Below are positions 1 through 43,666 of a DNA stretch of 43,666 bases, piece by piece. The translations under genes and the position numbers were made by a program. The stretch is from Candidatus Binatia bacterium (lineage in GTDB: Bacteria > Desulfobacterota > Binatia > UBA12015). How positions within the stretch are numbered: position 1 is the first letter of the stretch; the number at the start of each line of letters is the position of its first letter. Location of the stretch: the NCBI GenBank assembly GCA_029248525.1, contig JAQWJE010000023.1, positions 1-43,666 on the forward strand, given 5' to 3'. Under the pieces are notes generated by a model. It did no database searches. It worked only from the letters and a program-made list of their open reading frames with translations, and was not told the origin of the DNA.

Positions 1-20
1 CCCGCACCTGCGGGCTGTTT
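1..20 (+). terminator. Right part of a possible terminator cut by the window edge
   Basis: The window opens with CCCGC-ACCT-GCGGG, a perfect 5-bp stem with a 4-nt loop, followed by CTGTTT. The right arm continues as GCGGGCTGTTT. A longer stem would form if the bases just outside the window were AAACAG, which cannot be seen. It would end a gene to the left. The rest of 21-271 shows no convincing gene and is presumably the promoter region of the following lipoprotein gene. Confidence 0.35.
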
Positions 21-271
21 GAAAAACGACGACGAACACAAATCGATGTCTCCAAACGCCGCGTGCGGCCTGCTCATGAAGCGGGCTGGGCGCGGCGTTT
101 GTGCGTGCACGCTCTTGCCGTCCGCGGCGACTCACACCGACCGATGGTATGTTTTGGATCCTGACAAGGGTCGTCGGGCTTGAGGCTGAGCCTTGCCTGG
201 CGTAGTTCAAGATGCGCACGCTAGAGTGGCCACCAGCAGCGATTCTGATTGGTGAGCGAGGGAGACAAAGC

Positions 272-1675
272 ATGATGCATCGAAAAAAGAGGTTGCCAGT
301 TATAACGGCTCTGATCTTCTCGCTGGGTATATTGCAGGCTTGCTCGGGGAGTTCCGCCGACAACGGGGAGAGCTTCCAGCCCTCCTCGCTCACCGTCAAT
401 CCCATGGCGCGGCCCGAAGGCGGGCCGGATGAGGCCTCTATTTTACGATTTCGAGTCACTCTGACCGAACCCCAACCCCGAGCGGTCACCGTGCGCTACG
501 CCACGAGTGCGATCACGGCAATACCCGGCGAGGACTACCTCGACACCTCCGGCGAATTGATCATCCCTCCGGGCGCGTTGGACGGCTCCATCGAGGTCGA
601 GTTGATCGGTGATACCGAGGAAGAACCGAACGAGAGCTTTCTCCTCTCCTTCGAGACCAGCAAGAATGCCACACCCACCGCGGAATCGGCCCGGGCGACT
701 ATCGGCAACGACGACAGCAGATGCGATGCAGCCTTCGACAAGCTCCCCAATCCATGGCTGGTCAACGGCGGCGATCCGCTGAACTTCGCTCACCGCGGCG
801 GCGTGACGGACTTCCCCGAAAACACACTCTACGCCTACACAGAGGCTGCACTTGCCGGAGCCGATGTGCTCGAGATGGATGTCTTTCAGACAAGCGACAA
901 CCATTTGGTTGTCCTGCATGATGCCGCGGGCGTCGGGCGAACGACCAACGGAGACGGGGCGATCGTCGACATGACGCTTGCCGAGGTGCAGGCGCTCGAC
1001 GCCGCCTATTGGTTTATCCCCGGCGAAGGCACCCGACGGGACCGGGATCCCGACGACTATATTTTCCGCGGGATCGCCACGGGCGAAAAGGCACCGCCAC
1101 CGGGCTACAGCGCCACAGACTTTCGCATCCCGACGCTGCCGGAAGCCCTCTCCCGCTTTGCCGATCACCGGATCAATGTGGAACTGAAGGAAGACGATGG
1201 CGAGGGTGCCTACGAGCAACAGATGGCCGACCTGTTGCTGAGCTTCGGGCGGCGCACCGACCTGATCGTCGCCACCTTCGATGACGAAGTGAGTGCGAAG
1301 TTCAAGGCCGTAGCTCCTTGTATCTATACGTCCCTGCCCCTGGGCGTCGGCTTGGATATTTTCGCGGTCTTTCTCGGCACTGGCGTCCTCCCGGAGGTGC
1401 CGCAACATATCGCCGCCCAGATCCCCCCCGACGCCAATCAGATCGGTGACGAGATCCCCGGCGACGACTCCCTGCCCATCGTTACGCCGGAACTCGTAGC
1501 CGCAGCCCACGCCGTCAACATGCCCGTTCAGGTGTGGACCATCAATGCGTGCGAAGACATGCTGTGGCTGATCGAGCTCGGAGTGGATGGCATCATGACC
1601 GATCGGCCATTACTCCTGGAATCCCTGCTGCAACAACCGCCCGGCGAACGCCGTTGCGAGCAAGCCGCCACCTGA
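272..1675 (+). CDS. Lipoprotein with Calx-beta domain and glycerophosphodiester phosphodiesterase (GDPD) domain
   Basis: Secreted lipoprotein of 467 aa predicted to hydrolyse glycerophosphodiesters to sn-glycerol-3-phosphate and an alcohol. The ATG at 272 is chosen over 212 because it places KKR, a hydrophobic stretch and the lipobox LQAC (Cys24) at the N-terminus, with a GGGAG ribosome site upstream. Residues about 38-148 look like a Calx-beta motif (VTVRYAT, GEDY, NESF, ATIGNDD), a calcium-binding beta-sandwich usually found in adhesins. Residues about 172-460 are GDPD: H174-R-G, the metal pair E201/D203, catalytic H216 in LHDA, and an E-L-K-E strand. The QVWTIN and GVDGIMTDRP end is typical of the family. 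The gene stands alone and converges on the korB operon. Its role may be phospholipid head-group scavenging outside the inner membrane. The family call is secure, the substrate is not. Confidence 0.9.
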   Translation: MMHRKKRLPVITALIFSLGILQACSGSSADNGESFQPSSLTVNPMARPEGGPDEASILRFRVTLTEPQPRAVTVRYATSAITAIPGEDYLDTSGELIIPPGALDGSIEVELIGDTEEEPNESFLLSFETSKNATPTAESARATIGNDDSRCDAAFDKLPNPWLVNGGDPLNFAHRGGVTDFPENTLYAYTEAALAGADVLEMDVFQTSDNHLVVLHDAAGVGRTTNGDGAIVDMTLAEVQALDAAYWFIPGEGTRRDRDPDDYIFRGIATGEKAPPPGYSATDFRIPTLPEALSRFADHRINVELKEDDGEGAYEQQMADLLLSFGRRTDLIVATFDDEVSAKFKAVAPCIYTSLPLGVGLDIFAVFLGTGVLPEVPQHIAAQIPPDANQIGDEIPGDDSLPIVTPELVAAAHAVNMPVQVWTINACEDMLWLIELGVDGIMTDRPLLLESLLQQPPGERRCEQAAT

Positions 1676-1693
1676 GACCCGCATGGCGAGACG

Positions 1694-1717
1694 TCAACGC
1701 AAGGAAGCGTTGATTTT
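1694..1717 (+). terminator. Rho-independent terminator overlapping the end of korB
   Basis: TCAACGC (1694-1700), loop AAGGAA, GCGTTGA (1707-1713), then TTTT (1714-1717). It lies 18 bp after the GDPD stop codon and reads correctly for the plus strand. The left arm includes the complement of the korB stop codon, so the hairpin sits inside the 3' end of the convergent gene. The T-run is short, so strength is uncertain. Confidence 0.5.
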
Positions 1718-2746
1718 CCGGAGTTGCTCGTTTCCCGGGCAGAGGTCGGCTTCGCCCAGCTGGTTGAGCGCGCGCTCGGAGGTCTCCAAAGTATCGTGAA
1801 GGTCTCTGGAGGATTCATCCATATAGATCAGACCGGTCAAAATATTTCCGGACTCCCGGTAATCCTCGATCGTGTTGATCGCCGACCGGCGATTCAGCGG
1901 ATCATGGGTCTCTGCCAACTTATGCAACTGAAGCGAGGAGCCATCATGTAGCGTCACCTCGTGGCTGGAACCCGCCGCGTACTCCGCCGTGATCTCTTTG
2001 CCCATGGGGACAAAATCAATCGTACCCGTCGCCTCGGCATGGTCACGAACGAACTCGTAGCTCTTGGTCGAAGCCGGATTATTGTTGAACGTCACGCACG
2101 GAGACACGACATCGATAAAGGCGAAGCCCCGATGGCTGATGGCCGCCTTGATCAGCGGCACCAGTTGGTCCTTGTCACCCGAGAAGCTGCGCGCGACCAG
2201 AGTGGCACCCATCTGCAAAGCCGTGGCGCAGAGGTCGATCGAATTAAACGGATTCGGGTCGCCTTTCTTGCTCGCCGACCCCTCATCGGCCGTCGCCGAA
2301 TCCTGCCCCTTCGTGAGTCCGTAGCAGCCGTTATTCATCACGATATAGACCATGTTCAGGTTGCGCCGAGCGATATGCGCGAACTGGCCCATTCCGATGG
2401 AAGCTGTATCGCCATCCCCGGAAACACCCATATAAAGGAGATCGCGATTGGCCAACGCCGCCCCGGTCACCACCGACGGCATCCGTCCGTGGACCGAGTT
2501 GAACCCGTGCGAATTCCCGAGAAAGTAGGTCGGAGTTTTCGACGAGCATCCAATCCCCGAGAGCTTCGCAATCTTGTGCGGTTCAATCGACAGCTCGTGC
2601 GCCGCACGCACGATCGAACCGGAAATCGAATCGTGCCCACAACCAGCGCATAAGGTCGAGAGGGCGCCCTCGTAGTCCGCCTTGGTGTACCCAAGATTAT
2701 TGACCGGCAGGTCTGGGTGACGAAACGTAGGTGTCAGGTAACTCAT
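1694..2746 (-). CDS. korB: 2-oxoacid:ferredoxin oxidoreductase, beta (TPP-binding) subunit
   Basis: Beta subunit (350 aa) of a 2-oxoglutarate-type ferredoxin oxidoreductase. The complex oxidises a 2-oxoacid with CoA to acyl-CoA and CO2 and passes electrons to ferredoxin. The thiamine diphosphate motif is visible as GDGDTAS at about 110 through NN at 138-139. The four cysteines C33, C36 (CAGCGH), C67 (GIGCSS) and C217 (SPCVTF) match the spacing of the single 4Fe-4S cluster in two-subunit archaeal OFORs. The start codon overlaps the korA stop as ATGA (2743-2746), so the two are translationally coupled. The partner subunit is a gamma-alpha fusion, which fits the Kor type of aerobes such as mycobacteria. 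Substrate preference (2-oxoglutarate, pyruvate or branched oxoacids) cannot be fixed from sequence. Confidence 0.93.
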   Translation of the reverse strand: MSYLTPTFRHPDLPVNNLGYTKADYEGALSTLCAGCGHDSISGSIVRAAHELSIEPHKIAKLSGIGCSSKTPTYFLGNSHGFNSVHGRMPSVVTGAALANRDLLYMGVSGDGDTASIGMGQFAHIARRNLNMVYIVMNNGCYGLTKGQDSATADEGSASKKGDPNPFNSIDLCATALQMGATLVARSFSGDKDQLVPLIKAAISHRGFAFIDVVSPCVTFNNNPASTKSYEFVRDHAEATGTIDFVPMGKEITAEYAAGSSHEVTLHDGSSLQLHKLAETHDPLNRRSAINTIEDYRESGNILTGLIYMDESSRDLHDTLETSERALNQLGEADLCPGNEQLRKINASLR

Positions 2747-4608
2747 GCGGAATCTCCGGCGCCACGGATAGCGATGTTCTCACGATGAAAAGGCGTAATA
2801 TCCCCGCCCTCCTGGTATCTCCTGATTTGCTTGCGGATATTGCGAGCACTGATCGGGTTTCCATCAAAGCTCAGAACCGGCTTGAGTTGATCGGGGGCCA
2901 GTCCGAGCTCGGTCATCAGCAATGTCCGCAATTGTGCATCCCGATTTTGCTCGATCACATACACTCGCTCGTGCTTTTCGATGAACTCGCGCACAATATG
3001 ACTGAACGGGAACGCGCGCACCCGCATGGCATCCAGGTAAATGCCGTCATCTGCGAGATAGTCGAGGGCCTCGCGGGAGGAAGCCTCGCTGGTGCCGTAA
3101 TAGAGCACGGCCGCGTCGGTATCCTGATCGGATTCGATAATCTCCGGAGCCGGAAGATGCTCGGGAATCGTATCCCATTTGCGCATCAGGCGAAGCATAT
3201 TCTTCTCGTACTCCTCGCCCTTTTCCGTGTAGATGGCGAACTCGTCGCGAGAGGTACCCCGGGTAAAGAAGGACCCTCGCGTCGCGTGCGTCCCGGGGTA
3301 GGTCCGATAGCAGATCCCGTCGCCGTCGACGTCGAGGTACCGGCCGAACTCCTTGCCCGCTTCGAGCTCCTCGGCCGTCATCACCTTGCCCCGGTCAAAC
3401 TCGCGGGCATCATCCCATTCCAGAGGACTCGAGATATGATCGTTCATGCCGAGATCGAGATCCGTCATCAGAATAATCGGCGTCTGCAAGCGCTCCGCAA
3501 GATCGAGCGATTTCGCCCCGAGGTCAAAGCATTCGCGCGGCGTCGACGGAAAGAGCAGGACCTGCTTGGTATCGCCATGGGAAGCATAAGCACAGGACAG
3601 GACATCCGACTGTTGGGTCCGCGTCGGCATGCCCGTGGACGGCCCGGCACGTTGCACGTTGAAAAGCACCGTGGGAATCTCCGCGAAGTAGGCAAGCCCC
3701 AGAAATTCGCTCATCAATGAAATTCCGGGACCGGAGGTCGCGGTGAACGCGCGGGCGCCGTTCCAACTGGCGCCGATCACCATACCGATAGCGGCAAGTT
3801 CATCCTCTGCCTGAACAATGGCGTAGTTGCGACGGCCGGTTTCCGGATCGACGCGCAGACGCTTGCAATATTTCTCGAAGGCATCGACGACCGACGTCGA
3901 CGGTGTGATCGGGTACCACGCGGCCACCGTAGCGCCACCATAAATAGCGCCCAGGCCCAGCGCCGTATTCCCATCGAGAAGAATGGAATCCCGGGGCCCT
4001 TCGCGGGCTTCAACGCGGACACCCAGAGGGCACTCGAGATGGTTACGCGCCCAATCATGACCCAATTCCAGTGCGTGAATATTCGGCTGGATCAGCCTGT
4101 CTTTTCCCTTGAACTGATCCTCGACCAGACCGGTGAGCACCTCGAAGTCCATATCCAGCAGCGCCGCGAGCGCACCGACATAGATGACGTTTTTGAACAG
4201 CTGGCGCTGGCGAGGGTCTTTATACTCCTCGTTGCAGATCCGCGTCAGAGGAATACCGATAATCGAGACATCATCGCGCAGCAGGCGGAGATCCAGTGGC
4301 TTCGTGTTGTCGTACACGAAGTAGCCACCCGGCTCGACCTCCTGGATGTCCTGCGCCATGCTCTGCGGATTCACGGAAAGCGCGATATCCACGCCGCCCC
4401 GCCGACCCAGATAGCCCTTCTCCGACACCCGGACTTCGTACCAGGTAGGCAGACCCTGAATATTGGATGGAAAGATATTCTTCGGAGCTACCGGCAGACC
4501 CATGCGGAACAGAGCCTTGGCAAACATATTGTTGGCGCTGGCAGAACCTGTTCCGTTCACATTGGCGAATTTGATGACGAGGTCATTCACCGAAGCAAGG
4601 GGCTTCAT
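2743..4608 (-). CDS. korA: 2-oxoacid:ferredoxin oxidoreductase, fused gamma-alpha subunit
   Basis: Large subunit (621 aa) of the same complex. Residues 1 to about 185 form the gamma domain (VIKFANVNGTGSAS..., PSNIQG). The rest is the alpha domain with the pyrimidine-binding region (GNTALGLGAIYGG, YPITPSTS, QAEDELAAIG) and the typical RAGPSTGMPTRTQQSD segment, followed by the C-terminal domain (YYGTSEASSREALD, VYVIEQNRDAQLR). The ATG at 4608 is chosen over one at 4686 because it overlaps the upstream stop codon as ATGA (4605-4608) and begins directly with the gamma domain. The gene overlaps korB by 4 bp as well, so all three genes form one coupled transcript. The gamma-domain P-loop-like loop reads NVNGTGS rather than the usual GDSGDG-like form, a small deviation. 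Confidence 0.93.
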   Translation of the reverse strand: MKPLASVNDLVIKFANVNGTGSASANNMFAKALFRMGLPVAPKNIFPSNIQGLPTWYEVRVSEKGYLGRRGGVDIALSVNPQSMAQDIQEVEPGGYFVYDNTKPLDLRLLRDDVSIIGIPLTRICNEEYKDPRQRQLFKNVIYVGALAALLDMDFEVLTGLVEDQFKGKDRLIQPNIHALELGHDWARNHLECPLGVRVEAREGPRDSILLDGNTALGLGAIYGGATVAAWYPITPSTSVVDAFEKYCKRLRVDPETGRRNYAIVQAEDELAAIGMVIGASWNGARAFTATSGPGISLMSEFLGLAYFAEIPTVLFNVQRAGPSTGMPTRTQQSDVLSCAYASHGDTKQVLLFPSTPRECFDLGAKSLDLAERLQTPIILMTDLDLGMNDHISSPLEWDDAREFDRGKVMTAEELEAGKEFGRYLDVDGDGICYRTYPGTHATRGSFFTRGTSRDEFAIYTEKGEEYEKNMLRLMRKWDTIPEHLPAPEIIESDQDTDAAVLYYGTSEASSREALDYLADDGIYLDAMRVRAFPFSHIVREFIEKHERVYVIEQNRDAQLRTLLMTELGLAPDQLKPVLSFDGNPISARNIRKQIRRYQEGGDITPFHRENIAIRGAGDSA

Positions 4609-6389
4609 GCCGGCTGTCCTGCCTTGCTCACCTGGTAGAGGAATTTCTGCATATCCCACGCCGCCGTGGGGCAGCGCTCCGCGCATAGCCCACAGTGCAG
4701 ACAGACGTCCTCGTCCTTCACCATGATCCGAGCCGTCGGCAGCAGCTCGGATACGTATAGATCCTGCGTTGCATTGGCCGCCGGCGCCGACAGGCGGGTG
4801 CGGAGGTCGTCTTCCTCACCGTCTCCGGTGAAGGTAATACAATCCGTAGGACAGACATCCACACAGGCATCGCATTCGATACAGAGAGGCGTATCGAAGA
4901 CCGTCTGCACATCGCAGTTCAAGCAGCGCTGGGTTTCCTGATAACCCGTCGCCTGATCGAAGCCGAGTTCCACCTCCATCTTGCGATCAGCGAGGGTTTC
5001 CGCAAGCGGCGCCATCGGCACCACATAGCGATCGTCGTCTGCGATGCCGTTATCGTAGCTCCACTCGTGGACGCCCATTTTTTGGCTGACCAGGTTCACC
5101 ATCGGGTGCAACCGATCGGTGACGCTCTTGCCATTGAGGAAAAGGTCGATGCTGACGGCAGCCTGATGCCCATGGGCCACCGCGGTGATCACATTTTCCG
5201 GGCCGAATGCCGCATCGCCGCCGAAGAAGACTTTTTCATTAGTCGACTGGAAGGTGACCTTGTCCACGACCGGCATATCCCATTTGCCAAACTCGATGCC
5301 GATATCTCGCTCGATCCAGGGGAACGAGTTTTCCTGACCAATGGCCATCAGCACCGCATCGGCTTCCATGAACACCAGGTCCTCATCGGTGGGAATCAGA
5401 CGGCGTCTGCCGTCGGCGTCGTATTCGGCGCGGACCTTCTCGAAATGCATGCCCTTCAGACGGCCCTCTTCCACCACGAAATCCTTGGGGACGTGATTGT
5501 CGAAAATCGGGATCCCCTCATGCTGAGCATCTTCCTTTTCCCAAGGTGACGCCTTCATATCCGCATAGGGCGAGCGCACGACCACACGCACATCGTCGCC
5601 GCCGAGTCGCTTGGACGTCCGGCAGCAATCCATTGCAGTGTTCCCACCGCCCAGTACCAACACTCGCTTGCCAATCTCGTGAGTGTGCTCAAAGGCAACC
5701 GACGACAACCAGTCGATACCGAGATGAACATTCGCGGTCACGTCCTCGAGGCCCGGTAGTTCCAGTCCCTTGCCGCGCGGAGCACCCGTGCCGACGAATA
5801 CCGCATCGTAGTCTTGGTCAAGAATTGACTTGAGGCTCTCCACTTCGACATCGAATGTCGCGTTGACCCCACGATCGAGGATATAATTCACTTCCTCGTC
5901 CAGAACCCCCACCGGCAATCTAAAAGCAGGGATCTGACTGCGCATCATCCCGCCACCGGCGAATTGGTTATCGAAGATATCGATAATATAGCCGAGCGGC
6001 GCCAGATCACGCGCCACCGTCAGGGAAGCAGGCCCGGCGCCGATCAGGGCGATGCGCTTCCCATTTTTCTTTTCCGGGATCACCGGGAGTCGGCTTTCGA
6101 CCGTTGCCGCATCCTTGTTGTCGGCAGCGACACGTTTGAGCCGGCAAATGGCGACGGGCTCTTCTTCGATCCGACCACGCCGGCACGCTGGTTCGCAGGG
6201 GCGATCGCAGGTCCGACCCAATATCCCGGGAAATACATTCGACTCCCAATTCACCATATAAGCGTCGCTGTAGCGGCCCTCAGCAATGAGTCGAATATAT
6301 TCGGGCACCGGCGTATGAGCCGGGCAGGCGTATTGGCAATCCACTACCTTGTGGAAGTACTCCGGGTTCTTCGTATCAGTTGCTTTCAC
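4605..6389 (-). CDS. GltD/NfnB-like NAD(P)H flavoprotein with C-terminal 2x[4Fe-4S] ferredoxin domain
   Basis: First gene of the Kor operon, 594 aa. The N-terminus has the GltD-type Fe-S cysteines (C18, C22, C61, C65, C69). The FAD-binding motif GAGPAS is at 117-122 and the NAD(P)-binding motif GGGNTAMDC at 247-255. FGGDAAFG at about 389-396 is the second FAD motif. Cysteines C489 and C492 precede a bacterial ferredoxin domain with two clusters: C503/C506/C509/C513 and C563/C566/C569/C573. The role inferred is transfer of electrons between KorAB ferredoxin and the NAD(P) pool, possibly as a dedicated ferredoxin:NAD(P) oxidoreductase. The start is GTG at 6389 with only a weak ribosome site. 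MKATDTKNPEYFHK is a sensible family N-terminus, but an upstream start cannot be excluded. The region 6390-6616 upstream holds no other gene. Confidence 0.88.
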   Translation of the reverse strand: MKATDTKNPEYFHKVVDCQYACPAHTPVPEYIRLIAEGRYSDAYMVNWESNVFPGILGRTCDRPCEPACRRGRIEEEPVAICRLKRVAADNKDAATVESRLPVIPEKKNGKRIALIGAGPASLTVARDLAPLGYIIDIFDNQFAGGGMMRSQIPAFRLPVGVLDEEVNYILDRGVNATFDVEVESLKSILDQDYDAVFVGTGAPRGKGLELPGLEDVTANVHLGIDWLSSVAFEHTHEIGKRVLVLGGGNTAMDCCRTSKRLGGDDVRVVVRSPYADMKASPWEKEDAQHEGIPIFDNHVPKDFVVEEGRLKGMHFEKVRAEYDADGRRRLIPTDEDLVFMEADAVLMAIGQENSFPWIERDIGIEFGKWDMPVVDKVTFQSTNEKVFFGGDAAFGPENVITAVAHGHQAAVSIDLFLNGKSVTDRLHPMVNLVSQKMGVHEWSYDNGIADDDRYVVPMAPLAETLADRKMEVELGFDQATGYQETQRCLNCDVQTVFDTPLCIECDACVDVCPTDCITFTGDGEEDDLRTRLSAPAANATQDLYVSELLPTARIMVKDEDVCLHCGLCAERCPTAAWDMQKFLYQVSKAGQPA

Positions 6390-6616
6390 GGTTACCGCTC
6401 GCTCGGATTCAGGGCCATGGACGACCCATCCGGGCCGACCAAAATCATACTGTCATAGTCAACCGGGTTTTTCATTACCCGCAGCGAGCAGTTCTGATTC
6501 TTTTCCGTAAAGGATGCTTATGCGCAAGATAAGCCAACCTTGCCGAGGGCCGGAAGGCCATGCCGCCGAATCAGCAACCCTTGCGTGACGATATGCACCG
6601 CAGGGGGCTGCGCGAA

Positions 6617-8122
6617 TCAATCATCGGAGGTTTCGGGAGGCGGATCGGCGTAACCCAATGTCTCGAGACGCTCGAGATGAGACTCTCGCGTAATCGTGTA
6701 CTTCGAAACCAGATAGGTCGAGATCGCGGGCAACGACACCCCAAGGATCAGGTGGAAGACGGCCAGACGGTGCATGGGTTCGCGCATCGATTCCACTGTG
6801 GGCTCGACAGCATCGAAACCGAAAACCGACAAGAGGATCCCGGTAATCCAGACTCCGCCTGCACTCATGGTCTTTTGAACCAGCGCCGGCCCGGCCGACA
6901 GCAGCCCTTCGCTGCGGCGCCCCGTGACTTCCTGGCTTTGCTCCACGATGTCGGCCACCATCGAGCCGATCAGAATGAAGCCCCCAACCGACAGTGCGCC
7001 CATCAAGCTCACGTGAGCCAGCAAAATCCACCAGAGGAGATCGGTACCGTTCGGAGGAAAGAAAAGCGTGCCGGTGGCTTCACTGAGAAGGCGCAGCGCC
7101 AGAGGGAGCGGGCCCAAAACGACCGTTGTCGAGAAGAGCCCGACCGCAAGGCGCTTCTTGTCGCGCCCCACCGCCAAACGTGATGTCAAAAGAGCCGCCG
7201 CAATCACGGCGAGCCCCTGCACGATCGGAATGGGCGTCAACTGCGCCGGAACCCACTGCCAGAAGTAGATATTATAATACTGATCGGTCCCCGACTGGAG
7301 ACCGATGAAGAGTGCGAACACCAACCCCGCGAGAAAGATCACCACCCATGATCGATTGGCGAGGGTTTCCCGAGCCTCACGAAGAAAATCTCCGAAGCGG
7401 AGCCTCCCGGTTTCGGGGGGCACGTAGAGGTGGTCGATTTTTCCCTGCAGGCCGACGGTCGAGAACACGCAGGAAATGAAGACAGCTACGGCTGCCGCCA
7501 GCGCCATCGACTCATAACCTTCCGGATTGAGAAGCGCCTTCGAGCCGGTGTAGACACCGGTCTCGGGAAAGAAGAACGCGTAGATGCAGGCGACCATCCC
7601 GGCGCCCCCCAGCCACGCGAACGCCGTAGCCACTCCCACCAATGCTGTCCGCTGCTCGTAGTCTTTGGTCAATTCCGGGCCCAGAGCTTGCCTCGGCACT
7701 TCGTAGAACGTCATCGAGAGCCGCACCGCCATCGACATCAGGAGCAGATAGAGAAAGAGATCGTCCGACGCGACCCAAACCGGCGGTTGCAGAATGAAAT
7801 AGATCGAGCACGAAAAGGGGAGGATGCTGGCATACATGAACGGATGCCGGCGGCCGAGCCGGGACTTCACCCGATCCGACCAGGCGCCGATCAGCGGGTC
7901 CGAGACCGCGTCGAGGACCAATGCAAGAGCGAGTGCCGAACTGGCCAGGAACGGATCCATTCCCAGAACCTGATTGTAGTAAAGCAGGACAAACGAAGCG
8001 AAAAGAATGTTTTTGATGCCGACCGCAACCGCACCCGAGCCGTAGTAGAACATCGTGGCGCCGGTGGCCTTCTGCATTTTGGTTGGTGTCGCCTCGGTTG
8101 TTTTCTTGAAGGAATCGGACAT
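6617..8122 (-). CDS. MFS transporter, GPH (MelB-like) family
   Basis: Inner-membrane transporter of 501 aa with about 12 hydrophobic segments. The family signature between helices 2 and 3 is clear: DAVSDPLIGAWSDR followed by SRLGRRHPF (about residues 71-95), as in glycoside-pentoside-hexuronide:cation symporters. A second loop has ALGPELTKDYEQRTAL, also typical of GPH proteins. The N-terminus carries a polar leader of about 20 residues before the first helix. It is divergent from the SDR gene at 8297 across 174 bp, so the two may share a control region. Bacterial GPH relatives outside sugar transport import varied organic acids or glycosides, so the substrate is open. Its place beside the catabolic cluster suggests it could import that substrate, which is inference. 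Confidence 0.88.
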   Translation of the reverse strand: MSDSFKKTTEATPTKMQKATGATMFYYGSGAVAVGIKNILFASFVLLYYNQVLGMDPFLASSALALALVLDAVSDPLIGAWSDRVKSRLGRRHPFMYASILPFSCSIYFILQPPVWVASDDLFLYLLLMSMAVRLSMTFYEVPRQALGPELTKDYEQRTALVGVATAFAWLGGAGMVACIYAFFFPETGVYTGSKALLNPEGYESMALAAAVAVFISCVFSTVGLQGKIDHLYVPPETGRLRFGDFLREARETLANRSWVVIFLAGLVFALFIGLQSGTDQYYNIYFWQWVPAQLTPIPIVQGLAVIAAALLTSRLAVGRDKKRLAVGLFSTTVVLGPLPLALRLLSEATGTLFFPPNGTDLLWWILLAHVSLMGALSVGGFILIGSMVADIVEQSQEVTGRRSEGLLSAGPALVQKTMSAGGVWITGILLSVFGFDAVEPTVESMREPMHRLAVFHLILGVSLPAISTYLVSKYTITRESHLERLETLGYADPPPETSDD

Positions 8123-8296
8123 AAGCCTGCGTTCGAACGTTGCCTACTATGGCACGCGACGCATCGCTTGGGGAGGGGCCGAGCAACACCGCCCTCTCGA
8201 CGGTGAAAGACACAGACCGCGGCAACGCTCATCCCGCCCACGCGACGCTGTGCCCTTCGCTTGCGTTCCCCGCACGTGCGCGACACCTATGGACCC

Positions 8297-9076
8297 ATGG
8301 AACTCAGCGATAAAGTAGCAATCATAACCGGAGCGGCCCGCGGTGTCGGCGCCGCGATCGCGCACCGGATAGCAAAGGCAGGTGCCCAAGTGATCCTCGC
8401 CGACGTCCGGGATGACGAGGGCGCAAGGATCGCCGCCGAGATCGGCCCGAACGCGAGCTTCGCCCACCTCGACGTCACCGATGAGACCCAATGGAACCAA
8501 CTGGTCGAGACGGTTGTCCGCGACAAAGGCCGACTCGACATCCTGGTGAACAATGCGGCCGTCCTCGACATTGGTCGGATCAGCAACACGTCGGCGGCAA
8601 CTTTTCGGCGCGTCCTCGATGTAAATACGACCGGACCTTTTCTCGGTACCCAGGCGGCCTACGTCCCGATGGCGGCGCAGGGCAAGGGCGCGGTGATCAA
8701 TATTGGCTCGATTGACGGGATGTTCGGCACCAATGGGCTGAGCGCCTACGTCACCTCCAAATTCGGCTTGCGGGGTCTCACCAAAGCCGCCGCCCTCGAA
8801 TTCGGGCGCGACGGGATTCGCGTCAATTATATCGCCAGCGGCGGCGGCAACCCCCAGATGTACGAGCCCTGGATGGAGAAGATCCTGCCATTTCTCGACG
8901 ACACGGTAGCCTTCCAGAACGACCGCGCCATTCCCGGAGGAGCCCCCGCCGAGGCGATCGCGGATGCCGTCGTCTTTCTGGCCTCGGACGCCGCCACCCA
9001 CATCACCGGGGCCGAGTTACCGGTCGACAACGGAGCGACTGCCGGCCATTTCATTGCCGGGTTCAACAGTCTCTGA
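8297..9076 (+). CDS. SDR family NAD(P)-dependent oxidoreductase
   Basis: Classical short-chain dehydrogenase of 259 aa. It has the cofactor motif TGAARGVG (11-18), NNAA, a catalytic Ser in NIGSIDG and the Tyr-Lys pair in YVTSK. DVRDDE after the second strand suggests NAD rather than NADP preference. The C-terminal part (ASDAATHITGAELPVDNGAT) is normal for the 3-alpha/7-alpha-hydroxysteroid dehydrogenase and BKR-like groups. The ATG at 8297 was chosen because MELSDKVAIITG is the standard SDR opening. Upstream codons to 8261 lack a reason to be translated. It is separated by 197 bp from the GntR gene and is probably its own transcript. Substrate unknown. Confidence 0.9.
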   Translation: MELSDKVAIITGAARGVGAAIAHRIAKAGAQVILADVRDDEGARIAAEIGPNASFAHLDVTDETQWNQLVETVVRDKGRLDILVNNAAVLDIGRISNTSAATFRRVLDVNTTGPFLGTQAAYVPMAAQGKGAVINIGSIDGMFGTNGLSAYVTSKFGLRGLTKAAALEFGRDGIRVNYIASGGGNPQMYEPWMEKILPFLDDTVAFQNDRAIPGGAPAEAIADAVVFLASDAATHITGAELPVDNGATAGHFIAGFNSL

Positions 9077-9188
9077 AGACGGGCCTGCATCCCGCGACAC
9101 CTCGGCCGGAGCGCTGCCGGGGAGCAATTGGTCGGATTCCGCCCCCCGGAGCGATAAAAGATTTCCGTGCGTGAATCAGCGGTTTTTC

Positions 9189-9217
9189 TTGTATACAACA
9201 ATGCCCCGCTGTATACA
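9189..9217 (+). promoter_or_regulatory. Promoter embedded in twin GntR-type operators
   Basis: Two palindromes lie 57-85 bp before the GntR start codon: TTGTATACAA (9189-9198, perfect 10 bp) and TGTATACA (9210-9217, perfect 8 bp). Their centres are 20 bp apart, about two helical turns. The -35 candidate TTGTAT (9189-9194) and -10 candidate TATACA (9212-9217) fall exactly inside the two palindromes with a 17-bp spacer, the sigma-70 optimum. TTGTATACAA is close to operators known for FCD-type GntR regulators. The reading is that the regulator represses this promoter until an effector is bound. Confidence 0.72.
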
Positions 9218-9273
9218 TGGGCGACCCGAAGTCCCGGCCGGATCGAGCCCGCAGCACCGGGAAATGAGAATCC

Positions 9274-10023
9274 ATGAGCACAGAACCCTCCCGCAGCGCC
9301 CGTCATCAGGGCGGCCATCTGACTCAGGCCGAAACTGTTCGGATCGGTCTGGAATCCGATATTCTGACCGGGCGACTCAGCCCCGGCAGCGTCATCGATG
9401 AAACCGAGACCTCCAAACAATTTGGTGTGTCCCGGACCCCGGTTCGCGAAGCCATCTTCCTGTTGGTTCAGGCGGGTCTGATTAAAAAAGAGGCCCGCAA
9501 GAGAGCCATTGTCGCCGAATTCAATGTCGACGACTTCTTCGGACTGTTTGAAACTCTGGCCGAACTCGAGGGCCTCTCCGCCAGGTTCGCGACATCGCGC
9601 ATGAGTCGCGCCGAGCGTTTTGAATTATCGAAAATCCACTCGCTGGCCGCCGAAAAGCTGCTCGTTGGAGAAATCGACAATTACGCCGCCTTGGGTCGCG
9701 CTTTCCATTCCCTGATTCTGGAGGGAAGCAAAAACACGACTCTGGTGAAGATCACCTCCGAGCTCGCCGCCAGGCTGGTGCCCTACCGACGCTTTCAGGT
9801 GTCGCTGGAAGGCGGCCTGCAGCGCAACCAGGACGACCACGAAATCATCCTCGCCGCGATTCGAGCCAATGACGCTGATGCCGCCTATGAGGCAATGCGC
9901 AAACATACTCTGGAACAGAGCGAATCCGTGATTGAAAATATCCCGGCATTTTCCGAGCTGGCACCACCACAGGAGAATCGGGGAAATCTACTGCAATTGA
10001 AGGCCGGGAGTGACTTTTCATGA
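9274..10023 (+). CDS. GntR family transcriptional regulator (FCD effector domain)
   Basis: DNA-binding regulator of 249 aa. The N-terminal winged helix (about 17-85) includes DILTGRLSPGSVIDE and the recognition-helix region FGVSRTPVREAIFLLVQAGLI, both hallmarks of GntR. The C-terminal helical FCD domain (about 90-225) carries the usual histidines (GRAFHSLIL, DDHEIILAAI, MRKHTLEQ) that can hold a metal ion near the effector pocket. FCD regulators usually sense organic acids or related catabolic intermediates. Its stop codon overlaps the Rieske gene start as ATGA (10020-10023), so regulator and enzymes are one transcript. Twin operators at 9189-9217 make autoregulation likely. Confidence 0.93.
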   Translation: MSTEPSRSARHQGGHLTQAETVRIGLESDILTGRLSPGSVIDETETSKQFGVSRTPVREAIFLLVQAGLIKKEARKRAIVAEFNVDDFFGLFETLAELEGLSARFATSRMSRAERFELSKIHSLAAEKLLVGEIDNYAALGRAFHSLILEGSKNTTLVKITSELAARLVPYRRFQVSLEGGLQRNQDDHEIILAAIRANDADAAYEAMRKHTLEQSESVIENIPAFSELAPPQENRGNLLQLKAGSDFS

Positions 10024-11231
10024 CACCATCAATTCCGACAGACGAACAAAACGCCGGGCAAGACCTCGAAGGCGCTGAGGAACTGCGCGGTCTCGCCAAG
10101 CGCGCCCACCACCATTTCAAAAACAAGACAACCGATCAGGCCGGATCCCCGCTGCAACTTCCGGTAGGAGCCTATCTCGACGAAGAGCGATTCAAGCGAG
10201 AGTTCGAAAGAGTTTTCACGAAATTGCCGTTGGGACTCGCACTTTCGATCGAGCTTCCGGAACCCGGCACCTACCTGGCCAAGACCGTGTGCAGGAAACC
10301 GGTCCTGCTGACGCGGGACAAGCACGGCAAGGCCCGTGCGTTTCTGAATGTCTGCCGACACCGTGGGGCCACCGTCTGTGCCGAAGGCGCCGGCAAAAAG
10401 TCTCGCTTCGCCTGCCCGTATCACTCCTGGACGTATGCGGCCGATGGTGAACTCGTCTACCTCAATGCCGCAGATACTTTTGGCGAAGTGGACAAATCGA
10501 CATTGGGACTGACCGAACTGCCGTCTGCCGAAAAGTCCGGGGTGATCTGGGTCGCGCTGGATCCGCTCGCGACGTTCAATGTCGATGACTGGCTTGGCGA
10601 TTTCGCAGAGAAGCTGGACTCACTCGATCTCGGCAACTGGTATTTATACAAGCAACGTGACCTGCCCGGCCCGGGCTGGAAAGCTACCATCGATGGCTAT
10701 CTCGAGGTGTATCACCACGACACCGTGCACGGAAAAACCGTCGGAAAACACACGGTCGGTAATCTCCTCGTTCACGATACCTACGGCCCTCACCAGCGGT
10801 TGACCTTTGGCCGAAAAAACCTCAACGAGCTGGATCAGATGGAAGATCCTGATTGGGATGGCAATCAGTATATCCGCATCATTCATTCCGCGTTTCCCAA
10901 TTTATCGATTTCCGGAATCGTCGGGGGCCATTGCCTCGTCAGTCAGGTTTTCCCGGGCGACACGCCTTTCTCGACGACAACCAGGCAAACCCTGCTCTGC
11001 TCCCGCAAGCCCGATTCGGATGCCGAGGAATTGGCGGCCAAGGAATTCTCAGCGATGACGCTGCAGGCCGTGCAAGATGAGGATTACGTCGTCGTCGACA
11101 GCATCCAGCGCGCATTGCCCGCTGGCGCCAATAGCCATTTTCTTATCGGCAGAAACGAACCCGGCGTGCAGCACTACCACCAATGGGTGGCGCGCTTCAT
11201 GCAAGAGACCGGCAACCAACAAAAGACATAG
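10020..11231 (+). CDS. Rieske non-heme iron ring-hydroxylating oxygenase, alpha subunit
   Basis: Oxygenase component of 403 aa. The Rieske 2Fe-2S ligands are C112-x-H114 and C132-x2-H135 (CRHRG and CPYHSW). The mononuclear iron site shows E229-x2-H232-x4-H237 (LEVYHHDTVH), with an acidic ligand expected in the QDEDYVVVDSIQRAL segment near 365. These enzymes insert oxygen into aromatic rings or demethylate substrates using electrons from a reductase or ferredoxin, none of which is encoded in this operon. It is translationally coupled to the GntR gene and followed 9 bp later by an NTF2-like gene that may act as its small subunit. A long polar N-terminus of about 45 residues precedes the conserved fold. 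The substrate is unknown; the wider family covers benzoates, phenylpropionates, carnitine and sterols. Confidence 0.92.
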   Translation: MTPSIPTDEQNAGQDLEGAEELRGLAKRAHHHFKNKTTDQAGSPLQLPVGAYLDEERFKREFERVFTKLPLGLALSIELPEPGTYLAKTVCRKPVLLTRDKHGKARAFLNVCRHRGATVCAEGAGKKSRFACPYHSWTYAADGELVYLNAADTFGEVDKSTLGLTELPSAEKSGVIWVALDPLATFNVDDWLGDFAEKLDSLDLGNWYLYKQRDLPGPGWKATIDGYLEVYHHDTVHGKTVGKHTVGNLLVHDTYGPHQRLTFGRKNLNELDQMEDPDWDGNQYIRIIHSAFPNLSISGIVGGHCLVSQVFPGDTPFSTTTRQTLLCSRKPDSDAEELAAKEFSAMTLQAVQDEDYVVVDSIQRALPAGANSHFLIGRNEPGVQHYHQWVARFMQETGNQQKT

Positions 11232-11240
11232 GATGAATCG

Positions 11241-11795
11241 ATGACAGCAATTGAAAAACTGGAGGCTCGGGTTGATCGGCTCGAAACAAGAACAGCCATC
11301 GAGGAATTGGCCACGAACTATGCTGTGGCCTGCGACGAGCACGATATCTCCAAATTACAGAATCTCTTCACTGAGGATGCCGTCTTCAAATCTCCGAGCA
11401 GCTTCCTCCATTCCACGGGCCGGGAAGCGATCACCACGATGTTCATCGAGGTGCTGAAAACGCGCGGCCCCGGCTACCATTGGACGCATGACTTGATCGT
11501 GGAGTTCGACGACGATCCCGACACGGCCCGAGGAACCGTCTACAGCCACGCGGAAACAACGCCTGCCGGGGTCGTGAGCATCGCCGCGATGAAATACAAG
11601 GACAAGTACCGACGCGAATCGGGAGTCTGGTATTTCAGTGAGCGTGAACTCCACTTTTTCTACTACGTACCCATCAACGAGTACGTCGATACGCTCAATC
11701 AGGAAGATCGCCTCACCGTTGGCGGGGATAAACGCCCTGCGGATTTCCCGGAGTCCTCCCCAAGCTGGAAAGACTTCGACAAGACTTACAAATGA
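11241..11795 (+). CDS. NTF2-like / SnoaL-like domain protein
   Basis: A 184-aa protein with the cone-shaped NTF2/SnoaL fold pattern. A leading helix ([30 protein letters not shown]) is followed by [11 protein letters not shown], a glycine-rich turn and several beta strands ([33 protein letters not shown]). Proteins of this fold include ring-hydroxylating dioxygenase beta subunits, dehydratases, isomerases and polyketide cyclases. Because it directly follows the Rieske alpha subunit it could be the non-catalytic beta subunit, but the sequence resembles SnoaL_4-type stand-alone enzymes at least as well. The C-terminal WKDFDKTYK is typical of the SnoaL_4 group. Start is the ATG at 11241 with a weak AGGAT site. 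Confidence 0.82.
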
Positions 11796-11907
11796 ACCCT
11801 GCCGGGGTTGTTTTCCGGACAAACAAGGCGGCCTTCCGGATGCCGCGATCCATGACCCGCGACGCGGAAGCGCGCACCTGGAAAACGAACGCGAGAACAG
11901 GAACCTC

Positions 11908-12447
11908 ATGACAAACACACCAAGCAACATTCGACTCAATCAGACCATGCTGCGGATCAAGGACCCGAAGCTCTCCCTGCCCTTTTATTGCGACGTGATC
12001 GGCATGGAACTTCTGGAGAGATTCGACTTCGAGAAAATGAATTTTTCCCTGTACTTTCTCGGCTTCAAGGGAGCACTCGAAGGCGAGCGCCCGGACGACC
12101 GGGGGGACCGCGTGGAATGGCTCTTTCGTCAGAACGCCTTGTTGGAACTCACTCATAATTGGGGAACCGAGAGCGACGCAGATTTCGCCGGCTACCATCA
12201 TGGCAATGATGAACCGCAGGGGTTCGGCCATATCGGAATTACCGTTCCCGATGTCCATGCCATATGCGAGCGATTCGAGAAGCTGCAGGTACCGTTCGTC
12301 AAGCGGCCCAACGACGGCTCGATGAAAGGATTGGCCTTTATTCAGGACCCGGATGGCTACTGGATCGAAGTCCTCTCCCCACACGGCTTGCGAGATATTA
12401 TCGCCGAGCATAGCTCCGAAGCCTCCGACGCTTCGTCCCGCGCTTAA
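11908..12447 (+). CDS. gloA: Lactoylglutathione lyase-like (glyoxalase I) VOC protein
   Basis: Vicinal-oxygen-chelate protein of 179 aa. It matches glyoxalase I over its full length. The metal ligands are in place: Q12 (LNQTMLR), E80 (LLELTHNW), H108 (FGHIGI) and E154 (YWIEVL). Their spacing (68, 28, 46) is close to that of human glyoxalase I (66, 27, 46). The usual job is isomerising the glutathione hemithioacetal of methylglyoxal to lactoylglutathione. In this operon it may instead detoxify an aldehyde made by the pathway or work as a dedicated isomerase. ATG 11908 is preferred to 11638, which would overlap the NTF2 gene and add about 90 unrelated residues. A 112-bp gap separates it from the NTF2 gene. 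Confidence 0.9.
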
Positions 12448-12462
12448 CAGGAGGGATCGATT

Positions 12463-13257
12463 ATGGACCTGGGAATACAGGGAAAAACCGCTCTTGTAGC
12501 CGCGGCCAGCGATGGCCTCGGCAAAGCCGTGGCGCTACGCCTGGCCGCGGAGGGCGCCCATATCGTAATCTGTGCGCGGAATGCCGAACGCCTGCAATCC
12601 GCCACCGCCGAGATCCAATCCGCCAACCCCGAGGTGCGGGTCAACGGTTTCGAAACCGATCTGAGCCTCGCCGACGATATCGAACAACTCGGCACGCAGT
12701 TGGAGCATCATGATCTGAACATCGATATCCTCGTCAACAACGCGGGCGGCCCTCCTCCCGGGTCCTGCGACGACGTCGCGGATGAACAATGGCGGCAGGC
12801 TTTCGACCTGACCATGATGTCAACAGTGCGGTTGACCCGTTTGGCTTTGGGACAGATGCGCGCACAGCGGTGGGGACGGATCATCAACATCACGTCCTAC
12901 TCCGTCAAGCAGCCGATGCCCCAGATGGTCCTCTCGAACAGCATCCGCATGGGCGTCATCGGTTGGGCCAAAACGCTCAGCAACGAGGTGGCCAGCGATG
13001 GCATCACCGTGAACAACGTTTGTCCCGGATGGACGCGGACGGGTCGCGTCGATCAACTACTACGCGCACGGTCAAAAGAGACGGGCATCGCGCCCGAGGA
13101 GATCCAGAAGGCCCTGATTGCCGATATTCCAAGCAAACGCATGGGCGAAGTAGCCGAATTCGCTGATGTCGTCGCCTTCCTCGCCTCGGCAAGAGCCTCC
13201 TACGTCACCGGGACGACGCTACCCGTGGATGGTGGTGCTGTGCGCGCGGCCATGTAG
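12463..13257 (+). CDS. Non-canonical SDR family protein lacking the YxxxK pair
   Basis: SDR-fold protein of 264 aa with a strong AGGAGG site before its ATG. It keeps the nucleotide-binding motif (AAASDGLG, 13-20), the NNAGG element (92-96) and a catalytic-position serine (S145 in NITSYSV). Counting 13 residues from S145, as in canonical SDRs, puts Ser at the Tyr position (S158) and Arg at the Lys position (R162) in VLSNSIRMG. This S-N-x-x-R form is seen in a recognised but poorly understood subgroup annotated as 3-oxoacyl-ACP-reductase-like. Chemistry may therefore differ from ordinary alcohol oxidation. It begins 15 bp after the glyoxalase gene and ends 5 bp before the amidohydrolase. Confidence 0.88.
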   Translation: MDLGIQGKTALVAAASDGLGKAVALRLAAEGAHIVICARNAERLQSATAEIQSANPEVRVNGFETDLSLADDIEQLGTQLEHHDLNIDILVNNAGGPPPGSCDDVADEQWRQAFDLTMMSTVRLTRLALGQMRAQRWGRIINITSYSVKQPMPQMVLSNSIRMGVIGWAKTLSNEVASDGITVNNVCPGWTRTGRVDQLLRARSKETGIAPEEIQKALIADIPSKRMGEVAEFADVVAFLASARASYVTGTTLPVDGGAVRAAM

Positions 13258-13262
13258 TCCCG

Positions 13263-14264
13263 ATGAAGATGCAATCAGCTCGCTCTATTGATGTTCACGC
13301 GCACGCGGTCCTGCCCGGTACGATGGGTAGCGCCGGTCGCTATGGGCCGGAAATCGGCTCGGACGGTGCGGACCAACCATGGTTTCGTGTCGGAGAATAT
13401 CGTCTCGAGGGAGTACGTTATCGCGGAAGTGCGTTTATGGACGTGGATGTCCGTCTGGCGAAGATGGCCGAGGCCGAGATCGAATTCCAGATCCTGTCTC
13501 CGAACCCGCTGACCTATTTTCACCATATCGAGCCCGACCTCGCGATCAGCTATTGCCGCCAGCACAACGACGAACTCGCGGCCGTCGTCGCCAAGCAACC
13601 GCAGCGACTGGCCGCGCTCGCGGCCCTGCCGATGCAGAGCCCTGATGCGGCGTGCGAAGAGCTGAAACGAGCCGTGCAAGAACTCGGCATGTTGGGGGCC
13701 TGCATCGGCTCGGAGCTTCCCCTGCCGCTGGACAGTGCCGAACTCGACGATTTTTATACAGCACTCTGCGACCTGGATGTGCCCTTGTTCATCCACCCCG
13801 CCCCGTCCGGCATCGATGGTCCATCGGGCGACCCGCGGCTGCAACGATTCGAACTGGAAATCATGCTCGGTTTCGCAGCACAGGAAGCATTGACGATCGC
13901 GACCCTGATCCTGGGCGGCGTCATGACGCGCCACCCCAAGCTCGACGTCTGCCTCAGCCACGGCGGCGGCGCGATCGCCGTCGTCGCAGAGCGACTGGCG
14001 GACGCGACCCGGCGCAGGCCCTGGAGCCCTGACGCCCTGCGCCCCGACGGGGCGTTTGAAGCACTGCTTTCGCGTTTTTGGCTGGACAACCATGTTCACG
14101 ACGATAGTTTGTTGCCGCGTCTGGAAGGTTTCGTAGGCGCAGAGCATATCGTATTGGGAACGAACTTTTCGGGATGGGATCAACCTCAGAGAATTCAGCT
14201 CGATGCGCCCCGAACACAGCAAATGGCCGACAACGCGCGGCGTTTATTAAGAGCCACCTCATGA
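13263..14264 (+). CDS. Amidohydrolase of the ACMSD-like family
   Basis: TIM-barrel metal enzyme of 333 aa related to 2-amino-3-carboxymuconate-6-semialdehyde decarboxylase and the gamma-resorcylate and other non-oxidative decarboxylases (Amidohydro_2). Metal ligands visible are H12-x-H14 (IDVHAHAV), H178 (FIHPAPSG) and H233 (CLSHGGG). At the usual metal Asp (GSD or GTD) the sequence is GTN301FSGWD, so Asn replaces Asp there, with D306 nearby. Members typically decarboxylate or hydrolyse ring-cleavage products and aromatic acids. The gene starts 5 bp after the SDR stop and is followed 24 bp later by a second amidohydrolase, so it belongs to the same operon. Confidence 0.9.
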   Translation: MKMQSARSIDVHAHAVLPGTMGSAGRYGPEIGSDGADQPWFRVGEYRLEGVRYRGSAFMDVDVRLAKMAEAEIEFQILSPNPLTYFHHIEPDLAISYCRQHNDELAAVVAKQPQRLAALAALPMQSPDAACEELKRAVQELGMLGACIGSELPLPLDSAELDDFYTALCDLDVPLFIHPAPSGIDGPSGDPRLQRFELEIMLGFAAQEALTIATLILGGVMTRHPKLDVCLSHGGGAIAVVAERLADATRRRPWSPDALRPDGAFEALLSRFWLDNHVHDDSLLPRLEGFVGAEHIVLGTNFSGWDQPQRIQLDAPRTQQMADNARRLLRATS

Positions 14265-14288
14265 GCAGGCATCCGGGAGGAACCGTGG

Positions 14289-15635
14289 ATGAGTGATTCC
14301 AAAGCCGATTTTCTACTCGACAATGGCCGTATCATCGATGGCCTCGGCAACGAGGCTTTCGACGGCAGCGTACGGATCGAGTCCGGCCATATCAGCCGCG
14401 TCCATACCGCGGCCGAAACCATTGAATTGCCGGAATCGACCCGCCGCATCGATGTGGGCGGCATGACGATCATGCCGGGCCTGATCGATGCCCATTGCCA
14501 CATCAGCTTTGACGAGCCGAGCTCCAATGACGAGCTCTTTTTCCATCGGCGCGAAGGACTGTCAGCGATTATTGCGGCTCGAAACGTCCAGAAGTTGGTG
14601 CGCGCCGGCGTCACCGGTTTCATGGACCCGGACTCGTTATACGAGACCAGCATCGACCTCCGCGATGCCATCGAAGCGGGGATCATCTACGGCCCGCGCA
14701 TGGCGGTCGGGGGCAACGCCTTGCTGACATCCGTCGGTGGGACAGCCGGACGCCTCCTCCCCGATGAGGGCCGCCGCGGTTACGGAAAAATCGTCGCGAG
14801 TCGCGACGAAATCGTTGCCGAGGTCCGGCGACAAGTGAAGATCGGGGTCGACTGGATCAAGGTACACGTCACCGGCCTCTCACCACGGATGCAATGTGAA
14901 GGTGAGTTGCAGGTTTGGAACTATAGCGAGTTGCAACTGGTCGCGGACACAGCTCACGAACTCGACACGCCCGTCGTCGGCCATTGCCGGGGTGCCAGCA
15001 GTATCCGGGACTCGGCCCGGGCCGGCTTTGACCTGATCCTGCACGCAACGCATATGGACGAAGAAGCCCTCGAAGCGGTCGTCGCGACGCGCACACCCAT
15101 CGCGCCCACCTTCACCTTTCAGGCCAACCTCGCGGAATACGGCGCGGGTGTCGGCGCGTCCCCTTCCTTGCAGGAATTGTTCAAACGGGAGATATCGGCG
15201 AGTTCCGTCATGCTGAAGCGGGCCTTCGACGCGGGTGTCCCGCTTCTCTGTGGCACCGAGAGCGGGTTTTCGATCACACCCTACGGAGACTGGCACTACC
15301 GGGAGCTGGAAGTCTTCATCGAGAGCATCGGCTTGACCCCCCTCGAGACCATCAAGGCAGCTACCAGCGACAATGCCTTTGCCTTGCGCCTCGAAGGCAA
15401 GACCGGAGCGATCGAAGCCGGACGCCTTGCCGATGTGATTGTGGTGGACGGAGATCCGCTCGCCGACGTGACCGTCCTCGGCGAGCTTGAAAGAATCAAG
15501 CAGGTCTATATCGGCGGCGTGGCACAATCTACGGAGCCCCTCCGGCCCGTTCGCAAGGACCCCCCCGGTTGGCGGGTCGGTCATTATGGCAACCGAATCC
15601 TGAATTATGAGTTTGTACAGAACGAGAAAAAATAG
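14289..15635 (+). CDS. Amidohydrolase (imidazolonepropionase-related family)
   Basis: Metal-dependent hydrolase of 448 aa with an N-terminal beta-sandwich (FLLDNGRIIDGLG, MTIMPGLIDAH) and a TIM barrel. Ligands seen are H69-x-H71 (DAHCHIS), K191 (WIKVHVTG), H232 (VVGHCRG) and H252 (LILHATHMD). The usual Asp of GTD-(A/S)-G is Glu324 (CGTESGFSITPYG). The C-terminal part (LTPLETIKAATSDNAFAL, GAIEAGRLADVIVVDGDPLAD) is standard for this group, which includes Xaa-Pro and Xaa-Arg dipeptidases and imidazolonepropionase. ATG 14289 is preceded by AGGAACCG, which fits ribosome binding. The substrate may be a cyclic amide, lactone or ester made by the pathway; this is not readable from sequence. Confidence 0.9.
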   Translation: MSDSKADFLLDNGRIIDGLGNEAFDGSVRIESGHISRVHTAAETIELPESTRRIDVGGMTIMPGLIDAHCHISFDEPSSNDELFFHRREGLSAIIAARNVQKLVRAGVTGFMDPDSLYETSIDLRDAIEAGIIYGPRMAVGGNALLTSVGGTAGRLLPDEGRRGYGKIVASRDEIVAEVRRQVKIGVDWIKVHVTGLSPRMQCEGELQVWNYSELQLVADTAHELDTPVVGHCRGASSIRDSARAGFDLILHATHMDEEALEAVVATRTPIAPTFTFQANLAEYGAGVGASPSLQELFKREISASSVMLKRAFDAGVPLLCGTESGFSITPYGDWHYRELEVFIESIGLTPLETIKAATSDNAFALRLEGKTGAIEAGRLADVIVVDGDPLADVTVLGELERIKQVYIGGVAQSTEPLRPVRKDPPGWRVGHYGNRILNYEFVQNEKK

Positions 15636-15704
15636 TCTGCTTTCGCGAGGTTTGATCGCTTCTGACTGACCCCCGCGGCAACAACAGAAACCTTAGGAGT
15701 TCAT

Positions 15705-16442
15705 ATGCCTTCCATGATCGTGACCGGAGCCGCCCACGGCCTCGGCAAATGTATCGCAGAACATGCAGCGCGAGCAGGTTATCAGGTCGGCGTGCTCGAC
15801 CTCGTCCTCGAAGAAGCACAGGAAGTTGCCCACGATATCGGCGGCACCGCCATGGTCGCCGACGTAAGCGATGCCACATCCGTGGAAGAAGCATTCGAGA
15901 AGTTTGGAGAAACGCCCGATGTGCTGATCAACAACGCCGGTATTTTGCGCACCGGGTCTCTGCTCGAGCATGGAGTCGAGGATTTCCGGCGGGTCATCGA
16001 TGTGAATCTGACAAGCGTCTTCATCGCGTCTCAGGTCGCCGCCCGGCGGATGAAAGAAGCGGCCGGTGGTTGCATCATCAACATGTCCTCGGTCAACGGC
16101 ATCAACCCGTCGACCAATTGTGGTGCCTATGCAACCGCAAAAACCGGCGTCATCGCCTTGACCAAACAAATGTCGATGGAATGGGGCGAGCACAATATCC
16201 GGGTCAATTCGATCGCACCCGGATTCATTGACGCGGGCATGCAAAGCCCGTTTTTCGAAAATCCGACCGTACGCCAGCTGCGCTCGAACGCCGTCCCGCT
16301 CAAGCGGCTCGGCCACGCCGATGATGTCGCCGAAGCCGCGCTGTTTCTCGCCTCGGACAAAGCAGGGTACATCAGTGGCGAGAACATCACGATTGATGGC
16401 GGCGTGATTCACAGTGTCTTGATGCAATTACCGCGCAGTTGA
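15705..16442 (+). CDS. SDR family oxidoreductase (canonical)
   Basis: Classical SDR of 245 aa with an unusually short N-terminus. TGAAHGLG is at 7-14, the NNAG motif follows DVLI, the catalytic Ser is in NMSSVNG, and the Tyr-Lys pair is in YATAK. The Asp in VGVLDLV at the end of strand 2 favours NAD. PGFIDAGM and GHADDVAEAALFLASD...SGENITIDGG are the usual C-terminal elements. CTTAGGAG lies upstream of the ATG. There is a 69-bp gap after the amidohydrolase. It is the second SDR within the GntR-headed transcript (the third in the cluster counting the gene at 8297) and, unlike the one at 12463, has a complete active site. Confidence 0.92.
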   Translation: MPSMIVTGAAHGLGKCIAEHAARAGYQVGVLDLVLEEAQEVAHDIGGTAMVADVSDATSVEEAFEKFGETPDVLINNAGILRTGSLLEHGVEDFRRVIDVNLTSVFIASQVAARRMKEAAGGCIINMSSVNGINPSTNCGAYATAKTGVIALTKQMSMEWGEHNIRVNSIAPGFIDAGMQSPFFENPTVRQLRSNAVPLKRLGHADDVAEAALFLASDKAGYISGENITIDGGVIHSVLMQLPRS

Positions 16443-16487
16443 AGCAGTTATTTCAGATCGATCAGATAATCAGGGGGGAACCGACAG

Positions 16488-17588
16488 ATGAACGCAGGCT
16501 ATAATCCAGAATTTAACCCGACCGGGATCGAGGGTGGGATCGACACCAATGCCCTTCCCTGGATCGATTTGACCCAAGCCCCGGGCATGGCCATCAAACC
16601 TCTCCGCGCCAGTGTCGAAACCGGTATCTTCACAGTGGTCGTCAAACTCAACCGGGGCACCGAGTTGTCAGGATTGGTCTACCTTGGCGCGATGGATATG
16701 ATGATGCTTTCGGGCACCTTGTCCTACCCGGAAGGCCCCATGAGTGGAGATCTGGAGCCCGGCACCTGGGGGTACGTACCGGCAAATGCCCGCATCGACC
16801 GCCTGGTCGCCGTCGAGGATGTCGAATTTCTGGCGAATTTCCATGGACCTGTCGCGTTTCTTGAGCAAGACGGCAAAGCCATCGCCGGCGTTCTGACGAG
16901 TCTCGATATCATTGCAGCCGCACGCGAGCGCGGCGTGACTCTCGTGCCCAATACCCTGGCGGAATGCATGAAGGAGCGGCCCCCGGCCTATGAGGGAATC
17001 GCTCAACCGTTGGCCATGAACACGGCCGGTGGCACGCCGCTGGTGGTTGCGGCCGAGGGCATTGCCGCCGATGTCGGGCGCTCCGTGCACCCACATTTTA
17101 TCGATACGCGAGCGGTGCCCTGGGTCATCGACCCCAACGTCCCCGATGTAGGACTCAAGGTGCTCCGCGTGAGCGAGGAAACCGGAATCACATCGCTGAT
17201 CGTCCAGCATAATGGCGTCGCAGGCCCGCATTACCATCTCGGAGCGTCTGACTTCATGGTGCTCAATGGCCGCATCGGCTACCGCGCCGGCCCCCCCGAA
17301 GGTTATGGGCCCGGAGTCTGGTTCTATGAGCCGGCGGGCGCCCGTCACGAATCAACCCAGCGAGTGGGTGACGAGAACCTGATTTATAGCGCGAACCTCT
17401 ACGGCCCGATCCAGTTCGATGAAGGCGTCGGAACCCCGATCGCTGCCGTCATGTCATGGATGCAATACAAGGAGGTCGCGGACGCCGCAGGGATCGAGTT
17501 GGTCAAGAGCACATTTGCTGGTGACGCATCTCTGTTGGCATGGGCACCCATCGGCAATGCGGGTCCTGTCCTGGCGGCTCAGGAGTAG
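16488..17588 (+). CDS. Bicupin, 2,4'-dihydroxyacetophenone dioxygenase / ChrR-like family
   Basis: Protein of 366 aa made of two homologous cupin halves (about 20-160 and 205-340). Both contain the same framework: an (L/V)PW opening, ETGI, a G-A-x-D-x-M turn and a GPxxF strand. The C-terminal half has a metal site: H248-Y-H250, D255 and H287 (PAGARHES). In the N-terminal half the aligned positions are L63, Y65 and I103, so it should not bind metal. The ChrR-like cupin group includes 2,4'-dihydroxyacetophenone dioxygenase, which cuts an aryl ketone C-C bond, and anti-sigma domains. A dioxygenase role is plausible here because it is the last gene of an oxidative operon. It starts 45 bp after the SDR, with GGGGG upstream, and converges on the gene at 17596 with only 7 bp between. 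Confidence 0.83.
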   Translation: MNAGYNPEFNPTGIEGGIDTNALPWIDLTQAPGMAIKPLRASVETGIFTVVVKLNRGTELSGLVYLGAMDMMMLSGTLSYPEGPMSGDLEPGTWGYVPANARIDRLVAVEDVEFLANFHGPVAFLEQDGKAIAGVLTSLDIIAAARERGVTLVPNTLAECMKERPPAYEGIAQPLAMNTAGGTPLVVAAEGIAADVGRSVHPHFIDTRAVPWVIDPNVPDVGLKVLRVSEETGITSLIVQHNGVAGPHYHLGASDFMVLNGRIGYRAGPPEGYGPGVWFYEPAGARHESTQRVGDENLIYSANLYGPIQFDEGVGTPIAAVMSWMQYKEVADAAGIELVKSTFAGDASLLAWAPIGNAGPVLAAQE

Positions 17589-17595
17589 ATCGGAT

Positions 17596-18489
17596 TCAGC
17601 CGCCCCACCCCGCCGGCTTGAAGGCGACGATCTTCAAGTCCGAACAATGCATCTTCAGTGAGGGCTCGAATGCCCAGCTCTTGAGCAACCCACCAAAATA
17701 ATCTTCCTCATCGTAAATGGTGATCGAATCCGTAGCCTCATCCCAAGGCGAGAAATTCATGGTTGCCGCAAAGGCCTGTCCGTAGCGCGTTTGCTTCGCC
17801 ACAAACGTTGCTTTCGAGGGATGTTGGCGCGGGGTGATGCAGGTATCCTCACCCGTTCGTACATCAAGAGGAACCGTAATATGGCCCTCGACACTCTCCG
17901 GCCGCTTGATTTTGAGAGCGACCGCCTTGTGCCCCTGATGAGCGCCCTCGAAAACAACGGTCTCGTCATCCGGGTAGACAAATCGGAGCGTGGCGGGATC
18001 CGGGTGCTTGGGGAAGCCCCAAACCTCGCGGCCGCCGGCAATCGCCGCGATCGCGCCAAGCGCATAGCCATCGCTCGCCGGAGCGCATAACACCCGGTGA
18101 CACCAAACCAGAGCTTCGGGCGCGTCTACGTTGTAGGAAAATGGACTTTCATAAGGCAGATCCAATGGCGCCGATTTAGGCGTGACCGGAAACGAGTACC
18201 ATGTCTCGACGTAAGGATTTATTTGGTCGGCAGGTCCACAATCCGTGTCGACAAAATTATTGCACCACAACTGCACGGGGACATCGCCGCCGACGGTGAC
18301 CGGTCGATGGTCCTCATGCTCGAACTCCTTGAGCACTTCCGATAATTTCGCCTTGCCATAAAGCACGACGTTGGTGCTGGCCAAACGCAATGGAATTCGA
18401 TTGCTATGGCCGTCAGAGGCCATATAAGAATCCGTTTTCGCCCATTGCTCAAACCATTTATCGGACAGCTTTCTCTCTGGATGACTCAT
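17596..18489 (-). CDS. Acetoacetate decarboxylase family protein
   Basis: Protein of 297 aa of the acetoacetate decarboxylase (ADC) fold. The Schiff-base lysine is present as K161 in GREVWGFPKHPDPA, the family's key motif. Other family features are an N-terminal VVLYGKAKLSEVLKE segment and PYVETWYSFPV. Classical ADC turns acetoacetate into acetone and CO2, but many relatives are aldolase- or dehydratase-like. The start at 18489 is chosen for its AAGGAAAA ribosome site; a GTG-like in-frame extension to 18507 adds little. It faces the bicupin gene tail to tail. The upstream gap 18490-18741 has no recognisable gene. Whether it belongs functionally to the plus-strand operon is inference. Confidence 0.87.
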   Translation of the reverse strand: MSHPERKLSDKWFEQWAKTDSYMASDGHSNRIPLRLASTNVVLYGKAKLSEVLKEFEHEDHRPVTVGGDVPVQLWCNNFVDTDCGPADQINPYVETWYSFPVTPKSAPLDLPYESPFSYNVDAPEALVWCHRVLCAPASDGYALGAIAAIAGGREVWGFPKHPDPATLRFVYPDDETVVFEGAHQGHKAVALKIKRPESVEGHITVPLDVRTGEDTCITPRQHPSKATFVAKQTRYGQAFAATMNFSPWDEATDSITIYDEEDYFGGLLKSWAFEPSLKMHCSDLKIVAFKPAGWGG

Positions 18490-18741
18490 CGTTTTTCCTT
18501 GTCTCAAAAAATTATCAGGGAACCTTCATGTTCCGACCGCGTCATTGATTCCGTCCCTGCGAATATGGGCTAAACCGCATCCAATGCTCGCGAAGACGCC
18601 ACCCCCCGAGGGTGCCTGCCTCGTTTATGACGGATTTTCGCAGGACAGTACACACGATACGAACGGGCTGGAAAGCCGAGCGCCCCCGCCGCAGAAAAGA
18701 TCGATCACAAGATCATTTACCAGCGCGCAGCCAAGGGCCAA

Positions 18742-20121
18742 TCAGTCGAAGATCCGTCCCCGGTTGAGAAGCCCCTTGGGATCGATGGCGGCTTTCAGGG
18801 TCTTCATCAGAGCGATTTCCGGGGCGCTTCGGCTGAGGGAGAGATAGTCGCGCTTGAGGACACCGACGCCATGCTCGGCGGTAATGGCGCCGGAGTAATC
18901 GCCGATCAGGTGCATGATATCGTGGCTGATCTTCGTCTTGTCCTCTTCCCGCCCGGTATAGGCGCAGACATGCATATTATTGTCCCCGATATGACCAAAT
19001 AGCAGCACTTCGATATCCGGGTATTTCGCCTTCAATTGCTGATCGAGGTCAGTGGCAAAGACTCCGATATCCGCAATCGGCAGACTGACATCCTGGTTGG
19101 ATACTGGACCGAGAACTCGAAATAGTTCACTGATCCCATCGCGTATCTCCCAAAACCGCTCCGCATCCTGATGCGATTTGGCGATCACGGCGTCCTTGAG
19201 AAGGCCACACTCGAGTTGTCGCGACAAAACCGAGGCAAAGCGATCCGCGCCCAACGCCTGATCGTTGTCGAGATATTCCACCAGCAGATAGAAAGGCGAC
19301 GAATCACCCAGCGGGCTGGACAGTTTGGGGAGCACCTCGAGGACCTTGTCAAAATAGCTCGACCACATCAGCTCGAACCCGGTGAGTCCCGATCCGAGGC
19401 TGCGTTTCAGCTCGACCAACAACTCGACAATGGACCCATAGTCCTCCACCGCACAGAGCGCGGTATGCGTGCTGCGCGCCTTGGGCTGCAATTGCAGAAC
19501 CACCCGCGTGATGATCCCGAGGGTTCCTTCCGATCCGATAAAGAGGTGCTTGAGATCATAGCCCGAATTGTTTTTGACCAGAGTGTTCAGGGCATTGACC
19601 ACCGTTCCGTCCGCGAGAACGGCCTCCAGCCCCAAAACGAGCGCCCGAGTCATTCCATAGCGTATGACTTCCGTCCCCCCGGCATTGGTCGAAACATTGC
19701 CGCCGATCTGGCAGCTTCCACGCGCTCCCAAATCCAGAGGCAAGGACAGCTCATGATCGTCCGCTGCTTGCTGCAGCACCTGCAACGGGGTCCCCGCAAG
19801 AGCCGTCATCGTCATCCCGGAAGGATCGATGGATTCAATCCCCTGCATTCGTTCCAGCGAAATCGCCAATTCTCCAGAAAGTGGTGTCGCGCCGCCAGCA
19901 AGCCCGGTAAGTCCGCCCTGGATCACGACAGGCTGATCATGCGCGAAACATAGGGCCATGATGCCGGACAGGTCCGCGGTTGTTTTGGGTTTCAATAAAA
20001 CCGGCGGAGCACAGGGATCGGCTCCACTCCAATCCGCGTGATATTTATCACTGATATCGGCACCCACACATAGCGTGGCGGCATCCAGAGTCGCCGAGAG
20101 CTTTTCAATGAGTTCACGCAT
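18742..20121 (-). CDS. FAD-binding oxidase, GlcD / D-2-hydroxyglutarate dehydrogenase-like
   Basis: Flavoprotein of 459 aa in the VAO/PCMH family. The FAD-binding part contains VVIQGGLTGLAGGATP (about 70-85), ARGSCQIGGNVSTNAGG (about 133-149) and GSEGTLGIIT. The C-terminal domain has GHIGDNNMHV and ITAEHGVGVLKRDYL, which hold the metal site in D-2-hydroxyglutarate and D-lactate dehydrogenases. It oxidises a D-2-hydroxyacid to the 2-oxoacid, passing electrons to a quinone or electron-transfer flavoprotein. ATG 20121 gives a normal-length protein. The gene lies between the Dabb protein and the ADC-like gene on the same strand, with a 252-bp gap to the latter, so an operon with Dabb is likelier than one with ADC. 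Confidence 0.92.
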   Translation of the reverse strand: MRELIEKLSATLDAATLCVGADISDKYHADWSGADPCAPPVLLKPKTTADLSGIMALCFAHDQPVVIQGGLTGLAGGATPLSGELAISLERMQGIESIDPSGMTMTALAGTPLQVLQQAADDHELSLPLDLGARGSCQIGGNVSTNAGGTEVIRYGMTRALVLGLEAVLADGTVVNALNTLVKNNSGYDLKHLFIGSEGTLGIITRVVLQLQPKARSTHTALCAVEDYGSIVELLVELKRSLGSGLTGFELMWSSYFDKVLEVLPKLSSPLGDSSPFYLLVEYLDNDQALGADRFASVLSRQLECGLLKDAVIAKSHQDAERFWEIRDGISELFRVLGPVSNQDVSLPIADIGVFATDLDQQLKAKYPDIEVLLFGHIGDNNMHVCAYTGREEDKTKISHDIMHLIGDYSGAITAEHGVGVLKRDYLSLSRSAPEIALMKTLKAAIDPKGLLNRGRIFD

Positions 20122-20213
20122 CAGGCGTCCACCGAAAATGAATCGAAGATGGCGCAGAGCCCACTCGACTCACAAAACCGGAGAACTACAATACGATCGG
20201 GCATGCGATCGGT

Positions 20214-20504
20214 TCAGGACTCGTAATCCAGCGCCATCAGGTCCGCATTTTGGGCCAACTTGCCACCCACGACCTTATGCGCCGGGTGGCTGAGGTAACC
20301 CTGTAATGCGTCGGGGCCGGTGAGCGTGACAATGATCCCATGCGTAAAGCCATTGGCCCGATCGGTGATATTCGCCCCGCAACTGATGCTCTCGATCTCG
20401 GGAATCACATCCACCAAAGCGAGGAGTTCTTGGAGCAGGTTCTCGAGATCGGGATCGCTGCAATGATCTTTTTTCTTTAGCCAGACGATATGTTGAAGGG
20501 GCAT
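20214..20504 (-). CDS. Dabb (stress-responsive alpha/beta barrel) domain protein
   Basis: Small protein of 96 aa with the dimeric alpha/beta-barrel (Dabb) pattern: LQHIVWLKKK, then a helix LENLLQELLALVDVIPEIESISCGANI, GFTHGIIVTLTGPDALQGYLSHPAHK and a final strand. Relatives include plant stress proteins, olivetolic acid cyclase and small enzymes of aromatic or polyketide catabolism. The His in QHIVW and the HPAHK region are the usual conserved sites. It has its own GAGA-type ribosome site and precedes the flavoprotein by 92 bp, so co-transcription is likely. Function unknown. Confidence 0.85.
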   Translation of the reverse strand: MPLQHIVWLKKKDHCSDPDLENLLQELLALVDVIPEIESISCGANITDRANGFTHGIIVTLTGPDALQGYLSHPAHKVVGGKLAQNADLMALDYES

Positions 20505-20638
20505 AGTTTATCTCACAAATACTCGGTCACGGGTGACTCGAACTGCAATTGGTTTACCGAAAACTGCCGAAACTTTCGAGCCAAAAGCACCGTGCAAGTC
20601 ATGGCCTGAGTTTGCGCTTGCGGAGAAGAGCCGAACCC

Positions 20639-21757
20639 TCAGTCCTCGAACTCGTAGATCATCGAGGCCCCCGGAAAGGCGTCGGCAATACCCGGCCCCA
20701 GACCAACGGGTTGCCGGTCGAGGCCAAAGGCATCGCGCATATGCGCGACAGTAAAATGACCCGTGATCCTCCAGAATTCTTCGGGGTCCAGATTTTCGGG
20801 CAAGCAACCATCGATGGCCAGAGACAAGAGGTTCTCGGGGATGGGGAATCCGGCCGCGACCAGGTCTTCGAGAAAATTATTGCCATTCCAGAGGATATCG
20901 CATTGATCGGTGAAACTATTATGGCCCGCGTTATCGACCGAGACAAAGCGCTTCGGGCCGGCAAGTTCCTCATAGGACTCCTCAAGCCTCGCGGCTCCTC
21001 GGTCCTCGGCGCCCACCAAAAGCAGGACGGGCTTGTCGGTAATCAAACCGCGCGCACTGCCAGTCGCAAACCCGATCATTGCTCGAACCTCCGGACGTTC
21101 GGGCAAGGCAAAAGCCGCGCGGCCTCCCGCCGAGTGGCCCGAGGTCACAACGAGTGTCGTATCGACGCCACCGAAAAGCGGTGATCCCGCATCAGCATCC
21201 GCATCCCCCAAGGCACCGATTGTTGCCAGAACGACATCTTCGGCGGTTCGGTCCGGTACCTCCCCGCGCAACCCTACCTGCTGAAGGAGTCCCCACTCCG
21301 TGTGGTCGATCGAGGCGACGACGATTCCGTGCGAAGCCACCTCCGTGAGGAGGGCCGAGTACGCGTAGCGAAAGCCGCCGGCACCGTGGCTGAAGGTGAG
21401 AATCGGGAACGGCCCATCCGCACTCGCGGCGAGATCGCGATAGGCATCGACCGAGATTTCGATATTGAGTTCCGGCGGAAGAATATCGACGATCGCCTGC
21501 GGCAGGACTTCAAAGGACACGTAACTTGTCGTGTCGTGACCTGCGGTGGCGTCCGGATCAACCGGATACCAGACCTCCACCTCGCGGTCACCGAGCCCCA
21601 GCGTCGTAATACCGACCGCATAAGAACCCTTCCCTGCATATTTTGGCGTACTGCTTTGGTCGGCGCTGCTACCGCTGCAACTGGCGAGCGCCAGCGCCGC
21701 CGTGAAACAGACCGATGCCATCAGACAGGTTTTCCCCAAGGTTCCGGTTCGCGTCAT
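20639..21757 (-). CDS. Lipoprotein alpha/beta hydrolase, PAF-acetylhydrolase-like
   Basis: Exported hydrolase of 372 aa. The N-terminus is a lipoprotein signal with lipobox LASC (Cys27). The fold shows ILTFSHGAGGFR (oxyanion region, about 119-130), the nucleophile elbow SGHSAGG with S209, and a late His in DNAGHNSFTDQ. The overall layout resembles platelet-activating factor acetylhydrolase and chlorophyllase-like esterases. The ATG at 21757 is chosen because TTGGAGAACGAG just before it supplies a GGAG ribosome site; a TTG start at 21769 would bury that site. The residues after the lipid Cys (SGSSAD) repeat those of the GDPD lipoprotein at 272. It follows the copper-enzyme gene by 59 bp on the same strand. 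Confidence 0.88.
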   Translation of the reverse strand: MTRTGTLGKTCLMASVCFTAALALASCSGSSADQSSTPKYAGKGSYAVGITTLGLGDREVEVWYPVDPDATAGHDTTSYVSFEVLPQAIVDILPPELNIEISVDAYRDLAASADGPFPILTFSHGAGGFRYAYSALLTEVASHGIVVASIDHTEWGLLQQVGLRGEVPDRTAEDVVLATIGALGDADADAGSPLFGGVDTTLVVTSGHSAGGRAAFALPERPEVRAMIGFATGSARGLITDKPVLLLVGAEDRGAARLEESYEELAGPKRFVSVDNAGHNSFTDQCDILWNGNNFLEDLVAAGFPIPENLLSLAIDGCLPENLDPEEFWRITGHFTVAHMRDAFGLDRQPVGLGPGIADAFPGASMIYEFED

Positions 21758-21816
21758 CTCGTTCTCCAATCCAACAGAGGTCCGTGGGCGGAGGATTCGC
21801 CCGCGCAGGCTGTTCG

Positions 21817-23604
21817 CTACTGATTTTCGTACACGGCCAAGCCACCGATCAGCACAAACATCTCATCATCGGTGGTGACACCGGGCGTAATGGCACAAGC
21901 ATCACAAAACCCGTCCCCGGCCCCCGGTTCCGAATCACAGGTCGCATCATCCCCGACGCCACCGCAGGGTTCCGCGATACGCCCTTCGGCGCAATGTGTT
22001 GGCACGCAGGTTGTTCCGGCAGGCCTCTCGGATCGCCGTGTGACTGTATAGGGATCCGGACTACCGTCCCGCGCGACGCCATTATTATAGATCGCGCAGA
22101 ACTCCAGAGTCCGCTCGGCCGAATCTTCAGAATCGAAGACCCAGGGCTCGTCGAAGGTGAGATAGAACGGATCATCATAGAACGGGCTTTCGTAGAACCT
22201 CTCGCCGCTCGGATCGTTCACCCAGAAAAGCTCGCCGCGCTTGTGGGTATGCGAAGAGAGCATCAACAGTCCCGCCCCCTGCTCGAACGTATGCTCGCGA
22301 CATACGGTCTGACGCTCGAAGGCAGGCGTGCCAGCCCCGGCACCGATGTAACGGAAATCGTGCCACTGCCACATCGTGACCTCGCGCTCCTCGGCGAAAA
22401 GAAAGTTTCGCCACGCCCTGTGCATCGTATCCTTCTCGGTCAGGTTGTATGCGTGCGAGTTCCAATAGACCAGGCCGCGCAGGGGCACCTTGATATAGAA
22501 CCCGGGAATCGAGGTCTCCGGAATCAGGAAGGTTTCGTTGAAATCCGTGCCGCCATTGGGGCGTCCCTCGTCCGGTCCGAAGCCGAAGCAGGCAACATTA
22601 TCGCCGATACGACTACGGCAGATACTTTCGCCACAGCTATTCGTATCGAGAGGGTCGCAAGGTGCTCCCGCTTCTGTCCCGCTCGCGCATACCCAATCGC
22701 CATACGACGGATCGTCGATCAGGGAGATCGGCGTTGTCGGCTTCATCACGATCAGGTGGTGGGTATTCGCATCCTCACGACTCACCTCCTTGCGAGCGAA
22801 GAAATAATCGCCGCTCTCATCCAGATATCGGTCCGGCACCTGTCCGCTGAAGTCGTAGTAGGAAGCATAGCAAATTTCGATCTCCGACCCCGCCGCGATC
22901 CGATGCGCCGGCATGACCAACTGCACACCATCTCCCTCGGCCGGCGGCTGCAGGGCTATTGCCTGGACAGGATCGGCCGCGGGCAGACAGACTCCCAACT
23001 TCTCGGCGATGGTGTCGGAATTCCCCGACTCATTATCGCCAACGACTCCGGCGGCAGCCGCGCCCTTCTCGATCCAGACACGCACGACATCGAGCTGATC
23101 GTGCGTGAGCTGATTACCGCCAAACGGCATCGGGCTCCCGGCAACGGTCTGGCCTGCCATCAGGTCCGGCGCGGTGGCCGCCGCCAACTTCAAATAAAGA
23201 AGGCTCTTCAACGGCTCCCGTGGCAACACCAGCGCCATCGTCGAACCGAAAGATTCTCGGTCCACGAGATTTCCATGACTCAGCCCCTCCCGCAGATCGA
23301 GACCACCAATGGCGGCGTCGCCATGACAGGCAGAGTTCGTGCAATCCATGCCGTCCCAAAGCACCGTCTGGATGGCATCGTAGGTATTCTCGAACTCCAC
23401 CTCGCAGTCCGGCTCCGCCGGGGGAGCTGGATCAGGCGTTGGTTCCGGCACCGGCAAAGGGGTCGGGTCCGCGGGATCCACTGGGGGCCCCGCGATCGGT
23501 TCCGGCGAGTTCGGCCCCGGTGCACTCGAACTACCGCAACCCGAAACCACCAACGCAGCAACCACAAATAACGCCCGACAAGAATTTCCCTTCGACAGCC
23601 TCAC
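21817..23604 (-). CDS. Lipoprotein with cytochrome c-like segment and PHM-type copper monooxygenase core
   Basis: Secreted lipoprotein of 595 aa. Signal peptide with lipobox VSGC (Cys23), a Pro-rich linker (25-66), then a cytochrome-c-like segment: C88-x4-C93-H94, with SPMPFGG at 157-163 as possible axial Met159. The rest resembles copper type II ascorbate-dependent monooxygenases. Ligands of both copper sites can be assigned: H282-H283 (NTHHLIV) and H384 (WNSHAYN) for CuH, and H452-x-H454 (SSHTHKRG) and M582 (DDEMFVLIG) for CuM. Cys-rich inserts separate these motifs. The likely chemistry is C-H hydroxylation of an unknown substrate at the cell surface, with the haem as electron entry. The start GTG 23604 is chosen for the G-rich site GGGGGGGTAGGC and a compact signal peptide; ATG 23652 is the alternative. 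Confidence 0.85.
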   Translation of the reverse strand: MRLSKGNSCRALFVVAALVVSGCGSSSAPGPNSPEPIAGPPVDPADPTPLPVPEPTPDPAPPAEPDCEVEFENTYDAIQTVLWDGMDCTNSACHGDAAIGGLDLREGLSHGNLVDRESFGSTMALVLPREPLKSLLYLKLAAATAPDLMAGQTVAGSPMPFGGNQLTHDQLDVVRVWIEKGAAAAGVVGDNESGNSDTIAEKLGVCLPAADPVQAIALQPPAEGDGVQLVMPAHRIAAGSEIEICYASYYDFSGQVPDRYLDESGDYFFARKEVSREDANTHHLIVMKPTTPISLIDDPSYGDWVCASGTEAGAPCDPLDTNSCGESICRSRIGDNVACFGFGPDEGRPNGGTDFNETFLIPETSIPGFYIKVPLRGLVYWNSHAYNLTEKDTMHRAWRNFLFAEEREVTMWQWHDFRYIGAGAGTPAFERQTVCREHTFEQGAGLLMLSSHTHKRGELFWVNDPSGERFYESPFYDDPFYLTFDEPWVFDSEDSAERTLEFCAIYNNGVARDGSPDPYTVTRRSERPAGTTCVPTHCAEGRIAEPCGGVGDDATCDSEPGAGDGFCDACAITPGVTTDDEMFVLIGGLAVYENQ

Positions 23605-23890
23605 GCCTACCCCCCCCAAACGTAACCTCAAAATCTCTCCCGGAGGTATCATAGGCCGGCTAAGGTTGCGAAGCTTATTCCGGCAAGAGTGATCCCGAGC
23701 ACCCGCCCTGACACCGCAGCGCACAGGTTGTCGCGCAGCTGAACGAGACCGAACGACGGGGCTCAACGCAGAGTTTTTTGGCGGAAAATTTGTTTTGTGC
23801 CCGAATGTGAGTCGACAAGCCGAAATGAACGAGATATCCCAAGCACTCACGACGATTCCCGAACGATGATTGCGCGAGAATAGAGTTCCC
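23605..23890. promoter_or_regulatory. Divergent intergenic region
   Basis: This 286-bp gap separates two divergent membrane or exported proteins and must hold both promoters. If the ATG at 23652 is used for the lipoprotein, the gap shortens to 238 bp. A T-rich patch GTTTTTTGGCGGAAAATTTG lies near 23775. No convincing -35/-10 pair, palindrome or small gene was recognised. Confidence 0.4.
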
Positions 23891-26293
23891 ATGGCAACCA
23901 AACGCAGTCTCTACTTCGAAATCTTCCTGATCGCACTGGCCGTCATCGTTCTGGAGGTCAGCTACACGCGGGTCTTCTCCTACAAACTGGTTTATTACTT
24001 CACCTATCTGGTCATCGGCGTCTCCCTGCTGGGGCTCGGGGCCGGTGGCGTTTTCGTGACGCTGTTCGAGAGCCTGCGACAGATCCCGCCCCGGCGCCTG
24101 ATTCTCGTGTGCTCGCTCGTCGCCTCGCTCAGCGTGACCATCGGGTATTTCATCACCGCGCTGCTGCCGATGAACCTCTTCCAGATGGTGATCCATCTCG
24201 GCCAGGGCCGGTGGGATACCGTCTTTCTGGAAGTAGTGAAACTCGGCGCTCTCCTGATCACGCTCTTCGTGCCTTTTGCTGCCGCCGGCATCGCTCTTGC
24301 GATTATCTTCGCGACACGAACCGAAAACATCAGCCGCCTCTATTTTGCCGACCTCAGCGGTGCGGCTCTGGGCTGCACCATGATCATTCCCATCATGGTC
24401 TACCTCTCGCCTCCCGGTGGTGTCCTTCTGGCAGGATTCTTTTTTGCGATCTCGGGCTGGAATCTGGCTCGCGACGAGGGCGGTCGGTGGCCGGCCGGCG
24501 TCATCATCAGTGCGGTTCTTTCGCTGATCTTCGTCATCTCCCCCGCGCTCCTGCCCGACCCCGTCAAGGATAATATCAAGGGCGAGGGAGAGTCCAAGGC
24601 GATCTTCACGCGGTGGAGTCCGGTGTTCCGGGTGGATGTTGTGCCAATTCCCCTGCCGGATGCAGAGCCTTCGAACTTTCTGGTCCATGACGGAACTCTG
24701 GGTTCCGTTCTCTACTCCTGGGACGGCGAGATGGACTCTCTGGCGCGGTACGACACGATGGATCGGCAATACCCGTTCCGCTTGCTCGGCCCTGGCGCCA
24801 ACGTCGCCATCGTCGGTTCGGCCGGCGGCAACGAAATCATGGCCTCATTGCATTTCGAGGCCAATCACGTCACCGGCATCGAACTGAATCCGGTGACGGT
24901 CGACCTGCTCCACGAGGACTTTGCCGACTTCACCGGCAGATTGGCAGAGCACCCGAAAGTCCGGATCGTCAATGCCGAGGGGCGAGCCTTCCTGGAGGGC
25001 TCCGGCGACAACTTCGACCTGATCTGGCTGGTGGCCCCCGACAGCTATGCGGCCATGAACGCAGCTTCGTCGGGCGCTTTCGTACTCTCGGAAAGCTATC
25101 TCTACACGCGCGAGATGATCCAGACCTCGCTCACACACCTCACCCCGGATGGTATCCTCTGCGCCCAATTCGGCGAGATCGGCTTCGGCGAGAAGCCCAA
25201 TCGCACGCTTCGCTACCTCGCGACCGCCCGGGAAGCTTTCCGGAAGCTGGGCATCGAGGATTTCCCGGCCCATGTAATGGTTACGGCCGCACCCGGATTT
25301 GCCGATATGGCAACCGTCACCATCCTGCTGAAGAAGTCGCCCTTTACCGAAAAAGAAATCGCAACCCTGAACACCACAGCCGCGAGCCTCGAGAAAAACG
25401 AGGTGATTTATACGCCGACCGGGATGGCCCAGGATCACCCGGCCTTCACCGTCATCACGGCCAACGGCGATGAACGCGAAGCCTTCTATGATCGCTACCC
25501 CTATCAGATCGGTCCGATCACGGATGATTCACCCTTTTTCTGGCATTTCGTTTCCTTCCCCGATGCGTTGACGGGCCGGACACAATCCAGCGAACTGAAC
25601 ATCGAAGAAGGAGTGGGCGAAAAAGCACAGATCGCACTCCTGTTCGCAGCCATTCTGCTCGCGGCTGTCTTCCTTCTGGCCCCTCTGGTTTTCCTGCGCG
25701 ACGTCTGGCGCAAGATCGAATGGAAGGCGTCGGCAGGAACCTACTTCATGTGTCTCGGCCTCGGCTTCATGTTCATCGAAGTTTGTCTGATTCAGCAACT
25801 CACGCTCTTCCTCGGCTACCCGACGTACTCGCTTACGGTCACTCTCTTCTCCCTGCTGCTTTCCACAGGGGTCGGCAGCCTGCTCAGCGAACGCTTCCGA
25901 AACAAGCGGAATCAGGCCTTCGGGATTCTGGCGGTCAGCCTGATCGTGCTGGTGACGTTCTACCAGATGGCTCTCACGCCGATCATCGAGGCCGCCGTGG
26001 CATCACCTCTGGGCCTCCGGGTCCTGATTTCCGTTGCCCTGCTGGCACCCTTGGGGCTCTGCCTCGGAATGTTCATGCCGCTGGGTCTCGCAACGGTTTC
26101 CCGCCTGGGCGCACACGGTGAGGAATACGTCGCATGGTGCTGGGCGGTGAACGGGTTTTTCTCCGTGGTCGCATCGGTCCTCGCGACGATCCTGTCGATG
26201 ACGATCGGTTTTCAAGCCGTGATGCTGGTGGGCCTCGTCATCTATCTCTTGGGCATCGGCGTCTTCTCCCGAGTGCCACAGCCCGGCGCCTGA
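23891..26293 (+). CDS. Multi-pass membrane protein with central spermidine synthase-like domain
   Basis: Protein of 800 aa. About six or seven hydrophobic helices occupy residues 1-220, a soluble domain spans about 235-560, and further helices fill 570-795. The soluble domain has a Rossmann-like SAM-binding pattern: NVAIVGSAGGNEIMASLHF, VTGIELNP, VRIVNAEGRAFL and FDLIWL. This is the polyamine aminopropyltransferase layout, but the substrate-side residues look different and the GSAGG loop is unusual. Such fused proteins are common in environmental bacteria and their reaction is not established. ATG 23891 is chosen over a TTG at 23870 because MATKRSLYFEIFLIAL is a natural start of helix 1. Confidence 0.85.
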   Translation: MATKRSLYFEIFLIALAVIVLEVSYTRVFSYKLVYYFTYLVIGVSLLGLGAGGVFVTLFESLRQIPPRRLILVCSLVASLSVTIGYFITALLPMNLFQMVIHLGQGRWDTVFLEVVKLGALLITLFVPFAAAGIALAIIFATRTENISRLYFADLSGAALGCTMIIPIMVYLSPPGGVLLAGFFFAISGWNLARDEGGRWPAGVIISAVLSLIFVISPALLPDPVKDNIKGEGESKAIFTRWSPVFRVDVVPIPLPDAEPSNFLVHDGTLGSVLYSWDGEMDSLARYDTMDRQYPFRLLGPGANVAIVGSAGGNEIMASLHFEANHVTGIELNPVTVDLLHEDFADFTGRLAEHPKVRIVNAEGRAFLEGSGDNFDLIWLVAPDSYAAMNAASSGAFVLSESYLYTREMIQTSLTHLTPDGILCAQFGEIGFGEKPNRTLRYLATAREAFRKLGIEDFPAHVMVTAAPGFADMATVTILLKKSPFTEKEIATLNTTAASLEKNEVIYTPTGMAQDHPAFTVITANGDEREAFYDRYPYQIGPITDDSPFFWHFVSFPDALTGRTQSSELNIEEGVGEKAQIALLFAAILLAAVFLLAPLVFLRDVWRKIEWKASAGTYFMCLGLGFMFIEVCLIQQLTLFLGYPTYSLTVTLFSLLLSTGVGSLLSERFRNKRNQAFGILAVSLIVLVTFYQMALTPIIEAAVASPLGLRVLISVALLAPLGLCLGMFMPLGLATVSRLGAHGEEYVAWCWAVNGFFSVVASVLATILSMTIGFQAVMLVGLVIYLLGIGVFSRVPQPGA

Positions 26294-26341
26294 GCACCGC
26301 AGCGATCGAGGAGGCGACCGAGAGCGGCGGCCCGGTTCCTC

Positions 26342-27799
26342 CTAGTGCTGCCGGAAACGAAGCCGCATATGCTTTTGCCGAGCGGCGATCTCGAGGCGTC
26401 GCGCGACGGGGTCGAACGACGGCACCGAATCGTCTCCAATAACCCCGAAGAGATCCGCGAACAGGACTTTTTCGGCACGAATCTTCGGAAAGTCGGCCGG
26501 CGATGGCTCCTCTCGGTACCAAAACCGAAACGTCATCTGTGCTGTCGCGAGACCCGTGGTATCGATCCAGTTGCGCACCCCGGGGTCCTCGTGAGCGACC
26601 ACGAGGTAGCTGCTGCCATCGGCGTCAAAATCCAGCTGGCTCTGGTTCCGACTCGTGACGTAATTGGCCTGATCCAGCGACTGCATCCAGCTGTCGCTCA
26701 GCTGGAAGCCCAGATAATCCGGCGTCTTGGGAACGGTAACCCACAGGACGAGGGCCTCGTTCGGCTCCAGCGCAAACATGCCACTGGCATATAATTGATT
26801 CGACCCGGCGGTCCCCCCGGCCAGAAAGGGAGGTGATGCTTCATTCACCTCGTTCACCGGCAAGCGACGTTCTCCATCAAAGTTTCGATCGCCCCACGCT
26901 TCCAGACCAATCTGCATGACCCAGTTCCAGAAGTTGATCTGGTTGGGGAGCTTCTCCCCGATCGCCCGCATCTGCTCGGCCCGCGCAGCGGCATCCATCA
27001 CCGGAGGAGGCAGCCCCTCATAGCCGAGACGAACGATATCCAGGTCCAGAGGGTGCTCGGTCTCCCAATCCACGAAAATCTCCCGCACAACGAAATTGCT
27101 CGCGACCTTGTCGGCATACGTCGTCTGGCCCTCCTGATCCTCGCAGGCCAGGTTTCCTCGCGTCGCCATCCAATTGCCGCTGTAGCCGTCGGGCTTCTCG
27201 CCGGATAACAGGATTTCAAAATGCCCGTCCGGATCGACCTGCAGGTTATGACTATTGAGATCCGCAAATGTCTGATTTCGACACGAGACCAACTCTTCGA
27301 GCGAACCCGTATCGCCGATCAACTCGGTAATTGTCTGAAACAGGACTAATCCGGGGGCCTCCGGAATCTCGGCCAGCGTGGTTGCACCCCGCTCCCGGTA
27401 GTAAGGGACCTGACCCGTCACAAGGTAGTCGAACTCGCCATCGATCGGCGCAATCAGGTAGGCGTTGTCGGGGTTGTCTCCCGTCCATTTGCTGAGAAAG
27501 GTAATCGCTCGCTCGAAATGCGGATTGTAGGGGTTGTTATCCAATTCACGGTTCGTGATCCGCACGAGGTGGCCGAGGAGGTAGACGTAGCCATCGGCCA
27601 AGGATCGCTCGCCTCGGGGCGGAGCCATCGCGAGCCATCCCGTCAGGTTCCCTTCAGCTTCCTCGATGCCCGAAACCAGATCACCGAAACCACTTTCCAG
27701 TTCCGATTCGTAGGCAGGCTCGAGCACTTCAGCCGCGATTGTCCAGAGAAGGAACGCTGCCAGAATCCCCAGAATCGATCGAAAGAAAAATTTCTTCAT
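26342..27799 (-). CDS. DUF1214-domain exported protein
   Basis: Protein of 485 aa with an N-terminal signal or anchor (KKFFFRSILGILAAFLLWTIAAEVL). The C-terminal third matches the DUF1214 pattern: LEPNEALVLWVTVPKTPDYLGFQLSDSWMQSLD, LDFDADGSSYLVVAHEDPGVRNWIDTTG and MTFRFWYR. Proteins of this kind are frequent in steroid- and hydrocarbon-using actinobacteria and proteobacteria, but no reaction is known. The middle part (residues about 80-300) has NPHFERAI, YRERGATTLAEI and GNLACEDQEGQT, also seen in the family. It converges on the membrane synthase gene with 48 bp between and no clear terminator. It may be the last gene of a nitroreductase-SBF-DUF1214 unit, as the gaps are 120 and 102 bp. Confidence 0.85.
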   Translation of the reverse strand: MKKFFFRSILGILAAFLLWTIAAEVLEPAYESELESGFGDLVSGIEEAEGNLTGWLAMAPPRGERSLADGYVYLLGHLVRITNRELDNNPYNPHFERAITFLSKWTGDNPDNAYLIAPIDGEFDYLVTGQVPYYRERGATTLAEIPEAPGLVLFQTITELIGDTGSLEELVSCRNQTFADLNSHNLQVDPDGHFEILLSGEKPDGYSGNWMATRGNLACEDQEGQTTYADKVASNFVVREIFVDWETEHPLDLDIVRLGYEGLPPPVMDAAARAEQMRAIGEKLPNQINFWNWVMQIGLEAWGDRNFDGERRLPVNEVNEASPPFLAGGTAGSNQLYASGMFALEPNEALVLWVTVPKTPDYLGFQLSDSWMQSLDQANYVTSRNQSQLDFDADGSSYLVVAHEDPGVRNWIDTTGLATAQMTFRFWYREEPSPADFPKIRAEKVLFADLFGVIGDDSVPSFDPVARRLEIAARQKHMRLRFRQH

Positions 27800-27901
27800 A
27801 GCCGGAGATCCGTTTTGTCACGAACCTCCAAAATCGCAAAAGAATCCTGCCTAGGCCGAAGGCTTGCAACTCGGGCGCAAACTCGACCTGAATTCTCCCC
27901 A

Positions 27902-28786
27902 TCAAAGCCAGCCCCGGCGAAAGCCGAGAACCGCTGGAAACAAGGGAGTTGCCTGCAAACCACCGGCGAGTACCACCACCGCGAGCACCGCGTCCGAGAA
28001 CGGGTCGACACCGCCGGCCGCCGCAGGAAATAGCGACGCCTTGAGAAGCAACGCCAGATTGGTATTGCGCAAAGTCGTTTCAATTCCGATAGCCATACGC
28101 TCGGGCCGAGCCAGCCGGGCCAACCAGGCGACCGCAAGGCTGATCCCCAACCCGAGGGTCGAGAAGAGCACCAGCCATGGAGGAAGGAACGCAAGTGAGG
28201 CGCCATCAATACGTCCGCTCCCGCTGGAGCCGACCACCATCAAAAAAACCAGTACCAGACTCAGGCGGATGCAGACCTTCGTAAAACGCTGATCCGCCGG
28301 TGGCGTCAGACGCGTCCGCACCAGCATCCCGAGAGCCAGGGGCAAAAGGAGGCCGAGGCCGATATCAAATAGAATCCCGGCCACCGGCATCGCAAATGCC
28401 GAGGGAAGCAGGTCCGCGGCAAAGAGCTGCAAAATCAGAGGCGTGGTCACCAGACAACCAATCGTCGAGAGTGCCGTCAGCGCGATGGAGAGCGCGTAAT
28501 TCGCGCCGGTCAAATAACAGACCACGTTGGACAAGGTGCCGCCCGGGACAGCGGCGACCAGAATCAGACCGATCGTCTGCCCCGGAGAAAACCCGGCCCA
28601 TGCAGCAACCGAGGCGCCCAAAACCGGCATCACCAGCAACTGGGCACCCATCCCCGCAAGCAAACCTCGAGGTGCCAGAAAGACCGCGGAGAGATCGCGA
28701 GGATGAAGGGTCGCCCCCATTCCCAACATCGCCAGAAACAGCTGCGAAAATGCCAACGGGTACTCGGCCTGCGTGTACCAATCCAT
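27902..28786 (-). CDS. Bile acid:sodium symporter (SBF) family transporter
   Basis: Inner-membrane protein of 294 aa with about nine or ten hydrophobic segments. Family features are LAMLGMGATLHPRDLSAVF in the first helices, SPGQTIGLILVAAVPGGTLSNVVCYLTGAN (the sodium-site helix break), and the late segment AIGIETTLRNTNLALLLKASLFP, where E-T-x-x-R-N-T-N-L-A is the second signature. Relatives carry bile acids, organic anions, pantoate or arsenite (ACR3). The E-T-x-x-R-N form is that of ASBT/NTCP-like proteins. ATG 28786 is chosen for the strong GGAGGT site 7 bp upstream; a GTG at 28804 would swallow that site. Confidence 0.9.
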   Translation of the reverse strand: MDWYTQAEYPLAFSQLFLAMLGMGATLHPRDLSAVFLAPRGLLAGMGAQLLVMPVLGASVAAWAGFSPGQTIGLILVAAVPGGTLSNVVCYLTGANYALSIALTALSTIGCLVTTPLILQLFAADLLPSAFAMPVAGILFDIGLGLLLPLALGMLVRTRLTPPADQRFTKVCIRLSLVLVFLMVVGSSGSGRIDGASLAFLPPWLVLFSTLGLGISLAVAWLARLARPERMAIGIETTLRNTNLALLLKASLFPAAAGGVDPFSDAVLAVVVLAGGLQATPLFPAVLGFRRGWL

Positions 28787-28793
28787 CAACGAC

Positions 28794-28799
28794 ACCTCC
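28794..28799 (-). promoter_or_regulatory. Ribosome binding site fixing the SBF transporter start
   Basis: Reads GGAGGT on the minus strand, 7 nt before ATG 28786. It lies inside the possible longer reading frame that begins at GTG 28804, so the shorter start is preferred. Confidence 0.75.
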
Positions 28800-28906
28800 C
28801 CCACCCGTAGCTCTGTTTATTCACTCCTCGGCCAGCAGCCTGACCACCCAACCTTGCACGACCGAATGGTCACGCGTTGCCACCGAGTCGCTTTGGGTCG
28901 ATCGTT

Positions 28907-29464
28907 TTATGGCACGCGTCGGACTTGCAGGGAAAGCTCGGGGCGCTCCGGGGCTGGCCCGGTCCGCACCGGCACACCCACCCATACAAAGCCGATGATG
29001 GTTTCCTCTTTGGGGGATATGCCAAGGGCGTCGTAGGTCCGCGCATCCCGGATCACAGCCCCTGTCGACCATTTGCTGTGATAGCCGTCCGCAAAGACCG
29101 ATAGCGTCAGATTCTGGATCGCCGAAGCGCAGGCCGCGTAATCCTCCTGCGATTGCATCGCATCCTCCGAAACAATCTGGCTCACGACCACCAGCGCCGG
29201 ATGAAGCATTTTTCCGGCCATGCGCTCGCGCAGGGCCTCGCTGATCTCGGTTCCGGTCTTCGCGGCCTTGAGCTCGACTCCCAGTTCAAAAAGCGACTCG
29301 CGAGCTGTGGGACCGGGCAAGGTAAACCTCCAGGGCCAGGTCATCCGATGGCAAGGGGCCATCTGCGCAGCTTCCAACCCCTTCAGAATCACGTCCTCCG
29401 GGACAGGTGAATCCTGCCACAAATGAGCTGTCCTGCGAGAATGAATGGCTTCCTGAATGTGCAT
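28907..29464 (-). CDS. Nitroreductase family FMN-dependent oxidoreductase
   Basis: Protein of 185 aa. The opening IQEAIHSRRTAHLWQDSPVPEDVILKGLEAAQMAPCH is the usual FMN-phosphate site of nitroreductases (S-R-R and the A-P region). Later elements are DYAACASAIQNLTLSVFADGYHSKW and ALGISPKEETIIGFVWVG, the standard helix and final strand. It would use NAD(P)H to reduce nitroaromatics, quinones or enones. ATG 29464 with GAGGGA upstream gives a normal length. A longer frame to 29668 adds about 68 residues without family similarity. It is divergent from the DUF389 gene across 120 bp. Confidence 0.88.
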   Translation of the reverse strand: MHIQEAIHSRRTAHLWQDSPVPEDVILKGLEAAQMAPCHRMTWPWRFTLPGPTARESLFELGVELKAAKTGTEISEALRERMAGKMLHPALVVVSQIVSEDAMQSQEDYAACASAIQNLTLSVFADGYHSKWSTGAVIRDARTYDALGISPKEETIIGFVWVGVPVRTGPAPERPELSLQVRRVP

Positions 29465-29584
29465 CACGTCCCTCGTTTCGTTTCTACCATAAGGGGAGAA
29501 CGCCGGTCTCGTCCAGTCGGGTCGCCAAGTTGTGCCGAGGTGGTGCTGTCGGCTATTCAGTGGGGGCGCACCAGAGGAGTCAAG

Positions 29585-31558
29585 ATGGCAGAGGGTTCGA
29601 TTGGAGTACTGCTGGGTTCGGATCTCGACCTGAAGCTGCAACTGCGGTGGGCGATACAGCTGGCCCAATCTCGCCGGAAGGACCTTCTGGTCTACCAGCA
29701 GGTGGCCCGGCAGGACGGCGATCCCGTCGAGCGCAACCTGACAGAGGAAGCCGACGGCGAAGGCGCGGATTCCATTCGAGAGATTATCGATCTCATCGCC
29801 TCGTCAGAGTCCCTTTGCGCGGGCGATCGCGAAAACGATACGGACCAGGAAGACACCGCCAACCCCGACCCGGCGGCCGCGCACATCGTTCATCTCCGCC
29901 TCAAGCAACTCCCGCTCAAAAGCCTCACATCGTTTCGACAACTGCTGCTGGCGGATGTCAAAAAGGAAAAACTTTCGCTGGTCACGGCAGCACGCCAGGA
30001 ACTGAACACCACCGACCCGGACTTCATCAAGGAGCGCCGGATTTTCCTGCGGTTCGCCCCATGCGAGGTGGTTTTCTGCTTCGGACTCGAAGAGGATAAT
30101 CCGTTTTCCAGAATACTGGTTGGCACATCGACCGGCCCCCACGGCGTCTCTGCCTTGCGACTGGGAAAGGATCTCGCGGCGGACACCCCCCAACCCCTGA
30201 CCGCTGTGCGGGTGAACCCCGGGATTGGCCCCGACTCCGAGCAGGTCGGCGAGCGACGACTCGACGCCCTCCTGAAAAAAGCGCTTGGCAAGGACCAGAA
30301 GGACGTCGACCGCCGGGTCGTCGTCGACGACCAGGCGGCACGGGGCATTCGTCAGGCATGGGAAAGTGGTTCCTTCGATCTGGTCATTCTGGGCGCATCG
30401 CGCCTCGGCCTTTTCGGCAGCCATATCGGAGGCGGGGTCGGCGCGCGCCTCTCTCGCGGGGAGACGCGCCCCACAGTCGCGATTGTCAGCTCCGGCTCAC
30501 CGATTCGGAATCGTTTCCTCGGGATCACCGAAGGCTTTGTGGAGCGCATGGTCCCTCAAATCGACCGCGAAAATCGCGTCTCTCTGGTCGACCGGATCCA
30601 ATCCTCTTCGCAATGGGATTTCGATTTTTTTGCCTTGATGTTCCTCTCGACGTTCATGGCGGCGATCGGACTGATTCAGGACTCCGCCGCGATTGTGATC
30701 GGCGCCATGCTGGTCGCGCCATTGATGACTCCGCTTCTCGGCCTGGGATTGGCATTGGTTCAGGGCAACCCGGTATTATCGCGCATTTCCCTGCGCTCGA
30801 TCGGTTTTGGCGTCGTTGTCTCCTTGATCGTCGGCGTGCTTGTCGGCTTGGCCACGCCGGGATTCCAGGAACCAACGCGAGAGATGCTGGGGCGCGGCGG
30901 ACCCGGGTTGCTGGATCTCTTTGTGGCGTTTGCCGCAGGCCTGGCGGCCGCCTACGCTTCTTCCCGGCCTGGCCTTGTCGCCGCGCTTCCGGGCGTCGCG
31001 ATCGCGGCAGCTCTGGTGCCCCCCATTGCCACTTCCGGACTCGCTCTGTCGCTGGGCAATTTCGAGCTCGCTCTCAACTCCCTGCTGCTCTTCGCAATCA
31101 ATATGTTCACCATCGTGCTGGCCTCCATGGCCAGCCTCTGGGCCGTCGGGCTGCGAAACATCAAGAAGGCCTCTCGCTGGCGGCTGCTGCTTGTCAATAT
31201 TCTGATGCTCTCGGTTCTGGTCCTCGGAGCCTTTCTGAGCATCAAGCCCGATTCACGGGCGACCCCGAATCAACTTCCAACGGAACTGATCCCTGCCCTC
31301 CGAGAAACCCTGGGTTCCGACTACCAATTAGAGAGCATCGCCGTGGCCTACGACGAGATCGGCATTCAGCTCAACGTTCGCGTGACGGGCACCCAATTAG
31401 CACCCGCTGGACTCGCCGCGGCAATTCGCTCGACGGCTCGCAGCTATGTCGGAACACCCGTCCGGGTTCGACTCGTGACCCAACTGCTTACGGTACAGCC
31501 CCCTGCAAAAGCGGAAGTGCCACCAAACCCGGATGTCCCGCGCAACGAGGCGCCTTGA
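29585..31558 (+). CDS. DUF389 membrane protein with N-terminal universal-stress-protein-like domains
   Basis: Protein of 657 aa. The first ~330 residues resemble a pair of UspA-like alpha/beta domains: SIGVLLGSDLDLKLQLRWAIQLAQ... at the start, and the end of the second domain as FDLVILGASRLGLFGSHIGGGVGARLSRGETRPTVAIV, a typical Usp nucleotide-loop pattern. A charged, low-complexity stretch (about 90-120) interrupts the first. Residues about 395-575 hold the DUF389 membrane part (AAIGLIQDSAAIVIGAMLVAPLMTPLLGLGLALVQGN). A soluble tail of about 110 residues follows. Function is unknown, perhaps transport regulated by nucleotide binding. ATG 29585 is chosen for the AGAGGAG site and because the Usp strand begins there. 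Confidence 0.87.
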   Translation: MAEGSIGVLLGSDLDLKLQLRWAIQLAQSRRKDLLVYQQVARQDGDPVERNLTEEADGEGADSIREIIDLIASSESLCAGDRENDTDQEDTANPDPAAAHIVHLRLKQLPLKSLTSFRQLLLADVKKEKLSLVTAARQELNTTDPDFIKERRIFLRFAPCEVVFCFGLEEDNPFSRILVGTSTGPHGVSALRLGKDLAADTPQPLTAVRVNPGIGPDSEQVGERRLDALLKKALGKDQKDVDRRVVVDDQAARGIRQAWESGSFDLVILGASRLGLFGSHIGGGVGARLSRGETRPTVAIVSSGSPIRNRFLGITEGFVERMVPQIDRENRVSLVDRIQSSSQWDFDFFALMFLSTFMAAIGLIQDSAAIVIGAMLVAPLMTPLLGLGLALVQGNPVLSRISLRSIGFGVVVSLIVGVLVGLATPGFQEPTREMLGRGGPGLLDLFVAFAAGLAAAYASSRPGLVAALPGVAIAAALVPPIATSGLALSLGNFELALNSLLLFAINMFTIVLASMASLWAVGLRNIKKASRWRLLLVNILMLSVLVLGAFLSIKPDSRATPNQLPTELIPALRETLGSDYQLESIAVAYDEIGIQLNVRVTGTQLAPAGLAAAIRSTARSYVGTPVRVRLVTQLLTVQPPAKAEVPPNPDVPRNEAP

Positions 31559-31700
31559 GGTCAGGGATCGCCCGGGCACCCGACCCCCAAAGGCCGACGA
31601 AAGACCGGAATCGCCATCGCCTTGTATCCCCGAGGGCTAAAGGACACTATAACTCTGTCCACTCGGACCCGGCTTCAAGCCTCTCTCACCGCAGCAAACG

Positions 31701-32735
31701 ATGCTGCTCCAAACAGGGTTAAGAAAATTGAATTGGTACAGAATCAAGACCTCGTTCATCGGACTCAAACGGCTCGCGACCCTGCCCGAGGAGGACAAGC
31801 AGGCCTGCGTCGATGCCTATAAATTCTTCCAACGCATGCAGGCCGGGGAGGAAACTGAGACCGCAGACGAGACCAAAGCTGTCGCGGACTACTACAAAGT
31901 CCTCAACAATATGCTGTCGATCTTCGATCTGGAAAAACTCTATATCCCACCACAGCTCGATGAAAAGCTGGGGCTATACGGCAACCAGCTGCTGGTCGAA
32001 AAAGACATCCTTTCCGAGATGAACCTCAAAGACCCGACGAACTCTCACCTCCTCGATATGGGCTGTGGGCGCGGGCGAATTGCGCATCATTTTGCGACCA
32101 TGACCGGGGGGCAGGTCTCCGGATACAATATTGATCCGAACCAGGTTGAAAACGGGATCGACTGGGCCGCCGAGTGCGATATGAGCGATCGCCTTCACTT
32201 CAAATTCGGCGATCACCACCAGCCGCTCGAATACGAGTCCGAAAGTTTTGACGGATGTTTTTCTTTTCAGGCGGTATGGCCCTTCTTCAAAAAAGAAGAA
32301 CTCGATGCGCACGCTCGCGAGATGTACCGCGTCCTGAAACCGGGGTCCCGCTACGCATGCTCCGAGTATCTGCTCACCCCCTATTTCGACTGGGACAATC
32401 CCGAGCACGCGAGGCTTCATAAACTCTTCTTGCCGACGCTGGCGGCCACGCAGTCGATGTATCCCGCTCACGTTTGCGAGGCTCTCGAACGAGCCGGCTT
32501 CCGGGTAATCCTCTCCGCTCCCTCCAAAAGCGAAGCATGGCCCTTATGCGAACAGAAGCGCGACCTGATCATGATGGGCCGACGGTTGATCCGGGGCCTC
32601 GAAGCAATTCGCATACTCCCGCCATGGGTTGAAGAATCGCTGGACCTGCTGCAAACCGGAGGGCAAGCGTGGACCGACGCAGAGAAAGCCAAGATCGCCG
32701 ACTTGAACTGGCGAATCGTGGCCGAGAAGCCCTGA
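31701..32735 (+). CDS. SAM-dependent methyltransferase, sterol C24-methyltransferase-like
   Basis: Class I methyltransferase of 344 aa. The SAM site is HLLDMGCGRGRIAHHFATMTGGQVSGYNIDPNQVENG (about 114-150), followed by the acidic FGDHHQPL and the strand ESFDGCFSFQAVWPF. The order of parts is that of Erg6/SMT: a long N-terminal helical region with VADYYKVLNNMLSIFD, the Rossmann core, and a C-terminal domain ending in NWRIVAEKP. In sterol makers this enzyme alkylates the side chain at C24. Bacterial relatives may act on other isoprenoids or fatty acids. No squalene or sterol cyclase gene is in the window. Start is ATG 31701; the ribosome site is weak. Confidence 0.83.
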   Translation: MLLQTGLRKLNWYRIKTSFIGLKRLATLPEEDKQACVDAYKFFQRMQAGEETETADETKAVADYYKVLNNMLSIFDLEKLYIPPQLDEKLGLYGNQLLVEKDILSEMNLKDPTNSHLLDMGCGRGRIAHHFATMTGGQVSGYNIDPNQVENGIDWAAECDMSDRLHFKFGDHHQPLEYESESFDGCFSFQAVWPFFKKEELDAHAREMYRVLKPGSRYACSEYLLTPYFDWDNPEHARLHKLFLPTLAATQSMYPAHVCEALERAGFRVILSAPSKSEAWPLCEQKRDLIMMGRRLIRGLEAIRILPPWVEESLDLLQTGGQAWTDAEKAKIADLNWRIVAEKP

Positions 32736-32747
32736 CCTACCAAATCT

Positions 32748-32781
32748 GCCCGCCAGACAAAGCCCGCCAGACAAAGCCCGC
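32748..32781. repeat. Short tandem repeat, 14-bp unit
   Basis: GCCCGCCAGACAAA occurs at 32748-32761 and again at 32762-32775, followed by a partial third copy (GCCCGC). It fills most of the 91-bp gap between the two convergent genes. It is not palindromic and has no T-run, so it is not an ordinary terminator. Confidence 0.85.
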
Positions 32782-32826
32782 GACGAACCATGCCGCCGCG
32801 GGAGGGAGTCCTCGTCCTCCAGTCTT

Positions 32827-34080
32827 TCAGCCTGCAGGTGCTTGCCTCGCTTCCAACTCCATGCGCGCCGCCGCGATCGCCGCCGCGTAGCTCTTGCGAG
32901 CATCAGGGTCCCACGACCGCGTCACCAGAAGCATGTCGGACTCGGGAGCTGAACTCGAGCCGTCGGGACCTTCCTTCTTGCTCAGAACTCTGAAAAACCC
33001 ATGGGGATCAATTGCTCCTGACTCGGGGGCAAAAACACCCCGTTGGACCAACGAGCCGTTGAGCAACAGTTCGAGCCCGCAGGCCAATGGCACTCCGGTC
33101 ACAAAACCCATTCCGACCTCCCCGATATCCCCCATAGTGACGGCTGCCGATGCGGGCATCCCTTCCCTGGTTCCCACCGCAAGGCCAAAGACAGCGGGGA
33201 GTCGATCGGCGCTCAGCACGGGCTCAGCGCTCCCGCCACCTGCGAGGCCTTCCAGCCAGCCGAGCAGGGCTGCCCCTCGAGATATCGAGAGCCATCCGCG
33301 TTCCACAAGACCTCGCAGGCCCTTGAGGACCAACAAATGGCCCTCCACGCCATGGGTAAGGTTCAGTGAAGTTCGGATCTCCGGATAGTGATGGGGAAAA
33401 GTGACAGCCTCCGGGTGACCGAAAATATAGGCCACCCGGCGACCAATCCCGGGGTAATCGATCTCGACGGTATCCAACGGTCGCGCCATCTCTACCGCAC
33501 CTTCGCGTTGCACGCGGACAACGCCAGTCAATTGCTGGATTCCGTGGACCATCGCGGCATTCACGCCATCCTGCGAACTTTCGTCCTCTGGTACCGCACC
33601 AGACATATCCCAACCGGTGTAAAGCTCCTCGACCGAATCCAGTTCGCGCATGGCAGCGAGGCCCAACAGGTTACTGAGTCCGGGGCTGGCGCCCAGACCG
33701 ATCACGGCCGTAATCCCCGCTTCCCGAGCAGCGGCATCCAGCGCAAACATCTCGAGAGTTGGTTCCCAATCATCGCAAATATCCAGATAATGACAGCCCG
33801 ATTCGATCGCGGCCTGCAGGATGGGAACAGCGAGCCTGAAAAAGGGGCCCGTCGTGTTGAGAACGACATCGACTTCGCGCATCGCCGCGCGCAGCGCACC
33901 CGGATCCATCACATCCAGACCAATCCCCGTGGCCTTCCCCGACAAGGTCGCCGCAAAAGCCTGCGCAGAAGATGCCTGCAGGTCAGCCACCACAATTGAA
34001 TCAACACCCGGAATTGTAACTGCCGCGCGGACCGCGAAACGCCCCATCCCGCCGCTCCCGCCCAGTGCCAAAACTCTCAT
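32827..34080 (-). CDS. Saccharopine dehydrogenase family oxidoreductase
   Basis: Protein of 417 aa with an N-terminal NAD(P)-binding Rossmann domain (RVLALGGSGGMGRFAVRAAV, then VVADLQ) and a saccharopine-dehydrogenase-type middle (VLNTTGPFFRLAVPILQAAIESGCHYLDICDDWEP). The NTTGPF and C-H-Y-L-D segments are family marks. The second domain has the expected long mixed fold (VELYTGWDMSG..., FGHPEAVTFPHHYPEIRT). Members reduce or oxidise imine-type bonds in lysine metabolism, or act on lipids or carotenoid-like substrates in trans-acting enoyl-reductase relatives. GGAGGG lies 8 bp before ATG 34080. It follows the PAP2 gene by 93 bp on the same strand, so a two-gene unit is possible. Confidence 0.88.
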   Translation of the reverse strand: MRVLALGGSGGMGRFAVRAAVTIPGVDSIVVADLQASSAQAFAATLSGKATGIGLDVMDPGALRAAMREVDVVLNTTGPFFRLAVPILQAAIESGCHYLDICDDWEPTLEMFALDAAAREAGITAVIGLGASPGLSNLLGLAAMRELDSVEELYTGWDMSGAVPEDESSQDGVNAAMVHGIQQLTGVVRVQREGAVEMARPLDTVEIDYPGIGRRVAYIFGHPEAVTFPHHYPEIRTSLNLTHGVEGHLLVLKGLRGLVERGWLSISRGAALLGWLEGLAGGGSAEPVLSADRLPAVFGLAVGTREGMPASAAVTMGDIGEVGMGFVTGVPLACGLELLLNGSLVQRGVFAPESGAIDPHGFFRVLSKKEGPDGSSSAPESDMLLVTRSWDPDARKSYAAAIAAARMELEARQAPAG

Positions 34081-34173
34081 TTTCGAACCCTCCGGGGGTC
34101 AGCTAGCATGGGCGATGTTGCGGTTACAGCGCCCGGACGTCTGCAGGACGGATTTGCAGGAGAACCCGGACGA

Positions 34174-35079
34174 TCAGAAGCCCGGCCGTGACGAGAGGCG
34201 CAAAAGTTGAAACAACCACGGGCCGCCGGCAGCCAGAAAGCTGCCGAGAATCGTCAGCTCGAGAGCAACGACCGGCATCCCCATCCAACCCTCGGGAATG
34301 CCCGCCTGGCCGACCAAAACGAGGAAGAGGAGAAGCACCGGAATCCCGATCAGAAAACGCGCGCCGCGCTGCCACACGGGACCGTCCCCGCGAAAGCCTA
34401 ATAGATGCAGGCCGAGGACAGCGCCGAACCCACCACCCAGAACAAACCCCGCAGCTCCTGCCCCTAGAACATTAAGCTCCCGGGCCACGACCTGCGTTGC
34501 CAAAAAGGCCCCTGCACTCGCCAACGTCACCAAACCCAATTGCCGGCCTCGAGAAAGAGCACCCAGCCACGCCTCACCCTCCGCTCGGTAGAGTCGATAA
34601 AGCCAAAGAGTCACCCCGCCAAGGAACCAGCCTGCCAAGACATCGGTCGGAAAATGAACGCCCAGAACCAGACGCGACAATCCCATCAGGAACATCATCG
34701 CAAAAGCAAGGATCCAGAAGGACTTCCGGTCGATCCAATCGGCAAGCACACCCCAAAAAACGACCGCGAGTTGGGCATGGCCGCTGGGCAACCCGTAACC
34801 GATCTCTCCGGACGAAACGATTCGGGCATCCAACTCGAATGGACGAGGTGCCGCAAAGGCCTCTTTCAAAATAGAATTCAGAATCAGTGTTGCCGTGAGC
34901 AACAGCAAAAGACGCAGCCCCATCCGGTAGTCGACGCTCCAGAGCAACGCCGGCACCATATATAGGTAGTAAGATCCCCCGAAGTTCGTAAAGACGTCCC
35001 AGAAGAAATAAGATCTGTCCGTCTGGAACTGCTGCAACCAGAGAATATTCTCGATACCCGCTTCTAGAATTCCATTCAA
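34174..35079 (-). CDS. PAP2 family membrane phosphatase
   Basis: Integral membrane phosphatase of 301 aa. All three PAP2 motifs are present: K72-x6-R79-P80 (KEAFAAPRP), P98-S-G-H101 (LPSGHAQ) and S135-R-x5-H142-x3-D146 (SRLVLGVHFPTD). It should remove phosphate from lipid phosphates such as undecaprenyl diphosphate or phosphatidic acid on the outer face of the membrane. Residues beyond about 170 add four or so extra hydrophobic segments not needed for PAP2 activity. The start appears to be TTG at 35079, as no in-frame ATG lies nearby and AGGCAGGG precedes it. It is divergent from the sulfatase gene. Confidence 0.9.
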   Translation of the reverse strand: MNGILEAGIENILWLQQFQTDRSYFFWDVFTNFGGSYYLYMVPALLWSVDYRMGLRLLLLLTATLILNSILKEAFAAPRPFELDARIVSSGEIGYGLPSGHAQLAVVFWGVLADWIDRKSFWILAFAMMFLMGLSRLVLGVHFPTDVLAGWFLGGVTLWLYRLYRAEGEAWLGALSRGRQLGLVTLASAGAFLATQVVARELNVLGAGAAGFVLGGGFGAVLGLHLLGFRGDGPVWQRGARFLIGIPVLLLFLVLVGQAGIPEGWMGMPVVALELTILGSFLAAGGPWLFQLLRLSSRPGF

Positions 35080-35239
35080 AATCAGCGCCCTGCCTTTGTC
35101 GTTCGTAAATCAGAAACTGGGTCTGGCGGCAAAAGCCAACGGAGGCGGGGCCGAAACCAAAAGCCCGTAAAAAAGAAAAGCTCTGGATTGCCCCAAAAGA
35201 GTCTTTCGGACTATTCTCGTTTGCCCAACCCGGAAGCCT

Positions 35240-37066
35240 ATGCGAAATAGCTGCCTCAAGATCCCCGCAACACTCACCTGCCTCGCACTCATCGAGATCG
35301 GGGCAGGGATGGCCCATGCGCAGCCGGGGCCCGACCAATGTTCGACGGCGCAAGAAGCCAAGGCCGCTGTTCACGCGGTCATCAATCACCTCAGCCACGC
35401 CACAACGCCCAAGCCGGCGATCGAGGATTCGCTCTCCGGTCTGGCCTGCGCGCAATCTCGGGGTGCGGAGCTACTGGCGCTGCTGGAACCCTTCCCGCCC
35501 GATGCGTCGCTGTCACCACAATTGCTTCGTTGCTCGGGGGAAACCAACCGAGCCGCAACCAGGTATCTAAAGGTGCGGCAAAGCGAGCGAGCCCGAGGCG
35601 TTCGACGCGCCCGCGGCGGGCGCTTGTTTCGGCGGCCAGCCCGGGCGTGCCAATCCGTGGCAGCTGACGACCCCGGCCTGCAACAGGGTTCTCCGTGGGG
35701 CGAGTGCCTGAACTTTCAGAACGACCGCTTGGACAGCATTTTTTTGGCCCGATGCCTGCGTGCACATACCGAGAGTTTTGTCGCTGACATCTGGCCCACG
35801 GCGCTGGCGCCCAACGTCGTCCTGGTGATCGCGGACGATATGCGCAAAGACTCGCTCCCCTGGATGCCCAAGACCCTGTCCGCAATCGCGCAAAATGGCG
35901 TTAATTTCACCAACGCATTTTCAACGCACCCGATCTGCGGCCCAGCTCGAGCCAGCATGCTCAGCGGTATGAGCAATCGACAAAGCGGGGTCATGGGGCA
36001 CGGAACCGGGCACCTTCTGAAAGGGTCCGATGTCGTGGGGGCGTGGATGCAGGAGGGAGGCTACCGAACGGGTCTTTTCGGCAAATATCTGCACCAGTCC
36101 TCGGCACCTCCCGTGCCACCCGAGGGGTGGGACGAGTGGCAGGAGCTACTGACCTTCCGCTACCTGGGCTTCGATCTGAACATCAATGGCAAGGTGACGA
36201 AATTCCCCCAATCTGCCTATTCGACCGACGTCCTTGCAAAGTCTCTAAGTCGTTTTATCCGGAAAAACCGCAACGAGCCTTTTTTCGCTGTCTATGCGCC
36301 TTATGCCGGGCACGCCCCCTTCACACCGAGCCCGCGCCACGAGGACGCGCTCATGAATATCGACCCACCCAGAGGGCCCAACTTCCGCGAACCGGACCTG
36401 TCGGGCAAACCGTCATGGGTCCGCCTCTTCCGAAATGCCAGCGACGCAACAGACGCTGCCGTCATCGAGAATCATCGACAGCAATTGCGTTCCCTGCTCG
36501 CACTCGACGATGCCGTAGGGCATGTGGATCACCTGCTCGAGCGATTGGGGCTGACCGACAACACAGTGGTGATCTTCGTATCCGACCAGGGGATCCTTAG
36601 GGGCGAACATTGGTCCAACTTCAAGTTTGCGGCCTACGAAGAAGTGATTCGAATTCCCCTGAGCCTGCGATACCCTCGTCGATACCCATCCCCCCGCTCC
36701 TCGGATGCCATGGTGATTACGGCGGATATTGCAGCGACCATCGCCAGTCTCGCCGGAGTTACGATGCCTCAAGGGCGCCAGGGAGTGGACCTCGATGCGG
36801 TCCTGTCCGGGCGGACGACACCGCGCGACCATATCCTGATCGAAAGTCCGGGAGGTTATATCACTTACCCGAATCGGGCGATCCGCAACGATCGCTGGAA
36901 GCTGATCGCAAGCCACCCGCACCGCTCCTCCGAGAATCTGCATTACGAGCTCTACGATATGGAGGCCGACCGCTTCGAGTTGACCAACTTGTACGGGGAT
37001 CCGACGCACGCCACGGTCGCTAATCAATTACGCGAAGCCCTCGACAGCGCACTGCCCCTGAACTGA
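35240..37066 (+). CDS. Secreted sulfatase with unusual N-terminal extension
   Basis: Exported protein of 608 aa with a signal peptide ending near AHA. The sulfatase domain begins at about residue 190 (PNVVLVIADDMRKDSLP, metal-binding D199-D200). The formylglycine motif is C233-G-P-A-R237 in HPICGPARASMLSG, the C-x-P-x-R form. SDQG (VIFVSDQGILRGEHW) is the later metal site, with Gln for the usual Asn. The last part (NDRWKLIASHPH, LYDMEADRFELTNLYGDP) is standard. An anaerobic or FGE-type maturase would have to activate it, and none is in the window. Residues 30-185 are a Cys-containing extension. Within it, 112-150 are strikingly Arg-rich and may be an out-of-frame stretch (see findings). Confidence 0.88.
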   Translation: MRNSCLKIPATLTCLALIEIGAGMAHAQPGPDQCSTAQEAKAAVHAVINHLSHATTPKPAIEDSLSGLACAQSRGAELLALLEPFPPDASLSPQLLRCSGETNRAATRYLKVRQSERARGVRRARGGRLFRRPARACQSVAADDPGLQQGSPWGECLNFQNDRLDSIFLARCLRAHTESFVADIWPTALAPNVVLVIADDMRKDSLPWMPKTLSAIAQNGVNFTNAFSTHPICGPARASMLSGMSNRQSGVMGHGTGHLLKGSDVVGAWMQEGGYRTGLFGKYLHQSSAPPVPPEGWDEWQELLTFRYLGFDLNINGKVTKFPQSAYSTDVLAKSLSRFIRKNRNEPFFAVYAPYAGHAPFTPSPRHEDALMNIDPPRGPNFREPDLSGKPSWVRLFRNASDATDAAVIENHRQQLRSLLALDDAVGHVDHLLERLGLTDNTVVIFVSDQGILRGEHWSNFKFAAYEEVIRIPLSLRYPRRYPSPRSSDAMVITADIAATIASLAGVTMPQGRQGVDLDAVLSGRTTPRDHILIESPGGYITYPNRAIRNDRWKLIASHPHRSSENLHYELYDMEADRFELTNLYGDPTHATVANQLREALDSALPLN

Positions 37067-37133
37067 GCGCGGACGAGCCTCGTGAAACGGACGCAGAGGA
37101 CAGCCGAGTTCAAGTGCGCCCGCCTGAGCAGAA

Positions 37134-37175
37134 CAAAAAAACCCGCTGGTGCCGTGAGGGCGCCAGCGGGTTTTT
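37134..37175. terminator. Bidirectional Rho-independent terminator
   Basis: AAAAAAA (37134-37140), ACCCGCTGG (37141-37149), a 13-nt loop, CCAGCGGGT (37163-37171), then TTTT. The 9-bp stem is perfect and has A-run and T-run on the two sides, so it works in both directions. It serves the sulfatase gene (plus) and rpsD (minus), which converge on it. Confidence 0.92.
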
Positions 37176-37221
37176 GCAAGACGGCTCTTCGCCGAACCGT
37201 CGACGTATCGCTTTTCGTTTT

Positions 37222-37836
37222 TTAGATACGAGTGTTGTAGTATTCGATGACTTGCTGGACATCGATCAGGAAAGGCACTGATTCCGCAGTCGGAGCCGAG
37301 GTCACGGAAGCCTGCTTTTTTTCCATGTCGAGGGTGATCCAATCCGGCAGATAGAGCGAGGGCTGCGCCAACGACTCCGTGAGAACGGCGAGATTGAAAC
37401 TGCGTTGGCGCACCTGGATCGAATCGCCCGCCTTCACCTGCGCGGAAGGAACGTCGGTCTTGCGGCCGTTAAGCATGAAGTGACCGTGATTGACCAACTG
37501 ACGCGCAGCCGGAATGGACGAAGCGAATCCGGCACGAAAAACGGCGTTGTCCAGCCGAGATTCCAGCAATTCGAGCACACGCACACCGGCTGCGATCTTG
37601 GACTTACGGGCTTGCTTCACGAGCCGACGCATCTGGCTCTCGGTCACACCGTAGTTCATCTTCAGCTTCTGCTTTTCTTTCAGCTGGACGCCATAGACAG
37701 AATCCGCTCGGCGACGCTTGGCTCCGTGCTCTCCCGGCGGGTACGGCTTCCGATACGGGGATTTGCGCGAGAGGCCCGGCAGCTCGACGTTGAGCGCTCG
37801 CATGACACGAAGTCTGGGTCCGGTATAGCGTGACAT
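37222..37836 (-). CDS. rpsD: 30S ribosomal protein S4
   Basis: Ribosomal protein S4, 204 aa, one of the primary 16S rRNA binding proteins of the small subunit. It starts SRYTGPRLRVMRALNVELPGLSRKSPYRKPYPPGEHG and contains the S4 RNA-binding domain (LESRLDNAVFRAGFASSIPAARQLVNHGHFMLNGRKTDVPS, about 95-140). The N-terminal zinc ribbon cysteines of the C+ type are absent, so this is the zinc-free C- form. ATG 37836 is fixed by an AAGGAG site (37847-37852); a longer frame to 37956 has no support. The gene stands alone, away from rpsM-rpsK-rpoA, as in firmicutes and cyanobacteria. Palindromes in its leader could serve S4 autoregulation. Confidence 0.97.
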   Translation of the reverse strand: MSRYTGPRLRVMRALNVELPGLSRKSPYRKPYPPGEHGAKRRRADSVYGVQLKEKQKLKMNYGVTESQMRRLVKQARKSKIAAGVRVLELLESRLDNAVFRAGFASSIPAARQLVNHGHFMLNGRKTDVPSAQVKAGDSIQVRQRSFNLAVLTESLAQPSLYLPDWITLDMEKKQASVTSAPTAESVPFLIDVQQVIEYYNTRI

Positions 37837-38190
37837 TCTAATCTTTCTCCTTGAATTCTGTAGAACAGAATTTTTACTGGTGCTGATTTGCAGGCTTTTG
37901 GTTCTGGTTAAATCCCGAGAGCAAGCCGCGACAGTCTGTCGACTTGGCATCACCAAGCCTCAATTCCCCCCCTACGAGAATACGCAATCGGGGAAAACAG
38001 CTTCCGAACCGCAAAGTCCGGTAAAGCCTTTAGATATTGCCAATTTGCAAGTCAACATGGGGCGATACCGGTCGTCCCCGGAGGATCGCGGCAGGAGCTA
38101 CATCCATCCCCGCCAGAGACCACAGAAGACCACTCGAAACCTGAGTGAAATTAGTATCCTGTGCGGATTACCACGACGTCCGCGCAGTCT
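37837..38190 (-). promoter_or_regulatory. rpsD leader with inverted repeats; otherwise gene-free
   Basis: The only gap over 300 bp. No gene is recognised in it. Three perfect inverted repeats are present: AATTCTGT-AGA-ACAGAATT (37854-37872) directly before the rpsD ribosome site, CGACAG-T-CTGTCG (37929-37941), and CTTGG-CATCA-CCAAG (37943-37957). The two distal ones are adjacent. In the rpsD message they would form three hairpins. The rpsD promoter must lie here or upstream, but no strong -35/-10 pair was seen. Confidence 0.55.
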
Positions 38191-39402
38191 TCAGGCCTCG
38201 GCGGCAGCGATGCGGTCCTGCACGTCGGTCAACTTGGCCCGGTCCGCCTTCACCTTGGCCATCGAAACCTCCGGCAGGATATCTCCGGGCAATTTGGGTT
38301 GCCGAAAGCCGGTGTAGACCACCTTCCGCGGGCGCTTTTTCGGGCTATAGGCACGATGGAAAGTATCACTGCAATGCACCGTGACGTCACCGGTTTCGGT
38401 CGATAGTTTCCGAGACGGCAGGTCAAACGTCGGATCCAGCCCCGCGGCCTGCAAACTCGCGCGATGCGATCCGGGAAGCACGCCCAGAGCCCCACTCTCC
38501 TCATCTGCACCCGTGACTGAAATTCCGACCGTCATCGCATTGCACATATAGGAATGCGAGCCCTGCCCGCAGTCCTTATGCCAGGGAAGATCCGAGAGGC
38601 CCGTCTGAATATCGAGCGGCTTGATCAGCCCCTCGGCCCCGGATGGCGGCACGTGCTTGTCGCCGGTGATCTCGCCCAGCCACACCAATCGATCATCCCG
38701 AAGAAGCTCCTGCAGGATGTCCGACTTTTCATGGAACGAGAGCACGCGTACCGGGAGTTTCTCGCCCGTCGAGGTACCCGCCCACCACGACATACCGTCA
38801 CCCGGTTCGGCGGCCTGCAATGCAACATCCAGATCCGCTGCGACAGCATCCATCTCTTCTTCCCGGAACACACCACCGATATGCAGAAAGCCCGCTTCTT
38901 GCAGGAAGTGAGCAATCTCGTCCCGGTCGTCCGCAAGGGTAAAACGCCGGCTCAGATCCAGAGGCTCTCCTCCGCGATCGCGCAACGTCAGCCCACCGGC
39001 CTCGTACACGGGTCGAGCATCCAGAAGTGCTCGGAAAACCGATTCCCAGCCAATAAAATCGGCAAAGTCGCCACGGGTCATCTTGACCTGCGCCATCATC
39101 GCCAGCCCCATGGTCGTGCGTTGGTCCTGCACCAATTCCGAGAGCGCGCCGGGTTGCAGGCTGGCGATCGAAGCGTCAGGCGAAGCACCTTCAATCAGGA
39201 CCATATCGCCATTGCGCTCGGCCAACGACACGGTACGTCCCGCATCTTCGAGGGCGATCGACGGCAGTTTCTTGTGTCGCAGTCCACGACCGGCAAGGCC
39301 TGCGTTTTGCGCGAGAGACGAGGGCAATAATCCGTCAAAAATCTCATCCCGTTCAATCGCCCGAATATCTTTATATAGTCGCGTCCGCTGGTCGATGCTC
39401 AT
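38191..39402 (-). CDS. Phytanoyl-CoA dioxygenase (PhyH) family protein
   Basis: Fe(II)/2-oxoglutarate-dependent dioxygenase of 403 aa. The iron ligands are H275-x-D277 (LPWHKDCG) and H349 (CSDTFHRAYS). The basic residues R357 and R359 (KKRPRKVVY) lie where 2-oxoglutarate is held. The C-terminal half, residues about 170-370, is the PhyH fold (EAGFLHIGGVFREEEMDAVAADL, LPGSHRAS). The first 150 residues are an extension containing a short leucine- and alanine-rich region of unknown use. Members hydroxylate many lipids and natural products. ATG 39402 is fixed by GGAGG 7 bp upstream. It is divergent from the DAPG-hydrolase-like gene across 218 bp. Confidence 0.9.
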   Translation of the reverse strand: MSIDQRTRLYKDIRAIERDEIFDGLLPSSLAQNAGLAGRGLRHKKLPSIALEDAGRTVSLAERNGDMVLIEGASPDASIASLQPGALSELVQDQRTTMGLAMMAQVKMTRGDFADFIGWESVFRALLDARPVYEAGGLTLRDRGGEPLDLSRRFTLADDRDEIAHFLQEAGFLHIGGVFREEEMDAVAADLDVALQAAEPGDGMSWWAGTSTGEKLPVRVLSFHEKSDILQELLRDDRLVWLGEITGDKHVPPSGAEGLIKPLDIQTGLSDLPWHKDCGQGSHSYMCNAMTVGISVTGADEESGALGVLPGSHRASLQAAGLDPTFDLPSRKLSTETGDVTVHCSDTFHRAYSPKKRPRKVVYTGFRQPKLPGDILPEVSMAKVKADRAKLTDVQDRIAAAEA

Positions 39403-39620
39403 CGGCGTGCCTCCGTCCGTTCCGCCCTCTTCACTATCGTGTTTCCGACCCACCCATCAAGCTCAAACCATCCCCCGGGATATCGTGTTGCGAATCTGGT
39501 CGTCCTCCCCCCGAGCACGTTGCGAGCCCTGCCCCCCTTGCGCGCGGTACAGTTCCTTTGGTCTAAGAAGATTGACTCGCCCGTCGGCGTGGACGGAGAC
39601 GCAGGAGGCGCCAAGACTCA

Positions 39621-40448
39621 ATGAAAACCGATCATTATCTGGGCATGCGCCCGGGCGACCTCGACGGCAAGAGGTACGCCCCCTTTTGGAATCCCATGAT
39701 GCGTCCCCTGCAGCCGCAGGTCGCACAGGCCGTGCAGCACGGGGGCGAGGCTGGGGCGCTGGGCTTTCCGATGAGCGATGCCGATCAGCTTCTCAATCCG
39801 GGCTATCTCCCTCTGGAAAACGGCTTCACGAAACTGCCCGGCGGCAAGATCTTTGTGGCCGTCCGCACCAATATGCCCGGCGTCACCGGCGCCATGTTCG
39901 AATGGTGGATGGGCTGGCATTATATGGAGCACCAGCGCTACAAGCTCTGGCACCCGCGCGCTCATATCGCGAACGGAACCAGCGCGATGCAGGGAGACAA
40001 CCCGCAACTCAGCGACCGCGAAAAGTACATGACGACGCACTTGGTCACCGAGTACGTGGGCGACCGGCGCGAGGATCTCACCATCACCTTCAACGATCCG
40101 GGCACAGTATTCTCGCGGCCCGAAGAATTTACCGACTGCGGAACCACCGCAATGATCTGCGGCCGCGTCGGCCTGCAGCGCGCTCCGATCACCATCGGGC
40201 ACCTCATCCATCAAATCCGCGCCACCGCCGACGGCTCCGAAATGCGTAGCCGCTTCTGGCTCGGCAAACCGCAGCTCGATGCTTTCGGACCCGGCAACCC
40301 GATCAACCGCGTCATCGGCTCGGATGCTGTGTCGACGCGGCTGGTCGGCGCGCACCTCGGACGCGATATGCTCGTCCACTGCGGCATGGAGATGCATCAT
40401 CTGGCCGGGTTCCTTCCCGAGCTCTACGCCGAATACCATCAGGGCTGA
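39621..40448 (+). CDS. 2,4-diacetylphloroglucinol hydrolase (PhlG)-like protein
   Basis: Protein of 275 aa of the DAPG hydrolase family. The marker segment is FEWWMGWHYMEHQRYKLWHPRAH (about 93-115), with R-Y-K-x-W-H-P-x-A-H the conserved core. Further His and Glu residues (GHLIHQI, LVHCGMEMHHLAGFLPELYAEYH) are candidates for the zinc site. PhlG hydrolyses the carbon-carbon bond between an aromatic ring and an acetyl group. Many bacterial homologues have no tested substrate. Start ATG 39621 follows GGAGGCGCC closely. It lies 44 bp before an HSL-type esterase on the same strand, an apparent operon. Confidence 0.83.
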   Translation: MKTDHYLGMRPGDLDGKRYAPFWNPMMRPLQPQVAQAVQHGGEAGALGFPMSDADQLLNPGYLPLENGFTKLPGGKIFVAVRTNMPGVTGAMFEWWMGWHYMEHQRYKLWHPRAHIANGTSAMQGDNPQLSDREKYMTTHLVTEYVGDRREDLTITFNDPGTVFSRPEEFTDCGTTAMICGRVGLQRAPITIGHLIHQIRATADGSEMRSRFWLGKPQLDAFGPGNPINRVIGSDAVSTRLVGAHLGRDMLVHCGMEMHHLAGFLPELYAEYHQG

Positions 40449-40480
40449 GCGAGCGTGCCCCTTCTCTTGCCCTTGCCCCA

Positions 40481-40486
40481 AAGGAG
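40481..40486 (+). promoter_or_regulatory. Ribosome binding site for a TTG-started gene
   Basis: AAGGAG, 6 nt before the TTG at 40493. It supports TTG as start of the esterase gene; the first in-frame ATG lies later inside the conserved N-terminus. Confidence 0.75.
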
Positions 40487-40492
40487 ACTTCC

Positions 40493-41473
40493 TTGAGCGA
40501 CTACAAATTTCATCCCGATCTGGAACCAATGCTGCCCCTGCTGCCGGGGGTCACCGATTTCTCCACCCCCGAGAAAGTATCGGAGATTCGCAAACTCCAC
40601 GCGCAGATGATCCCGGCGCTCGAAGATCGGACCGACGTGACGACCGAAGACCGACGGATCCCCGGCCCCGAGGGTGCACCCGAGGTACCCATCCGGATCT
40701 ATCACCCTGGCGCTGCCGCCCCCGGCCTCGCGGGCACCAGCAGCAGCGCTTCCCTGCCCGGCATCCTGGAGATCCACGGCGGCGGATTCATGACCGGCAG
40801 CATCCAAATGATGGATGCCTGGTGCCAGAAGGCCGCTGCCGAGGTCGGTGCCGTGGTCGTCTCTGTCGACTACCGACTCGCTCCCGAAAACCCCTTCCCC
40901 GCCGGTGTCGAGGATTGCTACACCGCGCTTTGCTGGTTGGCGGCGAATGCAGGCAGCCTCGGCGTCGATCCGCTCCGAATCGCCGTCAGCGGTCAGAGCG
41001 CCGGCGGCGGATTGTCGGCAGGAACCGCACTGATGGCGCGCGATCGCGGTGGCCCCGCCCTTGCTCTGCAATTGCTCGAGATCCCCGAACTGGATGATCG
41101 GCTCGACACGCCCTCGATGGTGGCCTTCGAGGACACGCCGGTGTGGAACCGGCCCAATGCTGTCTGGAGCTGGAAGCATTATCTCGGCCCCGATCATCAG
41201 TCCGGCGACTCCGTCTCGCCCTACGCGGCACCGGCGCGTGCCGAGGACCTGAGCGGACTGCCGACGACCTATATCTCCACCATGCAATACGACCCCCTGC
41301 GCGACGAGGGCCTGCGCTACGGCATGCGCCTGATGGAAGCCGGGGTGACCGTCGAGATGCATTCCTATGCAGGCACCTTTCACGGCTCGGCCATGGTCAC
41401 GGAGGCCGAGCCCTCCGTGCGGAACCTCGCCGAGGTGGTCACGATCCTGCGGCAAGTGCTGCGCGGCGCCTAG
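40493..41473 (+). CDS. Alpha/beta hydrolase of the hormone-sensitive lipase (HSL) family
   Basis: Carboxylesterase of 326 aa. HGGG oxyanion motif at 95-98 (EIHGGGFMTGS), VVSVDYRLAPENPFPA at about 122-137, nucleophile elbow G-Q-S169-A-G, and the acidic and His members in TMQYDPLRDEG and YAGTFHGS near the end. This is the HSL/family IV esterase layout. It likely cleaves short acyl esters in the cytoplasm; no signal peptide is seen. The start is TTG 40493 with AAGGAG in front. With the DAPG-hydrolase-like gene upstream, it could remove acetyl or other acyl groups from the same compound, which is inference. Confidence 0.92.
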   Translation: MSDYKFHPDLEPMLPLLPGVTDFSTPEKVSEIRKLHAQMIPALEDRTDVTTEDRRIPGPEGAPEVPIRIYHPGAAAPGLAGTSSSASLPGILEIHGGGFMTGSIQMMDAWCQKAAAEVGAVVVSVDYRLAPENPFPAGVEDCYTALCWLAANAGSLGVDPLRIAVSGQSAGGGLSAGTALMARDRGGPALALQLLEIPELDDRLDTPSMVAFEDTPVWNRPNAVWSWKHYLGPDHQSGDSVSPYAAPARAEDLSGLPTTYISTMQYDPLRDEGLRYGMRLMEAGVTVEMHSYAGTFHGSAMVTEAEPSVRNLAEVVTILRQVLRGA

Positions 41474-41646
41474 GCATCGCACGGCCAGCTGGTGCGATCG
41501 CCCCTCTCATCGGCTGCCCCCACAGCGCCAGGAACACCCATCCAGCCGAAATTTCGGGAAACGACCGGCAATCCTTTTTTGTATTCGATGCCATGATATC
41601 GTCCTGCACAGCTACCCCGATCGCGGTAGTGCAAGGAGATACCGAG

Positions 41647-43666
41647 ATGCCTGAAGTACCGGAGACCAAATTCACATTCTGTCGTATTTGCGAGGCATCC
41701 TGCGGGCTCGAGGTGGACGTCGCCGACGACCGGATCGTCGATATCCGGCCCGACAAGGCACATGAGGCCACCGAGGGGTATGCCTGCATCAAGGGGCTCC
41801 ACCAGCATCAGATGTATGATTCGCCCGATCGGCTCGAATACCCGATGAAGCGCACCGGCACCCGCTGGGATCGCATCTCCTGGGAACAGGCCATGTCCGA
41901 GATCGGTCAGAAGGTAGGCCGACTGGCGGCCGACGACCCTGACTCGATCGCCATGTATGTGGGTACGGCGGCCGGGTTCTCCGTCCTGCACCCGATCTTT
42001 GCGCAAGGCTTCATGCAGGGCATCGGCTCGCGCAGCATGTATGCCTCGGCCACTCAGGATTGCGCGAATAAATTCGCCATGGCCACCCAGGTCTACGGCT
42101 TTCCGTTCACCCAGCCCTTTGTCGATCTGGAAAACACCGAGTGTCTGATCCTGGTCGGCACCAATCCGGCGGTCTCCAAATGGACGTTCCTGCAGGTCCC
42201 AAATCCGGGGAAACGACTCAAGGAAATTCGGGCACGCGGTGGACACGTTTTCATCGTGGACCCGCGCCGCACCGAATCTGCCAAGGTCGCCGGCGAGCAT
42301 GTCTTTGTCCGCCCAAACACCGATATCTTTTTCTATCTGGCGTTCCTGCGCGAGTTGATCGAGATCGGCGGCGTCGATGAAAGCCATGTCCGTCAATATA
42401 TGTCCGGCTTCGACGAGCTTCGCGCCGTCGTGCAACCCTGGACGGCCGAGCGCGCCGCCGAAGTCACCAAGATCCCCGCCGACGTTCTGCGTCGCATGGT
42501 GCGCGCCTACCACGAGGCCGACGGGGCGTGTCTGGCCAGCGGGACCGGGATCGGCCAGGGCACCGAAGGGACTCTATGTGTCTGGCTGCAGGAGGCCATC
42601 AACGCCGTCTCGGGCAATCTCGATCGCAAGGGCGGTTCGCTGGTCGGCGAAGGCGTCTTCGATTTCGCAAAGTTCGGCGTGCGCACGGGCATGTTCGTCA
42701 AGAAAAACTACTCGCGCGTCGGAGAATTCGAGTCGGTAAACGATGCTCTTCCGGGGGGTGTGCTGGCCGATGAGATCCTCACGCCGGGCGAGCGCCAGGT
42801 GCGCGCCCTCTTTGTCACCGGCGGCAACCCGCTACTGACCATGGCCAATGCCGGGCGCCTGCGCGATGCGTTCGCGAAGCTCGAACTACTGGTCACGCTG
42901 GACATCTACCGCAACGAAACAGGCGCGCTCGCCCATTACGTGCTGCCCGCGACGTCCCCCATGCAACGCCCCGACCTGCCCTTTGCCTTCCCGCTTTTTC
43001 TCGGCATGCAGACGCGTCCCTACATCGCAGCGACCGAAGCCGTCGTGCCGCCCACCGGCGAACAACGTGACGAGGCGAGCATCTACGTCGACCTCTGCCG
43101 GGCCTCCGGCATTCCGATGTTCGGCTCGCGTATCGCGCAGAGATCGCTGGAGATGGCGATGGCCTTCCATTCCCGTCGCCACCCCGACCAACTTCCGGCC
43201 CTGCCCCAGCGTGGCCTTCTCTCGATGCTGCTGCGCATTACCGGCCAAGGTGGCTTCGATGCTCTGGCGCGGGAACCTCAGGGCCGCCTGCGGCCTGCCG
43301 GACAAGGCGGCGATTTCCTCGGCAAACGGGTGGTTACCGCAGACGGGTTGGTGCATCTGGCGCCCGAACGCTTTCTGGCCGCCGCAGAGCGGCTGGAAGG
43401 AAAATGGCAGGCCGAGCGCGAGGCCAAGCCGACTTTCCGCCTGATCTCGAAACGCGATCACAAGACACACAACTCATGGACGCATAATATCGAGTCGTTT
43501 ATCACCGAGGGCTTCCAGACCAACTACCTGCATATGCACCCCCAGGATGCAGCGCAGGTCGGAATCGCCGAGGGGGCCCTCGCCGATGTCATTTCGCCAG
43601 TCGCCACCGTGCGCGTGCCCGTGCGTATCATCGAGGATCTGATGCCCGGATCGGTTGCCCTGCCGC
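41647..43666 (+). CDS. Molybdopterin-dependent oxidoreductase (partial, runs off the window)
   Basis: The first 673 residues of a large Mo/W-bis-MGD enzyme. The N-terminal 4Fe-4S ligands are C12-x2-C15-x3-C19-x27-C47 (FCRICEASCG, GYACIKG). C139 in SATQDCANKF aligns with the metal-ligand Cys of NapA-type enzymes. Other family elements are ECLILVGTNPAVS, GHVFIVDPRRTESAKVAGEHVFVRPNTD, LFVTGGNPLLT and ETGALAHYVLPATSP. The last visible part is the cofactor-binding beta-barrel domain (NYLHMHPQDAAQVGIAEGALADV). No Tat signal, so it should be cytoplasmic. Substrate unknown; annotated relatives include formate dehydrogenases and thiosulfate or polysulfide reductases. The ATG at 41647 has AAGGAG at 41632-41637. 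The window ends before the stop codon. Confidence 0.9.
   Translation, partial: MPEVPETKFTFCRICEASCGLEVDVADDRIVDIRPDKAHEATEGYACIKGLHQHQMYDSPDRLEYPMKRTGTRWDRISWEQAMSEIGQKVGRLAADDPDSIAMYVGTAAGFSVLHPIFAQGFMQGIGSRSMYASATQDCANKFAMATQVYGFPFTQPFVDLENTECLILVGTNPAVSKWTFLQVPNPGKRLKEIRARGGHVFIVDPRRTESAKVAGEHVFVRPNTDIFFYLAFLRELIEIGGVDESHVRQYMSGFDELRAVVQPWTAERAAEVTKIPADVLRRMVRAYHEADGACLASGTGIGQGTEGTLCVWLQEAINAVSGNLDRKGGSLVGEGVFDFAKFGVRTGMFVKKNYSRVGEFESVNDALPGGVLADEILTPGERQVRALFVTGGNPLLTMANAGRLRDAFAKLELLVTLDIYRNETGALAHYVLPATSPMQRPDLPFAFPLFLGMQTRPYIAATEAVVPPTGEQRDEASIYVDLCRASGIPMFGSRIAQRSLEMAMAFHSRRHPDQLPALPQRGLLSMLLRITGQGGFDALAREPQGRLRPAGQGGDFLGKRVVTADGLVHLAPERFLAAAERLEGKWQAEREAKPTFRLISKRDHKTHNSWTHNIESFITEGFQTNYLHMHPQDAAQVGIAEGALADVISPVATVRVPVRIIEDLMPGSVALP

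Follow-up and report, generated by a model that had tools for sequence, protein, structure and literature searches.

The closest described systems are peptidylglycine alpha-hydroxylating monooxygenase (PHM; Pfam PF01082/PF03712) and dopamine beta-hydroxylase (DBH), known as copper monooxygenases of animals and other eukaryotes that are fed by ascorbate. DBH has an extra N-terminal domain, a DOMON domain, which is described as sharing its fold with the cytochrome domain of cellobiose dehydrogenase while showing no haem ligands (PMC4846438). The bacterial proteins analysed here also have an additional domain at this end of the chain, but it is a probable c-type haem domain in which haem-ligand residues are present. 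Copper nitrite reductases are unrelated to the PHM/DBH type in copper fold and in reaction. Those with a linked redox partner likewise tether that partner to a copper enzyme (PMC9358711). No paper on a bacterial haem-PHM fusion was found among the literature matches listed, which come from open-licence papers. The strings 'bacteri' and 'prokaryot' are absent from the text of a review of PAM (PMC6529398), and 'peptidylglycine' and 'lipoprotein' are absent from the text of the Binatota genome paper, which credits this uncultured group with alkane degradation and methylotrophy (PMC8262859).

The window, by which we mean the whole stretch of 43,666 nucleotides that was analysed, comes from a Candidatus Binatia bacterium (GCA_029248525.1, contig JAQWJE010000023.1). 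It encodes a protein with a predicted PHM fold, made of two beta-sandwich domains, and with all six PHM copper ligands, the same in order and type; its identity to PHM in structural alignments is 9-12%. Unlike PHM, the window protein has two Cys-rich inserts, a putative N-terminal haem domain and a lipid anchor, and lacks the PHM substrate residues. What is new relative to PHM and DBH is the fusion to a likely c-type haem domain together with the two Cys-rich inserts, in a multi-copy family. We suggest that the window protein is probably a secreted, lipid-anchored copper monooxygenase of the PHM/DBH type, in which a c-type haem in the same chain serves as electron donor.

The gene and its features

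The gene lies on the minus strand at 21817-23604, with a GTG start at 23604 and a stop at 21817-21819, and its translation is 595 aa long. A 618-aa open reading frame overlaps it on the plus strand (21715-23571); this was rejected as the true gene and is regarded as a shadow, because conservation at eight places in the genome of origin follows the minus-strand frame. The residue numbers given in the first-pass annotation (C88, C93, H94, M159, H282, H283, H384, H452, H454 and M582) are all correct in the translation. The features, with the evidence for each, are as follows.

21817-23604, minus strand: whole gene, 595 aa (translation; eight homologous places in the same genome)
23536-23604, minus strand: predicted signal peptide and lipobox VSGC, with Cys23 (codon 23536-23538) as the candidate lipidated residue (sequence and script)
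23407-23535, minus strand: Pro-rich low-complexity linker, residues 24-66 (sequence)
22981-23406, minus strand: c-type cytochrome-like domain, residues about 67-208 (alignment A2, model, weak PDB matches, PSCyt1 in relatives)
23323-23343, minus strand: haem attachment motif C88-TNSA-C93-H94, CX4CH (both Cys and the His in 36/36; CXXCH in three paralogues)
23125-23130, minus strand: Met159-Pro160, likely distal haem ligand (invariant, 36/36)
21820-22965, minus strand: PHM/DBH-type dicopper core, residues 214-595, model residues 151-532 (Foldseek, VIA, hhalign)
22756-22761, minus strand: His282-His283, assigned CuH ligands, PHM HH (invariant; pairs with HH of A3 and thence with HH of PHM)
22588-22689, minus strand: Cys-rich insert 1 (residues 306-339), flanked by CuH histidines (conserved Cys; mostly a gap in A3)
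22453-22455, minus strand: His384, assigned third CuH ligand, WNSH (invariant; pairs with QTH of A3 and thence with QVH of PHM)
22243-22251, minus strand: His452-Thr-His454, assigned CuM ligands, HxH (invariant; pairs with HYH of A3 and thence with HTH of PHM)
21895-22008, minus strand: Cys-rich insert 2 (residues 533-570), ahead of the CuM Met (Cys in 34 or 35 of 36)
21859-21861, minus strand: Met582, assigned CuM ligand, DEM motif (35/35; VIA end points)

A possible alternative start lies at 23602-23645 on the minus strand, where an in-frame TTG preceded by GGGAG stands nine codons upstream of the GTG and could also begin the gene.

The protein had been annotated in the first pass as a surface lipoprotein. 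The lipobox VSGC with Cys23 is indeed present and indicates lipid anchoring, but it says nothing about surface location. A script flagged a lipobox in 20 of 36 family members, of which manual reading retained 18 (L036 and L038 look false); judging by these motifs, lipid anchoring is not common to the whole family. The NCBIfam and PDB sequence matches of the window protein are chance-like and fall inside residues 8-74, within the signal peptide and linker.

A copper core of the PHM/DBH type

The fold was predicted with AlphaFold2 from a 35-row alignment of the family (A1), which excludes L037 with its incomplete C-terminus, and the resulting model has a pLDDT of 87.5 and a pTM of 0.83. PHM and DBH account for all of its best 31 Foldseek matches in the PDB (E 5e-8 for the top one), and viral jelly-roll capsid proteins follow from E 9e-5; these Foldseek superpositions on PHM/DBH are loose, with an rmsd of 6.5-11.8 A and TM scores of 0.27-0.34 by query and 0.30-0.54 by target. 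VIA-align, run without the low-confidence stretch of the model, superposed it on PHM at Z 15.4 (3.4 A, 254 aligned residues) and on DBH, which thus has the same fold, at Z 14.9 (3.6 A, 258 aligned residues), with the next unrelated entry at Z 7.8. The comparison with PHM that the first-pass annotation had proposed therefore gives a matching predicted fold.

Homology to the PHM/DBH superfamily is also well supported at the level of sequence, where it is established through a chain of profiles leading from A1 to A3 and from A3 to rat PHM. A3 comprises 14 proteins, drawn from 20 loci of this class, that score above the Pfam cut-off (L053-L057, L059-L063 and L065-L067); a fragment (L064), a divergent protein (L068), a protein of reversed domain order that falls under the cut-off (L069) and three loci of the A1 family (L070-L072) were left out. 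The A1 and A3 profiles align in hhalign with E 8e-39 as a whole and, for the copper part without the haem domain, with 99.1% and E 2e-18; in this copper alignment H282, H283, H384, H452 and H454 each stand opposite a His. A3 in turn matches rat PHM with E 3e-12 and DBH with E 2.7e-8, and the HH, H, HxH and Met/His positions of A3 and rat PHM are in register. In addition, 5 of the 35 members match the Pfam family Cu2_monoox_C with an E-value of 1 or less, the lowest being 0.0064.

Met582 requires a separate argument. It is not paired with the corresponding A3 residue in the global hhalign alignment because insert 2 lies between, and its assignment is based on the DEM motif and on the VIA end points, in which PHM 327 equals model residue 532 and DBH 497 equals model residue 529. 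If the last strand is ungapped, Met582 (model residue 519) falls on PHM 314 and DBH 487, which we take to be the CuM methionines. Together, the predicted fold, the profile chain and the invariance of the residues bear out the two-copper core with six ligands described in the first pass, and the assignment of three His to CuH and of His-His-Met to CuM is well supported by model and alignment. Given the fold match and the profile alignment, a structure in which the assigned copper histidines are far apart is unlikely.

The putative haem domain

The first-pass annotation had also recognised a haem motif with Met159 as its likely axial ligand, and several observations agree with this. The CXnCH motif and the Met are invariant in the family, one clade has CXXCH, and 4 of the 35 members match the Pfam family PSCyt1 with an E-value of 1 or less, reaching 8e-6 in the best case. 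At the same threshold CTI matches 10 of 35 (best 0.017), and Cytochrome_CBB3 and Cytochrom_C match one of 35 each. The CX4CH spacing is counted as a haem motif in a published source (PMC5566968).

Modelled alone, the haem domain has a pLDDT of 90.8. The best Foldseek match is hydrazine synthase at E 0.32, and two of the five weak matches are to an ABC transporter; VIA aligned the domain with FoxE and hydrazine synthase at a Z of only 6.7, and a profile search returned FoxE at E 0.017. FoxE and hydrazine synthase carry c-type haem. The window domain thus resembles the c haem domains of the PSCyt1, FoxE and hydrazine synthase types in weak sequence or fold matches and in having similar CXnCH and MP motifs, but the CX4CH spacing differs and the matches are below the level of proof.

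Three paralogues from the genome of origin (L004-L006), which form one clade with an SH-aLRT of 100, have CVGCH (CXXCH) where other members have CX4CH. Since A3 also has CX4CH, the haem loop was probably shortened once, staying a haem motif throughout. That the motif survived the loss of two residues, giving CXXCH, speaks for genuine haem attachment. The genome of origin encodes three proteins that score over the cut-off for Cytochrom_C_asm.

A large multi-copy family

The genome of origin (4.27 Mb) has eight places homologous to the gene with E below 1e-60, one of which (L008) is cut by the start of a contig. A search of other genomes for the same fusion, as the first-pass annotation had advised, found relatives in 41 of 145 genomes of the class, the genome of origin included (threshold E <= 1e-10), and one genome gave as many as 12 matches; at most nine candidates were scored per genome, and the best place in each genome was taken as the locus. 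When at most three candidates were scored per genome across a sample of the phylum, 7 of 395 genomes matched, all of them within the genome of origin or its class. Named relatives are a Candidatus Binatia bacterium and Deltaproteobacteria bacterium UBA12015, the latter 99% identical and probably of the same species as the source genome. The window protein had no match on plasmids and none was found on viral contigs; two weak plasmid matches are to residues 61-159 of L060.

A Pfam scan of the window protein alone found no family up to E 1, and a search of the genome of origin with PF03712 and PF01082 found nothing at E <= 10. The family is large, multi-copy and unnamed, and Pfam's two models do not find its members in the genome of origin.

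Conservation was assessed in 36 of 40 loci, the window protein included, leaving out the fragments L008 and L010 and the near-identical L009 and L012. L008 is absent from every alignment, and A2 additionally excludes L014, a near copy of L013. C88, C93, H94, M159, H282, H283, H384, H452 and H454 are each present in all 36 aligned members, and M582 is present in all 35 rows that reach its position. Insert 1 has Cys306, 316, 324, 329 and 339 in all 36 members, while Cys533, 538, 547, 556, 567 and 570 of insert 2 are each found in 34 or 35 of the 36.

A tree was built from 47 copper-domain sequences, 35 of the A1 type and 12 from loci of the Pfam-positive set (L053, L054, L062, L064, L068 and L070-L072 being absent). 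In this tree L013-L016, which come from other genera of the family, form a group with the window gene at an SH-aLRT of 99, and the six other own-genome paralogues are in four other groups (L002; L003; L004-L006; L007). The own-genome paralogues thus look like old, retained copies rather than recent duplicates.

Two members, L007 and L026, have long N-terminal extensions before the haem domain that end in a CGNGxxExxEDCDDGN-like repeat, for which Pfam DUF4215 scores just under its cut-off. Another locus, L118 (3840-11004, plus strand), has three family-like genes in tandem; the third of them, truncated where the stretch ends, carries CX5CH and DEMC but lacks a Cys-rich insert of normal length.

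Fusion of haem and copper domains, and proposed function

In the model that we prefer, a copper monooxygenase with its own haem donor, the lipobox protein would be exported and lipidated at Cys23, and the cytochrome c maturation machinery would attach haem at C88/C93, as the motif, its conservation and the presence of maturation genes suggest. H94 and M159 would ligate the haem iron. The haem could then draw electrons from an envelope electron-transfer chain and, as the fusion suggests, pass them to CuH, which is the job of ascorbate in animals. By homology, CuM would activate O2 and hydroxylate a C-H bond of a substrate located beyond the inner membrane. That the window protein carries haem, transfers electrons and acts as a monooxygenase is what we infer, and a haem acting in place of ascorbate would fit the repeated fusion of the two domains.

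The haem domain is N-terminal to the copper core in all 36 aligned family members and in 8 of 14 A3 proteins, which thus combine a CX4CH haem domain with a PHM core as the window family does. Both profiles also match three other loci (L099, L104 and L105), in which the haem motif is present. In L069 (451-2943, plus strand), the PHM-like core comes first and the CX4CH haem domain is C-terminal, far from the core. The occurrence of the same pair in two domain orders suggests that haem domain and copper core are functionally coupled.

No haem motif is seen in the remaining six of the 14 A3 proteins, of which L053 and L054 are cut by contig ends. We fetched 31 regions around PHM-like loci and could call the PHM-like gene in 29 (the exceptions being L094 and L102). 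A separate CXnCH gene was found within two called genes at 1 of 10 haem-less loci (L091), several of which are cut by contig ends, and at 2 of 19 haem-bearing loci (L110 and L116), so that no pattern emerges. The six haem-less proteins, with neighbouring genes rarely supplying a haem, indicate on motif evidence that, within the class, this copper core does not strictly require haem.

These same observations lend some weight to an alternative, which we consider unlikely, in which an active copper core uses a diffusible reductant and the haem domain serves for docking, for sensing or as a structural element rather than as the donor. The core seems to work without haem in the six relatives, and the haem domain can stand before or after the core or, in L069, at a distance from it. 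However, both the haem motif and the Met are retained in every one of the 36 aligned members, and the CXXCH shortening speaks for real haem attachment, which favours the haem-donor model.

A3 proteins differ from the window family in two respects. They show no counterpart of the Cys-rich inserts in the alignment, and the CuM Met is replaced by His in 13 of 14 (NEHC or QEHC versus DEMC), such that their CuM would be a three-histidine site. A divergent Pfam-positive relative, L068 (1489-3165, minus strand), lacks the two adjacent histidines (HH), carries EEQC where the Met would stand, and is perhaps a degenerate copy.

The two inserts, which do not align with the PHM-like A3 proteins, could instead point toward an envelope redox or copper-handling protein (for storage, sensing or as an oxidase) that has kept the PHM sites and does not monooxygenate. 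The absence of a widely conserved neighbour and of the PHM substrate residues would be in keeping with such a role. Nevertheless, we regard it as quite improbable, since both copper sites, including the His-His-Met of CuM, are invariant across a diverse family, as in enzymes, and since eight copies in one genome, seven of them placed in five groups of the tree, fit a set of enzymes with different substrates. A true peptidylglycine hydroxylase making alpha-amidated peptides can be dismissed as scarcely credible: the nearest solved structures are PHM, but DBH fits the model about as well (Z 14.9 vs 15.4), and the positions of R240, N316 and Y318, which we take to be the peptide-binding residues of PHM, are S450, V584 and I586 in the window protein, with R, N or Y in 0 of 35 rows.

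Since none of the 35 rows has these substrate residues, peptide amidation is unlikely, and the substrate would not be a glycine-extended peptide of the PHM kind. Our likeliest guess is that different small organic compounds serve as substrates, one per paralogue. As a tentative extension, which we would sooner doubt than assert, the class may hold a whole set of haem-wired PHM-type monooxygenases that use respiratory electrons instead of ascorbate to act on diverse environmental compounds at the cell envelope. If so, this would be an unrecognised oxygenase repertoire with two versions of CuM (His-His-Met and three-His), present in eight copies here and in 41 of 145 genomes. It would give the uncultured Binatota, as they are portrayed in their genome paper, an oxygenase set that is missed by Pfam's two models in this genome. 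If a bacterial enzyme of this type brings its own haem, the entry of electrons into CuH would also become measurable in a single chain.

Neighbouring genes

Gene neighbourhoods were compared in 12 stretches and the window (blastp E <= 1e-15, with a crude gene caller). Leaving the family genes aside, each gene family occurs in at most 2 of these 13 stretches, and no more widely conserved neighbour hints at a donor or a substrate. Of the pairs of shared genes, six are between orthologous loci of close genomes (L047/L048 and L049/L050) and four between stretches of the genome of origin (L042-L045).

On the minus strand, 47 bases downstream of the window gene, a gene at 20639-21769 encodes a PAF-AH/chlorophyllase-like hydrolase with a signal-like start. 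In this comparison it had no match beside the orthologues L047-L050, and it is a possible partner of the window protein. At L091, a plus-strand gene with two CXXCH motifs (808-1737) directly follows the haem-less PHM-like gene. Positions 23870-26293 on the plus strand encode a divergent protein of 807 aa, in which a spermine-synthase-type domain and several hydrophobic segments can be recognised.
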